Source of the DNA: Clostridiales bacterium
Lineage (GTDB): Bacteria > Bacillota > Sulfobacillia > CADDZV01
NCBI GenBank assembly: GCA_902812875.1
Contig: CADDZV010000008.1
Location: forward strand, 1-46,571
Length of the DNA: 46,571 bases
Direction of reading: 5' to 3'
Both the position numbers and the translations under genes were made by a program. Below, piece by piece: positions 1 to 46,571 of this stretch. The notes under the pieces were generated by a model. The model ran no database searches, had not been told where the DNA came from, and was given only the letters and a program-made list of their open reading frames with translations. Positions within the stretch are counted from its first letter, which is position 1; each line of letters begins with the position of its first letter.

Positions 1-1
1 A

Positions 2-751
2 GAAGGCCTGTGTGACGCTTTTGTGTCGGCCGGCAGCACCGGCGCCGTGATGGCGGCGGGGCTCATCACCCTCGGGCGCCTGCCCGGAGTCGACCGGGCC
101 GGCATCGGCACCATTCTGCCGACCGCAAAGGGGGGGCAGGTGCTCGTGCTGGACTCGGGGGCGAACATGGACGCGCGCCCGCAGCACCTTGCCCAGTATG
201 CGATCCTGGGCTCGGTGTATGCCGAGGTGGCTATGGGCATCGATCACCCGCGGGTGGGCCTTCTCAATGTGGGCGCGGAGGAGGCCAAGGGCAACGAGCT
301 GACCCGGGAGGCTTTTCCACTCTTGCAGACACTCCCAGTGAACTTCCAAGGCAACGCCGAGGCCAACCAGATACACAGCGGCGAGTTTGACGTAGTGGTA
401 TGCGATGGCTTTGCCGGCAACGTGGTTTTGAAGCACACGGAGGGCCTCGCCCGTGCCCTCATGTCCATGATCAAAGCAGAACTCATGAAAGGGCCGGTGA
501 CGACGCTTGGGGCCCTGTTGGCCAGTGGGGCTTTCCGCCGGCTGCAGAAAACCTTGGACCCCCAGGAGTATGGCGGTGCCCCCATGCTCGGCATCAATGG
601 CGTAGTGGTGAAATGCCATGGCAATTCCATGGCAAAAGGAGTGTTCAACGGGCTACAGGTGGCCGCACGGGCGGTGGCCGGCGGGGCGATCCCGGAGATG
701 CAGCGGCGTCTTGGCACCATGGTGGGATTAGCCGCTCTCAACGAGGAGTGA
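2..751 (+). CDS. plsX: phosphate acyltransferase PlsX (5'-truncated by window)
   Basis: PlsX interconverts acyl-ACP and acyl-phosphate, the acyl donor for PlsY in phosphatidic acid synthesis at the membrane. The reading frame is open from base 2, so the start lies outside the window. About 249 residues remain of the usual 330-340. The visible part opens with the family block DAFVSAGSTGAVMAAG (the commoner form has NTG where this has STG). It continues with the DSGANMD and LLNVGAEEAKGNEL blocks, CDGFAGNVVLKHTEG, and the C-terminal GAPMLGINGVVVKCHGNS. The stop is 7 nt before the fabH start, so the two are co-transcribed. Placement at the head of a fab cluster is usual in Firmicutes. Identification is secure from these blocks; upstream neighbours are unknown. 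Confidence 0.96.
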   Translation, partial: EGLCDAFVSAGSTGAVMAAGLITLGRLPGVDRAGIGTILPTAKGGQVLVLDSGANMDARPQHLAQYAILGSVYAEVAMGIDHPRVGLLNVGAEEAKGNELTREAFPLLQTLPVNFQGNAEANQIHSGEFDVVVCDGFAGNVVLKHTEGLARALMSMIKAELMKGPVTTLGALLASGAFRRLQKTLDPQEYGGAPMLGINGVVVKCHGNSMAKGVFNGLQVAARAVAGGAIPEMQRRLGTMVGLAALNEE

Positions 752-758
752 CCATATT

Positions 759-1751
759 TTGGCGGAAGCAGCGATCGGAGTTCGGATTGCCGGGCTCGGC
801 AAGAGCCTGGGCGAAAACATCTTGACCAACGAAGACCTCGAGCGCATGGTGGACACCAGCGACGAGTGGATCCGCACCCGTACCGGCATCGGGACGCGCC
901 ACATCGCCGCCCGTCAGACTGCCACCTCCGATTTGGCATTGCGAGCAGCACGCCAAGCCCTCGACCATGCCAGGCTTGCCCCAAGTGACTTGGATCTGAT
1001 CATCGTGGCCACCGTCACCCCGGATATGGCCTTCCCATCGGTGGCCTGCCTCCTCCAGGCCGAGCTAGCGGCCGGGCACGCCGCCGCGTTCGACCTGTCG
1101 GCAGCTTGCTCCGGCTTCCTGTACAGCCTTGACGTAGGCGCCCGGTTTATCCAGTCGGGCCGCTACCAGCATGTCCTGGTCGTAGGGGCAGAGACGTTGT
1201 CCCGAATCACCGATTACAGCGACCGGCGTACCTGTGTGTTGTTCGGCGACGGGGCCGGGGCAGCCGTATTGGAGCCGGCGCCGGCTGGCAAGGGCATGCT
1301 TTCGAGCGTGCTCGGGGCGGACGGCAACGGCAGGGATCTCATGTACCTGCCTGCCGGCGGATCGCGCCGCCCCGCCAGCATGGAGACGGTACAAACCGGT
1401 CTCCACTACATCAAGATGAACGGGAACGAGGTTTTCAAGTACGCTGTCCGGATCATGGGCGACGTGACCACCCAGGCCTTGTCCGGAGCGGGTCTTGGCG
1501 TGGCGGACGTGGATCTGTTCATACCTCATCAGGCGAATTACCGGATCATCGATGCCACTGCACGCCGCTTGGGGTTACCACCAGAAAAGGTGTTTGTGAA
1601 TATCGAGCGTTACGGCAACATGTCGGCGGCGACCATCCCGATCGCCCTGCGGGAGGCCGAGGAAGAAGGGAGGTTGCGGGACGGGGCAATCGTTGTTCTG
1701 GCTGCGTTTGGTGGCGGTCTCACCTGGGCGGCCAGCGTATGGCGTTGGTAA
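759..1751 (+). CDS. fabH: beta-ketoacyl-ACP synthase III FabH
   Basis: FabH starts type II fatty-acid synthesis by condensing an acyl-CoA primer with malonyl-ACP. The 330-residue protein has normal family length. The thiolase-fold triad is visible: Cys117 in the SAACSGF block, His257 in IPHQAN, and Asn287 in ERYGNMSAATIP. The N-terminal DEWIRTRTGI block is also present. The start is TTG, supported by GAGGAG at 743-748 with 10 nt spacing, and the protein opens MAEAAIGVRIAGLG. It sits 7 nt after plsX and just before a DegV-family gene. Primer preference (acetyl or branched chain) cannot be read from the sequence. No FapR-type operator was noticed in the small gap. Confidence 0.97.
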   Translation: MAEAAIGVRIAGLGKSLGENILTNEDLERMVDTSDEWIRTRTGIGTRHIAARQTATSDLALRAARQALDHARLAPSDLDLIIVATVTPDMAFPSVACLLQAELAAGHAAAFDLSAACSGFLYSLDVGARFIQSGRYQHVLVVGAETLSRITDYSDRRTCVLFGDGAGAAVLEPAPAGKGMLSSVLGADGNGRDLMYLPAGGSRRPASMETVQTGLHYIKMNGNEVFKYAVRIMGDVTTQALSGAGLGVADVDLFIPHQANYRIIDATARRLGLPPEKVFVNIERYGNMSAATIPIALREAEEEGRLRDGAIVVLAAFGGGLTWAASVWRW

Positions 1752-1787
1752 TCGTTGGTTCCAGCAAGGAGAAAGGGGGCGAAGCCT

Positions 1788-2636
1788 GTGGGGAACGTGC
1801 GTATTGTGACCGACAGTACCGCAGATCTGCCGCGCGCGCACGTCGAACAGTACGGGATCACGGTGGTGCCGTTGCGGGTGCATTTCGGGCCCGAAGAATA
1901 CCTTGATGGCGTGGAACTCAGTTCCGAGGAGTTTTTCCAGAAGCTGAAGACGTCTCCGTACCATCCCAAGACCTCTCAGCCCTCGCCGGCTGATTTCGAA
2001 GCCGCCTACCGGCGCCTGCTCGCGGAAAGCACCGATCCGATCATATCGATCCACATTTCGCACAAACTGTCCGGCACCATCCAGTCGGCGCAAATGGCGA
2101 AGATGAGTATTGGAGAGCCGGATATCACGCTGTTTGATACCCTGTCGGCTTCCATGGGGATAGGCGTGCATGTACTCGAGGCCGCGAAGGCTGCCCGAGC
2201 GGGCAAGTCCAAGGAGGAAATTGTTGCCCGCCTTGAACACATACGCAGCCACATGGAAATCGTTTTTGCGGTCGACACGCTAGAGTTTCTTTACAAAAAC
2301 GGGCGGATCGGCAAGGCTCAGGTATGGATTGGCACTGCAATGAATGTAAAACCCATCCTAAGGCTGGAAGAGGGCGAAGTGGTGCCACATGAGCGGCTGC
2401 GAGGCCAGAACCGAGTGATCCCGCGCCTGGTCGAGCTTGCCCGTGCGGCGTTGCCGTCTGGTGCGACTCCCCACGTGTTGATCGTCCACGGTGATGTCAG
2501 TGACCGGGCGAACGAGCTCGCCAACGCACTTGAGTCCGCCTTGGGCGTGGAGGCGATCGAGTCGTACGTCCTGGGCTCGGTGATCGGTACCAACGTAGGG
2601 CCGGGGACGCTGGGGGTTATAGTCTGGTGGGAGTAA
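1788..2636 (+). CDS. DegV family fatty-acid-binding protein (FakB-like)
   Basis: DegV/FakB proteins bind a fatty acid. In the characterised FakA-FakB system they present it to a kinase that makes acyl-phosphate. Here 282 residues start at GTG 1788, 8 nt after AAAGGGGG; an upstream in-frame TTG at 1755 would overlap the ribosome site. Family marks are the N-terminal VTDSTADLP, the HISHKLSGTIQSAQ lipid-pocket loop, FLYKNGRIGKAQ, and the C-terminal GTNVGPGTLGVI. The unusual point is its position between fabH and fabD, where many Clostridia carry fabK. No FakA kinase is in the window. Acyl-phosphate from a FakAB system could be used by PlsX from the same operon; that link is inference. Family assignment is strong; the bound lipid and partner are unknown. 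Confidence 0.9.
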   Translation: MGNVRIVTDSTADLPRAHVEQYGITVVPLRVHFGPEEYLDGVELSSEEFFQKLKTSPYHPKTSQPSPADFEAAYRRLLAESTDPIISIHISHKLSGTIQSAQMAKMSIGEPDITLFDTLSASMGIGVHVLEAAKAARAGKSKEEIVARLEHIRSHMEIVFAVDTLEFLYKNGRIGKAQVWIGTAMNVKPILRLEEGEVVPHERLRGQNRVIPRLVELARAALPSGATPHVLIVHGDVSDRANELANALESALGVEAIESYVLGSVIGTNVGPGTLGVIVWWE

Positions 2637-2660
2637 GAAGGCAGTCAGGGGTCAATCGGT

Positions 2661-3602
2661 ATGGGTAAAGTGGCCTTTCTTTTTCCAGGACAGGGGGCTC
2701 AGTACGCCGGCATGGGACGCGAGCTGGCGATGGCCTTTCCGGCAGCATTGCAGGTGCTTGAACAGGCTAGCCAAGAGGTAGGCTTTGATCTCGTCCGGTT
2801 ATGCTTTGAGGGTCCAGAAGAAGAGCTGGTCAAGACAGCGAATGCGCAACCGGCCATCCTGGCCGTCAGCCTAGCCGTGGCGGCAGTGCTCAAAGATCAC
2901 GGCATACAGCCCGACGGGGCGGCCGGCCTCAGCCTGGGAGAATACGGGGCCCTCACGGTGGCCGGGGCCTTGCCGTTTCCAGAAGTGATACGGCTGGTGC
3001 ACCTGCGGGGACAGTTTATGCAGGAGGCCGTGCCGCTCGGCGTCGGCGCCATGGCGGCTATCATCGGGCTTGACAGTAACGTGGTGGAGGACATCTGCAG
3101 GCAAGCCGCGGACCACCAGGTCGTCCTGCCCGCCAACTACAACTGCCCCGGCCAGATCGTCATTGCCGGCCACGCGGAGGCAGTGGAACGAGCGATGGAT
3201 CTTTGCCGGCAGGCCGGTGCCCGACGCGTCGCCAAACTTGCTGTTTCCGCTCCGTTCCATACGCCTCTGCTTGCTCCGGCGTCCGAACGCCTTGCCGAGG
3301 TGCTCGCGGGGGTGCCGGTAGGGAGCATGGCGATCCCGGTGGCCAGCAACGTTAGCGGCGACATCATCGCGGATGCCGGCGCAATCAAGGACCTGTTGGT
3401 GCGACAAGTCGCAAGCCCAGTCCGCTTTGAAGACAACGTACGGGCGCTCGGACGCCTGGGCTTTGACATCTTCGTGGAAGTTGGTCCAGGTAGAAGCCTC
3501 GGTGGCTTTGTCCGGCGCATCCTCCCGTCTGCGAAGACGTATGCCGTGGAGGATACGGCCTCGCTGGCCGCCGCCCTTGAATCGTTAAGGGGGGTTTGCT
3601 AA
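2661..3602 (+). CDS. fabD: malonyl-CoA:ACP transacylase FabD
   Basis: FabD moves malonyl groups from CoA to acyl carrier protein for chain elongation in the cytoplasm. The 313-residue protein matches the usual length of about 310. The FLFPGQGAQYAGMG block is at residues 7-19. The nucleophile is Ser91 in GLSLGEY, Arg116 lies in the HLRGQFMQEA block and binds the malonyl carboxylate, and the catalytic His200 is in SAPFHTPLL. The ATG at 2661 is preceded by a weak AGGGG site. It lies 24 nt after the DegV gene and 1 nt before fabG, so it belongs to the same operon. Nothing is missing from the active site. Confidence 0.97.
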   Translation: MGKVAFLFPGQGAQYAGMGRELAMAFPAALQVLEQASQEVGFDLVRLCFEGPEEELVKTANAQPAILAVSLAVAAVLKDHGIQPDGAAGLSLGEYGALTVAGALPFPEVIRLVHLRGQFMQEAVPLGVGAMAAIIGLDSNVVEDICRQAADHQVVLPANYNCPGQIVIAGHAEAVERAMDLCRQAGARRVAKLAVSAPFHTPLLAPASERLAEVLAGVPVGSMAIPVASNVSGDIIADAGAIKDLLVRQVASPVRFEDNVRALGRLGFDIFVEVGPGRSLGGFVRRILPSAKTYAVEDTASLAAALESLRGVC

Positions 3603-3603
3603 C

Positions 3604-4350
3604 ATGGCGATGAATTTGCGGGTAGCCCTTGTCACTGGTGCGTCCCGCGGCATCGGACGGGCCTGCGCCCTGGCTCTGGCCCGGGACGGCTTCCGGATTG
3701 TGGTGCACTACCACCAGGCCGCTGACCTCGCTCGCGAGACCGCACAGGCCATTGTTGAAGCGGGCGGCGAGGCCATCACTGTGGGCGGCGACGTGCAGCA
3801 GGCGGAAGAGGCCGAGCGGGTCGTCAAAACCGCTTTGGACCAGTGGGGGCGGCTGGACGTACTGGTGAACAATGCGGGCGTTACTCGCGATGACCTGGTC
3901 CTTCGCCTCAAGGAACAGGACTGGGACGCCGTCATCAACGTTAACCTCAAGGGGGTGTTCCTGGTCACGAAGGCGGCGTTGCGGCCCATGGTACGTGCCC
4001 GGTACGGGCGCATCATCAACATTGCCTCGGTGGCAGGGCTCGCTGGCAACCCGGGACAGGCAAATTATGCGGCCTCCAAAGCGGGTGTGATCGGATTCAC
4101 CAAATCGCTTGCACTGGAAGTGGCCAGCCGGAACATCACCGTCAACGCTGTCGCACCCGGGCTCGTGGAAACTGACATGACAGCCGCGATGCCGGAAGCC
4201 GCTCGTGTACGCCTTCTCGCCAATATTCCGCTCGGCAGAGCCGCCCGGCCGGAAGAAGTCGCGTTCGCCGTAAGCTTTCTTGCGTCCGAGCAGGCATCCT
4301 ACATCACAGGTCAGACTATAAACGTTAGCGGTGGATTGGTTATTAGCTGA
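3604..4350 (+). CDS. fabG: 3-oxoacyl-ACP reductase FabG
   Basis: FabG performs the NADPH-dependent reduction of 3-oxoacyl-ACP, the first reduction in each elongation cycle. It is a 248-residue short-chain dehydrogenase. The cofactor loop TGASRGIG is at residues 11-18 and NNAG at 89-92. The catalytic set is Asn114, Ser142, Tyr155 and Lys159, with the YAASK pentapeptide intact. The C-terminal ITGQTINVSGG block is typical of FabG. The start at 3604 follows AAGGGGGG at 3587-3594 with 9 nt spacing; a second ATG two codons on (3610) is possible. It begins 1 nt after the fabD stop and is followed by acpP, the standard fabD-fabG-acpP-fabF order. Confidence 0.97.
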   Translation: MAMNLRVALVTGASRGIGRACALALARDGFRIVVHYHQAADLARETAQAIVEAGGEAITVGGDVQQAEEAERVVKTALDQWGRLDVLVNNAGVTRDDLVLRLKEQDWDAVINVNLKGVFLVTKAALRPMVRARYGRIINIASVAGLAGNPGQANYAASKAGVIGFTKSLALEVASRNITVNAVAPGLVETDMTAAMPEAARVRLLANIPLGRAARPEEVAFAVSFLASEQASYITGQTINVSGGLVIS

Positions 4351-4368
4351 ACGTCGGAGGTGGTCAGC

Positions 4369-4617
4369 ATGGCTAAATCACAGGACGAAATTTTCCAGGA
4401 GTTGCGGTCAATCATTGCCGACCAGCTTGGGGTCAAGGCGGAGGACGTCACCATGGACTCATCTTTTACCGACGACCTCGGTGCTGATTCCCTGGACATT
4501 GTCGAACTGATCATGGCCCTCGAAGAAGAATTTGGCCTGGAGATACCGGACGAGGATGCCGAAAAGATTGTGACGGTGGGCGACGCGGTCGACTACGTCG
4601 CCAATCACGTCGGTTGA
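4369..4617 (+). CDS. acpP: acyl carrier protein
   Basis: Acyl carrier protein holds growing acyl chains on a 4'-phosphopantetheine arm. The 82-residue acidic protein carries the attachment motif [10 protein letters not shown] with Ser41 as the modified residue. It has the family's helix II and the C-terminal block [17 protein letters not shown]. The ATG at 4369 is 8 nt after CGGAGG (4355-4360). An upstream GTG at 4360 overlaps the ribosome site and is rejected. It lies between fabG and fabF. A strong hairpin follows it at 4652-4684, which may let acpP be expressed above fabF, as suits an abundant carrier protein; that is inference. Confidence 0.98.
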
Positions 4618-4651
4618 CGGCCAGGCGTACACCCACATGAACATATGCCCG

Positions 4652-4684
4652 CCCGGAAAGCCCGCACCCTGTGGGCTTTCCGGG
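4652..4684 (+). terminator. hairpin between acpP and fabF (partial terminator or attenuator)
   Basis: The arm CCCGGAAAGCCC (4652-4663) is perfectly complementary to GGGCTTTCCGGG (4673-4684), with a 9-nt loop. Only TTT follows before GAG, so the U-tract is weak. It may partly terminate transcription or stabilise the acpP message, and it lies just upstream of the fabF ribosome site at 4695-4699. Confidence 0.6.
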
Positions 4685-4708
4685 TTTGAGGAGCAGGAGC
4701 TGGTTGGC

Positions 4709-5950
4709 ATGGCTGAACGCGTGGTGGTCACCGGGTTGGGAGCGGTGACCCCTGTTGGTATTGGCTTGGAAGAGTTTTGGGATGGGCTCGTATCTGGACG
4801 TTCGGGTATTGACCGGCTGGGCTGGCTCGCGGAAAACGGTTACGAGGTGCAAATCGGCGGCTACATAGCTGGATTTGACCCTGTCCAGTACATGGAGCGT
4901 AAAGAGGCACGTCATACCGACCGGTTTATACAGCTGGCGGTGGCGGCAGCTGATATGGCTATCAGTGATGCGGGGCTTGACTTCAGCCACGAGGACCGTG
5001 ACCGCGTGGGAATAGTCATCGGTTCTGGGATCGGCGGTATCGGGACCATGTCAGAACAGATTACGGTCCTGAATGAAAAAGGTCCTAGCCGGGTAAGCCC
5101 GTTTCTTATTCCCAGCATGATCATCAACATGGCGCCTGGTTATCTGGCTATCCGCTACGGCGTCCGGGGACCCAACACCAGCACCGTGAGCGCGTGTGCC
5201 TCCTCGGCCAACGCCATCGGCGAGGCGTACCGGCTGTTGCAGCGGCTCGACGCGGACGTTGTGATCTGCGGAGGGGCGGAGGCCCCGCTGGTCCCCATTG
5301 CCTACGCCGGCTTCATATCCATGCAGGCTTTGTCAAAACATAACGACGATCCCAAGCGGGCATCGCGGCCGTTCGATCGCCGGCGCGATGGTTTCGTGAT
5401 GGCGGAAGGGGCCGGGGTGCTCGTTCTGGAAACCCTTAGCCATGCGAAGGCCCGGGGGGCGCGGATCCGCGCCGAGGTCGTCGGGTACGGCCTGACGGCC
5501 GACGCTTACCACATGGTCCATCCTGACCCGGAAGGCGACGGCGGCGCCCGTGCCATGGCGATGGCGATGGCGGAAGCGGGGCTGTCAACGAAGGACGTGG
5601 ATTACATCAATGCACACGGAACCAGCACGCCGCTAAACGACAAGATCGAAACCATGGCCATCAAACGGGTTTTGGGGGCTGATGCGCACCGGGTTGCGAT
5701 CAGTTCCACCAAGTCGATGACTGGGCATCTACTGGGAGCGGCAGGGGCAGTGGAGGCGATTGCCAGCGTGCTTGCCATCGAGCGTGGGGTGATCCCGCCG
5801 ACCATCAATTACGAAGAGGCTGACCCGGACTGCGACCTTGACTATGTGCCCAATGTGGCCAGGCAGACGGTAGTGCGGGCAGCCTTGTCTAATTCTTTCG
5901 GTTTCGGCGGCCAGAACGTGTGTCTGGCCCTTCGCAGGTTTGAGGAATGA
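4709..5950 (+). CDS. fabF: beta-ketoacyl-ACP synthase II FabF
   Basis: FabF catalyses the condensing step of fatty-acid elongation. The 413-residue protein is the normal length. The Cys-His-His triad is present: Cys163 in VSACASS, His303 in NAHGTSTPLND, and His340 in MTGHLLGAAG. The C-terminal SNSFGFGGQN loop is intact. The ATG at 4709 follows AGGAG (4695-4699) with 9 nt spacing. The frame is open further upstream, from 4637, but that part covers the acpP-fabF hairpin and encodes no family sequence. The stop overlaps the rnc start (ATGA), so the two genes are translationally linked. No enoyl-ACP reductase or fabZ is in the cluster. Confidence 0.97.
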   Translation: MAERVVVTGLGAVTPVGIGLEEFWDGLVSGRSGIDRLGWLAENGYEVQIGGYIAGFDPVQYMERKEARHTDRFIQLAVAAADMAISDAGLDFSHEDRDRVGIVIGSGIGGIGTMSEQITVLNEKGPSRVSPFLIPSMIINMAPGYLAIRYGVRGPNTSTVSACASSANAIGEAYRLLQRLDADVVICGGAEAPLVPIAYAGFISMQALSKHNDDPKRASRPFDRRRDGFVMAEGAGVLVLETLSHAKARGARIRAEVVGYGLTADAYHMVHPDPEGDGGARAMAMAMAEAGLSTKDVDYINAHGTSTPLNDKIETMAIKRVLGADAHRVAISSTKSMTGHLLGAAGAVEAIASVLAIERGVIPPTINYEEADPDCDLDYVPNVARQTVVRAALSNSFGFGGQNVCLALRRFEE

Positions 5951-6687
5951 GCGCAAGCGACCTGCACCGTGCGACCCTGACGCAACGTCTTTTGGGCGAG
6001 CATGTGCTTTTTCGCCAAGCGGTTACGCACCCTTCGTATGTGCACGAAAATCCTGGGAACGCCACCGGCGACAACGAGCGCCTTGAATACCTTGGCGATG
6101 CCGTAGTGGGGCTCGCCGTGGCCTCCTTACTGTACGAGGCACTGCCGGAGGCCCCGGAGGGAGAGCTGACCCGGCTGCGGGCGAGGCTGGTGCGCCAGTC
6201 TTCGCTCGCTCGGGTGGCACGGGAAATTGGGCTTGACCAGGTGCTGTTACTTGGGCGCGGGGAGGAACTGACCGGCGGGCGGGAAAAAGAATCCGTGCTT
6301 GGTTCCACGTTCGAGGCCTGGTGTGGGGCCTACTATCTGGTCCACGGCTTCGACGCCGCCCTGGCCTATATAAAGGACAATCTGGCACCACTCTTGCGCG
6401 AGGCTTTGGAGGCGACGGAGCCTTTCGACGCCAAGGGGAAGCTCCAGGCACTGGTGCAGGCCGGCAACGCCGGTTTTCCTGGAACGGTTCTGGAGTACCG
6501 CGTGGCGAGGGAGGACGGTCCCCCCCACCAAAAACACTTCTGGGTCGATGTGCTTTTGGATGGCACCGTTTTGGGGTCGGGGGAAGGGCGCAGCAAAAAG
6601 GAAGCAGAGGAGAAGGCCGCACAGGCAGCGTTATCCCGCATCCAAGAGCTTTTCCTGCCTGGCCCGGCTTCCCATCCGGAAACCTAA
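5947..6687 (+). CDS. rnc: ribonuclease III (unusual active-site residue)
   Basis: RNase III cleaves double-stranded RNA in rRNA maturation and mRNA turnover. The 246 residues contain a nuclease domain (about 10-155) with signature NERLEYLGDAVVG at 43-55, and a dsRNA-binding domain (about 160-235) ending in the RSKKEAEEKAAQAAL helix. The acidic residues Glu47, Asp51 and Glu123 are in place. By motif alignment, the position normally holding Asp in LADxFEA (a metal ligand) is Ser120 in LGSTFEAW. The downstream YLD motif has also become YLV. The ATG overlaps the fabF stop by 4 nt. The rnc-smc-ftsY order is the Firmicutes norm. It is RNase III by fold and context; its catalytic strength is uncertain. 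Confidence 0.93.
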   Translation: MSASDLHRATLTQRLLGEHVLFRQAVTHPSYVHENPGNATGDNERLEYLGDAVVGLAVASLLYEALPEAPEGELTRLRARLVRQSSLARVAREIGLDQVLLLGRGEELTGGREKESVLGSTFEAWCGAYYLVHGFDAALAYIKDNLAPLLREALEATEPFDAKGKLQALVQAGNAGFPGTVLEYRVAREDGPPHQKHFWVDVLLDGTVLGSGEGRSKKEAEEKAAQAALSRIQELFLPGPASHPET

Positions 6688-6714
6688 TCTCGGCGGAACG
6701 GTGGACGGCCACGG

Positions 6715-9700
6715 GTGTTTCTCAAACGGATTGAACTCATAGGTTTCAAGTCTTTCGCCAACAGAGTGGTTATCGATCTGGCCCCTGGGGTTACGGCCGT
6801 CGTGGGTCCAAACGGTAGCGGCAAGAGTAACCTCGGCGACGCCTTGCGGTGGGTACTCGGTGAAACCACCACCAGGACATTGCGTGCTACGCGGGTGGAG
6901 GAGCTTATATTCGCCGGGTCCGCCACCCGCAAAGCCCAAGGCATGTGCGAGGTCACCGTTACGCTCGACAACTCCCGGGGCGAGCTTCCGCTTGCCTACC
7001 AGGAAGTCAGCATCACCCGCCGGGCGTTCCGGAACGGCCAGAGTGAATATCTCCTGAACGGCACCGTCTGCCGGCTGAAGGATGTTCTCGATGTTCTGGC
7101 CGGGACCGGCCTAGGGCAGGGCGGCTATGCCCTCGTCGGGCAGGGAGAAATCGACGCCATCCTGTCGGCCAGGCCGGAGGAGCGCCGGCTTTATTTTGAG
7201 GAAGCGGCCGGCATTGTGCGCTACCGGCGCCGACAGGCCGAAGCCCTCGACCGGCTGGAGCGCACGGAGCAATCCCTGGTGCGCCTTGGGGACATTCTCG
7301 CCGAGATTGAGGCCGAGCTCGGCCCCATACGGGAGCAGGCCGAACGGGCCGCGGTGTTCCTCGCCCGCCAGCAGGAGCTCGACTCGCTGCAGCTGGCGTT
7401 ATACGAACATGACCTGGCTTGGCTGCACGCGTCGTTGGAGTCGGTGGCGGAGCAGCTTGCCGAAATTGACCGGCAAACTGCCGCCATTGCGGGCAACGAA
7501 GCCGACGTGGCTCGACGCCTAGATGCTGCCAACCGCGAGCTCGAAGCCCTGGAACGCGAAATCAGTGTCTGGCGCCGCACGATGGCCGGGGCGCGCCGGG
7601 AGGAGGAACGGGCTTTTGCCGACCTGCGGCTTGGCCAGGAACGCTTGGAACGCGTCGCTGCTGATCTTGCCCGCTACGCACGGGAGGCAAAAGAGCTTCG
7701 GGAGCGCAGGCAGGCTTTGGATGAAGAGATCCAGGTCTTTGAGCAGCGCCGTGCCAGTGGCCTTCTAGAGTTGGCAGCCGTGGAAGAGGACCTTCACTCG
7801 GCCTTGCTGGAGCTGGACGCAGAAAAAAGGGCTTTTCTCGCGGCACAGGAAAGGTACGAGGCTGAAAAAAGCACCCGGCAGCGTGTTGAAAAAGGTCTTG
7901 CCGAGCGGCGAGGCCTGCTGGCTTCCCTCGAGCGCGAGATGGCTGCCGCCGAGGGCAGGCTGGAAGAACTGGAGCGTGATTTGGCACGTATCTCGGCCCG
8001 GCATGCCGCGGCCAAGGAGGAATGGCTACAGGCAAAGGAGAGGGCAGAGGGCACGCGCGTGCATGAGGCGGAGCTGCGGTCTTTTCTTCCGCCGTTGCGG
8101 GCGGAGGTCAAAACAAGGCAGGATGAGCTTGATGACCTGCAGGCCAGACTGGACTCGGTGCGGCAGGAGTTGGCCCGGGTCGGTGCCAGGCGGCAAGCAC
8201 TGCAAGAACTTGGCTTCCGCTCCCGGTCGGAAACCCCTGGCCTGCAGGCGTTACTGATGGAAGCGCGTAAGGCGTCGCCTGCGATCCAGGGCGTGCTAGG
8301 GCTCTTGGCCGAGTTGATCGAGGTGCCGAAGGCTGAGCAGCCGCAGGTGGAGACAGCCCTAGGCGACCTCGGATATCTGGTGGTGGTACAGCACCGGCGG
8401 GCGCTTGAGGAGACGCGGCACTTTGTCCGGGAGCACGGTGGGGGGCCGGTCATGCTGGTGGCCCTAAGCGAGGTGCCTCCGTGCCCCGGCTTCGATCCGC
8501 ACACGGACGGCTGGGAGTCGCTGGCCACGCGTGTGCGTTATCCACCGGAGCTTGGCCCACTCGTCGGGTGGCTTTTGGGACCGGTGATGGTACCTCGCCT
8601 GGGGGCTGTGGCGTCCGACGTTGTTCCTGGCACTGCAAGCCCCGGCCTTGTGTGGCTATACCCGGATGGCCACATTGTGACGGCATGGGGCGGTCACAAA
8701 TGGCCGGAGGCAAAGGCTGCCGCCACCGGACCCGTAGCCGTGGCGGCCGAAATCCGCGATCTGCAGCTGACCATGGCTGGGCTCGAACATGATTTGGCGA
8801 CCACCCAATCCGCATGGGAAAATGCCCGCGCTGTCCTGGCAACCGAGCGGGCACGTCTCGACGCGCTGGAAAAAAAGCTTTCCGAGGCTTCACGCGAAAT
8901 GGCTGTGCTCCAAAATGCCGAGGCAGCCGCTAAGCGTAACCTTGAACAGCTGGCGGCAGAACTTCAGCGCCTGCAAGATGCCCGCGCTGCCCTTGTACAA
9001 GCAAACCAGGATCGCGAAACCCGCCGCGCGACCATCAGGCAGGAGATTGCCCAGCTGGAAGAGAACTACAGCCGCTGGCAGGCGGGACTTGACCCGCTGG
9101 CTGATACCCTGACTGCCCGGCAGCGGGAATGGCAGGAAAAGACACAGGCGACGACGGCCATCAGAGAGAAAAAAGTCTTGTTGGAGGCTCAGCTCGCGCG
9201 GGCGACCGAGGAAAGCCAACGTGCCCAAAAAGAGCTCGCTGCGATTAGCCGCCGCCTGGCCGACCTTGAGCGGTTGACAGATGAGGCCGAACGCCTCAAA
9301 CAACAACACGAGGCCGTCCTTAACCATGCCCGGACGCGCATTGACCAGGCCAGGCAAGCAGGGCGGGCAGCCGAACAAAGGTTGGCGGAGCTGATCGCCT
9401 CACAGCAGGAGCTTGGCCAGCGGCGAACAGGGCTTTTGGCGGAACAGGATGCCTACCGCCAACGGCTTTCCGAGCTCGGGGGCCGACGCCATCGTCTCGA
9501 GACCCACCAGGCACGTCTGGAAACCGAACTGGAAGCTGTGGTCCGGTCGGTCGAAGAGCGTTATCCACAGGCCGAGGAAGAACTCCTGCACCGGGTCCGG
9601 AACGGAGCACGGGACGGGCAGGCTTTCGATCGGGCGGGGGCGTTATCCCGTCTCGCGGAGCTGCGCGAAGAAATCGCTGCTCTCGGTAGCGTCAATGTCG

Positions 9701-10305
9701 GAGCAATCGAGGAGCTCCGGCGCCTCGAAGAGCGCCAGCGGTTTCTATCGCAACAGCTGGCCGACATGACACGATCACGGGACGACCTTCTCAGTCTGGT
9801 CTCGGAAATGGAAAAAACGATGACCGTCCAATTCAAAGAGAATTTCCGCCGCATACAGGAGGCCTTTGGGGAGCTGTTCCAGGAAGCCTTTGGGGGTGGA
9901 CGGGGGACGGTGTCGCTTACCGATCCCGACGACCCACTGCGTGGCGGCGTTGACATCATGGTACAGCCGCCTGGAAAGAAGGTCCAGAGCCTGGCTGCCC
10001 TCTCAGGCGGCGAACGGGCAATGGCTGGAATCGTACTTTTGTTTTCGTTTCTGCGGGTGAACCCGAGCCCGTTCTGCCTGCTGGACGAAGTGGATTCTTC
10101 GCTGGACGAATCGAACGTGCAGCGCTTTTTGCACCTAGTCGCCCAGTTCCGTGCCCAGACCCAGTTTGTGGTGATGACGCACAACCGGGCGACCATGGAG
10201 GCGGCAGACATGCTGCACGGTGTCGTGATGGACTCCGACGGGAGCTCGCGCACCGTGTTCTTGCGACTTTCCGCCCCCGAAGCGGCCAGCGGCGACTTGT
10301 CCTAA
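6715..10305 (+). CDS. smc: chromosome segregation/condensation ATPase SMC
   Basis: SMC forms the ring ATPase that works with ScpA and ScpB to condense and separate chromosomes. The 1196 residues match the family. The N-terminal Walker A GPNGSGKSN is at residues 31-39. Long heptad-rich coiled coils flank a globular hinge at about 510-680. The C-terminal ABC signature LSGGERA is at about 1096-1102 and Walker B (FCLLDEVD) at about 1120-1127. The start is GTG 6715, giving MFLKRIELIGFKSFA, with a weak GGTGGA site 9 nt upstream. It lies 27 nt after rnc and 18 nt before ftsY. scpA and scpB are not in the window. The gene is intact. Confidence 0.98.
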   Translation: MFLKRIELIGFKSFANRVVIDLAPGVTAVVGPNGSGKSNLGDALRWVLGETTTRTLRATRVEELIFAGSATRKAQGMCEVTVTLDNSRGELPLAYQEVSITRRAFRNGQSEYLLNGTVCRLKDVLDVLAGTGLGQGGYALVGQGEIDAILSARPEERRLYFEEAAGIVRYRRRQAEALDRLERTEQSLVRLGDILAEIEAELGPIREQAERAAVFLARQQELDSLQLALYEHDLAWLHASLESVAEQLAEIDRQTAAIAGNEADVARRLDAANRELEALEREISVWRRTMAGARREEERAFADLRLGQERLERVAADLARYAREAKELRERRQALDEEIQVFEQRRASGLLELAAVEEDLHSALLELDAEKRAFLAAQERYEAEKSTRQRVEKGLAERRGLLASLEREMAAAEGRLEELERDLARISARHAAAKEEWLQAKERAEGTRVHEAELRSFLPPLRAEVKTRQDELDDLQARLDSVRQELARVGARRQALQELGFRSRSETPGLQALLMEARKASPAIQGVLGLLAELIEVPKAEQPQVETALGDLGYLVVVQHRRALEETRHFVREHGGGPVMLVALSEVPPCPGFDPHTDGWESLATRVRYPPELGPLVGWLLGPVMVPRLGAVASDVVPGTASPGLVWLYPDGHIVTAWGGHKWPEAKAAATGPVAVAAEIRDLQLTMAGLEHDLATTQSAWENARAVLATERARLDALEKKLSEASREMAVLQNAEAAAKRNLEQLAAELQRLQDARAALVQANQDRETRRATIRQEIAQLEENYSRWQAGLDPLADTLTARQREWQEKTQATTAIREKKVLLEAQLARATEESQRAQKELAAISRRLADLERLTDEAERLKQQHEAVLNHARTRIDQARQAGRAAEQRLAELIASQQELGQRRTGLLAEQDAYRQRLSELGGRRHRLETHQARLETELEAVVRSVEERYPQAEEELLHRVRNGARDGQAFDRAGALSRLAELREEIAALGSVNVGAIEELRRLEERQRFLSQQLADMTRSRDDLLSLVSEMEKTMTVQFKENFRRIQEAFGELFQEAFGGGRGTVSLTDPDDPLRGGVDIMVQPPGKKVQSLAALSGGERAMAGIVLLFSFLRVNPSPFCLLDEVDSSLDESNVQRFLHLVAQFRAQTQFVVMTHNRATMEAADMLHGVVMDSDGSSRTVFLRLSAPEAASGDLS

Positions 10306-10323
10306 TCGAAGGGAGTTTTGTCT

Positions 10324-11247
10324 GTGGGAGAAAGTTTTCTGGCTCGGCTTAACCGCGGCCTCGCCCGTGCCCGCGCCGGGCTCGGGGAACGGCTAGCCAA
10401 TCTTCTCCAAGGCCACCCGGCTGTGGATGACGAGTTTTTCGATGATTTGGAAGAGCTTTTGATCCAGAGCGATTTGGGCATGAATCTTTCGGCCACACTC
10501 GTCGATGAGTTGCGCGCTTACGCAAAAAAAGAGCGCCGTGCCAGCGGGGAGGAAATCACCCGACGTTTGGAGTCGCGGCTTACGGAGCTTCTGGACGGGC
10601 AGTCGCACGCCCTGCAGCTGGCGCCACAAGGTGTGTCGGTCATTCTCTTGGCCGGCGTCAACGGCAGCGGCAAGACCACCACGGCTGGCAAGCTGGCCTG
10701 GCGGTTTACTCAGGCCGGACGGCGGGTGATCATGTGTGCGGCCGACACGTTCCGCGCGGCGGCCATAGACCAGCTGGTGATCTGGGGCGAGCGGGTGGGA
10801 GCACAGGTGGTCCACCACCAGGAGGGGGCCGATCCGGCGGCGGTAGTGTTCGACGCGGTGTCGGCCGCTCTGGCCCGCAAGGCGGACGTACTGATCGTGG
10901 ATACGGCCGGCCGTTTGCACACCAAGAGCAACCTGATGCAAGAACTGGCCAAGGTGACGCGCGTGATTGGGAAAGGCATCCCCGGGGCGCCACACGAGAC
11001 CTTGCTGGTGGTGGACGCCACTACCGGTATGAACGGCCTCGAACAGGCCCGCATATTCCAGGAGGCCACCGGTGTAACCGGGCTTGTCCTCACCAAACTG
11101 GACGGCACTGCCCGCGGTGGCATTGTGGTTACCATTTCGCATTCCCTGCACATCCCGGTCAAGCTGATCGGGGTAGGCGAGCAGGTGGATGACCTGCAAG
11201 ATTTTGACGCCGGTGCGTTTGTGAGCGCCATCTTGCGTCCCCACTAG
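10324..11247 (+). CDS. ftsY: signal recognition particle receptor FtsY
   Basis: FtsY is the membrane-associated SRP receptor GTPase that pairs with Ffh to deliver ribosomes to the translocon. The 307 residues form an NG domain with almost no acidic A domain, as usual in Firmicutes. Visible motifs are G1 GVNGSGKTTT (111-120), DTFRAAAIDQL, G3 DTAGRLHTKSNLM and G4 TKLDGTARGG, with C-terminal GVGEQVDDLQDF. GTG 10324 is 8 nt after AAGGGAG (10309-10315); the in-frame TTG at 10318 is too close to that site. It follows smc by 18 nt. A new promoter for ylxM-ffh begins just past its stop. Confidence 0.97.
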   Translation: MGESFLARLNRGLARARAGLGERLANLLQGHPAVDDEFFDDLEELLIQSDLGMNLSATLVDELRAYAKKERRASGEEITRRLESRLTELLDGQSHALQLAPQGVSVILLAGVNGSGKTTTAGKLAWRFTQAGRRVIMCAADTFRAAAIDQLVIWGERVGAQVVHHQEGADPAAVVFDAVSAALARKADVLIVDTAGRLHTKSNLMQELAKVTRVIGKGIPGAPHETLLVVDATTGMNGLEQARIFQEATGVTGLVLTKLDGTARGGIVVTISHSLHIPVKLIGVGEQVDDLQDFDAGAFVSAILRPH

Positions 11248-11258
11248 ACCGTCATTAC

Positions 11259-11287
11259 TTGCTTCTACTGCCAACAACGTGTATCAT
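11259..11287 (+). promoter_or_regulatory. probable promoter of ylxM-ffh
   Basis: TTGCTT (11259-11264) is followed by a 17-nt spacer and TATCAT (11282-11287), in the only real gap between ftsY and ylxM. The match to the sigma-A consensus and the spacing are good. Expected transcription start is near 11294. Confidence 0.6.
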
Positions 11288-11330
11288 GGCAGTGCCAAGT
11301 AAAAGTCCTTGTCAGAGGTACACGGCCTCT

Positions 11331-11606
11331 ATGGCTAAGCCGGGCGATCCCGTGGCAAAAATGGTCTACATGGGCGAGCTGTACGACTTGTATGGCAACC
11401 TCCTCACTGACCGCCAGCGGGAAGTATTCGAAATGCATTATTTGCAGGACCTTTCCTTGGCTGAGATCGCCAGTGCGTTGGGGATCACCCGACAGGCTTG
11501 CTACGACCTTCTGCGACGGTCGCAAAAAAGCCTCGAACACTACGAGGCCAAGATGGGGCTTTGGTCGGCCGGACGCGGCAGCGGGGCGAGGGGAAACCAT
11601 GTTTGA
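11331..11606 (+). CDS. ylxM: YlxM family DNA-binding/SRP-associated protein
   Basis: YlxM proteins are small helix-turn-helix proteins encoded just upstream of ffh in Firmicutes; in some streptococci one is reported to interact with SRP components. The 91-residue call starts at ATG 11331, with CAGAGG about 12 nt upstream. An ATG at 11286 lacks a ribosome site and overlaps the putative -10, and an ATG at 11361 also lacks one. The conserved part reads LYGNLLTDRQREVFEMHYL, then LSLAEIASALGITRQACYDLL, a sigma-70 region-4-like HTH. It overlaps the ffh start by 8 nt, so expression is coupled. Function here is inferred from family and position. Confidence 0.88.
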   Translation: MAKPGDPVAKMVYMGELYDLYGNLLTDRQREVFEMHYLQDLSLAEIASALGITRQACYDLLRRSQKSLEHYEAKMGLWSAGRGSGARGNHV

Positions 11607-12921
11607 AAGCCTTACCGAAAAACTGCAACAGGCTTTCCAGAAACTCCGCGGCAAAGGCAAGCTCACCGCGGCCGATGTTGATGTCGCGTTGCGGGAAGTC
11701 CGCCTGGCTTTGCTCGAAGCCGACGTCAACTACAAAGTTGTCAGGGACTTCGTTGCCCGCATACGCGAGCAGGCCGTGGGCGAAGAAGTCATGCAGAGCC
11801 TTACTCCTGCCCAGCAGGTGATCAAGATTGTGCACACGGAGCTAATCCACCTGCTGGGGGACCGTCCGGTCACACTTTCTTTTGCTCCGAATCCGCCGAC
11901 CATCATTTTGTTGGCTGGCCTGCAGGGTTCCGGCAAGACCACCACCGCTGCCAAGCTCGCAAAATTGTATAAACAGCGGGGGCATAGCCCGCTGTTGGTG
12001 GCGGCGGATGTCTACAGACCGGCCGCCCGCAAACAGCTCCAGATCCTGGGGGACCAGATTGGAGTCGCGGTTTACACCGAGGAAGGGCAAGATGCCCCCG
12101 GCATCACCGCCAGGGCGGTGGGCGAAGCCCGCCGGAGCGGCCATGATCTTGTGATTGTAGACACGGCGGGGCGCCTGCATGTAGACGAGGAACTCATGGC
12201 TGAGCTCGAACGCATGAAAAACGCTGTGCACCCCCACGCCATTCTGCTGGTGGTGGACGCCATGACCGGGCAGGATGCGGTGAACCTGGCCACGGCCTTT
12301 CATGATCGCGTCGGTGTAGCCGGCATCATACTCACAAAGTTGGATTCCGATGCCCGCGGTGGGGCTGCCCTGTCCCTACGGGCAGTTACCGGCCGCCCGG
12401 TCATGTTCGTGGGGACCGGTGAAAAACTTGACGGTCTAGAGCCGTTTTATCCCGATCGCATGGCTTCGCGTCTTTTGGGGATGGGAGACATCCTCACCCT
12501 GATTGACCGGGCCCAGGCCCGCGTTTCGGCAGAAAAAGCGGCCGAAATGGAACGCAAGCTGCGGCAAGCACAATTAACCCTGGACGATTTCCTGGACCAA
12601 TTGGAGCAGGTACGTTCGATGGGCCCCCTCGGGGACATCTTGTCCATGCTGCCCGGCATGAACAAGCTTGGCCTGAAAAATCTCGAGGTGGACGAGCGCA
12701 GCCTTGCTCACGTCGAAGCCATCGTGCGTTCGATGACCCGGGAGGAACGGCAGAACCCGGCCATCATCGATGCCAGCCGGCGCCGGCGTATCGCCCGCGG
12801 CAGCGGGACGTCGGTGCAAGATGTCAATCGCCTGCTCAAGCAGTACGAAGAGACGCGCAAGCTTCTGCGGCAGTTTGCGGCGAAAGGCGCGCGGGGCAGA
12901 GGATTCAAATTGCCGTTTTAA
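11599..12921 (+). CDS. ffh: signal recognition particle protein Ffh
   Basis: Ffh is the SRP GTPase that binds signal sequences and 4.5S/scRNA. The 440 residues contain an N domain (1-90), a G domain with G1 GLQGSGKTTT (107-116), DVYRPAARKQL, DTAGRLHVDEELM and TKLDSDARGG, and a methionine-rich M domain from about 300. The M domain includes SMGPLGDILSMLPGMNK and the RNA-binding RRRRIARGSGTSVQDV block. The ATG at 11599 overlaps ylxM, with GAGGGG at 11588-11593. The frame is open earlier, from 11392, but that part shadows ylxM and encodes no family sequence. Its partner FtsY is encoded just upstream. The SRP RNA gene is not in the window. Confidence 0.98.
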   Translation: MFESLTEKLQQAFQKLRGKGKLTAADVDVALREVRLALLEADVNYKVVRDFVARIREQAVGEEVMQSLTPAQQVIKIVHTELIHLLGDRPVTLSFAPNPPTIILLAGLQGSGKTTTAAKLAKLYKQRGHSPLLVAADVYRPAARKQLQILGDQIGVAVYTEEGQDAPGITARAVGEARRSGHDLVIVDTAGRLHVDEELMAELERMKNAVHPHAILLVVDAMTGQDAVNLATAFHDRVGVAGIILTKLDSDARGGAALSLRAVTGRPVMFVGTGEKLDGLEPFYPDRMASRLLGMGDILTLIDRAQARVSAEKAAEMERKLRQAQLTLDDFLDQLEQVRSMGPLGDILSMLPGMNKLGLKNLEVDERSLAHVEAIVRSMTREERQNPAIIDASRRRRIARGSGTSVQDVNRLLKQYEETRKLLRQFAAKGARGRGFKLPF

Positions 12922-12948
12922 ATCCCACCAAGCGGAGGTGTATGTGCA

Positions 12949-13224
12949 TTGGCAGTCAGGATTCGTTTGCGCCGGATGGGAGCGAAGAAAAAGCCGTTCT
13001 ATCGTGTGGTGGTGGCCGATAGCCGTTCGCCGCGCGATGGGCGGTTTATCGAGGAGATCGGGTACTACGATCCCACTACCGACCCGGCCACCATCAAGAT
13101 CGATGCGGAAAAGGCCCGCTCGTGGCTCGACCGCGGCGCCCAGCCGTCCGATCCGGCACGCGTTTTGTTGCGCCTGGCCGGCGTCTTGGGTGCTACCAGG
13201 CCAGCCCCTGGGAACGGGGAGTGA
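12949..13224 (+). CDS. rpsP: 30S ribosomal protein S16
   Basis: S16 is a primary-binding protein of the small subunit. The 91-residue protein begins [20 protein letters not shown] and contains [20 protein letters not shown], both diagnostic. The start is TTG 12949, 8 nt after GGAGGTG (12934-12940). A TTG start for a highly expressed ribosomal protein is unusual but there is no better in-frame choice. The short C-terminal tail past the [14 protein letters not shown] block is ordinary. It lies 27 nt after ffh and 4 nt before khpA, the usual ffh-rpsP-khpA-rimM-trmD order. Confidence 0.98.
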
Positions 13225-13228
13225 GGGC

Positions 13229-13462
13229 ATGGCGGCACGCGAACTGGTGGAAGTCATGGCCAGGGCACTGGCCGAGCATCCGGAAGATGTGCAGGTGAAC
13301 CTCGTGCCGCGGGAGCACGTGACCGTGATCGAGCTGCACGTTCACCCGGACGATCTTGGACGGGTAATCGGTCGCGGCGGGCGGATTGTGGGCGCCATGC
13401 GCACGGTGGTCAAGGCGGCGGGACGCCTCGAGGGCAAGCGGCTTTTGCTGGAGGTTCGCTAG
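13229..13462 (+). CDS. khpA: KH-domain RNA-binding protein KhpA (YlqC)
   Basis: KhpA is a small single-KH-domain RNA-binding protein. In several Firmicutes it pairs with KhpB and affects cell-wall growth or sRNA function. The 77 residues start at ATG 13229, four bases after the rpsP stop, with GGGGAG upstream inside the end of rpsP. The KH core shows HPDDLGRVIGRGGRIVGAMR, in which the RNA-contacting GxxG loop is GRGG. The first 20 residues (RELVEVMARALAEHPEDV) match the family. Placement between rpsP and rimM is conserved in Firmicutes. Confidence 0.93.
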   Translation: MAARELVEVMARALAEHPEDVQVNLVPREHVTVIELHVHPDDLGRVIGRGGRIVGAMRTVVKAAGRLEGKRLLLEVR

Positions 13463-13496
13463 CCCAGCTGCATGTCGGCTGACGGGGAGGTGCGAC

Positions 13497-14033
13497 GTGC
13501 CTCTAGGACCAGATGAATTGGTCGCCCTGGCGCGCGTGGCGAGGCCGGTGGGCGTCAAGGGAGAGCTCCGCGTGGAGGTGTTGGCAGACCGTCCGCTCCC
13601 CGTCGGTGTGGGACACAAAGTCTGGCTTGTGGGGTCGGCCGGCCGGTCCCAATTCCGGTTGCGGTCGATCAAGCAGAGCGGTACGCACTGGGCCAGCGTC
13701 GGGCTGGAAGAAATCTCCACGCGCAACGATGCCGAGGTTTGGCGGGGTGCCCTTTTGATGGTACCGCGTCGTGAATTGCCGCCGCTGCCAGCGGGCGAGT
13801 ACTACGACTTCGACGTGGAGGGCTTGGAAGCTCGCACACCACAGGGGGAGCGGCTCGGTACCGTGACAAGCGTGATGCACCTGCCGGGCAACGATGTGTA
13901 CGCGATTCGCCGCCCGGACGGCCGGGAGCTTCTGGTACCAGCGGTCCGAGCCGTGGTGCACGAGATCAATGTCGCCGGCGGGTTCATGGTGGTTAGTCCG
14001 TGGCCGGAGTGGGATGACGCGAATGCGGATTGA
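13497..14033 (+). CDS. rimM: 16S rRNA processing protein RimM
   Basis: RimM helps 30S head maturation and binds S19. The 178 residues start at GTG 13497, 6 nt after GGGGAGG (13484-13490). The frame is open earlier, from 13386, but that part shadows khpA. The N-terminal barrel shows [19 protein letters not shown], and the C-terminal PRC barrel shows [20 protein letters not shown]. The block [16 protein letters not shown] is also typical. It overlaps trmD by 11 nt. The order rpsP-khpA-rimM-trmD-rplS is the standard ribosome-maturation operon, and no promoter is visible before it. Confidence 0.95.
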
Positions 14034-14793
14034 CATCGTGACACTTTTCCCGGAAATGTTTTTCGGACCGTTCTCCTACAGCATGGTCCGGAAGGCGACC
14101 GAGCAGGGGATGTGCGACCTGCGGGTGCACCAGCTGCGTGACTGGACGAGCGATCCCCATCACACGTGCGACGACTACCCGTTCGGTGGGGGCCCGGGCA
14201 TGATCCTCAAACCGGAGCCGGTGTTCGCGGCCGTGGAAAGCCTGCAGGCAGAAGAACCGCGTGGCTTGGTCATCCTGACCTCCCCGCTCGGCCGAGTGTT
14301 CAACCAGCAACTGGCGGCTGATCTGGCCCGCGCCGACCGGCTGATCATCCTGTGCGGGCATTACGAGGGCGTGGACGAACGCATACGTGAGCACCTGGTC
14401 GACGAGGAGATTTCCCTTGGTGATTTCGTGATTACCGGGGGAGAACTGGCAGCCATGGTGATAGTGGACGCGGTGGTGCGCCTTCTGCCGGGTGTCCTGG
14501 AAGCGGGGGCGGTGGACGAGGAGTCGTTTGCCCGCGGCCTCCTCGAATATCCCCAATACACGCGTCCGCAAGATTTTCGAGGCATGATGGTTCCTGAAGT
14601 GCTCTTATCCGGCAACCACGAGGCCATCCGGCGGTGGCGGCGGAAAATGTCCTTGTACAGGACAAAAAAACTTCGCCCCGATTTGCTGGCGGCGGTGGAT
14701 TTGTCGGCGGAAGACCAGGCGCTTTTGGCAGAGGCAGAAAAGGACCTGGCGTATCCCGGGTCCGGTTCAGCCGGCAGTGGGCGTGCGCTATAA
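14023..14793 (+). CDS. trmD: tRNA (guanine-37-N1)-methyltransferase TrmD
   Basis: TrmD methylates G37 next to the anticodon using S-adenosylmethionine and so prevents frameshifts. The 256-residue SPOUT enzyme opens [13 protein letters not shown]. It carries the [11 protein letters not shown] loop, the knot motif [13 protein letters not shown] and the [14 protein letters not shown] block. ATG 14023 lies inside the end of rimM; ATG 14014 is a possible alternative. The last codons overlap a putative -10 element for rplS. Family features are complete, including the C-terminal RPDLLAA linker. Confidence 0.97.
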
Positions 14794-14794
14794 T
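14766..14794 (+). promoter_or_regulatory. possible internal promoter for rplS
   Basis: A perfect TATAAT at 14789-14794 overlaps the trmD stop codon. A weak -35-like TTCAGC (14766-14771) lies 17 nt upstream. It would start transcription just ahead of the rplS ribosome site and could raise L19 output above that of trmD. Confidence 0.5.
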
Positions 14795-14824
14795 TACCAC
14801 CGTGTTTTGAGGAGGATGAAGCTC

Positions 14825-15166
14825 ATGGACAAGATGAAGCTCGTGGAACAGACGGCGATGCAGAATGACCGCCCGGAGTTCGGACCCGGCGATACGGTGC
14901 GGGTGCATCTGCGGATTGTCGAGGGTGGGCGTGAGCGTATTCAGAACTTTGAAGGCGTGGTGATCGCTCGCCGCGGCCGCGGTCCGGGTGAAACGTTCAC
15001 GGTCAGGCGCGTGAGCTATGGAGTAGGGGTCGAACGCGTTTTCCCTCTGCACTCGCCCCGCATCGAAAAGATTGAAGTGTTGCGGCGAGGCCGTGTGCGG
15101 CGGGCCAAACTTTACTACCTGCGAGGGCTGAGGGGCCGGGCTGCCCGCATTGACGAGCGGCGTTGA
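14825..15166 (+). CDS. rplS: 50S ribosomal protein L19
   Basis: L19 sits at the 30S-50S interface. The 113 residues start at ATG 14825, 9 nt after GAGGAGG (14809-14815). An ATG at 14816 abuts the ribosome site and is unlikely. Diagnostic blocks are [54 protein letters not shown] and [18 protein letters not shown]. It may have its own promoter at the end of trmD. lepB follows after 16 nt. Confidence 0.98.
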
Positions 15167-15182
15167 CGGCAGGTAGCGTGCT

Positions 15183-15746
15183 ATGCGCGGGTTCTGGCAC
15201 GAAGTGGGCGAATTTCTCGAGACCGTGATCCTGGCCATCGTGGTGGCCTTGATCATTAATACGTTTTTCCTCCAGTCCTTTTACATCAAGGAACAATCGA
15301 TGGAGCCGACCATCTTTCCACAAGATCGTGTCTTCGTTAATAAACTCGTTTACCACCTGCGCAGTCCGCGCACCGGCGAGGTCATCATTTTCCGGCACAC
15401 GGATCCCCAGATGGGCACGAGGGAGCTCATCAAACGCGTGATTGCCCTGCCTGGCCAGACGATCGAAATCCGGGACGGCAAGGTGTACATAAACGGCGAG
15501 TTGCTGGAGGAACCGTATGTGGTCTACCGCGACCACGACTCGTACGGTCCGGCCGTGGTGCCGCCGGGGATGTTGTTCGTGATGGGCGACAATCGCCCCG
15601 TGAGCATGGACAGCCGCTATTTTGGTTTTGTTTCTATGAAGGATCTTACGGGCCGTGCCTTTGTGGTTTACTGGCCACCGTCGCATGCAAAGGTGCTCGG
15701 AGTGCAGGCGGGTTGGTTACCCGCTTTCCGGCCGGCGATGTCATGA
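15183..15746 (+). CDS. lepB: type I signal peptidase
   Basis: Signal peptidase I removes signal peptides from exported proteins at the outer face of the membrane. The 187-residue Gram-positive-type enzyme has one N-terminal transmembrane segment (about residues 12-32). The catalytic Ser39 is in EQSMEPT and Lys84 in ELIKRVIALPG. The conserved GDNRPVSMDSRYFGFV box is at the C-terminal side. The ATG at 15183 has only a weak CAGGTAG site. Its stop overlaps the rbgA start by 4 nt (ATGA). The order rplS-lepB-rbgA-rnhB is common in Firmicutes. Confidence 0.96.
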   Translation: MRGFWHEVGEFLETVILAIVVALIINTFFLQSFYIKEQSMEPTIFPQDRVFVNKLVYHLRSPRTGEVIIFRHTDPQMGTRELIKRVIALPGQTIEIRDGKVYINGELLEEPYVVYRDHDSYGPAVVPPGMLFVMGDNRPVSMDSRYFGFVSMKDLTGRAFVVYWPPSHAKVLGVQAGWLPAFRPAMS

Positions 15747-16555
15747 AACAAGGTTACTTTCCCGGACATATGGCCGCCGGCGGCCGCACGATTGCGGCGA
15801 TGGTGCGCGCGGCTGATGTGCTCCTGCATGTGCTTGACGCCCGTGCCCCGAAGTCTACCGCTGGCAAGCTGCCCGGCGACAGGCGCCGCAGGCCGCTGGT
15901 GCTCGTCGTTCTGAACAAGAGTGATTTGGCGGATCCATCGGTCACTGACCGGTGGGTCCGTTATTTTAAGGAACAGGGTGAGTGGGCCATCGCCGTGGAC
16001 AGCCACGCCTGCAGCGGAATCGGCCCGATGGTGCGACATCTTTTCGGTGCTGGCGGCCGTTCCGTGGCGGTATCGGTGGCGGTGGTCGGCATGCCGAACG
16101 TAGGCAAATCCAGCCTGATCAATTGTCTGGCTGGCCGGGCGAGGGCCCCGCGCGGCGACCGCCCTGGGATCACAAAGACACCGCAGTGGATCGGCACTGA
16201 ACGGGGCTTGCGGCTGCTGGATACGCCGGGGGTCACGCACCCGGGTACGCTCGACGAACAGACGGCCTGGACGCTTGCCTGCCTCGGCGTCGTGCCGGAA
16301 AACGCGGTGGACCCGGTGGTGTCTGCGAGCTGGCTTTTGGATCGGCTGCCGGACGTGGCGTCTGCCGTGGCGGGCCGCCATGACGCAGGTGGCCGAACTT
16401 TGCCGCCGAAAGAGCTATTGGCAGCGGTGGCGGCCTACCGGGGCCTTTTGGGGAGCGGCGGGGTACCGCTGCTTGAACAGGCGGCAATCGTGGTTTTACG
16501 CGAATTCCGGCAGGGGAAGCTCGGCCGGTTCACTCTCGAGACCCCCGACGGGTAG
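15743..16555 (+). CDS. rbgA: ribosome biogenesis GTPase RbgA (YlqF)
   Basis: RbgA is a circularly permuted GTPase needed for late 50S assembly in Firmicutes. The 270 residues start at ATG 15743, overlapping lepB. The N-terminus MKQGYFPGHMAAGGRTI matches the family FPGHM block. The motif order is G4 NKSDLAD first, then G1 GMPNVGKSSLIN, G2-region RPGITKTPQW and G3 DTPGV, which proves the permutation. The C-terminal RNA-binding part is present. An upstream in-frame GTG (15713) lies inside lepB and encodes no family sequence. Confidence 0.96.
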   Translation: MKQGYFPGHMAAGGRTIAAMVRAADVLLHVLDARAPKSTAGKLPGDRRRRPLVLVVLNKSDLADPSVTDRWVRYFKEQGEWAIAVDSHACSGIGPMVRHLFGAGGRSVAVSVAVVGMPNVGKSSLINCLAGRARAPRGDRPGITKTPQWIGTERGLRLLDTPGVTHPGTLDEQTAWTLACLGVVPENAVDPVVSASWLLDRLPDVASAVAGRHDAGGRTLPPKELLAAVAAYRGLLGSGGVPLLEQAAIVVLREFRQGKLGRFTLETPDG

Positions 16556-16566
16556 GGTGACGGTCG

Positions 16567-17211
16567 ATGCCTGAGGGCCACACGGGGCGGAGCGAAAAGC
16601 TTTTCCGATACGAGCGTTACCTGCGGCATTTTGGCTTTCGCCTGATCACTGGTGTGGACGAGGCCGGCCGCGGGCCACTGGCGGGCCCGGTGGTGGCTGC
16701 CGCCGTTATTCTGCCACCCGGTGTGCGCATCGCCGGATTGCGGGACTCCAAGCTGCTGACCGCCCGACAGCGCGACGCACTGTTCGCCGAAATCCGCTCC
16801 GTGGCTGTGGCGGTGGGGGTGGGCGTCGTCGGCCCGCGCACCATCGATCGTATCAATATCCGCCGCGCCACGTTTTTGGCCATGCACCGCGCCCTTTTCC
16901 GACTGGGCGTAGAGCCCGAACTCGTGGTGGTCGATGGTGAGCTGGTCCCGGGTCTGCCTTTTCCCGAAAGGGCTTTTGTGAAGGCCGACCGGCGGGTGGC
17001 AGCCGTGGCTGCTGCATCGGTGGTGGCGAAGGTTACGCGCGACCGCATCATGGACCGGCTCGACGCAAGATTTCCTGGCTATGGCTTTTCGGAACACAAA
17101 GGATACCCCACACCGGGACACTTGGCTGCCCTGGCCGCCCTGGGCCCGAGCCCGGTTCACCGCCTCTCTTTCAGGCCTTGTCGGGATTTCAAGCAGGAGC
17201 GCATCGTTTAG
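16567..17211 (+). CDS. rnhB: ribonuclease HII
   Basis: RNase HII removes ribonucleotides from DNA and RNA primers. The 214 residues carry the catalytic block GVDEAGRGPLAGPV with Asp31 and Glu32, the DSKLL motif, Asp123 in VVVDGE and Asp141 in KADRRVAAVAAASVVAKVTRD. The C-terminal HKGYPTPGH block is typical. The ATG at 16567 follows a GGGTAGGGTGA stretch overlapping the end of rbgA. It lies 11 nt after rbgA and 26 nt before yraN. Confidence 0.97.
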   Translation: MPEGHTGRSEKLFRYERYLRHFGFRLITGVDEAGRGPLAGPVVAAAVILPPGVRIAGLRDSKLLTARQRDALFAEIRSVAVAVGVGVVGPRTIDRINIRRATFLAMHRALFRLGVEPELVVVDGELVPGLPFPERAFVKADRRVAAVAAASVVAKVTRDRIMDRLDARFPGYGFSEHKGYPTPGHLAALAALGPSPVHRLSFRPCRDFKQERIV

Positions 17212-17237
17212 CAGGATTTGGTAGTACGCTCACGAAT

Positions 17238-17630
17238 ATGCTCTACATGCACGCTTCTACCAGCACGGAAGTCGGCAAGTGTTCAGAAAACGCGGTCGCA
17301 GAGGCTTTGACGGCACGCGGCCTGCGCGTACTGGCTCGCAACGTGCGCCGCCGCTACGGCGAGATCGACCTCGTCGCACAGGACCGGGACACGATCGTGT
17401 TCGTCGAGGTGCGGGCGCGCCGGCGCGGCGCCCTGGTGCCACCCGAGGAAACCGTGGGGTGGCGCAAGAAACGACGGATTGCCATGGTAGCGGCGTCTTT
17501 CCTCGCTTGTCACCACCTCGACGACATGCCCTGCCGCCTGGACGTCGCGGCCGTAGAGGTGTTGCCAGACGGCAGCATCGGCACGGTACGCCTCCTCGAA
17601 AACGCTTTCCAGATCGACTGGCACTTGTAA
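17238..17630 (+). CDS. yraN: UPF0102 family protein YraN (predicted endonuclease-like)
   Basis: YraN/UPF0102 proteins have a restriction-endonuclease-like fold; their role is not firmly known, though they are linked by fold and context to DNA processing. The 130-residue call starts at ATG 17238, without a clear ribosome site; ATG 17247 and an upstream GTG at 17178 are alternatives. Key residues are visible: Glu in CSENAVAEAL, then NVRRRYGEIDLVAQD and IVFVEVRARRRGA, the nuclease-like E...D...ExK-type pattern with R in place of K. It sits between rnhB and comM, its normal position. Confidence 0.88.
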   Translation: MLYMHASTSTEVGKCSENAVAEALTARGLRVLARNVRRRYGEIDLVAQDRDTIVFVEVRARRRGALVPPEETVGWRKKRRIAMVAASFLACHHLDDMPCRLDVAAVEVLPDGSIGTVRLLENAFQIDWHL

Positions 17631-17649
17631 CACGGAGCGGGGTGAGTCC

Positions 17650-19182
17650 ATGCTGGCCCGACTTCTGTCCGCATCCATCCTGGGGGTGTCCGGCTACCTC
17701 GTTGACGTGGAAGTCGACGTCAGCGCGGGCTTGCCGCAGTTTGACATCGTGGGGCTGCCAGGCCAGGCAGTCCGCGAAAGCCGGGAGCGCGTGCGCTCTG
17801 CCCTGAAAAACTCCGGATTCGACTTTCCGCCGCGGCGTATCACGGTTAACCTGGCGCCGGTTGAGATCAAGAAGATGTCACCGTTTTTCGATTTGCCGGT
17901 CGCGATCGGTGTCCTGGTTGCGTCTGGCCAGTTGCCGGCCGACCGGTTCGCCGGATATGTGCTGGCAAGTGCTCTGTCACTCGATGGCGAGCTGAGACCG
18001 GTGCCGGGGATCCTGCCGATGTCCAAGGCGGCTGCCCTTCACAAGAAAAGAGGGGTGATTGTGGCCAGCGGGAATGCGAGAGAGGCGCTGGCGGTGAGCG
18101 GGATAGACGTCTTGGGTTTCTGGCGGCTAGGGCAGGTACTGGACTGGGCTGTGAACGGCGAGGTTTCCAGGCAGGGGGGTGCTCTGGACAGCACCGGTGA
18201 TGATCACGGCCAAGAACCGCCAGTTTCGGAGGACCTCCGCGACGTGCGGGGGCAGCTGCAGGCACGGCGGGCATTGGAAATCGCGGCGGCCGGTGGGCAC
18301 CACCTGCTGCTTGCCGGTCCGCCGGGTGCCGGGAAGACGCTTTTGGCCAGGCGGCTGCCAGGCATACTGCCGCCGATGGCGGCGCCGGAGGCCATCGAAG
18401 TGACCGAGATCTACAGTGTGGCCGGCCTGCTGCCACCGGGCGCAGGGCTCGTGAGCCAAAGACCTTTCCGGTCACCAGGGGTACACGCGAGCCTGGCCGG
18501 GCTTTTGGGCGGTGGACCTGGTCCGTCGCCGGGCGAAGTGTCGCTCGCCCACCGCGGCGTCCTGTTTCTCGATGAACTGCCCCTTTTTAGCCGTGCGAGC
18601 ATCGATGGCCTTCGATCTGCCATGGAAAGCGGCGAAGTGTCCATCGTGCACGCCGGCAGCCACGTCAGTTTTCCGAGCCGGTTCTTGCTCGTGGGAGCGA
18701 TGAACCTGTGCCCCTGCGGCCGGCTCGGTGACCCGGGCCGCGTGTGCGTCTGCACACCGGTGCAGATCGAGCACTACCGGGGACGGATATCAGGTCCCAT
18801 CCTCGACAGGATTGACCTCACCGTCGAGCTGACCCGGGTACCGTGGCACGAACTCGCCCACGCCCCGCCGGGCGAGGACTCCGCTTCCGTCCGCCAGCGG
18901 GTGGTGGCGGCCCGCCGCCTGCAGGCCAAACGGTTTGCCGGGCGGCCCACGATTACCAATGCGGAGATGAGCGCAAACGAAGTGGACGAATTTTGCCCGC
19001 TTGATCCTAAAGCCGAGGCCGTTTTGGCGAGGGCTTTCGAACGGACCGGCATGAGCGTCCGGGCCTACGTGCGGGTCCGCAAGGTCGCGCGTACGATCGC
19101 CGACCTCGACGGGGCCGCGGTCATTGCGCCGGAGCACATCAAAGAAGCCATGCAGTACAGGACCGTGTCAGTCCTCTCATGA
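17650..19182 (+). CDS. comM: ComM/YifB family Mg-chelatase-like AAA+ ATPase
   Basis: ComM is a hexameric helicase that promotes branch migration during natural transformation in Gram-negatives; the Firmicutes homologues (YifB) are less studied. The 510 residues hold an N-terminal Lon-protease-like ChlI domain (1-165, with NLAPVEIKKMSPFFDLP) and an AAA+ module. The module shows Walker A GPPGAGKTLLARRLPG, Walker B GVLFLDELPLF, and the cysteine-bearing MNLCPCGRLGDPG loop. The C-terminal Mg-chelatase domain shows VRAYVRVRKVARTIADL. It normally precedes dprA, another transformation protein, but here a 6-kb segment separates them. Confidence 0.94.
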   Translation: MLARLLSASILGVSGYLVDVEVDVSAGLPQFDIVGLPGQAVRESRERVRSALKNSGFDFPPRRITVNLAPVEIKKMSPFFDLPVAIGVLVASGQLPADRFAGYVLASALSLDGELRPVPGILPMSKAAALHKKRGVIVASGNAREALAVSGIDVLGFWRLGQVLDWAVNGEVSRQGGALDSTGDDHGQEPPVSEDLRDVRGQLQARRALEIAAAGGHHLLLAGPPGAGKTLLARRLPGILPPMAAPEAIEVTEIYSVAGLLPPGAGLVSQRPFRSPGVHASLAGLLGGGPGPSPGEVSLAHRGVLFLDELPLFSRASIDGLRSAMESGEVSIVHAGSHVSFPSRFLLVGAMNLCPCGRLGDPGRVCVCTPVQIEHYRGRISGPILDRIDLTVELTRVPWHELAHAPPGEDSASVRQRVVAARRLQAKRFAGRPTITNAEMSANEVDEFCPLDPKAEAVLARAFERTGMSVRAYVRVRKVARTIADLDGAAVIAPEHIKEAMQYRTVSVLS

Positions 19183-19257
19183 AGTCTGGACGCACGTGCA
19201 ACGAGGCCCCGGGAGGAACGCGGGCAGCGATTGGTGTATTCACTTACTGAAACCGTA

Positions 19258-19280
19258 GCGGTCGCAACGGACCGCATTTT
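19258..19280 (+). promoter_or_regulatory. short hairpin upstream of the M20 amidohydrolase
   Basis: GCGGTC (19258-19263) pairs with GACCGC (19270-19275) over a 6-nt loop and is followed by ATTTT. It could be a weak terminator for comM or a leader element; it ends 2 nt before the GAGGTGA ribosome site. The remainder of 19183-19257 shows no good promoter or gene. Confidence 0.3.
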
Positions 19281-19294
19281 GCGAGGTGAATACT

Positions 19295-20470
19295 TTGGCC
19301 AAAGTGAGTCCCGAAGTGGCGGCGCTCCAACCCGACCTGAGTAAATGGCGCCGTCATCTTCACAGCCATCCGGAAATCGGTTTTGAAGAGTTTGCCACCA
19401 CCGAGTTCATCGTCGAGACGCTATCACAGATGGGTATTACGGCGTCGCGCCCAGGTCCCACCGGCGCGGTCGCCGATATCGTCGGTGGCCGTCCAGGCCC
19501 AACAATCGCGGTTCGGGCCGATATCGACGCCCTGCCTGTGCAGGAGGAAAACGAGGTCGAATACCGTTCCACCAATGCGGGGCGGATGCACGCCTGCGGG
19601 CATGACGGTCACACGGCCATATTGCTAGGCCTGGCGAAAATCCTCCAAGCAGAAAAAGAAAACCTTCCCGGTCGGGTGCGGCTCCTTTTCCAGCCTGCCG
19701 AGGAGAAACCACCAGGGGGCGCCCAGGCCTTGATCAAGGCAGGGGCATTGGAAGGGGTAGCCCACGTTATCGGTCTCCATCTGTGGTCAGAACTGCCAAC
19801 GGGAACGGCCGGTATCGCTCCGGGCCCACTGATGGCGAATGCCAACGAGTTCACCGCCACCATCGTGGGACGGGGCGGGCATGGCTCGGCTCCGCACCAG
19901 ACGGTGGACAGCATCGTGCTGGCAGCACAATACGTCACAGCACTGCAGACGGTCGTGAGCCGGCGGGTGGATCCCCTGCAACCGGCGGTAGTAAGCGTGG
20001 GTACCATCCATGGTGGTTTCACTTTCAACGTCATCGCACCGGAAACCACGGTTACAGGCACAGTCCGTAGCTTCGACAGTGCTACGCGCGACCTCATCGA
20101 AAAAGAAATGGAGCGAATTCTCCAGGGGATCTGCCATCAGGCCGGGGCCGAATACCGCTTCGAGTTCCGCCGCGGCTACCCGGCCGTGGTCAATGATCCG
20201 GTCGTCACAGAGCTCTTCAAGCGTTCGGCCCAGGCCGTGCTTGGTAACGATGCGGTCATACACCATCCGCCGGTCATGGGAGGCGAAGACTTCGCCTACT
20301 ACGGCCAGGTGGTGCCGTCGGCGTTCCTTTTCTTGGGGGCGAGAAACCCTGACAAAGGGGCGAACTTCCCGCATCACCATCCGCGGTTCAACATTGACGA
20401 AGACGCCCTGCCGATCGGCGTGGAGGTGTTCCGGCGGACGGTGTACGACCTTCTGGCAGCAAAGGCATAA
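19295..20470 (+). CDS. M20 family amidohydrolase (N-acyl-amino-acid/hippurate hydrolase type)
   Basis: M20D metallohydrolases remove acyl groups from amino acids or related amides. The 391 residues start at TTG 19295, 5 nt after GAGGTGA; an in-frame GTG at 19286 lies within that site. Two-metal motifs are visible: RADIDALPVQE, HACGHDGHTA, the catalytic QPAEE pair, VIGLHLWS and the C-terminal GGEDFAYYGQ. The dimerisation lid (GRGGHGSAPH) is intact. It converges with the minus-strand ABC transporter (12 nt apart). The transporter could import amino acids or derivatives that this enzyme handles; that is inference. The exact substrate cannot be read. Confidence 0.92.
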   Translation: MAKVSPEVAALQPDLSKWRRHLHSHPEIGFEEFATTEFIVETLSQMGITASRPGPTGAVADIVGGRPGPTIAVRADIDALPVQEENEVEYRSTNAGRMHACGHDGHTAILLGLAKILQAEKENLPGRVRLLFQPAEEKPPGGAQALIKAGALEGVAHVIGLHLWSELPTGTAGIAPGPLMANANEFTATIVGRGGHGSAPHQTVDSIVLAAQYVTALQTVVSRRVDPLQPAVVSVGTIHGGFTFNVIAPETTVTGTVRSFDSATRDLIEKEMERILQGICHQAGAEYRFEFRRGYPAVVNDPVVTELFKRSAQAVLGNDAVIHHPPVMGGEDFAYYGQVVPSAFLFLGARNPDKGANFPHHHPRFNIDEDALPIGVEVFRRTVYDLLAAKA

Positions 20471-20482
20471 ACCCGCGGTCGC

Positions 20483-21205
20483 CTAGAGCACTTTGCTGAG
20501 GAACTCCTGGGTCCGGGGATGGCGGGGATGATCGAACAGCTGTTCGGGGGTTCCTTCTTCGAGTATTTGTCCGTATTCGAGGAATACCACCCGGTCCGCG
20601 ACCTCGCGCGAGAAGCCCATCTCGTGGCTGACGACCACCATGGTCATGCCGTCGCGGGCCAGGCTTTTCATGACGGCCAGCACCTCCCCGATCATCTCCG
20701 GGTCCAGGGCCGACGTCGGCTCATCGAAGAGCATGAAGCGTGGCTCCATCGCCAGGGCCCTGGCAATGGCTACGCGCTGTTGCTGGCCGCCCGACAGCTG
20801 CTGCGGGTAAGCATTCGCCTTGTGGGCCAGCCCCACCCGTGACAGCTGTGCCATGGCGAGTTCCTGCACCTCGGCCGGCGGGCGGTGCTGTACCACGACC
20901 GGGGCCAGCGCCACGTTCTGCAAGGCCGTCAGGTGCGGAAACAGGTTGAACGATTGGAACACCATGCCCACATGCTGGCGGATCCGGTTTATGTCTACGT
21001 TGCGGTCTGTGATGCAGACGTCGTCGATGTAGATTTCGCCGGAGGTCGGTTCCTCTAGGCGGTTTATGGTGCGTAAGAGCGTGCTCTTGCCGGACCCCGA
21101 CGGTCCGATGATCACGACCACCTCGCCATCCTTTACCTCGAGGTTGACGCCCTTGAGCACTTCCAGATTGCCGAAGTTTTTGCGCACGTTACGAACGCTT
21201 ATCAC
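20483..21205 (-). CDS. glnQ: polar amino-acid ABC transporter ATPase
   Basis: This is the cytoplasmic ATPase of a polar amino-acid importer. The 240 residues show Walker [10 protein letters not shown] (34-42), signature [15 protein letters not shown], Walker [13 protein letters not shown] and the H-loop VVVSHEMGF. The N-terminal [19 protein letters not shown] is typical of the GlnQ/HisP group. The GTG start (21205-21203) lies within the 3' end of the permease gene (17-nt overlap), with AAGGAAG upstream. It is the last gene of the minus-strand glnH-glnP-glnQ order and ends 12 nt from the convergent M20 gene, with no visible terminator. Confidence 0.96.
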
Positions 21206-21857
21206 TGATGCTCATCTTCCTTTCCATGACGGCTACCAGTTGGGTCAGCGGCAGAGTTATGACAAGGTACAAAATGGCCGCGGTGAAAAACGCCTCGAAC
21301 GGTCGGTAGGTGCTGCCGTTCAGAAGCCGGGCCCGGAACATGAGCTCGCTCATCCCAATGATGGAAACCAGGCTCGAGTCCTTCAGAAGAGCAATGTACT
21401 CGTTGCCAAGCGGTGGCAGTACCCGCCGGACCGCCTGCGGCAAGATAACACAACGCATAGCCTGCATGTATGTCATTCCCAGGGAGCGTGCAGCTTCCGT
21501 TTGTCCGCGGTCAATCGACTCGATGCCGGCCCGGAAGATTTCGGCCACGTAGCCCGCAGAGTTCAGGCCTAGCCCGATAAAGGCGTCCAACCACGCCACG
21601 GGAGTGTAGTGGAATATCTGCGGCAAGCCGTAGTGCAACATCATGAGCTGCACAAGCAGAGGAGTGCCACGGAAAAAATCGGTGTAGGCGGTGGCAGGCC
21701 AGCGGAGCACCTTCAATGGAGCAATTTTCATCAAGGCTATAATCAGGCCCATCACGATCCCGATAGCGATTGCCACCGTGCTCAGCACAATCGTGTAAAT
21801 AGCACCATGCAACAGGTACGGCAAAAACTCAAGCATAATACCAGGATCTATAGTCAT
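21189..21857 (-). CDS. glnP: polar amino-acid ABC transporter permease
   Basis: This is the membrane subunit of the amino-acid importer. The 222 residues contain about five hydrophobic segments. The HEAT motif common to HisMQ/GlnP permeases appears as [15 protein letters not shown]. The EAA loop reads [22 protein letters not shown] and couples to the ATPase. The ATG (21857-21855) follows GGGGAG. It is separated from glnH by a 15-bp hairpin and overlaps glnQ by 17 nt. Only one permease gene is present, so a homodimeric channel is likely. Confidence 0.95.
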
Positions 21858-21898
21858 TTACATCTCCCCAAGATGCTTTATTTGGAAGGCAGCAAGAC

Positions 21899-21934
21899 AC
21901 GGTACCCCTGCGGAGTCTGCCGCAGGGGTACCGT
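21899..21934 (-). promoter_or_regulatory. 15-bp intercistronic hairpin between glnH and glnP
   Basis: ACGGTACCCCTGCGG (21899-21913) is a perfect inverted match to CCGCAGGGGTACCGT (21920-21934) with a 6-nt loop. In the minus-strand direction no U-tract follows. Such elements after binding-protein genes usually stabilise the upstream message or partly block read-through, giving more binding protein than permease. Confidence 0.65.
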
Positions 21935-21951
21935 TGCAGTATCGCCTAATT

Positions 21952-22740
21952 CTAATGCTGGCCGAGTAGCGGAGTCAGCCACGTATCGTAAATTTTCTGG
22001 TATTCCCCACTGGCCTTCACCTGGGCCAGAGCCTGGTTGATTTTTTGGGCCAGTGCCGTATCGTTCTTGCGCATCGCCATGCCGTAATACTCGACGGTAA
22101 AGGGAGGGGCGGCTTTGACGATGCCCGAGTTCGGGTTCTCCTGCAGGTAGGCTGCCAAGGTCATTTCGTCCACGACCACCGCATCGACTTCGCTATTTTT
22201 CAAGGCGTTGAACGCGTCGGGCGTGGTTTCATACCTGACGACGTTTACTCCCGGAATGGCCGAGGCGGCATAATCACCTGTAGTGTTGGCTTGCACTCCT
22301 ACTTTCTTACCCTTGAGATCATCCGGCGTTTTCACGTTGCTGCCGGCCTTCACCCCGATCACCTGGCCGGTGGTGAAATATGGATCTGAGAACAACACCC
22401 GCTGCGCGCGCTGGTCTGTAATCGTCATGGCCGAGATGACCAGGTCAACTTGCCCTTGCTGCAGGGCCGGAATGAGGCCGTCCCACGCGATGTTCTGGAT
22501 CTGGACGTCCATTCCGGCGGCCTTGCCGATCGCCTTGATCAAATCAATATCAAATCCAACAAAATTGCCCGTCTTGGGGTCCACGGCCTCGAACGGGGCA
22601 TATGCCACTTCCGAGCCAACCTTGAGAACCGGCAACTGGGTACTGGTGCTGGACGGCTTCTGTTGCCCGCACGCTGCCGTTGCGAGCATGACAGCTACCA
22701 CCAGCACCCCCACTAACAAAACCACCTTCGACTTGCCCAA
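21952..22740 (-). CDS. glnH: polar amino-acid ABC transporter substrate-binding lipoprotein
   Basis: This is the extracellular receptor of the importer. The 262 residues start at TTG (22740-22738), 9 nt after AGGAGG. A signal peptide with lipobox ends at Cys24 (LATAAC), so it is predicted to be lipid-anchored. The family 3 solute-binding fold shows VGSEVAYAPFEAVDP, GFDIDLIKAIGKAAGM, the DLVISAMTITDQRA block and FSDPYFTTGQV. The hinge regions are typical of glutamine, arginine or general polar amino-acid binders; I cannot choose between them. It is the first gene of the minus-strand transporter operon and is preceded by three phased TGCATMAT repeats. Confidence 0.94.
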   Translation of the reverse strand: MGKSKVVLLVGVLVVAVMLATAACGQQKPSSTSTQLPVLKVGSEVAYAPFEAVDPKTGNFVGFDIDLIKAIGKAAGMDVQIQNIAWDGLIPALQQGQVDLVISAMTITDQRAQRVLFSDPYFTTGQVIGVKAGSNVKTPDDLKGKKVGVQANTTGDYAASAIPGVNVVRYETTPDAFNALKNSEVDAVVVDEMTLAAYLQENPNSGIVKAAPPFTVEYYGMAMRKNDTALAQKINQALAQVKASGEYQKIYDTWLTPLLGQH

Positions 22741-22759
22741 CCCACATCACCCTCCTGCG

Positions 22760-22829
22760 TGCATAATGATAAACGCCAATTCGACTGGCCTGCATAATCT
22801 CCTGCTGCCGGCAAATTAAAATGCATCAT
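22760..22829. promoter_or_regulatory. three TGCATMAT direct repeats with exact 31-bp period
   Basis: TGCATAAT lies at 22760-22767, TGCATAAT at 22791-22798 and TGCATCAT at 22822-22829, a repeat of exactly 31 bp (about three helical turns). They sit in the divergent gap between glnH (minus) and etfB (plus). The first overlaps a possible minus-strand -10, TATCAT (22766-22771), and the second falls at its -35 position. This is consistent with an operator array for the transporter; the regulator is unknown. Confidence 0.6.
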
Positions 22830-22879
22830 TTCGAGTGGTACGTGGTGGTACGAGTGTCGAGTGGTGGTTATTTTGTTCT

Positions 22880-22909
22880 TTGACGCTTGATTGCGCCCGA
22901 TGCTACACT
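22880..22909 (+). promoter_or_regulatory. probable promoter of etfBA
   Basis: TTGACG (22880-22885), an 18-nt spacer and TACACT (22904-22909) with TGC just before the -10 (extended -10 type). It would give a leader of about 40 nt before the etfB start. Directly upstream (22831-22865) lie short direct repeats of TCGAGTGGT and GTGGTACG. Confidence 0.65.
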
Positions 22910-22957
22910 TGGAAAGGTTGGCTGGAAGCAGTCCTGGTACGGAGGAGGGAATGTGGC

Positions 22958-23734
22958 TTGAAGATCGCGGTTTGTGTTAAACGGGTTCCTGAATCCCTCG
23001 AGGTCGGTATCAATCCCACGTCCCGCACGGTCGACACATCTGGAATTAATTTCGTGCTGAATCCCAACGACGAGTATGCCGTGGAAGAGGCTCTGCGTTT
23101 GAAAGAGGCCCATCAAGGTTCCGTTACCGCGGTCTCCGTCGGCTCGCCGGAAGCGGCGGAAGTGGTGCGACAGGCCATCGGCATGGGAGCCGACGACGGC
23201 GTGGTTATCTCCGATGGGGCTATGGACGCGGCCGATGGCCTTGGCGTCGCGAATGCGTTGGCAGGCGCCATACGGAAATTGCAGGGAGTCGACTTGGTCA
23301 TTTGCGGGCGGCAGGGTTCCGACACTGCCACTGGTATTGTCCCGGCCGCCCTCGCAGAGTTTTTGGGCTGGCCGGCCGTTTCCTGGGTAAAAAAGATTGA
23401 AGAAGTAGCACTCGACCACATCGTGGTGCAGACGGTTACTGATTTCGGATACGACCGGGTGCGCGTATCGCTGCCCTGTGTAATCAGTGTTGTGAAAGAG
23501 ATCAACGAACCAAGACTGGCTTCATTGCGCGGGCTCATGAAGGCTAAAAAGACGCCGGTGCCGGTTTGGTCGCTCGCTGACCTCGGCCTTGATGCTCAAT
23601 CCGTGGCTCCCCAGGTGCAGGTAAACGCAGTGGCACGGCCGCCCGAGCGGGCGGGTGGGGCCATCCTGACTGGCACGGTGAACGAACAGGTGGCCACGCT
23701 TTTGCAGAAACTGGCTGAACTCAAGCTCATATAG
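22958..23734 (+). CDS. etfB: electron transfer flavoprotein beta subunit
   Basis: EtfB and EtfA form a flavoprotein that carries electrons between dehydrogenases and other acceptors. The 258 residues start at TTG 22958, 7 nt after GGAGGAGGGA. The frame is open from 22835, but that part covers the promoter. The protein begins MKIAVCVKRVPES and contains NPNDEYAVEEALRLKE and the nucleotide-binding CGRQGSDTATGIVPAALAE. The late RLASLRGLMKAKKTPV block, a family signature, is also present. It is followed by etfA 12 nt on. No acyl-CoA dehydrogenase is beside it, so the partner is unknown. Confidence 0.95.
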   Translation: MKIAVCVKRVPESLEVGINPTSRTVDTSGINFVLNPNDEYAVEEALRLKEAHQGSVTAVSVGSPEAAEVVRQAIGMGADDGVVISDGAMDAADGLGVANALAGAIRKLQGVDLVICGRQGSDTATGIVPAALAEFLGWPAVSWVKKIEEVALDHIVVQTVTDFGYDRVRVSLPCVISVVKEINEPRLASLRGLMKAKKTPVPVWSLADLGLDAQSVAPQVQVNAVARPPERAGGAILTGTVNEQVATLLQKLAELKLI

Positions 23735-23746
23735 GGGGGTCCCGTC

Positions 23747-24739
23747 ATGTCCGACAATAACATTCTCCTGTTCGCGGAAGAACTGGATGGCAAACTGAAT
23801 GGGAGCACGCTCGAGCTGATTACGGCTGCCAGGCAGCTCGCGGATATGGCTGGGGCCACCGTTACGGCGGTCATCATGGGTGACCAGGTACAGCCGCTGG
23901 CCGAGGAACTGGCCCAGTATAGTCTGAACCGCGTGCTGGTGGTTGCCGATCACCGGCTGGCAACCAACCCGGTCGGCGCGGTCACCGCTTTGCTCGCGTC
24001 CGTGGTTGCCGCCGAGAAACCAAACGTTTTGTTGTTCGCACAGGACCGGCTCGGCCGCGAAGTGGCACCGCGGCTGGCTGCCAAGCTAGGATGCGGCGTG
24101 GCCACCGACTGCGTCGGGCTTGACCTTGATGCCGCGGGTAACCTCACCGCCACACGGGCGACCTATGGTGGCAACGTTCTGGCGACGGTGTCGTTCGGCC
24201 AGGCGAGACCGCAGATCGTCACGGTCCGTCCGCGTGCTTTCCCACGGGCGTCCAAAGCCCCGGCAGGTGCTGCGGTTTCCGTCGTCGACCTCGGCAGCGT
24301 TCCGCTCCCTGGCGGTACCGAGACGCTCGGCAGCGTGGTCGAAGCCGCCACCGGGCCGCGGTTGGAGGAGGCGGACATCGTCGTGTCGGGTGGCCGCGGC
24401 ATGGGTGGGCCCGATGGCTTCCGCATGATCGAAGAGCTGGCTGGTCTTTTGGGGGCGGCGGTAGGTGCGTCGCGCGCCGTGGTCGATGCCGGGTGGATGC
24501 CCTACGCCAATCAGGTAGGACAGACCGGCAAGACCGTCAGCCCCAAGCTGTACATCGCCTGCGGTATTTCGGGCGCTATCCAGCATCTGGCCGGCATGAA
24601 ATCCTCCCGAGTAGTTGTGGCAATCAACAAGAACCCCGACGCGCCCATATTTAAAGTGGCCGACTTTGGGATTGTGGGAGACGTAAACGAGGTTCTCCCG
24701 GAGATGATCCGCCAAGTCCGCACCATGCTCGGTAAATGA
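23747..24739 (+). CDS. etfA: electron transfer flavoprotein alpha subunit
   Basis: EtfA binds the FAD of the heterodimer. The 330 residues show an N-terminal domain and the C-terminal FAD domain with [62 protein letters not shown] and [10 protein letters not shown]. There is no ferredoxin-like extension. The ATG at 23747 follows AGGGGGG. Together with etfB it makes a two-gene unit with its own promoter, ended by a GC-rich hairpin. Whether this ETF is of the bifurcating kind cannot be decided by eye. Confidence 0.96.
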
Positions 24740-24740
24740 A

Positions 24741-24763
24741 GCGGCCGCCCCCAGGCGGGCCGC
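24741..24763 (+). terminator. GC-rich hairpin after etfA (weak terminator)
   Basis: GCGGCCGCC (24741-24749) pairs with GGCGGGCCGC (24754-24763), with one bulged C and a 4-nt loop. No run of T follows (CGTTGTGC), so termination may be incomplete. Confidence 0.4.
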
Positions 24764-24781
24764 CGTTGTGCTGGCGGTACG

Positions 24782-24810
24782 TTGACCATCCGGGGGGCCG
24801 ATGCTAGAAT
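24782..24810 (+). promoter_or_regulatory. probable promoter of rpmB
   Basis: TTGACC (24782-24787), a 17-nt spacer and TAGAAT (24805-24810) with TGC upstream of the -10. It is one of the best sigma-A matches in the window and lies about 45 nt before the rpmB start. Confidence 0.75.
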
Positions 24811-24855
24811 GTCCGAGGTAATTTTGGGCTTTTTCAGTACCGGGGAGGTTTGAAG

Positions 24856-25086
24856 ATGCACAAAGTGTGCGAGATTTGCGGACGCGCTCCCGCCATGGGG
24901 CGTACAATTGTCAGGCGCGGTGCCGCCAAGCGTAAGGGCGGGGCTGGCCGCAAGGTGACCGGTATCGGCCACCGGATGATTCGCCCCAACCTGCAGCGTG
25001 TGCGGGCAATCGTGGACGGCGCTCCCCGGCGGATCTATGTCTGTGCCTCGTGCCTCAAGGCGGGCAAGGTGGTGCGGGCTTCTTAA
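24856..25086 (+). CDS. rpmB: 50S ribosomal protein L28 (zinc-ribbon form)
   Basis: L28 is a large-subunit protein. The 76 residues start at ATG 24856, 7 nt after GGGGAGG; a TTG at 24850 is too close. Two cysteine pairs, CEIC near the N-terminus and CASC near the C-terminus, mark the zinc-binding form. The core [16 protein letters not shown] and [15 protein letters not shown] match the family. The segment between the first pair and the core ([17 protein letters not shown]) is longer and more basic than usual. It is flanked by its own promoter and a strong terminator, so it is monocistronic. Confidence 0.95.
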
Positions 25087-25114
25087 AGGCTTCCAAGTGT
25101 TTAGCCTCGGGGTG

Positions 25115-25144
25115 AAAATGGGCGAATGGTTTCGCCCATTTTTT
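25115..25144 (+). terminator. intrinsic terminator of rpmB
   Basis: AAAATGGGCGAA (25115-25126) pairs perfectly with TTCGCCCATTTT (25131-25142) around a TGGT loop, and the T run continues TTATTGTT. It is a textbook rho-independent terminator. Confidence 0.93.
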
Positions 25145-25198
25145 ATTGTTCGTATGGTTATGGGAGGAATAGCCAGAGCAGCCGCGAACTGCCATAAT

Positions 25199-26323
25199 AT
25201 GGATGAACAGGATGATCGCAAAGCGTGGTTGCAGCTGGTCATGGTACCCGGGCTGGGGTCAGCGTCAATCGGCTGGCTCGTTTCGGAGCTGGGGACGCCG
25301 CGTGCCGTGCTCGCCGAGCCGGCCAAGGCAGAGGCTGTGCTGCGTGCACACGGGTTCGCGGCGGGACGCGCCCTCGACGCGCGGCGGGCGCTCGTGGAGC
25401 TTGCGGCCAGCGAACCTGACATCAAAGGAGACTTTCTCATCATGACGGATCCGGAATACCCGGCGCTACTGCGGGAAACCTTCGTGCCGCCCCGCGTGGT
25501 ATTTCTGCGGGGCCGTCGTGACGCTCTGCAGGGTCCGGCGGTGGCACTGGTGGGAACGCGACATCCCACTGCCTATGGCACCCGTGTGACGCGGGATTTG
25601 GCCCGTGATCTCGCCTCGGCGGGGGTACTGGTAGTGAGCGGTCTTGCCCGTGGCATCGACGCCGAGGCCCATCGTGGTGCCCTCGACGCCGGTGGAAAAA
25701 CGGTGGCCGTGTTGGGCTGCGGTGTCGACCGCTGCTACCCGCCGGAGCACTCTGTCTTGTGCACCGAGATCGCTTTTGCCGGCGCCGTCATCAGCGAGTT
25801 CGCGTGGGGGACTCCTCCTTTGCCGGCCAACTTTCCGCTGCGTAATCGCGTCATCGCAGGCATGAGTTTGGCCACCGTGGTCATCGAGGCTGGCGAGAAA
25901 AGCGGGGCCTTGATTACCGCCAACCATGCTTTGCAGGAAAACCGGCTCGTGGGGGCTGTGCCCGGGCCCGTTTACAGCCCTCTCTCCGCGGGCACGCACA
26001 AATTGCTACGGGACGGGGCACTACTGGTGCGTGACGCCAGCGACATCCTGCGCGAGCTGGAACATCTATTGCCGCGCACGTTCGTCCCACCGGCAGGCGG
26101 GGCTGGCAGGAACGGTGCGTCCTCCGCCGATGCAGCTGGACCGGCCGGCGCCGGCGATGCCCGTGGGCGGTTGCTGCAAGCCATCGGTTTTACCCCTGTG
26201 CATTGTGATGAGCTAGCGGCGAAGCTCGGTTTCGGTTCCCGAGAGGTTGCCACGCTTTTGTTCGAACTCGAGCTGGATGGCTTGGTCCGGAAGCTGCCCG
26301 GGGGGTATTATGTAAGGACTTGA
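25199..26323 (+). CDS. dprA: DNA processing protein DprA
   Basis: DprA loads RecA on incoming single-stranded DNA during transformation. The 374 residues start at ATG 25199, chosen because [11 protein letters not shown], the usual N-terminal helix block, follows within 10 residues. No ribosome site is near; GGGAGG at 25162-25167 is about 31 nt away. The Rossmann core reads [44 protein letters not shown] and [21 protein letters not shown]-terminal winged-helix domain follows from about residue 305, after an Ala/Gly linker. It normally neighbours comM and topA. The frame is open upstream into rpmB. Confidence 0.94.
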
Positions 26324-26375
26324 TCGCTGCGTACAATGGTGTCCTGGACACTGTAGGGAGGGAAGGGAAGCCATA

Positions 26376-28487
26376 GTGGCATCTGGCGGTCTGATTATCG
26401 TCGAGTCTCCGGCAAAGGCCCGCACCCTGAGCCGTTTTCTCGGCCGGCGGTTTACGGTCAAAGCTTCCATGGGTCACATTCGCGATTTGCCGAAAAGCAA
26501 GCTGGGAGTGGACATCGAGGCGGGTTTCCGACCGCAGTACATAAACATCCGCGGCAAGGCCGAAATCATCAAAGAGCTCAAAGAAGCCGCCAAGAAAGCC
26601 AAGCGGGTCTACTTGGCTACCGACCCGGACCGCGAAGGTGAAGCCATTTCCTGGCACCTGACCGAGCTGCTCGGTCTGAATCCGGACGACAAGATCCGGA
26701 TCGAGTTCCATGAGATCACCAAGGAGAGTGTGGAACGAGCATTGCAAGCACCGCGAGCCGTGAACGCACACCTGGTGGATGCCCAGCAAACCAGGCGCAT
26801 TCTCGACCGTCTCGTCGGTTATAGCCTGTCACCGCTATTGTGGCAGAAAGTGCGGCGTGGGCTGTCGGCCGGGCGTGTGCAGTCGGTAGCGGTCCGTCTC
26901 ATTGTGGACCGTGAGGAGGAAATTAAGGCTTTCCGCCCCACGGAATATTGGACTGTCAGCGCCACGCTTCGCAAGGCGACTGACAGTGCCTCCTTTACGG
27001 CGGAGCTTTTCAGTGTTGGTGGCACAAAGGTAGACCTTCCAGATCGTGCGAGTGTGGAAAAAGTCCTGGCTGGCCTCCAGGGGGCACAGTGGCGCGTACA
27101 AGATGTCGTACAAAAGGAAAGGCTGCGGCAGCCGGCGGCACCTTTCTCCACAAGCACATTGCAGCAGGAGGCGGCCCGGAAGCTGCATTTCACGGCCCGC
27201 CGGACCATGAACATTGCCCAGCAACTGTACGAAGGCTTGGACATTGGCCCCGAGGGAAGCACCGGCCTGATTACGTACATGCGCACGGATTCCACGCGGG
27301 TGGCCGCCCCGGCGGTGGCGGAGGCACGGGCATACATAATCAAGGAGTACGGTGACGCTTTTTTGCCGGCGGAAGCACGCAAGACGAAAGACCAGCCGCT
27401 ATCGCAGGGGGCGCACGAAGCCATCCGTCCTACTTCCGTCGGGCGGCACCCGGATGCCATCAAGCAGTACCTCACCAGTGACCAATACCGGCTCTACAAA
27501 CTCATCTGGGAGCGCTTTTTGGCTAGCCAGATGGCCGCGGCGGTCCTGGACGTGGTCACCGCCGACATTGCAGCTGGCGACTACATTTTCCGTGCCCGGG
27601 GGCAGACCGTGCGCTTTCCTGGCTTCACCGTCCTGTACCGGGAGAGCACGGACGAAGAAGCCCCTGACCAGGATAGTGATGAAAAAGCATTCCTGCCTCC
27701 CTTGACGCCAGGGGAGGTCGTAACGGCCGAAAAAATCAATCCGGCCCAGCACTTCACCGAACCGCCACCAAGGTATACCGAGGCCAGCCTCGTCAAGGCT
27801 TTGGAGGAAAAGGGCATCGGCAGGCCGAGCACATACGCTACAATCATCGACACCATCCAGGAGAGGGGCTATGTTACGAAGGTAGACCGGCATTTCGTCC
27901 CTACTGATCTCGGTGTGGCGGTGACGCAGCTACTGCGGGAGTATTTCCCGGACATCGTGGATGTGGCATTCACGGCCGGGATGGAAAAAAAGCTGGATAC
28001 GGTAGAGGAGGGCAAGACGCCGGGGATAGCCGTCTTGGAGGAATTCTATAAACCATTTTCCGATACACTGTCGAGGGCGCAGGCAGCGGCCCCGCGGGTG
28101 CAGTTGGCGGGCGAGCCTACCGACATCAAGTGCGACGTGTGTGGCCGTCCAATGGTGGTGAAATACGGGCGCTACGGCAAGTTTCTGGCCTGCTCTGGCT
28201 ACCCAGAGTGCCGGCACACGATGCCTTACCGGGAACCGACCGGCGCCCGCTGTCCTGTCTGTGGCGGGGAAATGGTCCTGCGCCGCACGAAAAAAGGCCG
28301 CAATTTTTACGGTTGTGCGAACTATCCGACTTGCACATTCACGACCTGGAACAAGCCGACTGGCCGGTCATGCCCCAAGTGCGGCTCATTCATGGTGTTG
28401 AAGAAACATGGAGCCAAGACCGTATATGCTTGTGCCAACCCAGCGTGTGATTATGAAGAGGAGCAAACCGGCAACGACGTGACGTAG
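26376..28487 (+). CDS. topA: DNA topoisomerase I
   Basis: TopA relaxes negative supercoils. The 703-residue type IA enzyme has an N-terminal TOPRIM domain (GGLIIVESPAKARTL, TDPDREGEA at 82-90), the RGLSAGRVQSVAVRLI block and catalytic Tyr301 in GLITYMRTDSTR. Three C4 zinc ribbons lie at the C-terminus: CDVC/CSGYPEC, CPVC/CANYPTC and CPKC/CANPAC. GTG 26376 follows a GGAGGGAAGGGAAG purine run. In Bacillus the next gene is trmFO; here xerC follows after 57 nt. The protein appears complete. Confidence 0.98.
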   Translation: MASGGLIIVESPAKARTLSRFLGRRFTVKASMGHIRDLPKSKLGVDIEAGFRPQYINIRGKAEIIKELKEAAKKAKRVYLATDPDREGEAISWHLTELLGLNPDDKIRIEFHEITKESVERALQAPRAVNAHLVDAQQTRRILDRLVGYSLSPLLWQKVRRGLSAGRVQSVAVRLIVDREEEIKAFRPTEYWTVSATLRKATDSASFTAELFSVGGTKVDLPDRASVEKVLAGLQGAQWRVQDVVQKERLRQPAAPFSTSTLQQEAARKLHFTARRTMNIAQQLYEGLDIGPEGSTGLITYMRTDSTRVAAPAVAEARAYIIKEYGDAFLPAEARKTKDQPLSQGAHEAIRPTSVGRHPDAIKQYLTSDQYRLYKLIWERFLASQMAAAVLDVVTADIAAGDYIFRARGQTVRFPGFTVLYRESTDEEAPDQDSDEKAFLPPLTPGEVVTAEKINPAQHFTEPPPRYTEASLVKALEEKGIGRPSTYATIIDTIQERGYVTKVDRHFVPTDLGVAVTQLLREYFPDIVDVAFTAGMEKKLDTVEEGKTPGIAVLEEFYKPFSDTLSRAQAAAPRVQLAGEPTDIKCDVCGRPMVVKYGRYGKFLACSGYPECRHTMPYREPTGARCPVCGGEMVLRRTKKGRNFYGCANYPTCTFTTWNKPTGRSCPKCGSFMVLKKHGAKTVYACANPACDYEEEQTGNDVT

Positions 28488-28544
28488 GCCGAGTAACGGG
28501 CCGGTCGCCGCGGCGCGTGCTAATATGGCAGGGGAGGCAAACGG

Positions 28545-29468
28545 TTGGCAGTGGAGGCCGAGAAAAATCTGGTGGCGGCGGTGGACGAATACCTCGCCTA
28601 TTTGGCCGCTGTGCGGCGGGCGTCACGCCATACCGTCACCGCCTACCGGCGCGATTTACGGCAGTTTGTGCAGGCCTGCGAGCGGCGCGGGCAGCTGGCG
28701 CTTTCAGACGCCGGCGTCCGCGGGTATCTAACCGGGCTCCTGGAGGCGCGTTATAGCAAGCGGTCAGTGGCACGCAAGCTCTCGGCCCTGCGGGGCTTCT
28801 TTAAATATCTGGAACGGCAGGGCATCATATCGGACGGATCAGTCATGGGACTGCGGGGAACGCGGACCGGGCGGCGTATTCCGGCCTTTTTGACCGGGGA
28901 AGAGGTGACCGCCCTGTTACGGCTACCGGACGTGTCGACGCCAGCGGGTCTCCGGGACCGGGCCATACTGGAGGTGCTTTACGGCGGGGGCTTACGGGTA
29001 TCGGAGCTTTGTCGCCTCGACCTCGGCGACCTGGATCTTTCGGCCCGAGAAGGCCGGGTGCGCGGGAAAGGCCAAAAGGAGCGCGTCGTGATGCTGGGCC
29101 GTCCGGCCTGTGCCGCTTTGAGCGACTACCTCGACCATGGCCGGCCGTTTTTGGCTGGCGGCCGAACAGGGTCGTCGCCGCGGATAGAATCGCCGGCCTT
29201 GTTCTTGAACCAGCGTGGGCAAAGGCTCACCACCAGAGGGGTTCAAATGATTTTGGCATCATACATGCGCCGGGCAGGATTGGCGGGCCGCGGAGGGCCA
29301 CACCTTTTGCGGCACACGTTTGCCACGCATCTGTTGGAGGGTGGGGCCGACCTGCGGTCGCTCCAGGAATTACTGGGACATGCGAATATTTCCACCACCC
29401 AAATATATACTCACGTTAGCCAAGCACGACTGCGGTATGTATACGATAAATCCCACCCGCGGGCTTAG
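28545..29468 (+). CDS. xerC: tyrosine recombinase XerC (CodV)
   Basis: XerC-type recombinases resolve chromosome dimers at dif. The 307 residues start at TTG 28545, 7 nt after GGGGAGG. The SAM-like N-terminal domain covers about 1-95. The catalytic set is visible: Arg in GGGLRVSEL, Lys in GKGQKERVV, HxxR in HLLRHTFATHLL, His in LLGHANISTTQ and Tyr288 in IYTHVSQ. Position before hslV-hslU-codY matches codV of Bacillus, which favours XerC over XerD. No second Xer gene or dif site was seen. Confidence 0.94.
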   Translation: MAVEAEKNLVAAVDEYLAYLAAVRRASRHTVTAYRRDLRQFVQACERRGQLALSDAGVRGYLTGLLEARYSKRSVARKLSALRGFFKYLERQGIISDGSVMGLRGTRTGRRIPAFLTGEEVTALLRLPDVSTPAGLRDRAILEVLYGGGLRVSELCRLDLGDLDLSAREGRVRGKGQKERVVMLGRPACAALSDYLDHGRPFLAGGRTGSSPRIESPALFLNQRGQRLTTRGVQMILASYMRRAGLAGRGGPHLLRHTFATHLLEGGADLRSLQELLGHANISTTQIYTHVSQARLRYVYDKSHPRA

Positions 29469-29526
29469 TCCGTGCGGGTTCGGGCAGGACCGGGCTTGAC
29501 GGCGGTGCAGCATGGGGGATGATTCG

Positions 29527-30060
29527 ATGTTTCACGGCACCACGATTGTAGCCTTACGCCATAAGGGCGTCGCTGCCATGGCTGGAGACGGTCAGGTGAC
29601 GATGTCGGAGCGTATTATCATGAAAGCCCATGCCAAAAAGGTCAGGCGGATCTACAACGGCACTGTGCTTGCTGGCTTCGCGGGCGGAGTGGCCGATGCC
29701 CTGGCCCTTTTGGACCGGTTCGAAGGAAAACTCCAGCAATACCAGGGACAGCTTTCGCGCGCTGCCGTCGAACTGGCTAAAGACTGGCGGACGGATCGTG
29801 CCCTGCGTCGGCTGGAGGCCATGCTGGTGGCCATGGACAAGAGTACGTTGCTCGTGATTTCGGGCAGCGGTGAAGTGTTCGAGCCGGACGACGACGTCGT
29901 TGCCATCGGCTCTGGCGGTCCGGCGGCATTGGGCGCTGCCCGTGCATTGATGAGGCACAGCGACCTTGCGGCGCCAGAAATCGCGCGCGAGTCCCTGTTG
30001 ATCGCGGCCGGTATCGACATATTCACGAACGCCGAGATCACCCTGGAGACGCTGTCATAG
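29527..30060 (+). CDS. hslV: ATP-dependent protease subunit HslV (ClpQ)
   Basis: HslV is the proteasome-like peptidase of HslUV. The 177 residues start at ATG 29527, with GGGGGA 7 nt upstream; ATG 29512 is an alternative with a poor site. The N-terminus [14 protein letters not shown] implies removal of MFHG to expose Thr as the nucleophile. Further marks are [41 protein letters not shown] and the C-terminal [14 protein letters not shown]. Bacillus ClpQ has a different, serine N-terminus; here it is threonine. It lies 19 nt before hslU. Confidence 0.96.
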
Positions 30061-30079
30061 CGGTCGGGAGGAATCGACA

Positions 30080-31495
30080 TTGGAAGAGCTTACTCCCCGG
30101 GAAATCGTAAGCGAGCTCGACAAATATATTGTCGGGCAGGCCAGCGCCAAACGGGCCGTGGCGATCGCCCTGCGCAACCGCTACCGCCGTAGCCGGCTGC
30201 CGGCTCAGATGCGTGACGAGATTATGCCCAAAAACATCCTGATGATCGGACCCACCGGTGTTGGTAAAACAGAAATTGCCCGGCGTCTGGCGCGGCTTGT
30301 GCGGGCGCCGTTTGTGAAGGTGGAGGCCACCAAGTTCACCGAGGTAGGGTACGTGGGCCGGGATGTCGATGCCATCATCCGCGACCTGGTGGAAACTGCG
30401 GTGCGGATGGTGAAACAGGAGCGCATGGAGCAGGTGGCGGCGGAGGCCAGGGCAAAGGCGGAAGAGCGCCTGCTCGATCTTGTCGCGCCCCTGCCGGAAA
30501 AGCCGTCCCCGCCACGCAACCCATTGGAAGCACTGTTTGGCATGTCAGGGCTTTCCCGACGGCAGGAAAACGAAATCGAGGTGGACGAGGGCTATTACGA
30601 ACGTTTGCGGTTGGCCCGGCAGGAAAGGGAGCGCGCACGGCAGGATCTTTTGGCCGGGCGGCTGGAAGACACCATAGTCGAAGTGGAGGTGGAAGACCAG
30701 TCGCCTCCCATGTTGGAGATATTCTCCCAGGCCGGCGTTGAAGAGATGGGCATCAATCTTCAGGACGCCATGGGTGGACTTTTCCCGAAAAAGAAAAAGA
30801 AGCGGCGGACGACGGTCAGCGAGGCCCGGCAAATCGTCATACAAGAAGAGGCTATGCGGCTTATCGACATGGAGTCGGTGACGGCGGAAGCCATCCGCCG
30901 GGCAGAGCAGTCCGGAATCGTGTTCATCGACGAGATCGACAAGATCGCCGGGCGCGAGCAGGGCGGGTCTCCCGACGTCTCCCGGGAGGGCGTTCAGCGT
31001 GACCTTCTGCCAATCCTGGAGGGCTCGACGGTGGTGACGAAATACGGGCCGGTGCGGACTGATTATGTGCTGTTTATCGCGGCTGGTGCCTTCCACGTGA
31101 CCAAGCCGTCGGACCTCATTCCGGAACTGCAGGGGCGGTTTCCCATCCGTGTGGAACTGGAGGCACTGCGACAGGAGGACTTTCGCCGTATCCTTACGGA
31201 GCCGGAGAATGCTCTCACTAAGCAATACGCCGAACTCCTCGCCGCCGATGGCGTGGAGTTGGAGTTCACACCGGAGGGCATCGACGCCATTGCCGAACTG
31301 GCATACGCGGTGAACCAATCCGGCGAAAACATCGGCGCCAGGCGGCTTTACACTATCATGGAACGGTTGCTGGAGGACGTTTCCTTCGATGCCCCGGACG
31401 CCATCCAGGGTAAGGTGACTATCACCGCAGAGTACGTTCGCAAAAAACTGGCAGACATCGCGCAAAACCAGGATATTTCACAGTACATACTATAA
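30080..31495 (+). CDS. hslU: ATP-dependent protease ATPase subunit HslU (ClpY)
   Basis: HslU unfolds substrates and feeds them to HslV. The 471 residues start at TTG 30080, 7 nt after GGGAGGA. The AAA+ core has Walker [10 protein letters not shown] (57-65), the pore-loop-region [10 protein letters not shown], an intermediate I domain (about 110-240) ending in a KKKKKRR stretch, Walker [12 protein letters not shown], and sensor blocks GRFPIRVEL and [17 protein letters not shown]. The C-terminal ISQYIL tail, which docks into HslV, is intact. It ends 41 nt before codY, with no terminator between. Confidence 0.97.
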
Positions 31496-31536
31496 CGATG
31501 CAGGAGCTGGTACGCATGGGAGAGGAAGTTGAAATG

Positions 31537-32334
31537 ATGTCGGACGCTTTGTCCCGGGTACGTCAGTTGAGCCGTACCGTTCAGCGCACGGTTGGTCAGC
31601 CGGCGAGCTTCCGGGAGATCACAGAAGCCCTGTCGCGGCTTGTTCACGCTAACGTTTATTTGGTCAATCTGGACGGTGAACTGTTGGGCAAGGCCCTCGA
31701 AAACGGGTTTGAGTGCGAGCTTCTGGAACAAATAGTTTTGGAGACGGGTAAGTTCCCGCCGGATTACGCCGAGGGGCTTTTACGGGTGGCGGATACGGTG
31801 GCCAACGTGCCGCAGTCCGGCCGCCGGTGTGTGTTCGACCGCTCCCGCGATTGCCTGCAGGAGGGCAAAATCACCACGATCGTGCCGGTGTTTGGACGCG
31901 GTGAGCGTCTTGGAACGCTGCTTTTGGCGCGGTTTGACCGTCCGTTTACAGACGACGACCTGATCCTGGCCGAGTACGGAGCCACCATTGCGGCCATAGA
32001 GTTCATCCGCCAGCGGCAGGAAGAGTCGCAGTCCGAAGAGCGCCTCCGGAGTGGGGTGCGGCTTGCGTTGGCTACTCTTTCGTTCTCGGAACTGGACGCC
32101 ATCGAGCACATTTGCAATGAGCTCGGCGGGGCAGAAGGACTTCTGGTGGCGAGCAAGGTCGCCGACCAGGCGGGGATCACGCGCTCGGTGATCGTGAATG
32201 CCCTCCGCAAGCTGGAGAGTGCTGGCATCATTGCTTCCAGATCGCTGGGGATGAAAGGGACCTACATCCGCATCCTCAACCCGTATTTCCTGGCTGAACT
32301 CAAACATGCGCACGAAGAAACGGCCAGCGTTTGA
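31537..32334 (+). CDS. codY: GTP-sensing transcriptional repressor CodY
   Basis: CodY senses branched-chain amino acids and GTP and represses nutrient-scavenging genes when they are plentiful. The 265 residues start at ATG 31537, 8 nt after AGAGGAAG, which aligns with the usual N-terminus; in-frame ATGs at 31534, 31516 and 31498 are alternatives. The GAF domain (about 20-155) shows FREITEALSRLVHANVYLV and ITTIVPVFGRGERLGTLLL. The winged helix (about 203-250) shows ASKVADQAGITRSVIVNALR and GMKGTYIRILNPYF. It closes the xerC-hslVU-codY operon, as in Bacillus. Confidence 0.96.
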   Translation: MSDALSRVRQLSRTVQRTVGQPASFREITEALSRLVHANVYLVNLDGELLGKALENGFECELLEQIVLETGKFPPDYAEGLLRVADTVANVPQSGRRCVFDRSRDCLQEGKITTIVPVFGRGERLGTLLLARFDRPFTDDDLILAEYGATIAAIEFIRQRQEESQSEERLRSGVRLALATLSFSELDAIEHICNELGGAEGLLVASKVADQAGITRSVIVNALRKLESAGIIASRSLGMKGTYIRILNPYFLAELKHAHEETASV

Positions 32335-32356
32335 AGTGGCAAACCCTGTGTGCCCA

Positions 32357-32365
32357 TGGTATAAT
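32357..32365 (+). promoter_or_regulatory. extended -10 promoter of rpsB-tsf
   Basis: TGGTATAAT gives a perfect TATAAT (32360-32365) with the TGn extension. The -35 at the right distance (TGGCAA, 32337-32342) is poor, so this is an extended -10 promoter. Transcription would start near 32372, leaving a structured leader of about 140 nt. Confidence 0.65.
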
Positions 32366-32398
32366 GCCGTCTGGCTCTCGAAGAACTCACGCTTCCGA

Positions 32399-32460
32399 CC
32401 CACCGCCCGTGCCGGCCCAGCCGGCTGCCGGTGGGGATGACGAAGCGGCGGCTTGCCGCC
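32399..32460 (+). promoter_or_regulatory. structured 5' leader of rpsB
   Basis: CCCACCG (32399-32405) pairs with CGGTGGG (32429-32435) and encloses a GCCGGC/GCCGGC hairpin (32411-32425, 3-nt loop). A second hairpin GGCGG/CCGCC (32447-32460, CTTG loop) is followed by CTTTGATTT. S2 regulates its own leader in some bacteria; whether this one serves as an S2 site or an attenuator is not known. Confidence 0.5.
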
Positions 32461-32510
32461 CTTTGATTTGGGCGTCCAAGACTTAACGGGAAGGGGGTGT
32501 CAGAAGCTTA

Positions 32511-33305
32511 ATGTCTGTTGTCTCCATGAAGCACCTTTTGGAAGCTGGCGTGCACTTCGGTCACCAGACCCGCCGTTGGAACCCCAAGATGGCCCCGTAT
32601 ATCTTCACCGAGCGTAGCGGCATCTACATCATTGACCTCCAGAAAACCGTCAAAAAGCTCGAGGAAGCCTACAATTTCATGCGCGATCTGGGCATGAACG
32701 GTGGGACGGTCCTGTTTGTAGGTACCAAAAAGCAGGCGCAGGATACGGTAGCGGAGGAAGCCACTCGGTGCGGCATGTACTACGTAAACCAGCGCTGGCT
32801 CGGCGGTATGCTCACGAATTTTGTGACCATTCGCAAGCGGTTGGAGCGCCTGGCGGAGCTTGAGAGGTGGGAGCAGGAAGGTCAAATGGCCAACCTGCCC
32901 AAAAAAGAAGTTATGCACCTTATGCACGAAAAGGAAAAGCTCCAAAAGTATCTCGGTGGCATCAAGGGTATGAAAAAGTTGCCAGATGCCCTGTTTGTGG
33001 TGGATCCCCGCAAGGAGCACATAGCTGTTCTGGAGGCCAACCGGCTCGGTATCCCGATAGTCGGCATTGTCGATACCAACTGCGACCCGGACGAGATTAC
33101 CTACCCGATCCCAGGCAATGACGATGCCATCCGGGCTGTAAAGCTCATTTGCAGCCGCATGGCCGACGCCTTGCTCGAGGGCCAGGCGATGGCGAAGGCC
33201 GAGGTAGTGGATGCCGAACAAGAGGGCATTCCGGTCCCGGAAGATGCGGATCTCGCGGAGCCGGATTACGCGGTGGTATGGGATCCTGACAGCCCTGAAG
33301 AGTAA
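32511..33305 (+). CDS. rpsB: 30S ribosomal protein S2
   Basis: S2 binds late to the 30S head and platform. The 264 residues contain [23 protein letters not shown], of which the HFGHQTRRW stretch is diagnostic, plus [32 protein letters not shown] and [17 protein letters not shown]. The C-terminus carries an acidic tail (from about 230), common in Firmicutes. The ATG at 32511 follows AAGGGGGTG about 11 nt upstream. It is co-transcribed with tsf 21 nt downstream and preceded by a folded leader. Confidence 0.98.
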
Positions 33306-33326
33306 AGACGCAAAGGAGGAGGCGCC

Positions 33327-33941
33327 ATGATAGACGCCGCCCAAGTGAAGAAGTTGCGGGACCTCACGGGTGCCGGCATGATGGACTGCAAGCGGGCGCT
33401 CGAAGAAGCGAACGGCGACCTGGACAAGGCGGTTGAGATCTTGCGGAAAAAAGGCTTGGCCCAAGCGGCCCGTCGCGCGGGCCGGGCGGCCGGCGAGGGC
33501 ATCATTGAGTCTTACATCCATGCCGGCGGACGCATCGGCGTGCTGGTGGAGTTGAATTGCGAAACCGATTTCGTCGCGCGCACTGAGGAGTTTCACAGTC
33601 TGGCGCACGACATCGCCATGCAGGTGGCAGCGAGCTCACCCCAGTACGTGAGCAAGGAAGAAGTGCCGGAAGCGGTCTTGGCGAAAGAGCGCGAGATACT
33701 GCTGGCCCAGGCCGAAAACACCGGCAAGCCGGCCGCGGTTTTGGAGAAATTGGTGGCTGGCCGCCTGGAGAAATTCTATCAAGAGGTCTGCTTGCTCGAG
33801 CAACCGTTTATCCGCGATCCCAAAAAGACCGTGAAAGACCTCGTGCTGGAGCACGTGGCCAAGCTCGGGGAGAACATCACCGTGAGGCGATTTGCCAGGT
33901 TCGCGGTAGGGGAAAGCCTGCCCGAGGAGGCAGGGAACTAA
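33327..33941 (+). CDS. tsf: translation elongation factor Ts (short form)
   Basis: EF-Ts recycles EF-Tu by nucleotide exchange. The 204 residues start at ATG 33327 after AAGGAGGAGG. The UBA-like N-terminal domain shows [20 protein letters not shown], and the core shows [16 protein letters not shown], with the EF-Tu-contacting TDFVAR. It is the short type of about 200 residues, lacking the second half of the E. coli core, as in Thermus and several Clostridia. The C-terminal [13 protein letters not shown] strand is present. A strong terminator follows. Confidence 0.97.
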
Positions 33942-33950
33942 GGGCGTCGA

Positions 33951-33983
33951 AAAGAGAACACCTGCGGGTGTTCTCTTTGTTTT
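33951..33983 (+). terminator. intrinsic terminator of rpsB-tsf
   Basis: AAAGAGAACACC (33951-33962) pairs perfectly with GGTGTTCTCTTT (33967-33978) around a TGCG loop and is followed by GTTTTG. It separates the rpsB-tsf unit from pyrH. Confidence 0.9.
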
Positions 33984-34029
33984 GAAGGCAACGCCGCCCC
34001 TATGACTCTGCCAAGAGGGGTAGGGATGA

Positions 34030-35304
<1,275 letters not shown>

Positions 35305-35305
<1 letters not shown>

Positions 35306-35535
35306 TGCGGACGGAAGCATCCAACGATGGAAGTGAAGGCGCGCACGCGGTGGCCGGTCTCCCCTTGGAGCTCGCCGTGGAGAGGCTTTTCGCACTCGGA
35401 CACCGGCGTCTGAAATTGGTCCTGACCACTGCCCCCGGCGCCGCCGGGGGAGCGGGCGGATTGTGGGTGGCCAGGGTGCGGGCACCAGCGGCGCTGGAAG
35501 TGGAATTGACGGTCGTGTTCAAGGAACCGATATGA
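35305..35535 (+). CDS. small hypothetical protein between frr and uppS
   Basis: I do not recognise this 76-residue protein with certainty. GTG 35305 shares one base with the frr stop (TAGTG), AAGGAG lies 14 nt upstream, and its stop overlaps the uppS start. The sequence has an N-terminal helix (LPLELAVERLFALGHRRLKL) and then a strand-rich part (VARVRAPAALEVELTVVF). A Gly/Ala-rich loop (TTAPGAAGGAGG) lies between them. It has no cysteines, membrane segment or signal peptide. Similar short genes occur at this position in some Clostridia, from memory. The tight fit between neighbours supports a real gene, but no function can be given. Confidence 0.55.
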
Positions 35536-36290
35536 TGGTGAACGACAGTAGTTTTAATAGTCAGGCCGGGGATGAAACCGGCCGCTCGATACCTACGCAC
35601 ATTGCAATTATCATGGACGGCAACGGACGCTGGGCGCAGGCCCGCGGGCTTTCGCGGACGGAAGGGCACCGGGCCGGGGTGCGGGCCCTGCGGCGAGTGG
35701 TGCAGGCGTGCGGCGAGCTGGGAGTGCGGTACCTGACGGTGTACGCCTTCTCCACCGAGAACTGGCGACGCCCGGTGAGTGAAGTCTCGGCTTTGATGCG
35801 GCTTTTCGTGGAAGCGATGGAGTCGTACCTGCCTGAGCTGGTCGAGCGGAACGTACGCATCCGATACATCGGAGACCTCACGCGGCTTACCCGGCCGGCT
35901 CAGCTTGCTATGCAGAAGGCGGTGGCGGAGACCGCTGGCAATACGGGGCTTACCCTCACCGTGGCGTTGAACTACGGCGGCCGGGCCGAAATTGCCCGTG
36001 CGTTCCGGCGTCTCTTTGACGATTTAGAGAGCGGGAAGATCACCCTGGCCGAGGTCGACGATAACACGGTGTCGAATTATCTGGACACCGCGGGGATTCC
36101 CGATCCGGATTTGGTGATCCGGCCGGCCGGTGAGAAACGGTTGTCCAATTTCCTCCTGTGGCAGGTCGCTTACAGCGAGTTTTGGTTTACGGACAAGTAT
36201 TGGCCTGACTTTGACCGCGACGACATAGCGGCTGCGATCGCAGATTTTGGGCGTAGACAGCGGCGGTTCGGCGGACTCGGGGAGGAATGA
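35532..36290 (+). CDS. uppS: isoprenyl (undecaprenyl diphosphate) transferase UppS
   Basis: UppS adds isopentenyl units to farnesyl diphosphate to make the C55 lipid carrier for wall synthesis. The 252 residues start at ATG 35532, with AAGGAA just upstream; ATG 35535 and GTG 35538 are also possible. The catalytic Asp29 is in HIAIIMDGNGRWA. Other blocks are FSTENWRRPVSEV, LNYGGRAEI and IRPAGEKRLSNFLLWQ, with its diphosphate-binding arginines. The C-terminal WPDFDRDDI block is intact. The GTG-start small gene overlaps its start. cdsA follows after 4 nt. Confidence 0.96.
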   Translation: MMVNDSSFNSQAGDETGRSIPTHIAIIMDGNGRWAQARGLSRTEGHRAGVRALRRVVQACGELGVRYLTVYAFSTENWRRPVSEVSALMRLFVEAMESYLPELVERNVRIRYIGDLTRLTRPAQLAMQKAVAETAGNTGLTLTVALNYGGRAEIARAFRRLFDDLESGKITLAEVDDNTVSNYLDTAGIPDPDLVIRPAGEKRLSNFLLWQVAYSEFWFTDKYWPDFDRDDIAAAIADFGRRQRRFGGLGEE

Positions 36291-36294
36291 GCGG

Positions 36295-37089
36295 TTGAAA
36301 GACTTCCTCGTCCGGCTTTTGAGTGCGCTGGTATTTGGCCCGTTGATGCTTGTTTTTGTGTTCCTCGGGCACTGGTACCTATACTTTTTGATCCTAGTCG
36401 TGTGTGCCCTTGGGCTTTATGAGCTCGCCGGTCTCACCCGGTCGTATGGGGTGAAATGGCCTATGCCTGTTGCATTGGCCGGGAGTGCCCTCAGCCTGGC
36501 GGGCGGTATGTCGCACCGTCCGCTCCTCATGGTGGCGGGGCCGGTGCTCGCCTTTATTCTGGGGGCCGGATTCAGCCTTTTCGGCCGCGAGCCCGTCCAC
36601 TCCACTGCTCTCGGTCTTCCCTGGGTAATAGTGGGCAGTGTCTGGCTCGGACTGTTTCCGGCACATTTTCTTTATCTGCGTTCAGGGGCACATGGGCTGT
36701 GGACAGCCGGTACCGCTTTGTTGGCCACTTGGGCGTACGACGTGTTTGCCTATCTCGGGGGCTTGGCCTGGGGTAGCCGCCATTTTGCTGGGGAGGTCAG
36801 TCCTGGCAAGACGGTCGAAGGAGCAGTGCTGGGTACGGTCGCCAGCGTGGGCCTGCTTTTCGTGGCCGGTATCGGGTTCCTCGGACTTTCGTGGTGGAAA
36901 TCCGTAGTGGCCGGTCTTGTGCTGGCCGCTGCCGCTCAGGTCGGCGATCTGACGGAATCCGCCCTCAAGCGGCAGGCGGGCGTAAAGGACACCGGGCGTC
37001 TGATTCCGGGGCATGGGGGAGTGCTAGACAGGTTCGACAGCCTTCTTTTTGTTGCCCCGGCTGCCGTATACCTTTTGCAGGTGTTGTAA
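36295..37089 (+). CDS. cdsA: phosphatidate cytidylyltransferase CdsA
   Basis: CdsA makes CDP-diacylglycerol from phosphatidic acid and CTP in the membrane. The 264 residues start at TTG 36295, 8 nt after GGAGGA. About seven to eight hydrophobic segments are visible. The family signature near the C-terminus is QVGDLTESALKRQAGVKDTG followed by IPGHGGVLDRFDSLL, with the metal-binding aspartates. The middle block AYDVFAYLGGLAWGSRHF is also typical. An AI-2E-type permease gene separates it from dxr; in Bacillus the two adjoin. Confidence 0.96.
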   Translation: MKDFLVRLLSALVFGPLMLVFVFLGHWYLYFLILVVCALGLYELAGLTRSYGVKWPMPVALAGSALSLAGGMSHRPLLMVAGPVLAFILGAGFSLFGREPVHSTALGLPWVIVGSVWLGLFPAHFLYLRSGAHGLWTAGTALLATWAYDVFAYLGGLAWGSRHFAGEVSPGKTVEGAVLGTVASVGLLFVAGIGFLGLSWWKSVVAGLVLAAAAQVGDLTESALKRQAGVKDTGRLIPGHGGVLDRFDSLLFVAPAAVYLLQVL

Positions 37090-37111
37090 ACAGGGAGGCG
37101 GGCGAAAGACC

Positions 37112-38155
37112 ATGGACTGGCGATGGCTGGCACGGGTAGCAGTCTTCCTACTGGCCAGCGTTTTGGTCATCAAGTATCTTTTGCCCTACGTCCTCCCATT
37201 TGTGCTCGCCGCCATATTCGCCCTTGCCATCGACCCGCTCGTCAGCCGGTTGGAGGAACGGTTGCATATTCACCGGGGGTGGGCGACCGTTCTTGGGCTG
37301 GCAATTGTACTACTGGCGGTCGGCGTGGTCGGGGCGGCACTGGTGTCACAGCTGGTGGCTGAACTTAGCACCATGGCCGCCCGTGCTCCGGACTATGCTG
37401 CCTGGGTGGTCACAGAGATGCAGCGGATTGGTGCCATGGTGGATCGATTGTTGGGAGAGTACGCTCCGGCTGGCATCCCCGCCCCGGTCATGGATCGGTT
37501 GCAACAGCAACTGGATGCCGTGGGGGCTGCCATCCAAGGGTGGGCAAACGGGTTACTGGCGGGAATGGTACGCCTGCCTTCGGGGCTCATGCTCGTGACG
37601 GTGACGGCGTTGGCCACCTACTTTATCAGCAAGGACAAACGGCTTGTCGTCAGTGCCCTCTTGGGTTTTTTGCCTGCCAGTTGGCGACGTGGCGCAGCCC
37701 AGATCAAGACGGACCTGTGGGTGACGGCGGCCGGGTACGTACGAGCGGAACTCATCCTCATCATGTTCACGATTACCGTGGCTACGACTGGTCTTGTGAT
37801 CTTGAAAGCACGCTATGCCATACTTTTGGGGCTGCTGGCGGGGCTTTTCGATCTCATGCCCGTTGTTGGCCCGGCCATGCTTTTCGTGCCCTGGGCGATC
37901 TATTCGATGCTAACCGGATCGGTGCCGTTCGGCGTAGGACTTCTCATCACGCTCTTTGTCATGTTTGCAGTGCGGCAACTTCTTGAGCCGCGACTTTTGG
38001 CTGGTCAGCTCGGTCTGCACCCGTTGATCACGCTTGTGGCCATCTGGCTTGGCCTACAGGTATTCGGAACCTGGGGACTCGTGATTGGGCCCTTTCTGGC
38101 TGTGCTGGTGCGGTCGTTGGTACGTGCAAACATCATTCCGATACGCCGTGCATGA
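37112..38155 (+). CDS. AI-2E family permease (YtvI-like)
   Basis: This is a polytopic membrane protein of the AI-2E/YtvI family; the Bacillus member YtvI is linked to sporulation, others to export. The 347 residues start at ATG 37112, 13 nt after GGGAGG. Hydrophobic segments lie at about 8-60 and in several blocks from 160 onward. A soluble loop (about 85-150) with TMAARAPDYAAWVVTEMQRI lies between them. The C-terminal GLFDLMPVVGPAMLFVPWAI and FAVRQLLEPRLLAGQLGLHP blocks are characteristic. It lies between cdsA and dxr, where no such gene is usual. Substrate is unknown. Confidence 0.85.
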   Translation: MDWRWLARVAVFLLASVLVIKYLLPYVLPFVLAAIFALAIDPLVSRLEERLHIHRGWATVLGLAIVLLAVGVVGAALVSQLVAELSTMAARAPDYAAWVVTEMQRIGAMVDRLLGEYAPAGIPAPVMDRLQQQLDAVGAAIQGWANGLLAGMVRLPSGLMLVTVTALATYFISKDKRLVVSALLGFLPASWRRGAAQIKTDLWVTAAGYVRAELILIMFTITVATTGLVILKARYAILLGLLAGLFDLMPVVGPAMLFVPWAIYSMLTGSVPFGVGLLITLFVMFAVRQLLEPRLLAGQLGLHPLITLVAIWLGLQVFGTWGLVIGPFLAVLVRSLVRANIIPIRRA

Positions 38156-38185
38156 GCATGACAGCGGCAAGATAGGGGTGGCAGG

Positions 38186-39424
38186 TTGGGCAGCAGGAGA
38201 ATCGTCATTCTCGGGAGCACGGGTTCTATTGGCCGGCAGGCCATCGACGTGGTTTGTGCTGCTCCCGAGCGTTTCCAGGTGGCCGCTTTGGCCGCCGGGC
38301 ACGCGACCGCAGAATTGCTGCAACAGGCCCGGCGTGTGCGGCCGCGGTTTGTCGCCGTACAGGAGCCGGGCCCGGACCCGGCAGTGCTCGACGAGCTTAT
38401 GTCGGCAGGGATTTCCACTGGCATAGGGGCCGAGGCCGTTTTGTCAGCCGCTGGCTGGCCGGACGCAGATGTCGTGCTGAATGCCATTACCGGGGTGGCG
38501 GGGCTGTGGGCGTCACTCGCGGCCATCGAAGCAGGGAATACGCTCGCTTTGGCCAACAAGGAAACCTTGGTGGCGGGCGGGGCGCTGGTAAAGCACCTGG
38601 CACGGGAAAGGGGTGTCCAGGTAGTCCCGGTCGATTCCGAGCCCAGTGCCATCTGGCAATGTGCTGGCAGCCTGGATTTGAAAGACCGGGTTTCCAAGGT
38701 AATACTGACGGCCTCGGGCGGACCGTTCTGGAAGGCCACGGCCGCCGAGCTCAGCCGTGTGACGCCCTCCCAGGCTCTGCGTCATCCCACCTGGCGGATG
38801 GGACCGAAGATCACCGTCGATTCTGCCACTCTCATGAACAAGGCCCTCGAAGTGATAGAGGCTTGCTGGTTTTTTGACCTGCCGCCAGAGCGGGTTGATG
38901 TCGTGATCCACCCGCAGAGCATCGTGCACTCCATGGTGGTCATGGAAGACGGGAGCACGCTGGCACAGATGGCTCCGCCTGACATGCGTTATCCGATCCT
39001 CTTTGCCTTGTCGTATCCGGAACGTATCGATGTAGGTTTGCCGCGGCTTGACCTCGCCCAAGTGGGTAACCTTACCTTTGGACGACCGGACCCGGAGAAG
39101 TTCCCGGCTTTGGTTTTCGGTTACACTGCGGCCAGGATGGGAGGGACCGTTCCGGCCATCCTGAATGCGGCCAATGAACAGGCGGTGGCCCTCTTCTTGC
39201 GGGGCGAGCTGTCCTTCCCAGGCATTACGGCAGCGGTAGGTGCGGTGCTGGAAAACGTGCCCGCGGAAGCCAAGGGTGTGAGCGTACCGGCGGTATACGG
39301 GGCGAACGGGAAGCCAGCGGTTGACCGCGAAGCCATCCGAGCCGCCGACGCTTGGGCTCGCGAGGCCGTCGCAAGTATGGCCGGCAGGTGGCCAGCCACG
39401 GCCGCCGAGACAGGTGGCGACTGA
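38186..39424 (+). CDS. dxr: 1-deoxy-D-xylulose-5-phosphate reductoisomerase
   Basis: Dxr commits carbon to the MEP isoprenoid pathway by making 2-C-methylerythritol 4-phosphate with NADPH. The 412 residues start at TTG 38186, giving MGSRRIVILGSTGSIGRQA with the NADPH loop at 10-16; GGGGTGG lies upstream. Further marks are ALANKETLVAGG, PVDSEPSAIWQ, the metal-binding ASGGPFW region, HPTWRMGPKITVDSATLMNK and VIHPQSIVHSMV. It is followed 5 nt on by rseP. With ispG and uppS in the same run, isoprenoid and lipid-carrier synthesis are grouped. Confidence 0.97.
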   Translation: MGSRRIVILGSTGSIGRQAIDVVCAAPERFQVAALAAGHATAELLQQARRVRPRFVAVQEPGPDPAVLDELMSAGISTGIGAEAVLSAAGWPDADVVLNAITGVAGLWASLAAIEAGNTLALANKETLVAGGALVKHLARERGVQVVPVDSEPSAIWQCAGSLDLKDRVSKVILTASGGPFWKATAAELSRVTPSQALRHPTWRMGPKITVDSATLMNKALEVIEACWFFDLPPERVDVVIHPQSIVHSMVVMEDGSTLAQMAPPDMRYPILFALSYPERIDVGLPRLDLAQVGNLTFGRPDPEKFPALVFGYTAARMGGTVPAILNAANEQAVALFLRGELSFPGITAAVGAVLENVPAEAKGVSVPAVYGANGKPAVDREAIRAADAWAREAVASMAGRWPATAAETGGD

Positions 39425-39429
39425 CATAA

Positions 39430-40452
39430 ATGGGCACTGTAATTTTGTCCATACTGGTGCTCGGTTTTCTGATCTTCTTCCATGAGCTTGGACATTATGT
39501 GGCAGCTCGCACCGCGAGCGTGCGGGTCCACGAACTTTCTTTGGGGTTCGGGCCGCGCATCGCCGGCTGGGAGAAGAACGGCATTGCATACAGCGTACGC
39601 CTGCTGCCGCTGGGTGGCTACGTGCGGATGGCCGGCGAAACCCCAGAGGATGCAGATGATCCCAATTCTTTCACCAAAAAGCCGCTCCGAAGCCGGCTGG
39701 GCGTCATCGCGGCGGGGCCGGTGGCCAACCTGGTGCTGGCCGTGGTGCTTTTCTTTTTGGTCTACGGGGTGGTGGGCGTTCAGGTGTTGGCTGACGACAC
39801 CGCAACGGTGGGCCGGGTCTTGGCCGGTACGCCTGCCGCTGCAGCCGGGTTACAAGCCGGTGATCGCATCCAGGCGGTGGACGGCCAGCCCATTTCCACG
39901 TGGATGGACCTGGTGACGGTGATCAGTGCACACCCGGGAAAAACCATGGACCTTACCGTCGTGCGCAATGGCCAAGTCATTCACCTAGAAGCTACGCCGC
40001 AACACCGCAACGGGGAGGGATTCTTGGGCATATCCGCCCGCACTCGGTCGCTGCGCGAGCCTCCCTGGACGGCTGCCTGGCACAGCCTTGTTTTGACGGC
40101 TCAGATGGCGGTGGCCCTTTTGGTTGGTCTGGTAGCGATCTTCCACACTGGTCTCGGCGGGGTAACCGGACCCGTGGGCATCACTGAGATGATTGGTGAG
40201 GCATCGCGCATGGGGCTTGCAAATCTTCTGTTTCTGGCTGGCGCCTTGAGTGCCCAGCTGGCTTTGTTCAACCTCATCCCGGTACCGGCTTTGGACGGCA
40301 GCCGGCTCGCGTTTTTGATCTTGGAAGGAATCCGCGGCCGGCCGGTTGATCAACAGAAAGAAAATATGGTTCACTTTATTGGTTTCGCACTCCTAATGCT
40401 TTTGATGATCGTGGTGACCTATCGTGACATCTTCCGTCTCATCCCAGGCTGA
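39430..40452 (+). CDS. rseP: site-2 intramembrane metalloprotease RseP/RasP
   Basis: This family cuts membrane-bound anti-sigma factors and leftover signal peptides. The 340 residues have the zinc motif HELGH at 18-22 inside the first transmembrane segment. A PDZ domain covers about 105-190 (TPAAAAGLQAGDRIQAVDG). The second metal-binding block NLIPVPALDGSR lies near the C-terminus. Four transmembrane segments are visible. The ATG at 39430 has only a distant AGGTGG. It overlaps the open frame of ispG slightly, so the two are coupled. It is the Bacillus RasP-type protein by position. Confidence 0.95.
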   Translation: MGTVILSILVLGFLIFFHELGHYVAARTASVRVHELSLGFGPRIAGWEKNGIAYSVRLLPLGGYVRMAGETPEDADDPNSFTKKPLRSRLGVIAAGPVANLVLAVVLFFLVYGVVGVQVLADDTATVGRVLAGTPAAAAGLQAGDRIQAVDGQPISTWMDLVTVISAHPGKTMDLTVVRNGQVIHLEATPQHRNGEGFLGISARTRSLREPPWTAAWHSLVLTAQMAVALLVGLVAIFHTGLGGVTGPVGITEMIGEASRMGLANLLFLAGALSAQLALFNLIPVPALDGSRLAFLILEGIRGRPVDQQKENMVHFIGFALLMLLMIVVTYRDIFRLIPG

Positions 40453-40459
40453 GGGGCAA

Positions 40460-41596
40460 GTGGCCAACACCCAGGACCACGCCGCCGGGGGTAGTCCGCG
40501 GGCAAAAACGCGCGTGGTAAGGGTAGGCACGCGTTTTATCGGCGGCGACTGGCCAGTGGCAGTGCAATCCATGACCAAGACCGATACCAGAGACGTGGCG
40601 GCCACTGTCGAGCAGATACGTGCCCTCGAGAAGGCCGGCTGCGAGATTGTTCGGGTCGCTGTCCCCGACGAGGAAGCTGCACGCGCACTCGGACCGATCC
40701 GTGCCGCCATTGGCATCCCACTGGTAGCCGACATCCACTTTGACCATCGCCTGGCTCTTTTGGCCCTCGAACAAGGTGTCGACAAACTGCGCATCAACCC
40801 CGGCAACATCGGTAGCCGGGCGAATGTGAAGGAAGTTGTAGCCGCGGCACGGGACCGTGGCGTCCCCATCCGTATCGGCGTCAACGAAGGTAGCCTTGAA
40901 AAAGAGATCTTGGCGAAATACGGTGCTCCCACGCCACAGGCCATGGTGCAGAGTGCCCTCGGACACGTCCAGATACTCGAGGAACTCGGGTATGAAGATA
41001 TCGTGGTCTCCCTGAAGGCATTTTCGGTGCCGAGGATGGTGGAAGCGTACCGTCTCATGTCCCGTCTACGGCCGTACCCGCTGCACCTTGGGGTGACAGA
41101 AGCAGGCGGCGGCGGCCCAGGGCTCATCCGATCGGCCGTCGGTATTGGCATGCTCCTCATGGAAGGCATCGGTGATACCGTGCGCGTGTCGTTGACAGGG
41201 CCGCCGGCGGAGGAGGTGGCGGCGGCCTACGAGATCCTGCGGGCTACAGAGCGACGGCAGCGGGGACCGACAGTCATCTCCTGCCCCAGTTGCGGCCGTA
41301 CCCAGATCAATCTCGTCGCGATAGCGTCTGAGGTCAGGGAGCGGCTGGCAGGGATGAGCACGCCGGTGACAGTGGCGGTGATGGGCTGTGCGGTCAACGG
41401 ACCCGGCGAGGCCAGGGACGCCGATTTTGCTATTGCGGGCGGCAAACGATCTGGCCTGATATACCGGCGGGGAAAAATCGTCAAGAAGGTGCCTGAGGAC
41501 AGGCTGGTAGATGAACTGGTGGCACTTGTGATATCGTCCCTGGAAGAGGACAATACCAGGCCTTTTAACTTCTCAGAGGGTGGGGAACATGGCTGA
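40460..41596 (+). CDS. ispG: 4-hydroxy-3-methylbut-2-enyl-diphosphate synthase IspG
   Basis: IspG is the iron-sulfur enzyme of the penultimate MEP step. The 378 residues start at GTG 40460, just after GAGGGG; an upstream GTG at 40424 inside rseP is possible. The TIM barrel shows VAVQSMTKTDTRDV, PLVADIHFDHRLAL and LRINPGNIG. The C-terminal cluster domain shows SCPSCGRTQINL and VMGCAVNGPGEARDAD, which supply the cysteines and glutamate for the [4Fe-4S] cluster. Its 3' end overlaps the proS start by 8 nt. Partner dxr is two genes upstream. Confidence 0.97.
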   Translation: MANTQDHAAGGSPRAKTRVVRVGTRFIGGDWPVAVQSMTKTDTRDVAATVEQIRALEKAGCEIVRVAVPDEEAARALGPIRAAIGIPLVADIHFDHRLALLALEQGVDKLRINPGNIGSRANVKEVVAAARDRGVPIRIGVNEGSLEKEILAKYGAPTPQAMVQSALGHVQILEELGYEDIVVSLKAFSVPRMVEAYRLMSRLRPYPLHLGVTEAGGGGPGLIRSAVGIGMLLMEGIGDTVRVSLTGPPAEEVAAAYEILRATERRQRGPTVISCPSCGRTQINLVAIASEVRERLAGMSTPVTVAVMGCAVNGPGEARDADFAIAGGKRSGLIYRRGKIVKKVPEDRLVDELVALVISSLEEDNTRPFNFSEGGEHG

Positions 41597-43034
41597 ATCG
41601 AAGGAGTTTGTGCAGGAGATCCACTCGCGCAGCGAAGATTTTTCCGAATGGTACGTTGACGTCGTATTGAAAGCGGGCCTCGCCGACTACGCGCCGGTGC
41701 GAGGCTGCATGGCATACAAACCGTACGGCTATGCGATTTGGGAAGCCATCATGTCCGAGCTCGACCGGCGCTTCAAGGCAGCGGGGGTTCAAAACGCGTA
41801 TTTCCCGTTGCTCATCCCCCAAAGCATCTTCATGAAAGAAGCCGAGCACATAGAGGGTTTTGCCCCGGAGGTGCCGTGGGTCACCCGCGTGGGCCAGGAA
41901 GAGCTGCCGGAACCGTACGTGATCAGGCCCACTTCCGAGACCATCATCGGCACCATGTTTGCCAAGTGGATTGAATCGTATCGCGATCTGCCCATGGTTC
42001 TGAACCAGTGGTGCAGTGTTGTGCGTTGGGAAAAGGCCACCCGGCCGTTTTTGCGGACGACGGAATTTCTTTGGCAAGAGGGTCACTCTGCCCACCGCAC
42101 AGAGGCAGATGCCCGGGAGCGTACCATGCGCATGCTCGAGGTTTACCGACGCTTTGTGGAAGATGTGTTGGCAATCCCGGTCATCGCCGGCCGCAAGTCG
42201 GAGCACGAAAAATTCGCCGGTGCCGTGGACACGTTCTCGTTGGAAGCCCTGGTGGGAGACGGGCGGGCTTTGCAGGCAGCGACGTCTCATTATCTCGGTC
42301 AGGGCTTTGCCGAGGTGCTGGGCATCAAGTTCTTGGACGATGACGGTCAGCTGAAGTTTGTCCACCAGACTTCCTTCGGCGCCTCCCACCGGCTCATCGG
42401 CGCCCTTATCATGGTGCACGGAGACGACCGTGGGCTCGTGTTGCCACCGCGGGTCGCTCCTGTGCAGGTAGTCATCGTGCCGATTGCCCCGCAGGCCCGG
42501 CGCCAGGAGGTTTGGGCCGCGGCACGGGCTCTGGCAGAAGAGTTGGCACCCGTGGCACGGGTGCATTTGGATGAGCGGGAAGAGTACAGTCCGGGCTGGA
42601 AGTTCAACGAGTGGGAGCTCAAGGGGGTACCGGTGCGGCTCGAGCTCGGCCCCCGTGATCTTGACCAGGGCGAAGTCACCGTGGTTCGCCGGGATTCGTT
42701 ACAAAAACAGCCGGTGAAGCGAGCGGGCCTGGCCCAGTCCCTGCCCGCCTTGCTTGAGGAAGTGCAGGCGAGCCTGTTCGCTCGGGCCAAGGACTTTTTG
42801 GCCTCTCACACTTACCACTTGGACGATTATGCTGAAATGAAGCGAGTCCTTGAAGACAGGGCTGGATTTGTGGTGGCGGGCTGGTGCGGCAAGCATGAAT
42901 GCGAAGCGGAAATAAAGGAGGAAACCGGCGCCACGATCAGGTGTCTCCCACTTGACCAGGGAACCGTTTCCGGCAAATGTATAAAGTGTGGGCAGCCGGC
43001 CCAGGCAACGGCCTATTTTGCCAGGGCATACTGA
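41589..43034 (+). CDS. proS: prolyl-tRNA synthetase, archaeal/eukaryotic type
   Basis: ProRS charges tRNA-Pro. The 481 residues are the short archaeal/eukaryal architecture, not the bacterial type of about 570 residues with an inserted editing domain. Class II motif 1 region is GYAIWEAIMSELDRRFKAAG. The core RPTSETIIGTMFAKWI and motif 2 WEKATRPFLRTTEFLWQEGH follow directly, with no editing insertion. Motif 3 is GDDRGLVLPPRVAP. The C-terminal zinc domain has WCGKHECE and GKCIKCGQPA, and the chain ends in Tyr. ATG 41589 follows GGTGGGG. It sits where bacterial ProRS normally lies in Clostridia. Confidence 0.96.
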   Translation: MAESKEFVQEIHSRSEDFSEWYVDVVLKAGLADYAPVRGCMAYKPYGYAIWEAIMSELDRRFKAAGVQNAYFPLLIPQSIFMKEAEHIEGFAPEVPWVTRVGQEELPEPYVIRPTSETIIGTMFAKWIESYRDLPMVLNQWCSVVRWEKATRPFLRTTEFLWQEGHSAHRTEADARERTMRMLEVYRRFVEDVLAIPVIAGRKSEHEKFAGAVDTFSLEALVGDGRALQAATSHYLGQGFAEVLGIKFLDDDGQLKFVHQTSFGASHRLIGALIMVHGDDRGLVLPPRVAPVQVVIVPIAPQARRQEVWAAARALAEELAPVARVHLDEREEYSPGWKFNEWELKGVPVRLELGPRDLDQGEVTVVRRDSLQKQPVKRAGLAQSLPALLEEVQASLFARAKDFLASHTYHLDDYAEMKRVLEDRAGFVVAGWCGKHECEAEIKEETGATIRCLPLDQGTVSGKCIKCGQPAQATAYFARAY

Positions 43035-43060
43035 CGGAACCTAGGGTGACGTGACATTTC

Positions 43061-43693
43061 ATGGCGAATGTTGTGGTTATAATACCGGCTCTCAACGAAG
43101 AACCCACCGTGGCGGCCGTGGTCAGGGCCGCCCGCGATTCGGGCGTCGTTACCAGGGTAATCGTCGTTGACGACGGCTCTACCGACCGGACCTCGGACGA
43201 GGCCAAGGGTGCGGGGGCCGAGGTCATCCGCCTGCCCGAGAACCGCGGCAAGGGGGCGGCGATGCACGCCGGTGTACAGGCCGCCCCGGAGGCCGATGTG
43301 GTGGTGTTCCTTGACGCCGATCTCGTCAACCTCCGCCCGGCGCAGGTGCGAGCGCTCGTGGAACCGGTGGTTTCGGGGCGGGCAGATGCCACGTTAGGGG
43401 TATTCAAGGGCGGGCGCAACTCGACCGATCTCGCACAAGCCCTCACGCCTTTTCTGAGCGGAAACCGGGCCTTGCGCCGCGAGGCGCTGGAGGCAGTCGA
43501 AAGCCTGGAGGACGCGGGGTGGGGAGCGGAGGTGGCGATCACCCGCTACCTGAACAAGAACCGGGTGCGAACGGAGCTTGTCACGCTGTCGGAGGTCACC
43601 CAGCGTACAAAAGAAGAAAAACTCGGCTTAACCAAGGGCTTGGCGGCACGGGCACGGATGTACTGGGACATTCTTCGTACCACGGCACGCTGA
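43061..43693 (+). CDS. family-2 glycosyltransferase
   Basis: This is a 210-residue GT-A fold glycosyltransferase resembling dolichol-phosphate mannosyltransferase and glucosyl-3-phosphoglycerate synthase types. The N-terminus shows VVIIPALNEEPTVAAVV, then IVVDDGSTDRTSDEA. The nucleotide-diphosphate-binding FLDADLVNL follows, with its DxD at about residues 88-90. The later SGNRALRREALEAVESLEDAGWGAEVAI block fits the acceptor side. No membrane segment is seen. ATG 43061 has AGGGTGA 11 nt upstream. It lies between proS and rimP, where Bacillus has polC. The acceptor is unknown. Confidence 0.88.
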   Translation: MANVVVIIPALNEEPTVAAVVRAARDSGVVTRVIVVDDGSTDRTSDEAKGAGAEVIRLPENRGKGAAMHAGVQAAPEADVVVFLDADLVNLRPAQVRALVEPVVSGRADATLGVFKGGRNSTDLAQALTPFLSGNRALRREALEAVESLEDAGWGAEVAITRYLNKNRVRTELVTLSEVTQRTKEEKLGLTKGLAARARMYWDILRTTAR

Positions 43694-43741
43694 GACCGGC
43701 CCCGCTTTGACCGTATTCGTCAGGTGCGGCGGTGGCTTTCG

Positions 43742-43770
43742 TTGTTTATGGGCGGCGAAAATGCTATAAT
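43742..43770 (+). promoter_or_regulatory. probable promoter of rimP-nusA-ylxR-infB
   Basis: TTGTTT (43742-43747), a 17-nt spacer and a perfect TATAAT (43765-43770) preceded by TGC. It is a strong sigma-A match, with predicted start near 43777 and a leader of over 100 nt before rimP. Confidence 0.8.
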
Positions 43771-43783
43771 TACCTGCGTTACG

Positions 43784-43855
43784 GGCCGGTTCATACCGGC
43801 CTTTACGTTGCGATGGTGGACGGTTACGAAGAGTGGGTCAGACGCCCACTCTTCG
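43784..43855 (+). promoter_or_regulatory. two-hairpin leader upstream of rimP
   Basis: GGCCGGT (43784-43790) pairs with ACCGGCC (43795-43801) over TCAT, followed by CTTTACG. CGAAGAGTGGG (43827-43837) pairs with CCCACTCTTCG (43845-43855) over a 7-nt loop, followed by CAGTTTAAGG. Neither has a long U-tract. They lie between the promoter and the rimP ribosome site, so attenuation or feedback by NusA is possible. Confidence 0.6.
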
Positions 43856-43890
43856 CAGTTTAAGGGTAATTGTCGGGGGTGACGCGGCGG

Positions 43891-44418
43891 ATGCGGCGGG
43901 TAGATCGCTTGCCACGGCCTGCGCGTGAGATTGCAGACCGCGTGCGGTCGGCAGCCGAGCCGGTCGCAATGCGGCAGGGCGTCCGGCTGGTAGAGGTAAA
44001 TGTGAAAACCACCCGCCGCGGTCCCGTGATCGAATGTGTCATCGACCGCCGGGGCGGTGTCAGCATCGAGGCCTGTGAGTCATTCTCAAACGAGCTGTCC
44101 CCGTTGCTCGACGTCATGGACCCGTTACCGGGGTCGTACACCCTGGAGGTCTGCTCGGCCGGGCTCGACCGTACTCTGCATGACCGGGCAGATTTCGAGT
44201 TGCACATCGGCGAAAGTGTCGAGGTGCAGGGCACTGACTCCGATGGTGCGGAAAGGGCCTGGCGAGGGGTCATCACCGATGTGAGCGATGACACCGTGGG
44301 CGTGGATACCGGGCACGGAAAGGCGTCCATTCCCTGGAAGCAGATCAGGCATGCGAAACTTGTAATCGATTTCCAAAACCACGAAGGACAGAAAAATAGG
44401 AGGCCGGACGTACGATGA
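43891..44418 (+). CDS. rimP: ribosome maturation factor RimP
   Basis: RimP aids 30S assembly. The 175 residues start at ATG 43891, 8 nt after GGGGGTGA; TTG 43870 and GTG 43879 are in-frame alternatives. The N-terminal domain shows VRLVEVNVKTTRRGPVIECV, GGVSIEACESFSNELSPLLD and the typical YTLEVCSAGLDRTL (usual form LEVSSPGLDRPL). The C-terminal SH3-like domain follows. Ser and Pro of the usual SSPG are Cys-Ser-Ala-Gly here. It overlaps nusA by 4 nt (ATGA). Confidence 0.94.
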   Translation: MRRVDRLPRPAREIADRVRSAAEPVAMRQGVRLVEVNVKTTRRGPVIECVIDRRGGVSIEACESFSNELSPLLDVMDPLPGSYTLEVCSAGLDRTLHDRADFELHIGESVEVQGTDSDGAERAWRGVITDVSDDTVGVDTGHGKASIPWKQIRHAKLVIDFQNHEGQKNRRPDVR

Positions 44419-45818
44419 GCCGCGAGATCATCGGGGCGCTGCAGGCCCTGGAAGAAGAAAAAGGGATTCCCAAAGAGGTTTTGCTCGATGCCTTGGAAGC
44501 TGCGCTGGTTTCGGCTTACCGCCGCAATTTTGGGTCGGCGCAAAACTCGCGCGTGCAAATTGATCGCCAGAGCGGCGAGGTCAAAGTATACGCCCGGAAG
44601 ACAGTTGTAGAAACCATACAAGACCCGCGGGTGGAAATTTCGCTCGAGGAATCGCAGCGGCATGATCTGCGTTACCAGGTTGGCGACGTCGTGGAGGTCG
44701 AAGTGACGCCGGCTGATTTTGGCCGCATTGCTGCCCAAACCGCCCGGCAGGTGATCATGCAGAAACTGCACGAAGCGGAGCGCGACATCATCTACGACGA
44801 GTTCCACAGCCGCCAGGGTGATGTCCTTACGGGCGTTGTGCAGCGGCATGAGGGCAAAAACGTCTTCATCGACCTAGGCAAGACCGAAGCCCTATTGCCG
44901 CCGCAGGAGCAGATCCCGGGTGAGCGCTACCGCCACGGGGACCGGATCAAGTGTCTCATCAGCAACGTGAAAAAGGCGAACAAAGGGCCGCAGGTTGAGG
45001 TTTCTCGGACACACCCCGGGTTGGTGGCGCGCCTTTTTGAGCTGGAAGTCCCTGAGGTCCATGACGGCATAGTTGAGATCAAGGCTGTGGCCCGCGAACC
45101 CGGGTCCCGTGCCAAGATCGCCGTTTCGTCCCGCGTAGAAAGCGTCGATCCGATTGGTGCCTGCGTAGGACCGAAAGGAATGCGTGTGCAGGCGGTAGTT
45201 TCGGAGCTCCGGGGAGAAAAAATCGACATCCTGAAGTGGGACCCGCGGCCGGAGCAGTTTATCGCCAACGCCCTCGGGCCAGCGAAGGTGTCGTCGGTGG
45301 AGATTCTGCCTGACGAGCATACGGCCCGGGTAGTGGTGCCAGATAACCAGCTGTCCCTGGCGATTGGCAAAGAGGGGCAGAACGCCAAGCTGGCGGCCAA
45401 ACTCACCGGCTACCGCATTGACATCAAGAGCGAGACCCAGATGGCCGAGCTGCGGGAGGCTGCCGCCCGGGCAGCGGCTGAGCGGGCGGCCCAAAAAGAG
45501 CCCGCTCCGGTTGCGGAGGCCGTTACTGAGACGGACGTCGCACCCGCTCCTGCCGCTGCCGAGCTGGTTCCGGAAGAGGACGACACGGCGAATGCGGTCG
45601 AGGTAGCCGTGCCGGCCAGCAGTGATGCAGTGGAGGAGCCGTCGGGCGGGGAGGAATCGGAAGACCTGGCCTGGCTCGAAGAGGCCATCCGCTATCATGA
45701 TGATGAAGAAGAGAAAGACGTCTTCGCGGCTGGGCCCAAGCGCAAGAATAAAAGCCGCAAGAAGGCCACCAAGCGTCGCGCCAGGTTTGAGATTGACACG
45801 GGTGGCACGGACGAATAG
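44415..45818 (+). CDS. nusA: transcription elongation/termination factor NusA with long C-terminal tail
   Basis: NusA binds RNA polymerase and modulates pausing, termination and antitermination. The 467 residues hold the N-terminal polymerase-binding domain (1-130), S1 (about 133-200), KH1 (about 230-285, VGPKGMRVQAVVSEL) and KH2 (about 300-345, AIGKEGQNAKLAAKLTG). Past 345 lies a tail of about 120 residues: Ala/Glu-rich, then acidic, then a Lys/Arg block (KRKNKSRKKATKRRAR). Typical Firmicutes NusA stops soon after KH2. It overlaps the rimP stop. ylxR follows after 6 nt. Confidence 0.97.
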   Translation: MSREIIGALQALEEEKGIPKEVLLDALEAALVSAYRRNFGSAQNSRVQIDRQSGEVKVYARKTVVETIQDPRVEISLEESQRHDLRYQVGDVVEVEVTPADFGRIAAQTARQVIMQKLHEAERDIIYDEFHSRQGDVLTGVVQRHEGKNVFIDLGKTEALLPPQEQIPGERYRHGDRIKCLISNVKKANKGPQVEVSRTHPGLVARLFELEVPEVHDGIVEIKAVAREPGSRAKIAVSSRVESVDPIGACVGPKGMRVQAVVSELRGEKIDILKWDPRPEQFIANALGPAKVSSVEILPDEHTARVVVPDNQLSLAIGKEGQNAKLAAKLTGYRIDIKSETQMAELREAAARAAAERAAQKEPAPVAEAVTETDVAPAPAAAELVPEEDDTANAVEVAVPASSDAVEEPSGGEESEDLAWLEEAIRYHDDEEEKDVFAAGPKRKNKSRKKATKRRARFEIDTGGTDE

Positions 45819-45824
45819 CGGGGG

Positions 45825-46103
45825 ATGAAGGTGCCGAGGCACGTTCCTATCCGTCAGTGCGTGGGGTGCGGTGCCAAGCGCCCCAAACGTGAGCTTGTGA
45901 GGGTTGTGCGGACGCCGCAGGGGGACGTGGTCGTAGACCCCACGGGTCGGAAAGCGGGCCGCGGCGCCTACATTTGCCCATCGCAGGAGTGCCTGGAGCT
46001 GGCCGTGCGTTCCCGGCGGCTGCAAAAATCGCTTGACCGCGACGTAACACAAGAGCTGGTGGCAGAGCTGGCTCGCCAGCTGGGCACACCGGCGGAGGAG
46101 TGA
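45825..46103 (+). CDS. ylxR: YlxR family RNA-binding protein (RnpM)
   Basis: YlxR proteins bind RNA; the Bacillus member, RnpM, was reported to bind and modulate RNase P. The 92 residues show PIRQCVGCGAKRPKRELVRV, the family's GRGAYICPSQECLELA loop and a helical C-terminus. The CxxC and CPxxxC cysteines may bind metal. The GGGGG run abuts ATG 45825, so GTG 45831, 6 nt after GGGG, may be the true start. In Bacillus ylxQ (L7Ae family) follows, but here infB begins 5 nt after the stop. Confidence 0.93.
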   Translation: MKVPRHVPIRQCVGCGAKRPKRELVRVVRTPQGDVVVDPTGRKAGRGAYICPSQECLELAVRSRRLQKSLDRDVTQELVAELARQLGTPAEE

Positions 46104-46108
46104 GGTTT

Positions 46109-46571
46109 TTGGCGGAAAAGATGCGGGTATACGAGCTGGCGCGGGAGCTGAACACATCGAGTCCACATCTCATCGAGGTCATGGCGCGCCTGCATATACC
46201 TGTGCAGAACCACATGACGCTGATCGAGCCGGACGACGTCGAGCGTCTAAAAAAGTACATTGCCGACGGGGAGCCGCCGATCGTCGAGCCGGAACCAAAG
46301 CCGGAGCCGGTGCGGCCGCCGGTCGAAGAGGCTCCACAGCCCGTCGAGAAGGCGGCCGAGACACCGCCCGTGAGCCAACCGGCAGCGGCCACTAATGAGA
46401 AGACCTCGGCGGCGCCGGTAACCGCGAGGCCACGCGCACGGGACGGGGCACAAAACTCCCGCGGACCGGCGCAGGCGGGACAGCCACCGGCGGCACGCAC
46501 CGGCGGCCAACATCCTACAGCGGGTGCCAATCAGGCACCACGCCACAAGGAAGGGCAGGGTGCTCCCGGTG
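46109..46571 (+). CDS. infB: translation initiation factor IF-2, N-terminal part (truncated by window)
   Basis: IF-2 brings initiator tRNA to the 30S subunit. The frame opens at TTG 46109, 5 nt after AGGAGTGA, and runs off the window end with about 154 residues. It begins MAEKMRVYELARELNTSS, then HLIEVMARLHIPVQNHM, the IF2-N helical domain. A Pro/Glu/Ala-rich linker (EPEPKPEPVRPPVEEAP) and Gly/Gln/Arg-rich segments follow, typical before the GTPase domain, which is not in the window. ATG 46121 is an alternative start with no ribosome site. Position after nusA-ylxR confirms the call. Confidence 0.95.
   Translation, partial: MAEKMRVYELARELNTSSPHLIEVMARLHIPVQNHMTLIEPDDVERLKKYIADGEPPIVEPEPKPEPVRPPVEEAPQPVEKAAETPPVSQPAAATNEKTSAAPVTARPRARDGAQNSRGPAQAGQPPAARTGGQHPTAGANQAPRHKEGQGAPG

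Follow-up and report, generated by a model that had tools for sequence, protein, structure and literature searches.

Results

The window analysed here, the whole stretch of 46,571 nucleotides, contains three minus-strand genes which, judging from the encoded sequences, form an operon for an ABC importer of the polar amino-acid type (Table 1). The best NCBIfam match of the GlnH-type substrate-binding lipoprotein was TIGR01096 (lysine/arginine/ornithine-binding; 202.7 bits, below the cut-off of 256.35), and its three closest solved chains were AncQR 4zv1, 6svf and ArtJ 2pvu, all of which we take to be arginine binders or arginine/glutamine ancestors, 6svf presumably being an arginine-binding protein. 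The top-scoring model for the permease was a cystine permease, below its cut-off, and the best models of the permease and the ATPase (cystine and glutamine, respectively) give no pointer to arginine. On the plus strand, the neighbouring gene, which from its sequence we take to be etfB, begins with a TTG start at 22958.

The 217-bp gap between glnH and etfB (22741-22957) holds three copies of the octamer TGCATMAT, at most 90 bp upstream of the importer operon. Both the position of each copy on the plus strand (TGCATAAT at 22760, TGCATAAT at 22791 and TGCATCAT at 22822) and the exact 31-bp intervals were as given in the original prediction, which a model had made from the sequence alone.

Table 1 Features of the importer operon and of the gap upstream of glnH.
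Feature	Position	Strand	Remarks
Polar amino-acid ABC ATPase gene	20483-21205	-	Best NCBIfam match GlnQ, 336.3 bits, below cut-off 379
Polar amino-acid ABC permease gene	21189-21857	-	TIGR01726, 94.6 against cut-off 42.2
glnH-type substrate-binding lipoprotein gene	21952-22740	-	TTG start at 22740
Probable glnH ribosome-binding site	22750-22756	-	AGGAGGG, 9 bases ahead of the TTG start
Copy 1	octamer 22760-22767; box 22760-22773	+	Octamer TGCATAAT; ARG box TGCATAATGATAAA, degenerate second arm
Possible glnH -10	22766-22771	-	TATCAT, 5/6 to TATAAT; overlapped by copy 1; no good -35
Copy 2	22791-22798	+	TGCATAAT; strong ARG-box half-site, second arm absent
Alternative box at copy 3	22812-22825	-	TGCATTTTAATTTG; weak, 3.19 bits, window rank 43
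Copy 3	22822-22829	+	TGCATCAT; weak half-site, window rank 86
Predicted etfB promoter	22880-22909	+	TTGACG-18-TACACT; sole promoter-like match in 22700-23000

As had been proposed, copy 1 overlaps a hexamer that could serve as the -10 element of glnH. Copy 2 was thought to cover the corresponding -35, and a hexamer, TATGCA, does lie there; however, this best listed hexamer upstream of TATCAT matches a -35 at only three of six positions with a 19-bp spacer, and a strict promoter scan of 22700-23000 returned no minus-strand promoter. Because the predicted etfB promoter lies 50 bp past copy 3, the array is assigned more naturally to the importer. By eye, no GG/GC pair stands at the right distance for a sigma-54 promoter, and an Rfam search of 22000-23600 (E up to 1) returned no structured RNA leader. 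The gap also contains, at 22789-22775 of the minus strand, a weak hairpin resembling a terminator (one found, against a shuffle mean of 0.4), and by eye the words CGAGTGGT and GTGGTACG recur at 22832-22869, between the array and the etfB promoter.

The repeats are real and their regular spacing is unusual, whereas the number of octamers alone is ordinary. The three octamers are the only exact TGCATMAT matches on either strand of the window, against a chance mean of 1.71, and three or more occurred in 24 of 100 shuffles. In order to assess the spacing we used a post-hoc test for sets of three 8-mers that differ pairwise at no more than one position and follow each other at equal steps of 12-60 bp. 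Two such triples are present in the window (mean of 20 shuffled windows 0.25, range 0-2), of which one lies in the gap, while not one of 2000 gap shuffles yielded any. The second (CGGCAGGA, CGGCAGGA and CGGCTGGA, 30617-30666, 21-bp steps) falls within an HslU-like coding frame (30080-31495) and is therefore probably a codon-level repeat. By eye, the three 31-bp units differ outside the octamer, which led us to reject a tandem duplication as their origin. As the original prediction had suggested, we also scanned the organism's own genome (1.85 Mb in 88 contigs, a 96.2% complete draft) for TGCATMAT-N23-TGCATMAT with up to two mismatches. This pattern was confined to two overlapping pairs at this site, and a control pattern gave none.

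It could be argued that the array consists of AT-rich words that arose by chance in an AT-richer promoter gap and that no regulator is involved. In favour of this, the gap has a lower G+C content than the window (51% and 62%, respectively), octamers are no more numerous than expected by chance, and the relatives compared below are no nearer than the same class. Nevertheless, we regard this explanation as improbable, given the spacing statistic, the position at the start of an operon and the first rank in the window that copy 1 obtains with an independently trained matrix.

That matrix describes the ARG box, an 18-bp imperfect palindrome with TGNAT...ATNCA arms; it is symmetric and was built from nine boxes of three relatives (G015, G036 and G009), the own genome not being included. 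The box at copy 1, which reads TTTATCATTATGCA in the direction of the gene, has one mismatch to the 14-bp core pattern TGNATWWTNATNCA and scores 12.03 of a maximum of 27.7 bits, a full-box score matched in 34 of 2000 gap shuffles and in 5 of 200 shuffles of the 400-bp upstream region. As a half-site, copy 1 ties for third in the window. Copy 2 ties for first as a half-site, and the full-box score there is never above zero. The absence of an inverted arm noted in the original prediction thus applies to copies 2 and 3, which are half-sites, but not to copy 1, which has a degenerate one. In gap shuffles, two half-sites of at least 11.5 bits were never found together (0/1000), but at lower thresholds such sets are not rare: two of at least 9 bits occurred in 57/1000 and three of at least 7 bits in 121/1000. 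Copy 3 may alternatively be part of the weak box at 22812-22825, whose centre is 21 bp from that of copy 2, if copy 2 is taken as a 14-bp box.

The own genome encodes a single match to ArgR (PF01316, above cut-off). The protein also passes TIGR01529 (131.9 against a cut-off of 130.45) and aligns with solved ArgR/AhrC chains across TQATVSRDIK and GDDT, which we take to be the DNA-reading and arginine-binding motifs of ArgR. When one mismatch was allowed, TGNATWWTNATNCA had 15+13 strand matches in the genome (26 places), against 2+0 for the reversed control. The site at 22760 is among them, as are a site ahead of carA and another, 68 bp away, over the start of the carA frame; this gene heads a carA-carB-argG run whose argG is cut by the contig end. 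Most of the other places lie in or beside long frames, so that the excess of matches cannot all be attributed to ArgR; two fall in a PucR-like frame (C1:100657 and 100774). An ARG-box-like sequence, TGGATATATATTCA, at C37:10428-10441 in the gap ahead of a gene for a branched-chain-type ABC binding protein is possibly another ArgR target or a chance match. A strict sequence model of 30 rows (15 boxes of the relatives and their reverse complements), run without a positive control, had no match in the own genome (E up to 10), missing even the carA sites, and so was of little value for searching here; in the window it returned an unrelated weak place and not the array.

Palindromic ARG-box-type sites, the usual arm of which is TGCAT or TGTAT, precede both the homologous gene and argG in the three relatives G015, G036 and G009. 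All five TGNATWWTNATNCA-type matches in G015 (three places) and three of the six in G036 (two places) are upstream of the glnH homologue or of argG. G009 has boxes upstream of the homologue and of argG, with a short frame intervening at argG, and is a poorer test, being richer in A+T (88+89 matches against 50+54). This genome contains two short frames with ARG boxes nearby, L154:1037-1444 and L193:3162-3581 (136 and 140 residues), which by eye start like the carbamoyl-phosphate synthase small subunit and may be truncated or stand-alone domains; one lies directly before argG and one before carB.

We then extended the comparison to 154 genomes of the class, of which 23 (22 and the own genome) have a close glnH homologue (E up to 1e-50). 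Gene starts were placed by tblastn, and the box scan covered 400 bp around each start. A box of at least 14 bits was found at 10 of the 22 homologues, namely at all 3 training loci and at 7 of the 19 held-out ones. None of 150 control windows from the same loci had such a box, and dinucleotide shuffling of the homologues' upstream regions predicted 0.27 among 22. When the threshold was lowered to 12 bits, the held-out set gave 9/19 and the control windows 2/150. The own locus was left out of both the held-out set and the control windows, and the training homologues were left out of the held-out set. As the control windows are mostly coding and may differ in composition, the dinucleotide shuffles are the composition-matched control. 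All held-out matches belong to just two families, f16 and f5, and hence are non-independent. The ten homologues that reach 14 bits score 17.0-22.1, with copy 1 of the own genome lower at 12.0, and 12 of the 22 have no box of 14 bits. Of the 80 loci from named genomes (best identity 47%), two (L033 and L034) were included in the upstream scan, and neither contained a box, the best scores being 6.7 and 1.3 bits.

These results bear on the identity of the regulator. The original prediction considered the likeness to arginine boxes loose and suggested that the octamer may define another amino-acid regulator; the ARG-box resemblance would then be incidental. In support of this, ArgR does not usually act on direct three-turn repeats lacking inverted arms, the genome contains no further 31-bp pair, and the array is missed by the strict ARG model. 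However, an ArgR is encoded in this genome and ARG boxes precede the homologous gene (as well as argG) in relatives, and a regulator with a single target is less likely than an ArgR which is already present. We therefore do not find this the best reading and give it a low probability, ArgR being the likelier candidate.

Conservation between relatives extends to the type of site and not to its geometry: ARG-type sites are present upstream of the homologues, but the 31-bp half-site step was absent from all 24 upstream regions compared (those of the 22 homologues, L033 and L034). The spacing between best sites varies, being 63 bp in G015, 66 in G060, 82 in G036, 20 in G009, G047 and G050, 30 in G046 and 45 in G048. 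In G036, G047, G050, G046 and G048 the second of these sites scores below 12 bits and is thus weak, unlike in G015, G060 and G009. Direct half-site pairs with a 30-bp step occur upstream of the glnH homologue at L201, L204 and L209, all of family f5.

Discussion

Taken together, the comparisons make it likely that the site upstream of glnH serves the arginine repressor ArgR/AhrC as an operator, controlling the importer operon. We propose that an arginine-loaded ArgR hexamer would bind mainly to copy 1, which covers the likely -10 and start site. The half-sites located 31 and 62 bp farther upstream might assist; at roughly three and six helical turns from copy 1, they would lie on the same face of the DNA. 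Bound ArgR would then block RNA polymerase, so that less arginine, or less of related basic amino acids, would be taken up at times of ample arginine supply, a repression that would parallel the action of ArgR on E. coli artPIQM as outlined in passages of PMC6640053.

The part played by copies 2 and 3 is more doubtful. It is plausible, as originally envisaged, that repressors line up along one face of the DNA at the glnH promoter, but we think it rather doubtful that copies 2 and 3 also bind ArgR and take part in its control. Within the probability assigned to ArgR, it is quite possible, if somewhat short of an even chance, that copy 1 alone is functional, copies 2 and 3 being decayed sites or chance TGCAT words in a 31-bp register without function. 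Their poor quality as full boxes, the varying distance between best sites in relatives (as at G015 and G060) and the fact that TGCATMAT itself is not rare are all consistent with this narrower form, which on the other hand leaves unaccounted for both the rarity of equally spaced triples in shuffles and the tie of copy 2 for strongest half-site in the window. At the other extreme, the operator could consist of three direct half-sites at 31-bp steps, gripped on one face of the promoter by consecutive DNA-binding domains, whether these belong to a single hexamer or to adjacent ones. We consider this unlikely; if true, such an array would differ from the architecture of tandem palindromic ARG-box pairs.

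ArgR from Thermotoga reportedly binds half-site targets (Morin et al. 2003), which would be a precedent for ArgR acting on half-sites. To our knowledge, no spaced array of ArgR half-sites has been described, and none appears in the titles, abstract beginnings and passages of the literature on ArgR operators that we consulted. If ArgR is the regulator, as is most likely, then both it and the kind of target are familiar, and only the three-turn spacing of 31 bp is possibly unusual.

The location of the proposed operator is comparable to that in known systems. According to passages in PMC6640053, artJ and artPIQM of E. coli are ArgR-regulated, with boxes overlapping the -35, and the artJ, artPIQM and hisJ operators likewise place an ArgR site upstream of an arginine/ornithine-type importer, near or over the promoter. 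The arrangement differs, as these operators are described in the same text as two 18-bp boxes 3 bp apart, whereas here one degenerate box is followed by two half-sites at 31-bp steps; the possible 21-bp step from copy 2 to the alternative box would equal that of the E. coli pair (18+3 bp; passages of PMC6640053). Nor are the copies paired at the 2-3 bp or 11 bp that separate paired boxes elsewhere. In S. clavuligerus and other arg operators, pairs of 18-nt boxes are 2 bp apart, in the part of PMC3293853 that treats them, while the copies here are 31 bp apart. The B. subtilis argC operator for AhrC, as presented in excerpts of PMC3293853 and PMC9245794, has two ARG boxes near the promoter, 11 bp apart, and the AhrC hexamer is proposed to touch three boxes, the third being within the argC coding region. 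Its steps are of about 29 bp centre to centre between full ARG boxes, in comparison with 31 bp between half-sites here (PMC3293853, PMC9245794, in the same excerpts). A passage of PMC3293853 speaks of boxes that are single or of half length in Thermotoga or B. subtilis; as single ARG boxes occur, pairing is a common feature and not an obligatory one. The Streptomyces ARG consensus given in a passage of PMC4865122 is AWTGCATRWWYATGCAWT, the TGCAT arm of which is common to this site and to many of the relatives' boxes.

A family search of the 96.2% complete draft did not find argJ, and argC was found only below cut-off (best 39.3 against 233.6 bits), although the draft does contain carA, carB and the beginning of argG; the arginine pathway is perhaps incomplete. 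On the basis of these two family searches in a draft genome, the acetylated ornithine route may be incomplete, and the organism may depend on import.

The finding gives the importer a likely regulator, and would make it an ArgR target in a lineage whose relatives, as far as the search found any, belong to the same class only. Control by ArgR also hints at the class of substrate that the importer takes up, namely basic amino acids rather than glutamine. Should the 31-bp array indeed bind ArgR, this variant would be instructive as to how the six DNA-binding domains of the hexamer are arranged.
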